Shown: positions 1-28,689 of the stretch, piece after piece | How the letters are laid out: each line of letters opens with the position of its first letter | Numbering within the stretch: position 1 is the first letter of the stretch | Source: Saccoglossus kowalevskii | Taxonomy: Eukaryota; Hemichordata; Enteropneusta; Harrimaniidae | Assembly: GCF_000003605.2 (NCBI RefSeq) | Contig: NW_003122928.1 | Location: 68,598-97,286, forward strand | Reading direction: 5' to 3' | Length of the DNA stretch: 28,689 nucleotides | Notes under the pieces: model-generated | Databases searched by the model: none | What the model saw: the letters and a program-made list of their open reading frames with translations, nothing else | What the model was told of the DNA's origin: nothing | Made by a program: the position numbers and the translations under genes

Positions 1-81
1 TAAACATGATTGCCGACGATTAAAATGTGTAGTTTTAGATAAGAAACAGTTTTTCAACGACCTGCTGCATGTCATTACCAG
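1..81 (+). repeat. Inverted repeat, left arm (partner 1929-2008)
   Basis: The reverse complement of 1929-2008 aligns with 1-81, including a nearly unbroken core around CAGTTTTTCAAC and CCTGCTGCATGTCATTA. The left arm starts at the window edge, so the repeat may continue outside. The arms are about 1.85 kb apart. This could be an inverted duplication or the ends of a mobile element; no transposase was recognised between them. Confidence 0.7.
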
Positions 82-1034
82 ACTTACCCTTTAATGGCTT
101 CTCATCAGAATTCTAAAAAAATATTTATTTATTTATTATATGCTTTTTTATTTTTGATCAATGGTCCATAAACAAATGAACGAACAAAATGAACATTTAG
201 AGCAATATCACAAAAACATCTATTTTCGGTTTTGTGCATTCATTTTTTTCTATATAATAGATCGATATATTAGTATCGCTAAAGTGGATTACAAATTAGC
301 ACACATATTTTAGTATTGTTCAAAGGTGAAATATAATTGTTAACTTATTGGAGTTTAGCCAGAAATATCTTGGTTGTACAATTGTTTTCTACATTAACGC
401 GTTATATGAATTTAATTAGTATATTAATGTCGAAATATAGTCATAATTCAATTCACATGATATGAATGACCGACGGGATCCTGTTGAGTGTCAAGGTATA
501 TGATCGCATGTCATGTATGTTCGTGGCAGTCTCTATATTGAGTGATACTCTGGTTACGAGTTGACGCTATAGTATGGAATTATGTGTTTTACCCTCTATG
601 TCATACATAACTACACTGATTTGGTTATCGGAGAAAAAAAAACGAATCCACAGGACATAATTGGGATAGCATTGTTACCACACAATGACGTACATGTGCT
701 TCATACTGGGATACTGTGCACTATTAATCATTATAAAGGTTTTTATGGTGCCGTAGCTTTTTATTACCACAATAATATTCGCAAATAAATTATTTTTTCA
801 AATTTGTTTAATTACCCCGAAAATGATTTAGAACATCTATAATAAATCTCAACAACGTTAGAATGGATTTGCTGAAGAGCCTAGACGCGATATTGGGTTC
901 GACTTCGTCTCAGATATGATATTACCATATATCCTTATTTTCATTATTCTACAGGACACTATCATGAGGGATTTATTATTTTTGTTATAAATCATTTTTC
1001 GAGTCGAATAATAATACATTGAAAACCAGAATAT
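82..1034. other. AT-rich stretch with no recognised gene
   Basis: The longest open frame here is 68 codons (582-788). It has no recognisable domain, no convincing splice sites and low-complexity composition. I see no RNA gene or promoter. Confidence 0.5.
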
Positions 1035-1069
1035 GCGTTACGTATTACGTATTACGTATTACGTATTAT
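1035..1069 (+). repeat. CGTATTA tandem repeat (7-base unit)
   Basis: Four perfect copies of CGTATTA run from 1041 to 1068, preceded by a partial copy (GCGTTA). It is a short minisatellite-like tract in non-coding DNA. Confidence 0.9.
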
Positions 1070-1928
1070 AACATGCTTGATCTTATCTAGCTTTCTGACT
1101 GGTTGGAACAGAGATGCATATGTAACACTAAAATACCTGTGTTTGCATCCAAAACTAAATAAACTGTTCATCGCGATTGTGGGTGGAAAATCAACTGATA
1201 AGAACTGGTAATCCTGGCCCAAAAAAAATCAATGCGAATTATTATTGCCTATGATTTTGCGAAATATTCCCCGTAACAGGCAGCCAGCCAAGCCAAAAAA
1301 AAGAAATGAAGAAACTTTCACAAACAAAAGATGTCCTGCAACTAAATTATGTAAGAGCAAACTTCCAGGCTAAGGTTTCGCTCAATGCAGAGAACCAACA
1401 TAATATCATCACAGCTTGATCACCTAAAATGTCAAGGGGATGGAGATCTGGTGAAAAGGGCTTGAAGTAATGTGGATGACTCTACCAGTAGTGCCTACAT
1501 CCTGTATGGAATTAATTTCATGTAGTTGTCAAAACAAATGCAAATATGCAGCATAGAAATGCAGCAAAGCAAAGCAAATTTACACACTTGCATGTTCCTG
1601 TAATGCTGAAAACTGTTGCAACCCGACTGCAAACTTGGGCTTGAGTAACCATACTTCATATTAGTACAATGCTGTGAACCACCTTTACTAAAAATATTTA
1701 GTTGAATAGGCACAGCTGTTTATATTAATACTTTGATTGCAGATCTACAAATGTACACAAAGTGGTATGATTCAATATTAGTGCTGATTCTGTTATATTG
1801 AGTTTAGAGTATAACTATAAAACTTGTATATGAGATTTTATTCATTTGTAATTCTTTTCAAAGATTTTACTGTTATAAGAAACATATGGAAGATATTTTT
1901 CAACTTGTGACAATAAAACGCAAATAGA

Positions 1929-2008
1929 CTGTTAATGACATGCAGCAGGTTGTTGAAAAACTGTTTATTTAAAACCACAAATTGTAAACTTTTGGCGATA
2001 ATGTTTAC
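1929..2008 (-). repeat. Inverted repeat, right arm (partner 1-81)
   Basis: This is the reverse-complement partner of the window's first 81 bases. Similarity fades on the inner side of both arms. Just beyond the outer side of this arm lies the segment ATGGCGGCCATTTTGAATGA (2113-2132), more GC-rich than its surroundings and possibly part of a dispersed repeat. Confidence 0.7.
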
Positions 2009-2331
2009 ACAGTTTGGCAACTGTGGTTTGAGTACCATTCAAGCCAATTTATGGCTCTTTTGCTCATATATTTTCAAATATACGACCATTTTCATGAAAT
2101 TTGTCTGCACCGTATGGCGGCCATTTTGAATGACGTCATAATACAATTTAAGGCAAAATTAAAATTGTCGTCATCCACCCTAGAGTGGAGTGAGACTGGC
2201 TAGTCTGTTTCTTGTAACACGAAGATGCCATCTATCAAAACAATACACTATATTGGCTGGCTGCCTATTAATATTACAATCAGTGAACTTCATTTGATGC
2301 CTTAGATTAATGAAGCATTAAATTTACTCAC

Positions 2332-2415
2332 CTCAAAACAAAATGGGACAGGACTCATAACTTGTACCCATGATGCTTGCAGTCTAGCTGCATCTTCATT
2401 TCTGCGTTGTACCAT
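2332..2415 (-). CDS. Candidate first coding exon, unknown protein (28 codons)
   Basis: On the minus strand an ATG at 2415 opens 28 codons that end exactly at GAG followed by GTGAGT, a near-perfect splice donor (2331-2326), in phase 0. An in-frame TGA lies five codons upstream, so this ATG would be the start if the exon is real. The peptide begins MVQRRNEDAARLQASWVQ and is mixed in composition, unlike the low-complexity frames around it. I do not recognise the family. The next exon would lie below 2326. The acceptor-like TTTTCAG near 1605 leads into an unconvincing frame, so the rest of the gene may lie outside the window or may not exist. Confidence 0.35.
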
Positions 2416-3172
2416 TTTCCAGCTAGTACATCACATCTCTGGTGGGTCTAGTTGTTGGTAGGCAGACAGATAAAGTAACGGTCAAAGTCCATTTATCGTT
2501 AAGGATTTTTGCACAACATCATCAGCACGTCTATATATTGTTATGTTTGGACTATGGGTATGTATCTGCCTTCCTCTACGCGTATACATTATAAGATACT
2601 GATATGTTGTTTGAGTGACATATTAACCATTTCACATGTTTGTATCTTATCATGTTAATGGATGTATCGTGCAATATTGTACATTCATAGAAGACAAACC
2701 AACAGAATTATAATATCACCACTCGGGCTTGACAATTGTGACGTATAAACGGTACATACTTCTTCATATACCCTCAGTCACATTTTATAATTGTTTAGCC
2801 ATATGCCTATTGACATAAGTGACATGGTAATGGTATGAGAGCTACATGCTATCTTATTAGGACATGAGAATTTAAATTAACGATTAGGCTACATTTCCAC
2901 CGTGTATATTACATCGAGAATATTCCACGAATGCTTATCAAGAAATAATTGACCAATATATACAATAGTATGGTTATTAGGAAAACTCAAACATTACGTC
3001 GTCGCATTGATGCAGGTCAATATTGTTCTTGCAAAGTGTGCGGCATTCTTGCCATTATACAATGACTGTGCCAATTGTCTTATATCTGAGTCATGCCTTA
3101 TAACTATCCTACATGACATGTTTCTTTGCGGGTTCGAAATATATTCAAATATATTTACAGAATACGTTAGCA
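2416..3172. other. Non-coding stretch upstream of the broken DED frame
   Basis: No conserved frame is seen. The frame at 3007-3198 overlaps the DED start in another phase and looks like chance. An acceptor-like ATTTACAG ends at 3160, 12 bases before the DED ATG. Confidence 0.4.
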
Positions 3173-3535
3173 ATGTCCATCAATACATACAACAGTAAGC
3201 ATCGTAAGCTATTTCATAATATACAATCGTCGCTTGGTCATAAGGAGGACAATGCAATTTAAGAGTCACTCTTCAATGAACAACTACCCGACATTGAAAA
3301 AGAAAGCCTTATTGGAGCAGCTGAGATTTTTGAGAAATTGGGAGAGAGAGGTTTGATCAAAGCAGATGACTTGACACTATTACGTGGTCTAATAACTAAG
3401 GTCAACAGAATACCGTTAATAGACAAGTGTATAACACCATGTGAAAATGATCTTGCTGGGATACAGCGGAATGGGAGCGACGTGGTCGATTTACCATCCA
3501 ACACTGGAACAAAATCCAAAGGCAAAACAACATAA
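3173..3535 (+). pseudogene. Death-effector-domain protein, interrupted by one in-frame stop
   Basis: From ATG 3173 a single frame runs 121 codons to TAA 3533, broken only by TAA at codon 30 (3260-3262). Codons 9-29 fit DED helix 1 (KLFHNIQSSLG). After the stop, ESLFNEQLPDIEKESL fits helices 2-3, and codons 51-86 fit helices 4-6: EIFEKLGERGLI, then ADDLTLLRGLI, then KVNRIPLIDKC. The last segment sits where family members carry the RxDL motif, here with P in place of D. About 33 polar residues follow with no second domain. DEDs mediate homotypic assembly of FADD, caspase-8 and FLIP type complexes. The single lesion and otherwise open frame suggest a young pseudogene, a sequencing error or a segregating null allele. 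Alternatively, an exon could begin after TTTAAG at about 3264. No intron separates helices 1 and 2, unlike the intact DED gene at 23693-25702. Confidence 0.6.
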
Positions 3536-5085
3536 GAAGGAACAGTCAACGCACATGGATAACATAACACTTGAAGTACCAAACAGAGAGAAAAAATATA
3601 AAATATTTTTTTTTATATACAAAATTAGTAAAATGTAAATTTAAATGTAAAACTATTGTATACAAATATGACACCAATCAGTGCACAGTCAGATAATTCA
3701 TAAAAATGTATTGGTTTTGATATTGATATTATTGACACCATAGCTTCTATATCTAAAGCTGGGTTTATTCCATGATTGCTTACTACCATGGTATATACTG
3801 CTAATTTTATTAATTTTCATATTTGATATTTATTTACACCAAAAATATATTGTATTGGGTCGTGCTTGTGGTCATCTTTGGCGTTGGTGTTTACACGAAA
3901 CATTCGTCTACAGACTGTATTGCAACTTCTGCTAAATGGCTTAATTTTATTGTAGGCATTGATTGATTATACAATTTGTCCAGTTGTTTGATTTGTTTTT
4001 CGATAACTTGGTATTTAGTAGAAAATGCAGTGCCTTCTATATATAGTGATGAGAAGAATCCATGCAAAAATTGTTAGAAAATAAAATAACACATATTCGC
4101 ACACAACATGAAACGTCCTATCATATTACATGTACTAAAGACCGTATGAACACATCTAACAATAGCAAGCTAGATGTAACTTTCAACAGAAATTTGAGTG
4201 ATTGCATGTTACTCATCAATATGTTCTTTCTCTTACACAGAAACAATTCCTACTGATATCCGGTCACAATATAATGATACAATTGGAAAAAAGAAACATA
4301 TTACTGACGAACACGCAAGTTCATTGTTGACAAGCGCATTGTCATCACTACGCGCTGTAAATTTCCAAACATCCTCCCATTGAAGTTCCGATGAGCAACA
4401 CACACTTGAGGGATTGCATGTTACTCGTCAATATGTTACTCATCATTATTGTTTTGAACCTGACTAAACTTTCGCCACTAGAATAACATGACATTCATGT
4501 TAATGTCTGATTGAGTTACATTGACACAGTGCTGTTTTAATATTAAATATATATTAATATTAGTTTATTCCTGATTTAAAACTCTTTATAATATTTATTA
4601 TTATGAAAAGTGTATATGATGAAAACATGACAAATGGCATCCTGTAAATACATGCTGAATCTTTGGGATGCCTATTATGGTAATGTTTTAAATAAAATAT
4701 CCACATATATAGTGTATTTTAAATAATCCATGAGCGTTGAACATGCCAAGGTGATTCCTGATGAGCATTACCAGCAATCACTTACTTGATATGTTATAAC
4801 TTTTAAATAAGACCAAGATTGCTGTCTATATAAACAATTCAATTATTTTATTATCGCCACGGTGATTATGCTAATTAAAGTTGTTGTCTAGCATTGGCGA
4901 CGAATCAGAGTGGAGCTGTATGTCTTATCTATGTTAATGTTAGTGACCTTTCACTTCTGAGTTCCCGACAATTTTGAAAGACTACTTGTTTACATTGGAC
5001 ATTTAAATCGACTTGTTTTCAGTAAACATGGATGAAAGTGCAGCCTTTGCACTTAGAAAGTTAAAGTATTCATCTTTGCAATCGA
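3536..5085. other. AT-rich stretch, no recognised gene
   Basis: I see no conserved coding frame. The stretch contains a 26-base direct repeat (4200-4225 and 4412-4437), a small inverted repeat ACATCTA/TAGATGT around 4152-4177, and an AT-only hairpin at 4538-4562 (TAATATTAA, 7-base loop, TTAATATTA). Confidence 0.5.
4200..4437 (+). repeat. 26-base direct repeat, 212 bases apart
   Basis: GATTGCATGTTACTCRTCAATATGTT occurs at 4200-4225 and 4412-4437 with one mismatch (A or G at position 16). Part of the word (TATGTTACTCATCA) recurs directly after the second copy. It is probably a local duplication; no gene is attached. Confidence 0.75.
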
Positions 5086-8000
5086 GTTTGTAATAATCGA
5101 TAATATCGATAATCTTTCGACAGTGGTAAAAAGAATCCCAATTGCGTTTCAGTGATTTGATGACAATCTAAGATTCAAAAATAACAACCAGAGTTGTAGA
5201 TCATTTCGCTGTGATGTTTTGTAACTTAAAGGCGAAAATCTTGCGAATATATAACTGCTTAATTTATTTCAGTGCACATAGCACTTAACATGACGATGAC
5301 TTCAAACAAAACCTAATAGCAATACAGCTTTGAGAGTTATTGATCAATGTTTCTTTTTGAGAAGATTCGAGTGAGTACAATGTGTCTGTTTTCGATAGTT
5401 TCCCATGAAGGTAGTAGCTGTATTTCGCAATTTTGGTATGTATATTTAGTGCAAAACGGTGGCTATTGTTGCTAATACATCCAGGGTATACGACTTCCTG
5501 TACATGTACCGACAGCGTGTTTATCTGTACTGACTTAGTGAATAATATGACACGTCACAAGTTTGGATGTTTGAGACATGCAATTATCTGCTAAAAAAGC
5601 CATACACAGCGGATTTCGTATTTGCGCAAACCAAAGTCCAAAACATACATTGGCTTCAGATTATGGGCGTCGAAGAGACCAGTGTCCAACATTACACTAG
5701 TCCTGTGTAACTATTGTGAAAATAAAATAATATGAATCTGCATTCAAATTATGTAATATCTATGAAAAAGTGGCATACGTGTTCATGTTTATACACAGTT
5801 AATTGCTATAGTGTGATTGTTAAATACTTTTGAATTGCTTTGCTTTAATTGGGATTTGTTTTTATATTTTACACTCTGTATCTATTTATATCGACGTACA
5901 ACATTTAATTAATAAGTAACTTTATTCGGGTATACAATAACTAACAAATAATTCGGCATTGGAGAACGTCTAATAAAGGCAGATTGTCACGTGCTTATCA
6001 TAAAAAAATAATGAATATTTTAGTGGATATTCATTAAAATGAAACAAACATATTTTAACTATTACGATCTGGCCGATTGAGAATCTAGAGTAAGTAGCAT
6101 CCTAAAGAATGCAAATAAAGGAATACTGCCCCTGGTTTGACCTGTTCTTTTCATGTCAAAAATGAAAATTGACGTCCTGAAGCAGCGCAGTAATATATCT
6201 AACCAGCAATGTGAGCAGTACACAACAACTCTGATGAAAATTAGCACGGACTATAATGTAATAGTAATAAACAATTATAATTAATCATTTACTACACGTA
6301 AAGTTTCAAATTAAGGAATTACATAAATAATATAACTTGGATTGTATACACATTCATGTATACAGCAATATGTTTAAACAAAATTGAGTACATGTACGAG
6401 GTAATTACTCTATGCTCATCACTATTTCGATATTTAAAATTGTTATACTGCATGATAGAGCAATTATTAATAATATATATTTACTATCTAATTGACATAG
6501 CTTAGAAAATATTTTCATAGCCAAAAGTATCAGTGTTTTTACTCTGTCTACTTCTATGTCTAACAAATGGATCATTTTTGGCATATTATAACCCATATGC
6601 TGGTCACACACAAATTCAATTGGTTTGACCTTTTAATGTCAGTGATGTCAGTGATGCTAGTTATGTTAACCACGCAAACAAGGCAATTTGAAGTTAAATG
6701 TTCCCAATATCTTGAAAAAACTTATTAATAGATGCAATTTTGAAAGAGAAAACAACAACACCACATAGACATATATTTACGCTGTTATATGCCTGTCTCT
6801 CAATCTTGGGTCTTCATTATCTAAAGGCAAATTGCATGTATAATCAGTACAGAATTCAACATATCTGGTTATGAAAACAAACAATTGTGTACTATTTTAC
6901 TTTGAATATACAAACTATTGAAACATGTCTCACCTGCCATGATGGTTTCATGAATTAATGAAATCAAGATCAAATTCAGTAGTACAGTAATTATCTACAC
7001 TTCACGATGGAATCATCTGGTTATTGAACGTGAAATATACTATAAATGTTAATTACGTATATCTGGCAGGCGAGGTTGCAGCTAGTACGGCTTCAATCGT
7101 TGCTTGTACAATAATTCATAGATTGATTTAGACTCTTCTAAAGCAACCAGGTCGTTTTCCGGAATGTGTCATTCGCCGGTAGAGAGTGAGAACTGGTACT
7201 TTTAAGTGCATTACCAAACCGGTGTTCTCAATTTTTGTTATGTTTCATGAGATGGTGCCAATCATCCATGTTTTTGGAATCCCATTAAAGCATTTTCTCA
7301 CTGAATGTCACACCAATCCTTTCACAGAACTGTGTCAGTTCTATTTAAGGAAACTGGGACAGATCGTGAGCGTCAATAATTATACATGTTTGGTTTTGTT
7401 CTGTGAAATACTCGTATAAATTCAATACTGGTTTAAGGCTTCCATATGAATATGAATACCTACGCGGGAATGTTGAAACTCCAGTGTTTATTTTTGTTTT
7501 CCAGAAACTGGAAATACTTTGATTTGGATCACGAATCAAAAACGCGTGTGTATATCCTACTGGTATGTTGTCACATCTTACTACCATAAAATCAGCAATA
7601 ACTTTGAAAACAATCAGACTTTTTCTTTTGAAGTCTAACATAGTTTTTACTTCTTGGTTACGGCCATTGACATATGTTGTATTGTCTTCTAAACATTGCT
7701 TCCATTCTTCTATGAATGGAACTTCATATGGTTCCATAAACGTTTTAGTATTTTCTCGGCCTGCAAAACATTGTAGAAGAGCCGTTGATGTAGTTTTTTT
7801 TTGGTGTTTACTTATTGCAACACGACGTGGGCGATGTGACGTCATTTCAACCTGTTCAAAAAGAATATTAAATAATATACTTTCAGGTTTAAACGAAATT
7901 ATCATTCATTGGTGATTAAATTGTACCCAATGATATTGAGCTCGAAAATAGGCCTGTGACACGTTTCAAAATTGTATGGGTGGATCTATTTGTTTGCGTT

Positions 8001-8432
8001 AATACTCGGGTATGAGTTGTACTTTGAACCATACGTTCATGTGATTGAACACAGCAATAACTATGATACCTGTAAGCAACTGTTTTTATGAAGTTAATCT
8101 TAAATTAGATCAATTACAAAAAAATGTATATAGGTATATAAGTGTGTTTATCTACCTGGTTTACTGTGGTGTTTAGTGAACATAAACCGTTACATACCTG
8201 TATTTAGCTATTTCTCTCAGTTGAGCACCCTTTACTGTTCAGCTGTTCAAAGGTCAATCACAACTCTTATGACGTTTCAGATTAGTCACTATGCGATATA
8301 GTGCTGTCACATGGCCTAGGGTTTGCAGGTTGACCATTCCATAGGTGTCACAGATCAAAACATTATTATGTTACAATAATGTGCTAATATATAGCAAATA
8401 ATACAACTCTTTCGAGAGGTACTCATAACCCT
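5086..8432 (+). repeat. Large inverted repeat, outer left arm (partner 13026-16138)
   Basis: The reverse complement of 13026-16138 aligns along this segment with frequent substitutions and small indels. Landmarks run in the same order: TTTGTAATAATCGATAA at the outer edge, GGTGATTTGATGACAATCTA type words near 5155, the ACATGTACTCAATT region, the sulfotransferase-like pseudogene, and GGTTGACCATTCC near the inner edge. The outer boundary is sharp at about 5086/16138. The arms are 3.35 and 3.11 kb, separated by about 4.6 kb. Both coding and flanking DNA are duplicated, so this is a segmental inverted duplication rather than two independent retrocopies. Confidence 0.9.
7082..7845 (-). pseudogene. 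Sulfotransferase-like P-loop protein, decayed copy (left arm)
   Basis: An ATG at 7845 starts a frame containing HRPRRVAIS, STALLQCFAGRENTKTFMEPY, IPVGYTHAFLIRDPNQSISS and CIIIDAHDLSQ. This is the order seen in a sulfotransferase-like P-loop family common in marine invertebrates and often labelled branched-chain-amino-acid-aminotransferase-like. The family keeps an N-terminal PRSxSTAL-type PAPS-binding loop; here the residues before STAL are altered (SKHQKKTT), so catalysis is doubtful. The frame stops at 7345-7347 just after DLSQFP. Recognisable sequence (TQFCERIGVTF, then MDDWH) continues beyond it with further in-frame stops, down to the position matching the other copy's end (CTA at 7082-7084, TAG on this strand). 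No introns are evident. It is a dead copy, but longer in its 5' half than the right-arm copy. Confidence 0.6.
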
Positions 8433-8916
8433 GTCTCCATGACAACCCTAATAAACAAATTAGGGTCAATAGGCAATTTGATTCAAAGTAAAAGAATATT
8501 GTCATATGTCATGAAAATCATAATGTATAAAAGAAGTATAATAAAGAAGTATAGAATAAAAGAAAACTTATCAGTAGTAATAATGTACATTTCTAAAGGT
8601 GTTTTAGATTTATTTTAAACATGATATCTTATTTAGATAAACACGTATGACGTCACTGTAAGATTTTTATCTCAGTAATTGAATTTTCTGCTCTTTTTTC
8701 AGGTGTAATTGATGTCATCATTATGATTGTATTCAGTATGTTTAAATGGTAGTCTACTGTATTGAGGTTGTGATATATGTATATATGTTATTAATATTAC
8801 CCTTTTGTACCACCGATTTGGACGTCGGTTTACTCAAATTTGTTCCTTTTAAGATGTGCCACACACAATACAAGTATGTATATAAAAAAAATTAGGTAGG
8901 TTAGAATGTTCGATGA

Positions 8917-9120
8917 ATGGTACAGAAACACAATTCGCCGACGGTAACGACTGTGGCAATTATATATACTGATTTTCTTCAAAACTACACAATATTCTAT
9001 GGACTAAGACCCATTAGGGCGGGTCAAACACCCTTGTCTAATTTTTATCTCCATGACAACCCGCAGAACGATCATCGAGAGTACAAAGAGGCGACTTTAG
9101 CGTTTCTTCTTCTGTAAAAA
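8917..9120 (+). pseudogene. NADAR-like (YbiA/DUF1768) N-terminal fragment
   Basis: An ATG at 8917 opens 66 codons. Residues 24-63 read YTIFYGLRPIRAGQTPLSNF, then Y44, REY at 54-56 and an EATLAF segment at 58-63. This follows the start of NADAR domains: a strand ending in FY or FF, then PLSNFY, then a Y-x-S-x-E-H-A-F-Q helix. The frame stops straight after, so most of the domain (the QxxKA helix onward) is missing and was not found downstream. NADAR proteins hydrolyse ADP-ribose-linked or N-glycosidic substrates; this fragment could not. It may be a transposon or host-gene relic, or an exon using a GTAAAA donor at the end. It lies in the spacer of the large inverted repeat and has no partner in the other half. 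Confidence 0.35.
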
Positions 9121-9263
9121 TGTGGGAGGGGTGGAACAATTAACGATATTCTGTACAAGTTAGCTAGAGTTCAGTGCGAAGTACGTAAAATAAAACACTG
9201 TGCAGATTTAAAAAAATGTCGTACGATATTGGAATAGGAGATTCGAGGTGGTTCCTGATAGTT

Positions 9264-9479
9264 TTAAACGAGTCTGAGGTCTGTACCAATTTGCCAGTCC
9301 GATAGTCCTATTTTTTTCATTTCGTCTGGTTTCGTGATCATGTTGACAGATTTGTACCTCGGTACTACGTTTTTGTAGGGTTCCTTCTCAACACTGAATG
9401 GTTGTGCAACCATGTGTTCGACAATTTGAACTGCAATGAACCAGTGAACAAGGAGGCACCAGAAATTAGGAGAGAACAT
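9264..9479 (-). CDS. Possible small secreted protein (71 codons), uncertain
   Basis: A minus-strand ATG at 9479 opens 71 codons. Residues 6-20 are hydrophobic (FWCLLVHWFIAVQIV) and look like a signal peptide, with a possible cleavage near residue 26 (MVA/Q). A charged tail without cysteines follows. It could be a stand-alone peptide or the first exon of a secreted protein, though the only donor-like site near the end (GGTACAG) is weak. No homology is recognised, and frames this long occur by chance in this window. Confidence 0.18.
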   Translation of the reverse strand: MFSPNFWCLLVHWFIAVQIVEHMVAQPFSVEKEPYKNVVPRYKSVNMITKPDEMKKIGLSDWQIGTDLRLV

Positions 9480-10646
9480 TTATAGGAACGGCAAAAGATT
9501 TCAAAACGTGACAGAACATGTTACATGATATAAATCAAATGTCTGGTTGGCGCAATTGAAATACATGTATAAGAAATCGGGTGAGGCCAAGTACACCTCT
9601 TTAATGGAAGTTGGAAGTCATATAAAATGGTACTTTCCGACCTATTGCACTGCGTTGTTTCTGAAAATTACTTACTGTGTACAGTGCAATTATCATCCAA
9701 CGTTTTGTGTGGATCAGAATGTTCATTCTATTCATAAAATTTGAAACTACACACGTCATTTGGAAGAACGTTGCGTGAGCAAACAAGCTGACTATTCAAA
9801 ATCAAACATAAATAATTGCCTTCTGATCCATTTGACTTCGGCAAATCATTCTTAGCATGGTCTGTTCAAATGTCCTGCATAACAAAGGGTGCGGATTACG
9901 ATATGTACCGTTGTTAGTTAAATATTAATTAAATTAAACAAAACCGTTGAATCTTAAAAACACAACTTAAAGCTGAATAAAAAAAACCCAGAGCAACTGA
10001 AATGTATAAATGATATGTATGGGTTAAAAGTGCCATAGTCTCCAAGATATAAAGATTTTGTCATTTTGTTATATCTACTTTATACCAGAGCGTGGTGCAT
10101 TCTAATTTGATGTAAATTATGTAAAACTAAATTCATTTAAATTTGAAGTGTTTCAATTACTTACCAGTTTAAAAACTGGTAAACAGAACACTAGATATCA
10201 GAATTAGAATGGTAAGTATGGTATATACAACATACATGAGCTGCCATGTTCCTTTTATCACAGGAAAAACTATATGATGAAATCTAGCGATATTTTTGTA
10301 ATCTCACCTAATTCTTTTAAAAGATTCCTCTCATTAGTAAATAGCGCCCTCACTCAACAATATTTAGAATGAGTGGTTGGTCAAAAGTTTGATGAGTCAG
10401 ATACATCTATTGACTAAGCTTGTTGTACATAGATGCGATTGAGTAGATAAACCATTAATGTTGTTGGGTGTATTGGGAGGGGTGGAGGATTTCATGTTTG
10501 TAATGACTGGTTGTAATGTGCTATCTCGTTGTTTTCAGAATGCAGCCTGATATTTGTTGATTTCTTGGTTGTTCAATTATGGCTAAAAATTTTGGTGTGG
10601 GGGGAAGATATGTTTATTGATTGTTGAGTTTTTGTATAGACACCCA
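9480..10646. other. Left spacer of the nested inverted repeat, no recognised gene
   Basis: AT-rich non-coding DNA. The only clear structure is a near-perfect 22-base hairpin at 10161-10182. It does not match the right spacer (11933-13025), so the two spacers have independent origins. Confidence 0.5.
10161..10182. repeat. Short perfect hairpin (10-base arms, 2-base loop)
   Basis: TTACCAGTTT is followed by AA and then AAACTGGTAA, an exact reverse complement. It is not followed by a clear T-run, and no transcript is implied. Confidence 0.7.
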
Positions 10647-11299
10647 GCGGCTTGAAATGGTATGGTCCAATTCAAAAATTTGTATTGCTGTGTCTTCTAA
10701 AAACATGAGATCACAATGATTTCTGTTAATTTTTTACTGTTGTAGATCCTGAGAACTAGCCACTGAATATGATGTCGGGAATGAATAGTATTTTGAACAA
10801 GCTTTATTAATTATTGCTGGCAATATTACAATATGAATATCTAGAAAATCGTGACACCATTCTAGCTGTTGTATTGTTATGCTTCTTAAATATTTTTTTC
10901 AAATGTCTTGAAACAGATTAAAATATAAGGATTGTAAAATATTAAGATGAAATAGTGTCCAACAAATTAATTTGTATATGGTAAACTCATTTTTTAAAGA
11001 ATTCAGTGAAAATATTATAAAATAAAATAACTTAAATAGAAATATTATGTGTATTTTTGGATGTGGAGACTTGGCTGGCCCACTCAAAAATAAAAAGATG
11101 TGAGGTCTCCAGTTCTTTGTTATTTTATTCTTTTTTTATTTGTGAAAAAACTTGTGAAAAGACTGCAAACAATTAACACTCATAGTGCAGGGCTAGTTTT
11201 CAACATGTCTTTTGCGTGAGTGTGAAATTGCATTGGTTTAGTGACTAAATCTTATTTTTTTTAATAATAGAATTTCTTTAATTTGGGGGAGTCCTTCTA
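10647..11299 (+). repeat. Inner hairpin, left arm (partner 11340-11932)
   Basis: The segment aligns with the reverse complement of 11340-11932 from GAAATGGTATGGTCCAATTC at the outer end to ATTTGGGGGAGTCCTTCTA at the inner end. About 110 bases around 10890-11000 are present only in this arm. The arms approach to a loop of about 40 bases (11300-11339), so the whole unit is a fold-back of about 1.3 kb. I see no coding sequence in it. Confidence 0.9.
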
Positions 11300-11339
11300 A
11301 AAAAAGAAAAGATTTATATGTATATCTGTTCTATTTTTA

Positions 11340-11932
11340 TAGAAGAACCTTCCCAAATAAAAAAAATTCTAAAATTTAAAAACATAAGAGGTAGTCACTA
11401 AACCATGTACTTTCACACTCAAGCAAGAGAATATACATTTGTTGGTGAACTAGCCTTGCACTGTGAGTGTTTTATTGTTTACACTCTGTAAAANNNNNNN
11501 NNNNNNNNNNNNNNNNNNNNNNNNNNNNNNNNNNNNNNNNNNNNNNNNNNNNNNNNNNNNNNNNNNNNNNNNNNNNNNNNNNNNNNNNNNNNNNNNNNNN
11601 NNNNNNNNNNNNNNNNNNNNNNNNNNCTACATACAAAAATACACATAATATTTCTATTTAATTTATTTTATTAAAAACAAAATATTTTAGAAGCATAACA
11701 ATACAACGACTAGATTTGGTGTAACAGTTTGCTCTCAATTCATACTGGAATATTGCCAGCAATAATTAATAAAGCTTGTTCAGAAAATCATTTATTCCCG
11801 ATATCATATTCAATGGCTAGTTCTCAGGATCTACAACAGTAAATAAATAAAGAGAAATCATTGTGATCTCATGTTTTTAGAAGACACAGCAATACAAATT
11901 TTTGAATTGGACCATACCATTTCATACCGGAA
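11340..11932 (-). repeat. Inner hairpin, right arm (contains the assembly gap)
   Basis: Partner of 10647-11299. It begins TAGAAGAACCTTCCCAAAT at the loop and ends at GGACCATACCATTTCATACC. Bases 11494-11626 are unknown. By alignment the gap should correspond to roughly 11064-11160 in the left arm. Confidence 0.9.
11494..11626. other. Assembly gap (133 N)
   Basis: A run of N. It falls inside the right arm of the inner hairpin, consistent with assembly or sequencing trouble at a self-complementary locus. Open frames across it are meaningless. Confidence 0.99.
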
Positions 11933-13025
11933 AGAAACAGATCGCATTATTTTTTTCAAGATAGCTAAATTATTATTTCTTCTCCAACTATCATGTAGAT
12001 ATATATGTCAATTAACACGGAATGGTGGTGAGAGTCGTCTGAAAAACTGTTTTGTTGCCAATGTTCCACTAAATTTGTTTATTCATTGGTTCAATTATTT
12101 TTTACCGGAAATGGCTTTCTGTGTTTACACAGAGATCACGTGACTATACACGTCCATACACACACTATCTTGTCGATTTCATATCCAGTGTGAAATAAGC
12201 TTTCCATCAATATATAGCTTTGTGTTGTTCAGTAAATATTTTATATGAAAATATAAGTTTAGAAAATCAATACCAAAAACGTGTACAGCATTCTTAAACA
12301 AACTAAACAGATATATATATGTTGAGTAATAAATAATAAAAATTGATTTTTTTCCGCAATGTAGCAACAATTCCAGATACCGTCAAAAGTGTTGTGGCCG
12401 ATCTCACTCATTATATATATTTGTGTAATTGCCTCATCGATTTTAAACGCATCCACATTCAAACAAGATCCATGGATTATCATCAGCAGTGTCAGGACCA
12501 TTTAACAGCGCCGCCACCGACAAAGATTGCGACACAAACGACATATGTATGGCTATCAAATGGAAAATTGTGCTTATTATATTTCCTATTACCAGTGACA
12601 ATTGTAATTATAGTATAATTAAGCAATACCCCCCCCCCACGAAATATAGCCTAATTCACGACATACTGTAAAACACGTCTCTTTAGCTAATTTTATTTCG
12701 CTAATTCAAGATGTCGCTAATTCAGAATAAAGTATATTCTCACAATGAAATTATTGGCATTTTAACTAAATTAAGATTTTGTTAATTTGTGTATTGAGTA
12801 AAATTTGCTAAAATGGCATGTTGTTGTTCTGAGTTAAGTTTGTTGATTTAACTTTAAGATTGGATTCTCGCATCGTTTTTGTGACACGTACATGATGTAC
12901 CTTGTCTCAACTCAGTCCGAATGAATGACTTTGCACGTTGGTGTTCTATACTGATCGCTTTAGTTTCTAAAGCGAATATTACAGTTGCTTTCTAAGTGTT
13001 TTCCCGTTCTACCTTACAAATCATA
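11933..13025. other. Right spacer of the nested inverted repeat
   Basis: Mostly non-coding. A minus-strand frame at 12259-12501 starts MVLTLLMIIHGSC, resembling a signal peptide, but has no known domain and decays into low complexity. The segment also holds a C10 homopolymer (12629-12638) and a GCTAATTC-rich patch (12645-12735). Confidence 0.45.
12629..12735. repeat. C10 tract and GCTAATTC-rich degenerate element
   Basis: Ten C residues are followed by repeated CTAATTC-type words: CCTAATTCACGACATACTGT, GCTAATTTTATTTCGCTAATTC, GTCGCTAATTCAG. A similar text, TACCGTAAAAACTATTAATTCACG, occurs at about 18204-18227, so both may be relics of one small non-autonomous element family. The family is not named. 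Confidence 0.4.
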
Positions 13026-16000
13026 AGGGTTATATTAGAGTTATATTATTTACTATATATTAGCTCGCTTGTAACATAATATTATTTTGCTTTGTGATAC
13101 ATAGGGAATGGTCAACCTCCAGGCCATGTGACAGCACTATATCGCTTGGTAACTAATCTGAAACGTCAAGAGAGTTGTGCTTGACCTTTGAACAGCTGAA
13201 CAGTAAAGGTCGCTCCACTGAGAAGTTCAGCCAATACAGGTATGTAACGGTTTCTGCTCACGAACCATCACAATTAACCAGGTAGATAATCATGGTTATA
13301 TACCCATATACATGCTTTCTTATTGATCTAATTCAAGATCAACTTTACAAAAACCGTTGCTTACAAGAAGCATAGTTAATCACATGAACTTAAGGTTCAA
13401 AGTTCAACTCATAACCGTGTATAAACGCGAACGAATATATTCAACTATACAATTTTGATATGTATCACAAGCCTATTATTTAGCTCAATGCCATTGGATA
13501 CAATTTAATCACTAATGAGTGATAACGTCATTAAAACCTGAAGGTATATTATTTCATATTTTTTAAACAGTTTGAAATGACGTCACATCGCCCACGTCGT
13601 GTTGCAATATCGAAACACCAACGGACTACATCAACAGCTCTTCTACAATGTTTTGCAGGCCGAGAAAATTTTTGTTTTCAAAGATATCGCTGATTTTATG
13701 GTAGAAAAATATGACAAAATACCAGACGGATATACACACACTTTTGTGATTCGTGATCCAAATCAAAGTATTTCTAGTTTCTGGAACAAAATAATAAACA
13801 CTGGAGTTTCAACCTTCCCACGTAGGTATTCATATGGAAGCCTTAAACCAGTATTGAATTTATTCACAGAACAAAATCAAACCTGCATATTGACGCTCAC
13901 GATCTGTCTCAGTTTCTTGAAATAGTATTGACACAGTTCTGCGAGCGGATTGGTGTAACATTCAATGAGAAAATGCTTCAATGGGATTCTCAAAACATGG
14001 ATGATTGGCACCCTTTCATAAAACATAACAAAAATGGGGAAACTTGTTTGGTAATGCACTTAAAAGTACTAGTTGTCACCCTCCACCGACCAAGAACACG
14101 CCGATTGATTTGTCAGTCATTCCGGAAAACGGCCTGGTTGCATTAGAAGAATTTAAACCAATTTATGAGTTATTGTACGAGGTACGATTGAAGCCGTACT
14201 AGCTGACACCTCGCCTGCCAGATATACGTAATTAACACTTATAGTATAATTCACGTTCGAAATAACGGGATGATTCCATTGTGAAGTCTTGATAATTACT
14301 GTAGAACTGAATTTGATCTTGATTCCATTAATTCATGAAACCATTATGGCAGGTATTGCATGTTTCAATATCTTGTATATTCAAAGTAAAATAGTACATG
14401 TACACAGTTGTTTGTTTTAATAACCAGACATGTTGAATACTGTACTCTTTATAGATCTAATGTGCCTTTAGATAATAAAGATCCAAGATTGAGAGACAGG
14501 TATTTAACAGTGTAAATATATGTCTATGTGGTGTTGTTGTTTTCTCTTTCAAAATTAATTCTATTAATAGGTTTGCTAATTTTTTGAATTGTGTTCTATA
14601 TACGCTTTTTCGAGATATTGGTGACATTTCACTTCAAATTGCCTTATGCGTGTGGTTAAAATAACTAACATCACTGACGTTAAAAGTTCAAACCAATTTA
14701 GTTTGTGTGTGACCAGCTTATGGGTTATAATATGCCAAAAATTATGCATTTGTTAGACATAGAAGTAGACAGAGTAAAAACACTGATACGTTCGGTAATG
14801 AAAATGTTTCCTAAGATGTGTCAATTAGACAGTAAACCTATATATTGTTACTAATTCCTGTATTATGCAGTATAAAAATTTTTAATATCGAAATAGTGAT
14901 GAGCATAGAGTAATTACCTCGTACATGTACTCAATTGTGTTTAAACATTTTGCTGTATACATGAATGTGTATACAATTCAAGTTATATTATTTATGTAAT
15001 TCCTTAATTCGAAACTTTCTGAGGACAATGAGTAATTATAATCGTTTATTACTATGACGTGATAGTCCGTGTGCATTTTTCATAAGAGTTATTGGTCACA
15101 GTTCACATTGCTGGTTTGATAAATTATTACGCTGCTTCAGGACTTCAATTCACGTTTTTGACATGAAAAGAACAGATCATAGCAGAAGTTAGTATTCTTT
15201 GTTTTTATTAGTTGAGAATCTTTTTCGCTACTTACTCTAGATTCTCAATCGGCAAGATTGTAATTGTTAGGCTATGTTGTTTTCATTTTAATGAATAACC
15301 ACTGAAATATTCATTAAATTGTTGCGACAATCACGTGACAGTCTGCCTTTATTAGACGTTCTTCAATGTCGAGTTATTTGTTAGTTATTGCATATCCGAA
15401 TAAAGTTACCTATTAATTTGTGTATGTCGATATAAAGAGATACAGAGTGTAAATATAAAAAGAAATCCCAATTAAAACAGGAATTCACAAATATTTAACA
15501 ACCACACTATAACAATAAATTGTGTACAAACATGAACACGTATGGCAATTTATAATATATATTACATAATTGGAGTTATAACATGCAGATTCATATTATT
15601 TTCTTTTCAATATAGTTACACGGGACTGGTGTACTCTAGGGCACTGGTCTCCATGCCGACCATAATCTGAAGTCAATGTATGTTGTGGACTTTGGTTTGC
15701 GCAAATACAAAATCCGCGTAGTATGACCTTTTCAGCAGATAATTGCATGTCTCAAACATTTAAACGAGTCTCCTGATGTGTCATATTAATCAGTAACTCA
15801 ATACTGATAAACACGCTGTCAATACATATACAGGCATCCGTATACCCTGAATGTATTAGAAACATTGGCAACCGTTGGAGTCTCTCAAAATCAGACACAT
15901 TGTACACGAATTTGCTCAAGGAGAGAAACATGGATTAATAACTCTTAAAGTTGCATTGTTAGAAATGTTTTGTTTGAAGGCAATGGCATGTTAAGTGATA

Positions 16001-16138
16001 TGTGCACTGTAATAAATGCGGCAGCTACATATTCGCGCATGTTCCGTAACTCTGGTTGTTATTTTTGCATTTAGATTGTCATCAAATCACCGAAACACTA
16101 CTGTCGAAGAATGATCAACATTATCGATTATTACAAAC
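13026..16138 (-). repeat. Large inverted repeat, outer right arm (partner 5086-8432)
   Basis: Reverse-complement partner of the left arm. Besides the sulfotransferase-like copy it repeats about 1.9 kb of 3' flank and about 0.5 kb of 5' flank. One shared flank segment (14700-14852 here, 6405-6611 in the left arm) keeps a similar short open frame containing MGYNMPK and HLLDIEVDRVKTLI. Its differences between arms show no clear protein constraint, so I do not call it a gene. Confidence 0.9.
13577..14202 (+). pseudogene. Sulfotransferase-like P-loop protein, decayed copy (right arm)
   Basis: The ATG at 13577 matches the left copy's start and reads toward HRPRRVAIS and STALLQCFAGRE. A deletion of over 100 bases after that removes the FMEPY and following region seen in the left copy and shifts frame. 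VFKDIADFMVEKYDKI and FVIRDPNQSISSFWN follow. A small deletion after QNQTCI shifts frame again. The C-terminal half is better kept than in the left copy: QFCERIGVTFNEKMLQWDS, MDDWHPF, and in a third frame IPENGLVALEEFKPIYELLY, ending RLKPY and TAG at 14200. With two or more frame breaks it is non-functional. The two copies have independent lesions, so both decayed after the duplication, or the source was partly intact then. Confidence 0.6.
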
Positions 16139-16895
16139 ACAATATTTTATGATTAGTTTAGATTAGCCTGAGTCTATATGCACATCAGATGTTTGACTAG
16201 ATTACTGTATAACAATTATACTTATTTTTTTTTTAAATTGTGACATATATTGTAAGTGAAAAGTACATTTAAAAGCAGAGCCCTTGATGTCTGAATGTTT
16301 GATACTTTGCAACAATCCATTGCACATGTTTATTTTTAGACTGCTGATACAGTCACCGGATTGTGTTGTCAGCAACATTTGATATACAAGCATCTTGTCT
16401 TCCCCGTGGCATAATGGAATGTGTTTAGCTCAGTGTTGTTGGCAATGAAAATAAATATGAGATCATTGACCCGAGTCTCCTACTTTAAATTGGATAAAAA
16501 GTGGTTTATTCCACTATCAAAATTGGCATCCTCTTTACAGTGATTTGTCGGCTATTTTGAGATAACCATTTCGTTGGATACATGTTATTGTTTTCATAGC
16601 CATACTTTTAGTTTTTTGTGTCTAATCAGGTGATATTTGTTCTGCAGCGCTCACATTTATAGGTACAATTTCAATTGAATGCGTGTCTTGGATATGTTAC
16701 TTGATTCTCACTAGACAACAATACTTGATGTCGAGTTAATGCTTTTGCCTTACTTAACTCTTTGGCGACTACAACACCTAGTCTTCAATCAATGCGCATG
16801 AGATAAAAGTAACTGGAATTATAATGAAGCATCGGAATAATACCTTTATTTGATACCTTTTGCAAATTTTAGAGCCCTCGAAAATGCTCTTCGCT
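16139..16895. other. Non-coding stretch, nothing recognised
   Basis: I see no domain-bearing frame, RNA gene or strong repeat. It begins exactly at the outer edge of the large inverted repeat. Confidence 0.5.
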
Positions 16896-16968
16896 GTTAT
16901 CCGGGACTCGAACTGGGGACTAGTTAGCCTGACATGTAGGCGTAATATACCCCGCTGGCCGAACGGCA
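16896..16968 (-). repeat. tRNA-like sequence (possible tRNA-derived SINE or tRNA relic)
   Basis: On the minus strand a box A-like word (CGGCCAGCGGGGTA, around 16962-16949) is followed about 35 bases later by a box B-like word (AGTTCGAGTCCCG, around 16914-16902). A GCCT/AGGC stem sits between them where the anticodon arm would be. The T-stem does not pair properly and the anticodon loop lacks the usual T at position 33, so this is not a functional tRNA gene. The pol III promoter spacing suggests a tRNA-derived SINE or decayed tRNA. No tail repeat was identified. Confidence 0.4.
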
Positions 16969-18200
16969 TTATACCTCATGTTGGGTTTAGAGCACCGCTG
17001 AAGGCGCAGCTCACGCGACTCGTCATGCTCGGGACTCGTAAGTAAATATATATATTTACATATACACCTTCAGGAAATAGTATTCTTACATGTGATTTAA
17101 AATACAATTGCAACTTCAGAACAATAAATTGCCAAAGGTTTTTCAAATGTAAATGTATCACAAAGTGCTAATTGTAGAAACATTTTTGTGCGAGATTAAC
17201 TAAAACACCATTCTTCCTAACTGTTTTATTTTGAAGAACTTCCTAAAACAAACACACGTGTAATGTACGATTGAACAAATTACCATAAATATCATAATTT
17301 TTTTTCAAATTTTTCTCAATCATACGAGTTATGGCGTTATTATTAACATCCTTCCCGGTTCAATGGCCATTTTTTTAGCGTGCGAGTAATAACAGCATCG
17401 CTAATTAATTGTGTCGTCACGGCCGGCATAAATTTTGTTTTACGGAGCTTATTACATATAGGGGAAAACGTGACGAATTAAGGTAGCGACAGGGGAAATC
17501 TGGTCAAATTTTCATGTTTTTTTAATAATCGGTATATCACTTTCTTTTAGTGTATTATTTCAGTACAACTAACAAACAAATAATACTAATGTTATAGAAG
17601 AAAATTGGAGAGAAAACTGAGCACAGCAAGCTGACTTCATTTGCCATTTAAAATGCAAACAACCACTTAATTATTTACATAATCCAAATGATGGATAAAT
17701 TGTGAACAATAGCATTACGTTGCTTCAAGTAATCTGTTGTCTCTGTAGCTCGACTGTTTGCTATTGTAAAGAAAGTCCCATTTTATCACTTACCGTTATA
17801 TTGCCAGTGTCAACAGTTTCCTTATACACACATTCATTATTGGAAGAGCGAACGCACAACACTTTTTTCGGCAAGGTCGTCAAAAAAAGTATTTTGAATC
17901 ATGAGTGAAGAGAAACGGGTCCCACTGAGTGGGTACAGCCGAACATTAAACCCTGTTTCAGATGATTAAGAAGACGCAACTTTTGTACGGAGAAGATTGA
18001 TTTGTATAGTGACAGCGACACTGTCATTTCCGTTGACGAAGAAGTACGCTCGCGCGAGTGACAAACATTTGCTAATTTTAGTGAAATTGGAGTCTGTAAA
18101 CGAGCAAAGTAGCGACATGCTGCCTTGCCCTTTGTGAAAGAAAAGTGGAGTTCGGATAGTGGAGGACATGGACAGACTCCATGGATGGGGCAGGTATTTA
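16969..18200. other. Mostly non-coding; possible transposase N-terminus relic at 17901-18185
   Basis: An ATG at 17901 opens MSEEKRVPLSGYSRTLNPVS and stops after 22 codons. Shifted frames downstream read EDATFVRRR, DLYSDSDT with DEEVRSRE, and KWSSDSGGHGQTPWMG. Acidic Ser/Asp-rich text followed by a Trp-containing segment is reminiscent of the N-terminus of piggyBac-like transposases, but no catalytic region was found. This is a weak suggestion. Confidence 0.2.
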
Positions 18201-18330
18201 CACTACCGTAAAAACTATTAATTCACGGTCTCTTAATTTGCCAACCTATTTCATTCTATTATTATTTGTATATTATTAATTCGCCACGTTAAAAAATAAT
18301 TTGAATCCTATTAATTTGTCATCAATATCG
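18201..18330. repeat. Degenerate TTAATTCRC-rich element
   Basis: TACCGTAAAAACTATTAATTCACGGTCTCTTAATTTGCC-type text and repeated ATTAATTCGCC words resemble the 12645-12735 patch. It is probably another relic of the same small dispersed repeat. Boundaries are approximate. Confidence 0.35.
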
Positions 18331-19453
18331 CCATATAACTTGTTATCAGTATGTGTTTGTCGTCACGACGTATACACTTTACCGATTACCTCAAGTAGCT
18401 GTGACCACCGGCGATCGTCGCAGCAAGCACAGCTTTGACCGAAAAAAAATTCATTCACACATAACAATAAAGTTGTTTTGCTGGATAATTATATAGTAAT
18501 CGAGCAGTAAATAAATATTGTGAATATCTATGATCAGCAATAATATCGAAAATGTACGACAGCCACAGAGTTGAATCGGCATGCGTCTGCTGTTTTGGAA
18601 AGTGAATTCAGTTCTTACAAGCGTCTACTTTGTGGACCACCCGGGTGCGTGAATTGACAATTTCGATTGGCCAAACGTTTGACCGCTTGTCATAATTCCG
18701 TGATCGACGAGATGAGTGGAGCCTGGTTTAAAAACAATGGTTTAACACAAAAACAGGCCCAAGTTACTGTTATGGCGCCGGTGCTGATTGCACGGCTGAC
18801 GGCGTATTTTGCGTTAAACTGAAAGGGCACATGTAAATTTGTTTCGCAAGCAACACATGGCCACGTAAATACCTGCTAGATTCAGATCGCACGGCTTTCT
18901 TTTATTATTTCTAGCCAGTAACGTCAGAGGCAAAAAAACAGTCCCCAGCACGCATATCATTTGGTACAGGATAACTCTTTCTGGGGGATTTTTGTTTGGT
19001 TGCACCAGGATTTTACCACTGCAAGGAATATTCAAACCCAGACCTAACGTGAATTCTTCGTAATGTTTTTGTTGCATTGCCACAGGCAAGCGATGTGACA
19101 GCGCCTACAGAACCGATGCGTCTTAGGTCTCAAAATAATTTATCAGATGTTACAATGACTACTTTCTGATCCCTTCCAGTCATTGTAGATATTATGAGCT
19201 CATTTGAAAATTCAATGTTGTAAATAGATAGGTGCGTGCCAGCTGTGTTTTTAAACGAGATGTGTCACGCAATACAGACTATTTCCTGTCCCCTTCCAGT
19301 CAACAAAAGTGTTTCGTCTTTGCCCAGACAAAAGAATTATTTATTGGTAGTCTGAGGTCTTCGTACACGATATGCTTTTACAAGTGTTTCTTTTGTACAT
19401 CTCCTTTTTCACGGCTGATTTTTCCGTTTTCGTTCATCTCCCCTTGCCAAAAC

Positions 19454-19473
19454 CACGGTTAATAGTAACCGTG
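19454..19473. repeat. Perfect short hairpin CACGGTTA/TAACCGTG
   Basis: Eight-base exact inverted repeat with a 4-base loop (ATAG). It lies in non-coding DNA; no T-run follows and no function is assigned. Confidence 0.7.
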
Positions 19474-20622
19474 CCAAAACAATATAATATACCCGACGGA
19501 ATTGCGTTGAATATCGCAATCACGTGAATACGTAAATTTGGTGACTCTGCAGAAATGTATTTCTCAGGAACGCGTTAGATAGCGTAGTTGTAACTGCAGT
19601 CGCAACTAAACAAAAATGTCTAAAGTTCTAACGGTATAGATAATTTAAACTTAACCTATTGATGTTTGGTTCATCTAATCCGCAAATAAACTAGATACGA
19701 TTAAATAAACAGTAACTATACTTGAGTAGGATGATCCGCCTATGTTTAGCATAACAAAGCATTTGAATTAATGAAGCGAATATGACGCCATGTTGATGAA
19801 CCAGTGCAATGAAATTTCGCAAACACTTATGGATTTTCGCCGATTTCACCCTCCATGCAGTTTGTTGTAATAAAAAAAAACAAGACATATGGTTGCTCAA
19901 TCCTAATACCAATTAAATATCACAATTTCATTAAAGACAAAAGACAAAAATGTGTTATTTTACAACGAACATCCAGGTAAATTAGTTTTTTGTTGTTTCT
20001 TCAGTTCACACATCTGCACTAATTTGAACTTTTCAAGATAAAGTTGGCGGTACTTTCGCAGTACGCACTTGAAATTAACACCAAGTGTTGTCAGGATATC
20101 AAACAATAAAAGTGTCGACGGGGAGAATTTTGCTGCCATTTTTTTTCTTGTTTTATGACCCCGGGACTCATAAGTGTCTTATTTTTTTAAAGAAACAATA
20201 GTATTTATGATAATATTTAAAAAAATAATCACATACAAACGTTCATCGACACTTTATAAGAGCCTTTCACAGCGAAATTATTCTGAAATCCCCAATCAAA
20301 TGGTTAAATCGCTGGGGCAGAACTTTTGGATTTGTTATTTTGACAGGGTCCATTTAATCCCTAGTCACATGATCCCTATGAAAACAATCATTGCAAAATG
20401 TGAATTATCAAATTCCTGAATATTTCAGCTTTCATAAAATATATAGTTTGCTATAAATATGTTTTTGATTTGAGTTGCTCAGATCATTTTAACTAAATGA
20501 CGGGATTTTCTTGGTTACTACATTAAGTATAATACATTATAAGTAAGAACAAATTCTTTTAAAAACTGAATCATGAATAAATAATGTTTGCATACAAATA
20601 TTTTGTTAATTTTTTTTTGTAG

Positions 20623-20638
20623 TTCCTTCCTTCCTTCC
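20623..20638. repeat. (TTCC)4 microsatellite
   Basis: Four perfect TTCC units after a T-rich tract. Confidence 0.9.
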
Positions 20639-21091
20639 AATAGGTAAAATAATCTGAAAGCTTACGTCAGAACAAGGACAAACTTGTCAGGCATACTGTC
20701 ACAAAACTTTGGTTATACCAAAGATGTATCCAGGTCAGATGTTGGGACTGAGGTCGCCGTGTAAAAGATGACCTACCTGACCCTTTACTGACTATGTCAA
20801 CGCCATTTGAAATACAGTGTCATGTCTAATTTGGGTCATTACAACAACAGATTTTCCATGTTTTACTTCTTTCTTTTTACAATTTGGACTGTAATTGGCC
20901 CATTGAAAATACAGTTGTGAAATAAACCGTTTTTAACTCATCATACTACTTGTAACTGTGAATGTTTGGCATTCAGCAGTACTTAGTTCGACCGAAGTTT
21001 ACGAAATGACGGGACGCTGTGGTGCATCTTGTACGTATATACTTATTTAACAGGAGTCACAACACAGAAAACGTTCTGGCGTTCGTTTAAG

Positions 21092-21122
21092 CACCGTCCC
21101 CGCACAGTGTCGTGAGACGGTG
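21092..21122. repeat. 7-base-pair hairpin CACCGTC/GACGGTG
   Basis: Exact 7-base arms with a 17-base GC-rich loop, in an otherwise AT-rich region. Confidence 0.6.
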
Positions 21123-21849
21123 GTTTAGGTTTGTGTGGCGAACAACGATCACCCAACGACTGAAGCTGAAAACATGGATCCCATTATTACAAAGCAATAT
21201 TTTGGTTATATATTTTTTCAGATGTTTTTAATTCGGTATTTTTTTCGATATTTTTCCAAAATTCAACGACTACATTTCTCTAAAAATCATATACTACCGG
21301 TTGTATGTATTTCCGCATTAAACCTGTAGTCAATTCTATGTTCCAGGGCCACTTTGTTTAGTTGTGCCAATTATTAGCCAATATACCATTAATTGCATAT
21401 GCAAATTTTGTGTTTGAACCAATCAAATCGATGGATTAACATAATATGCTGGTATACTATTATTAAGCAATAACCGCTCGCTGAAGGCAGGTATACAACG
21501 AGATAATCGCCCCATAAACTAAAGCAATTCGCGTTAATACATTCGATTGTTTATTTACAAGATCATTGTAACAAATACAATATTCTTTCAGCAGAGGAAT
21601 ATAAAATAAAATTATTCATTGAAAAGTGAGTCCAAAATGAAAACTTCAAAAAATACATGGACGGTAATTTTTTTTTTTTTTTAAATTTTCCAGTACATCA
21701 TATTTATTGGGCACAATAAAACAAATACATGCGATGAAATGCAATAATAAATGAATATTAACTCAACCGAACTTCTACAGATTGTCCAAAAAAAGATTTA
21801 TTGCATCTAGAATAGTATATTTTTTTGCACCGAATTTCAAAGAAAAGCA

Positions 21850-22170
21850 ATCAACCCCAGTATAACACTCGGGGATGAAATCCTCGTGTATAAAATCTGA
21901 GTGACAAAATTCACGAGTAAAAAATGTCAGCAAATATATCCCTGCGTCAAAATTCACGTTAACAACATCCAAACATGGAGCCAAAATAATTTAGATCTAC
22001 TTCAGCATCCATGACCCAGACGACAAAACTTCCAGAAATAAATTCACGCATACAAAATGCCGGCTACAAAATCCCCGTGTACGAAATCCTGGGGATACAA
22101 TTTCCGCTAACAAAATCCCAGCGACAAAAATCGGGGATAACATTTTGTGGGACAAAATTCCTAAGTACAT
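21850..22170 (+). repeat. Quasi-tandem array of a 14-15 base unit (ACAAAATYCNCGNNTA)
   Basis: Successive segments read GAAATCCTCGTGTA, TAAAATCTGAGTGA, CAAAATTCACGAGTA, and later CAAAATGCCGGCTA, CAAAATCCCCGTGTA, CGAAATCCTGGGGA, TACAATTTCCGCTA, ACAAAATCCCAGCGA, CAAAAATCGGGGATA. The unit keeps an AAAAT core followed by a short C/G-rich word every 14-15 bases, with a less regular interval around 21975-22010. I count very roughly twenty degenerate units. Open frames on both strands here (21775-21984 minus, 22011-22214 plus) are by-products of the absence of stops in the repeat, not genes. Confidence 0.7.
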
Positions 22171-22324
22171 TATCTCAGTCTATTCTAAGCAACACTATGA
22201 CCATGGAGTTATAATGAGAAAACAGCACAATAGTTACATGGGGGTAACAAAATTTTGAACAAATAGATAATGTCATGGCAGTGCTCATAACGTGAGCTTT
22301 ACTGGAATTAAAGTTGTTCTTGTT

Positions 22325-22446
22325 CCATTCTCGAACCATGGACGTATTCTATTTTATCTCAAGCTCGAGCGAACGCTCCAATCATGGAAGGTAGTAGAAC
22401 TTCTACTTTCCATGCTGCAGTACACAACTGAATGGTCCGAGAATGG
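22325..22446. repeat. Compact multi-stem inverted repeat (122 bases)
   Basis: CCATTCTCGAACCAT (22325-22339) pairs with ATGGTCCGAGAATGG (22432-22446), 14 of 15 positions. Inside lie two more hairpins: GAGCG-AA-CGCTC (22367-22378) and CATGGAAGGTAG...CTACTTTCCATG (22383-22414, with small bulges). Together they can form a three-way structure. It could be a small structured RNA, a miniature foldback element or chance; no promoter elements were seen. Confidence 0.55.
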
Positions 22447-23393
22447 AAGACGTTGACCTTCACGAACTACCGGACAAGTACACTACGTGTATTTGACTTT
22501 TCGGTAGGGTTTACCTTAGCATTAGTTGTAATGACGTCATGTGGGGAAGGAGAAGACAATTCAAACTCACTGAAATACGAGGCTTGCAAACAGCATCGGG
22601 AGTAGGTCCCAGGCGGGGATCAGCATGATAAAGTACATGGAGCAACATTTTCAACTTTATTATACAGTGTATCGTACAATATATATGCATATATATCTGT
22701 ATCTAATTTGTTTATAGGTAATCAAAAAGAGAAAGGAAAACACATACTATCTGCATGATCCAAATTTATTACATAACCCTAAAGTAGTGAGACAATTTGT
22801 CTAGAAAAAATGAAACACTATACTTCGCAAAAAAATGTTTTCCATGTATTTTTTGTTCATATTAACTTAACAAATAAAATTGATAATTCGCCTCGAAAAG
22901 AAATTATAAAATCAATTTAAAAGTTGTTTTCTTTAATTTAATTTTTCATCGGTCAAATAGAATACTGATCTAAAGATTATTAGTTATTTCTGATTTCCGA
23001 ATTGATGGTGTGTTACCAAAACAAAATAATTATGCTAATTATGTACATGTAATTATCTACGAGCACAAAAGACAAATACTTCCCGATTTGAGCAACATTT
23101 GGCCCAACTTTAACACAAACTTAGCTCATTGAAAATAATTCATTTTATTGAATAAAAGTTCAATTAAACAAAAAAAAATCCTTAAGTATCATTGCAGCAC
23201 TAGTCAAACATACATGGTTCACACTTTCTAACTGTACTATTTAAATTTTTACAAAGTATTTTTTAGGGTTTATTGTTAATATATCCTCACTGAAATCATC
23301 ATTCCAAGTATTTCCTCACACCTTCAGAACAGGCAGTAAGGGCAGGTCCGTACATCATTAAAACTCACTGAAACATTTACGTGACTATTACCT
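22447..23393. other. AT-rich intergenic DNA downstream of the DED gene
   Basis: I see no gene. It lies beyond the predicted polyadenylation site of the minus-strand DED gene. Confidence 0.5.
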
Positions 23394-23399
23394 TTTATT
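23394..23399 (-). terminator. Polyadenylation signal AATAAA for the DED gene
   Basis: TTTATT on the plus strand reads AATAAA on the minus strand. It is the first canonical hexamer after the stop codon at 23693-23695, giving a 3' untranslated region of roughly 300 bases. It was chosen by position and motif only; another occurs near 23142. Confidence 0.45.
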
Positions 23400-23692
23400 T
23401 TAAGAAGATTGGAAGCTGGCTAAAATGAGCTTTTAACTATTTCATCTCTGTAATACATAACATTCTGACCAGTTGCTTAGGAATTATACATAGTTACATA
23501 GCATAAATACAAATGCAATGTACATTAAATGTAGTATATTATATTTTCCTGTAATGCAGGTGTATATATTTTAAGCTTTTTTGGTTAGTAATGGAGAGAG
23601 TTCATTGTCAATTAATGCGTATTTTTAAGTGACAAATACATTTTTATCCTAACCCTTCTTATTGTTTTCCTATTTGTTTTTTTCTTCTAATT

Positions 23693-25702
23693 TCACTTCA
23701 GTCTTGAGTTGCGCGGTTTCTCCACTTCGTCGAATCCCGTTCTGAACTTGACTTTGACTTGTTCAACTAAATCTTTCCGATCTAGTCCCTGAAGTAAGTG
23801 AATAAGTGCTGCTGGGTCATTTTTTGTTAGATGTCCTGTTTCGTACAATTTCCGAAGCAAGGCATATGGTTGCTCTTTTTTGAGTTTCTCTCTTGCACCC
23901 TTTTTAAAAGGCGGTTTTAGTGTGTCGGTCCTATCAACCAGGGTCTTATATTCTGATGAGAAAAGAGAATATACTAAATGCAAATATACTATTGTATTGT
24001 AATTTAAATGGACACTACTTGTTGTGTGAAGTGTGGCGTCGTCAATTGGAACGCTTTGCTTATATCATTTTGCTAAATTAATCAATAATAAATATCTCTT
24101 CAAAATAGTTTTTTTTTTACATACAGAAATTGTGCTTGACATACAGAAATTGTCTACCAAAATGAACGCAGTGTACTCAGGGAGAGAGCAATCGCCATTT
24201 TAATTTGAAGCAATATAGTAATCATGTATGGCGGACCACAACAATCACCCACGACATTGGCCCACGCACGATATTACTATGTAACAACAAAGAGGACGTA
24301 CGACGTAAAGTATGAATTAAATATGACCCGATTGTAAAAAAATACACGTGTTTGCTAGTCACGTGCCTTGCTCTATTAGAACTAATACTAATTTTCTCGA
24401 TATTTTTCAACCTTCGACACCTTGCTGAGACTCTTGACTCACGTCCCGAGGAACAGTTAGAAGAAATATAACAAAACTACGCCCCTTATTTAGGCATGCG
24501 TAAAATAGCAGCGACGTTCCGAAAACCACAAACTGTGCTCGACATTGTATTTTCAGTTATATAAAGACAGAAAAAGATATACAAATAAATAAGTTTGAAA
24601 CGGCTATTGTAACAATCGTCGCGCAGAACATGTACAAGTATGTATTGTACATGCGTTGTATACGTCACTATAGGTCCCATGTAGAACACGACGCGGATCG
24701 ATGACTGCAGCGCTTTCCGCGCTGGGGACAATAATTGTATTATTATACCAGACAAAATATCATTGTGTAACACGCAGCATTGTAAGATCACTCCCGCCTA
24801 AGACTTCAATGACAACAATTATATCTACATTGACATATAACTGTGTCATGACACTTCCAATGATTTGTATGTATTTATATACCTTCCAATATTACTTAAA
24901 TATACATGTCTTTATATCATCTACTAAAGGGCAGTGGTGAGGCAATAGCCGAATGAATAAACCTTGTGATAGGTCAGCAGGTAATGGTTCATCTTGGAAT
25001 CGGGACCAATTGTTATTTATACCACGGAATAAAACCGTAGTGGTCAAGTAAAAAGGAATTTGTGTGTCGTGCCGTGTATCAAATATGACATACCGCTGAT
25101 TTCTTTGACTTGTCATGTCATGATTCGTTTACTGTAAATATATATGTTAGTCAATCTAAGGTCCGTGTCATTTTAAGAGAGTCTACAGCCGCTTTACAAT
25201 TGTGGTGTCCATTCATCACTATGATACAACATGCATTATACCTCCTGATACAAGGTACAATAACATAATTTTATAATGTAATTCCTGATTCCGTGCTGTT
25301 AAATGATGACTTAGTGTGCATACGCATGTGTCAATGGTATTTAAATGCAATAGAAACCCCCTTCTTGCACAATGGCAATTGATACTTCGGATATATAATC
25401 CCTTAGTACTTCCCTGTGAATAAATAAATGAAAAATCACTCATAACTATTTGAGTCTTCTGCATTTTGTCTGAAATACCTGCTCATTCAGCAATGAAATC
25501 ATGATGCCCCCTGAATTAAATTTTATTATATTTTGTACATAAACAACTACTTTGTGGGAGAATAGTAAGCTATACCTGCTTTACTATTTATTTTAGTTCT
25601 AAAATGATTATAAACATAATGTGTTCACTTACCAGCATCGATGTCAATATCCTCTGCCAAGTCGTGTAAAAAACATAAAAAGGGGTCAATTTTCATTGCC
25701 AT
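23693..25702 (-). CDS. Small death-effector-domain protein, two coding exons, 109 residues
   Basis: Exon 1 coding is 25702-25633 (23 codons plus one base) and ends G/GTAAGT. Exon 2 coding is 23952-23693 and follows TATTCTCTTTTCTCATCAG. The phase-1 join makes a GAA codon and an open frame of 109 residues. An in-frame TAA lies upstream of the first ATG. An acceptor-like site (TTCTTTATTGCAG, ending at 25743) suggests a further 5' untranslated exon. The protein is nearly all one DED: helix 1 around FLCFLHDLAEDID (8-20), helix 2 around EYKTLVDRTDTL (24-35), a basic helix 3 region (39-49), helix 4 YALLRKLYETGHL (53-65), helix 5 PAALIHLLQGL (70-80), then the diagnostic RxDL motif as R82-K-D84-L85 leading helix 6. 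A polar 16-residue tail follows. There is no caspase, death domain or second DED. By family knowledge it is probably a cytosolic adaptor or decoy in FADD/caspase-8 type signalling. It could instead be the first part of a larger gene spliced differently. Confidence 0.7.
23953..25632 (-). other. Intron of the DED gene (1680 bases)
   Basis: Bounded by GTAAGT (25632-25627) and a pyrimidine-rich CTCATCAG (ending at 23953), phase 1, between DED helices 1 and 2. Inside is a 20-base-spaced direct repeat ACATACAGAAATTGT (24119-24133 and 24139-24153). At 24938-25010 a TAGCCGAATGAATAA word resembles a pol III box A, but no clear box B follows. The two opposing frames around 24486-24940 match nothing known. 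Confidence 0.65.
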
Positions 25703-25742
25703 TCTTGTTGAATTATAATCTTGTGTATGTTATGTTGCACTG

Positions 25743-25755
25743 CTGCAATAAAGAA
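25743..25755 (-). promoter_or_regulatory. Predicted 3' splice site upstream of the DED start exon
   Basis: On the minus strand a long T-rich run ends TTCTTTATTGCAG at 25743, about 40 bases before the ATG. It implies that the start codon lies in a second exon and that the promoter is further upstream, above 25812. A GTAAGT donor at 25811-25806 would give only a 69-base intron. Confidence 0.4.
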
Positions 25756-25815
25756 TGCAAATATACAGAAAAACACAACATTTCAAGTTGATATTTTTTT
25801 AATAAACTTACACAA

Positions 25816-25917
25816 TTAGATTCGCTGGAGTAATTTGTGAATGTCTCGTTGAATAAAACCAGTATCTAACAATTTTCTGTAGTGCACCAAAACATAATGC
25901 AAACCCGTTTTACAGAA
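25816..25917 (-). pseudogene. DED-like fragment just upstream of the DED gene
   Basis: A 33-codon minus-strand stretch between stops contains VLVHYRKLLDTGFIQRDIHK followed by LLQRI and a TAA. It resembles helices 4-5 of the intact neighbour (YALLRKLYETGHL, then ALIHLLQGL): the same R-K-L-x-(D/E)-T-G turn and L-L-Q repeat, but three residues shorter. No start codon, helix 1-3 region or RxDL motif was found. It may be an exon relic of a tandem DED copy or chance similarity. Confidence 0.35.
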
Positions 25918-26769
25918 ACTTTAATTCATTCAGCTTTTTGATTATGAAACAAAAATAGTTTGAATGATACAATTCACTCCTCCAAAATTAAACTTAAGTG
26001 ACTATATTCTTAAATACTGACTACTAGAAATATACTTTCTTGTTATCAGAGAAAAACGGCTCGTTAGAAACGACTCGATGCCAACGAGCCTGAAGACAAT
26101 GATCTCGTTATCTATATTTCAGCCAATATTAAATTCGTAATAAGGGACGTCCATTGTGTCAAAGGTGAATTTACCAAATATGACGTATTTCCATAATGGA
26201 AAGATGAGTACTTCATCTATAAACTACTCATATCGTGTAAGTGTTTCAAAAGTATTTTAATATTGCCATACTAGTCTTGAAAATCGAAACGGTGGTAATC
26301 AGACTCTAGCTTGTTGTGTCAGAGATGAATATTTAAAACTTTCCACGTGTTCTCGATTAATAGCGTGGAAGAAATATGTGACTGACTTTAGTCTGCGATG
26401 CCAGGTCATTTCGTCTGGCAAATATTCCCGTTATCATACCAAGCATTTGTTTGCATATTAAAATTACTATTTATGATTTCAGTTGACGCTACTTCAATAT
26501 CTGAGGCGATTTCTGTAAATCTATCGTAAATTTGTACACTTGCGTGTGACACATTCAGGTATATGAAATCACTAAGTTTAGACACACTTGACTAATATAC
26601 TTATTTACCAGCCACAAACCTCCTGGGCACAATATACTTTCGACTCATTTTTGACTGCCTGTGGCTGTTAATTGTGATATTTGTAATTATTCATGAATGT
26701 TGATTCAATGTAGAATGCGACACTGATATCATGATGTAATGTCACGATAAAGTGGATGCAATCGTATAG
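25918..26769. other. Upstream region of the DED gene, no recognised gene
   Basis: No CpG-rich island or clear core promoter. It contains perfect short inverted repeats: GGCTCGTT (26058-26065) with AACGAGCC (26083-26090), TTCCACG (26341-26347) with CGTGGAA (26364-26370), and TGCCAG with CTGGCA around 26399-26420. Confidence 0.45.
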
Positions 26770-27146
26770 ATAATACTGGCACAGGACTGCAGTTATAGTT
26801 ACACTACAAACGTAATACTACCCATAAAATAATAGTACACTATTGATAATACTGATACTTTTTTGTAATAGTAATACTGTAATATAAATCTATGGTAATG
26901 ACGTAAAGAATATATTTTTGTAAAATACAAATATTACTCTTATATTGTCACATTACTTCATTTTAGTTTCAGCAATCGTACTGACAATTTTACTCATCGC
27001 GTAATACTAACCATATTGATAGAGTGAACTTGAAGTTTTACAAATCGCGTAATACAGAGAAACTGCATAGTATCTGCAAGAGTAATACTTTAATAACACT
27101 ACAATAGTGACACCGTAATACCGATTGCACTTGTACAGTAACACTG
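26770..27146 (+). repeat. Cluster of GTAATACT/G words
   Basis: GTAATAC or a one-base variant recurs at about 26812, 26871, 27001, 27049, 27082, 27115 and 27138, with related TAATACTG words at 26771 and 26847. The longer word ATCGCGTAATAC occurs twice (26997-27008 and 27045-27056). Spacing is irregular at about 23-130 bases. This is a degenerate dispersed-word cluster in non-coding DNA. Confidence 0.55.
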
Positions 27147-27659
27147 AAATAAAATGATTGTATCTCTGCAATTATCAAACCAATACCAATCGCAATGATA
27201 TGACGATGTTTTGATGCATATATAGTGTGTATAAACTACCCATTGATCATGATAGAGTACCAGTTCTTAAACAAATTTGAATCACCGAGCGCCAGGTATG
27301 TTATAACAACTATAGCCATTGTTGGCTGAACTTTGATCAGCCCATTGTATATATTGCAATGCAGCAACATAAACGCAATGAAACTTGAAGCTTATTTTCT
27401 CGTTCATGAGCCGAGTGTTTCTGAATGTACATAAACATTTCTGTTATCGAATACACATCACCCCTCTAACAGCCATGTCATGTTTGTGTTTTGTGTTTAT
27501 AGAATGCAAAGTGAAAATACCTTCTGAAAACGTCAGACTGGAGCGGACTCGATGTCGACTGTCACGATGTCTGTGAACACGCGATTAGTACCTGGAATTG
27601 TTTGGTTACTACATAGAGACAATATTTCATTGTTGTCGATCCGCTCCGCTAGGATTATC
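27147..27659. other. Non-coding stretch, nothing firm
   Basis: The frame at 27385-27576 contains an acceptor-like TTTTGTGTTTATAG near 27501, but the text after it has no recognisable domain and ends soon. Confidence 0.4.
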
Positions 27660-28470
27660 CTTAACTTTAGTTGTGAGTGATTTTCTGTGTCTTCGAGTAA
27701 TAACACTCCCGTGGTCTTTTCGTCAAAACTTGACAGGCAGGCAGGTCACACCTAAAATTTTACAAAACAAAACAAATCCTGGCCCACCGTTGACATAGGA
27801 ACAGCCCACATACTGATTTTTGATTAGCTTCGCGTAAAATGTATCTCCTCTTGCAAATATATGACTAAAAACTTCAGATATAGCCCATTCAACTAAAAAC
27901 CTCAGACATAGCTCATTTTACTCAACTTAAGTGTGGAAACAAAATTACTATCTGTTTTTTGATATCCTTTTTCATTACCGAAAATTTGACCTCAAAGCAA
28001 AGTTGGCGTGACTTTTCACCAGTAATGGCTTATTACTCTTCTGTGATTTTTTTGGCAGGGTCTATTTAGTTCATACTTGGTATGCAGGTCATACCGTCAC
28101 TCTCCAGTTGGATGGTAAAATCGGAAACAAACTGCTGTCCCACCGATGCCATGACAACAGCCAAAAGCTGATTTTTGAATAGCTTTGCGCCAAATGTATC
28201 TCCACCTACAATTTTAGGATTAAACACCTCGGCATAGCTTATTCTATTCAGCTTGAGTATGGGCACATAGTTGCTATTCGTTTTTTAATCTTGTGTTTTA
28301 TAAACGATAAATTTAACCTCAGATTTGGGCTAACTTTTCACCGGAAACCGATTTTTAACACTTCTGTGTGTTTTTTTTGGCTGTGCCGATTTCGTTCATA
28401 CTTTGAAATAATTTCTGACCCACCGTTGGTCACAGCACAATTGACATCCTAAAGCTGACACAGACTGGTG
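27660..28470 (+). repeat. Degenerate tandem repeat, unit about 280-360 bases, 2-3 copies
   Basis: The same series of words recurs in order. CCCACCG occurs at 27783, 28139 and 28419. CTGATTTTTGAWTAGCTT with AAATGTATCTCC occurs at about 27816 and 28168. ACTTTTCACC occurs at 28011 and 28333. CTTCTGTG followed by a T-run and TGGC occurs at about 28038 and 28361. TTCATACTT occurs at about 28071 and 28395. Copies differ by many substitutions and by length. Open frames in it are not conserved between copies, so it looks non-coding. Confidence 0.7.
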
Positions 28471-28689
28471 TAACATTCTCTTAGGTAAACGAGTACGAAT
28501 TCTCATTTGATTACCTTATATTTTGGTCAAGATTATCATTTGAATGGTAGTAACATAGTAACTTAGTAATAAAGCACACAATTACTAAATGCAAGATGTC
28601 GGGACAACTCGCTTGTCCAGGGTCCGCAGCTGTAGTTTTGTGGTTAATTGGTGCGACGCGATAGTAGGGAAAAGCGCAATATTTATTTA
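28471..28689. other. Window end, nothing recognised
   Basis: Short non-coding flank. The last 100 bases are more GC-rich but carry no motif I can name. Confidence 0.4.

Follow-up and report, generated by a model that had tools for sequence, protein, structure and literature searches.

The window, by which we mean the whole 28,689-nucleotide stretch of Saccoglossus kowalevskii DNA that was analyzed, carries on its minus strand a putative gene of two exons that together would encode one probable death effector domain (DED), the module through which proteins of the FADD and caspase-8 cell-death machinery make contact. Exon 1 (25702..25633, 70 nt) consists of 23 codons plus one base; it begins with the ATG at 25702, covers DED helix 1, and reads MAMKIDPFLCFLHDLAEDIDIDA plus the first base of codon 24. 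The predicted intron (25632..23953, 1680 nt, GTAAGT...TTCTCATCAG) lies in phase 1 and splits the codon of E24, near the start of helix 2. Exon 2 (23952..23693, 260 nt including the TGA) supplies helices 2 to 6 and a 16-residue tail. When the two exons are joined in phase 1, they give 109 residues with a lone stop at the end (MAMKIDPF...NSRLK). The donor of exon 1, CTG/GTAAGT with the first intron base at 25632, scores 10.84 bits and ranks fifth of the 3460 GT sites on both strands of the window, and the acceptor of exon 2, TCTCTTTTCTCATCAG/AAT, scores 10.83 bits and ranks seventh of 2649 AG sites; both scores derive from consensus matrices. From these splice-site scores we infer that exons 1 and 2 are spliced together. 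An earlier note on this DNA had described two exons with strong splice sites, joined in phase into a 109-residue product, and these ranks bear that description out. It had also stated that the gene, if left unspliced, would be seen as a 96-codon frame, and exon 2 indeed appears in the open reading frame list as a 96-aa frame opening with TTG.

Both ends of the coding frame are closed by stops. Upstream, an in-frame TAA (25730..25732, minus strand) lies 27 nt 5' of the ATG and closes the N terminus, and the ATG itself stands in the context CAACAAGAATGG, with A at -3 and G at +4. An AG at 25743..25744 on the minus strand (TTTATTGCAG/CAG; 8.5 bits, rank 31 of 2649) is a candidate acceptor for a 5' untranslated region intron, which would place an exon start at 25742 and suggests that the leader is itself interrupted by an intron. 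Downstream, the first AATAAA past the stop (23394..23399, minus strand, ~294 nt away) is a candidate polyadenylation signal. Between exon 2 and the window end, eight candidate first exons run from an ATG to a phase 1 donor of at least 2 bits. Two of these eight use the donor at 25632, differing solely in their ATG (25702 or 25696), and they come out on top by donor and DED score.

The length of the frame is by itself unremarkable, since stop-free frames of 123 codons or more were present in 71 of 100 windows generated from a Markov model. Nor is the joined frame remarkable in its purine-first-codon-position measure (0.10), which gives no coding signal there. What rises above chance is the splice sites taken together with the DED match (Pfam E = 4.2e-4; 1 of 5000 shuffles in a profile test).

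Evidence for a DED

A Pfam search had been proposed as a check on the DED assignment, and it gave a weak match. Against the joined protein, DED (PF01335) was the sole family reported, with an E value of 4.2e-4 and a score of 20.9 bits that falls under the curated cut-off of 35.9 bits. The aligned part spans residues 44-90, corresponding to 23753..23893 on the minus strand (computed from those residues) and to positions 30-77 of the 82 in PF01335. The match is thereby confined to the C-terminal half, in exon 2, and exon 1 brings no gain (20.9 bits for the joined protein versus 21.1 for the exon 2 frame). The claim that the protein is a DED therefore stands in part: the E value favors it, but the score is below the cut-off and the match covers residues 44-90 only. 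Since the Pfam cut-off does not certify it, we call the domain a probable divergent DED.

For a separate test of exon 1, we built a profile from six human DEDs, the letters of which were checked against PDB chains. On this profile the joined protein scored 12.4 bits, exon 2 alone 9.0 bits, and exon 1 alone 6.8 bits; exon 1 aligned to positions 1-18, which correspond to helix 1, and one of 5000 shuffles of the joined protein attained 12.4 bits. When 533 frames were scanned, the exon 2 frame came third (8.1 bits) and the exon 1 frame fifth. Second place went to frame 19694-19912 (11.0 bits), which stands above the exon 2 frame, has no Pfam match, and was taken as chance. The idea that the two exons encode parts of one domain is thus upheld by the splice sites and by exon 1, which on its own matches helix 1 of the DED. 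A phmmer search with the joined protein returned 10 PDB matches, with no DED chain among them.

The RxDL motif reported earlier was found as RKDL (R82-K83-D84-L85, residues 82-85; 23768..23779, minus strand), in helix 6, where it aligns to RHDL of FADD. E24 falls one column off E19 of FADD, the acidic helix 2 partner in the E/D-RxDL triad. The helix 2 FL pair is not kept: its place is taken by V-D in the alignment, or by D-R at a shift of one, and this statement is uncertain because helices 2 and 3 align poorly.

Past helix 6 the frame continues for 16 residues to its stop. Pfam matched no other domain (death, caspase, helicase, or any other) better than E = 0.1 in the minus-strand frames scanned, which were 18 of 72 on the downstream side and 5 of 32 upstream; the best match in these neighboring frames was SUIM_assoc, at E = 0.13. 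On the upstream side, the window ends 3 kb past exon 1. A larger gene reached through a donor in exon 2 that skips the stop was considered and rejected, the best donor before the stop scoring only 3.0 bits. That the product has a single domain accordingly holds, with in-frame stops on both sides, for the frames covered.

Structure prediction was run on exon 2 alone, which is not the spliced protein. AlphaFold gave five helices with a mean pLDDT of 57.2, or four helices (pLDDT 52.9) when a second DED-like frame in the window (frame B, see below) was supplied as a second alignment row, and a Foldseek search with the low-pLDDT exon 2 model returned four matches, none of which was a DED. A viral or bacterial origin was also considered and rejected: there was no match in phages or genome contigs and none confirmed in viral contigs for either this gene or frame B, collections that hold few or no animal sequences and are uninformative on animal relatives.

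Likeness to FADD and other DED proteins

Among the six human DEDs, FADD was nearest to the joined protein, with a score of 51 that was equaled by 1 of 1000 and by 13 of 20,000 shuffles. The other five scored between 23 and 37, and 38 to 795 of 1000 shuffles did as well. Exon 1 matched FADD helix 1 at a score of 39 (3 of 20,000 shuffles as good), in a test that is post hoc, the likeness having been spotted beforehand; exon 2 alone was weak against FADD (246 of 20,000). After correction for taking the best of six, the joined protein was equaled by 24 of 4000 shuffles, exon 1 by 20 of 4000, and exon 2 by 291 of 4000. When 1357 stop-free frames of the window were scanned without selection, exon 2 shared first place against FADD with frame 13098-13181 (42), and exon 1 came third (39). 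Frames 13098-13181 and 13157-13282 match FADD or caspase-8 DED1 at 42 and do not match the profile; both were taken as chance.

At the level of sequence, the FADD likeness is carried mostly by helix 1 (IDPFLCFLHDL) and helices 4 to 6, which align without gaps and share 12 of 35 residues with FADD. Helices 2 and 3 are divergent, poorly aligned, and ~5 residues longer. Common to this protein and human FADD (PDB 9l5w/1a1w) are a DPFL..LLH-like helix 1, gap-free helices 4 to 6, and the RxDL motif, and the histidine at the place of FADD H9 is kept as well. In contrast to FADD, which has a death domain, none was detected here in the frames scanned, and there are ~5 extra residues between helices 2 and 4. 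Because no death domain was found, the gene is not filed as FADD. The junction of the two human FADD exons presumably lies after the DED. Vertebrate fadd genes are reported to have two exons, and medaka casp8 to have additional exons within its first DED (PMC1903365), so introns inside a DED are not new.

PEA-15 (PED) is likewise small, with one DED plus a tail and no death or caspase domain. The two sequences are not close (133 of 1000 shuffles were as good as the pairwise score), and the PEA-15 tail extends ~45 residues beyond the DED and is regulated by phosphorylation, whereas the tail here has 16 residues. Without sequence closeness, the gene is not filed as PEA-15 either. Caspase-8 and c-FLIP share the DED fold family and the RxDL motif, but they have two DEDs followed by a caspase or pseudo-caspase domain, and this protein has one DED. 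Likeness to caspase-8 DED1 (110 of 1000 shuffles) and DED2 (795 of 1000) is not above chance, and that to c-FLIP DED1 is marginal (38 of 1000). DEDs are reported to be widely shuffled, both in RLRs of lophotrochozoans and in NLRs of amphioxus (PMC8998645, PMC2575513). In such invertebrate RLRs and NLRs the DED is fused to a helicase or NACHT domain, whereas the frame here ends 16 residues past the domain. A narrow literature search found no lone-DED gene of such make in invertebrates.

A second DED-like frame

On the plus strand, frame B (3263..3532) has the likeness of DED helices 2 to 6 with a short tail and matches Pfam DED with an E value of 2.2e-5 (25 bits), also below the cut-off. It is nearest to caspase-8 DED1 (score of 72, with none of 1000 shuffles as good), and phmmer matched it to caspase-8 at an E value of 0.016. 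An in-frame TAA lies directly upstream and a good acceptor is absent, so that this neighbor, which is outside the gene, may be a fragment, a pseudogene, or a gene with its 5' end elsewhere. Eleven joined candidates for a 5' exon were tried and rejected; the best reached 21.2 bits compared to 20.8 bits without one, and all ran through weak sites.

Proposed role and alternatives

Lone-DED proteins are a known kind, so a gene for one is plausible, and the window most likely carries it. The reading that we favor, with a probability of roughly 40%, is that of a real two-exon gene whose 109-residue product is one FADD-type DED with a short tail, acting as a modulator of caspase-8-like complexes and more likely as a cap or decoy than as a seed. 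DEDs are reported to contact one another by two surfaces, a face formed by helices 1 and 4 and a hydrophobic patch on helices 2 and 5 (PMC4558505). If transcribed, spliced, and folded as predicted, the protein would use its helix 1/helix 4 face to bind DEDs of FADD- or caspase-8-like proteins in the same animal. Lacking a death domain, it would have no place on a death receptor; lacking a caspase domain, it would do no cutting. In caspase-8 DED2, the helix 2 FL pair is reported to be vital for chain formation (PMC3477315). With this pair replaced here by VD, the other face would probably be poor at accepting a further DED, and a protein with one good and one poor face would be expected to cap caspase-8-type DED chains, or compete for them as a decoy, over seeding them. 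It is because of this replacement, in an uncertain part of the alignment, that we consider a cap or decoy more likely than a seed. PEA-15 provides the known precedent: a protein with a lone DED that is reported to sequester FADD and inhibit death signaling (PMC3204462).

Few DED-only proteins are well described, PEA-15 being the standard example, and a gene whose domain is interrupted by an intron and scores below the Pfam cut-off is easily overlooked in automatic annotation. A real gene here would suggest that caspase-8-type signaling in this animal has single-DED modulators, and it would provide a compact protein for testing limits on chain growth. In a bolder version, which strikes us as quite doubtful, the protein would pair an intact FADD-like face of helices 1 and 4 with a disabled face on the other side, and would serve as a one-sided cap, encoded by the host itself, that terminates DED chains in an animal with no known PEA-15.

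The same gene might instead encode an activating adaptor that, like the FADD DED, nucleates chains of caspase-8-like DEDs. FADD being the nearest of the six DEDs compared would fit such an activity, as would the conserved RxDL motif, helix 1, and histidine at the H9 place. However, a protein without a death domain would not be recruited to a receptor, and the FL pair needed for caspase-8 chains is not kept in the alignment; we regard a nucleator as unlikely. It is about equally improbable that the locus derives from a larger DED gene (FADD, a caspase, or an RLR or NLR with a DED), as a duplicate in decay or a fragment, and yields no functional protein. DED debris is present in the window, as frame B lacks a convincing 5' exon, an old inverted duplication lies nearby, helices 2 and 3 are divergent, and the scores are weak; yet an open frame, near-perfect splice sites, and a good start context, all in register, speak against this reading.

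Under a further alternative, exon 2 is a DED exon and exon 1 its chance partner, with the true 5' end elsewhere, perhaps with more coding exons and maybe outside the window. The Pfam score is no better with exon 1 than without it, and the window offers only 4.7 kb of upstream sequence, in which 5 of 32 frames were scanned, but exon 1 independently resembles both FADD helix 1 and the start of the profile, and its donor is among the best in the window, which makes a chance pairing very doubtful. Least probable of all is that there is no DED here and that a chance open frame adjoins chance splice-like sites: an E value of 4.2e-4 is not overwhelming given the hundreds of frames in the window, and an equally long frame arose in most model windows, but the two ends of the same domain are matched by separate frames that lie on one strand and are compatible in phase.

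Other features of the window

Searches of the window with Rfam and for tRNAs found nothing. Between frame B and the two-exon gene lies a large inverted duplication (5146-8410 versus 16096-13037), with pieces that are 80-95% identical; it also includes 10653-11064 and 11629-11924, and an N run (11494-11626) lies near its axis. Each arm carries one sulfotransferase-like frame, at 7345-7905 on the minus strand and 13599-13925 on the plus strand. These listed frames did not themselves match Sulfotransfer_5 in Pfam; a frame of one arm did so at an E value of 0.004, and a hand-made hybrid of both arms did so at 2.9e-5. Toward the far end of the window, a 28-base unit is repeated in tandem 1.9 times (27864-27917), and a pair of direct repeats (27770-27848 and 28125-28203, 80% identical) is perhaps part of a dispersed element.
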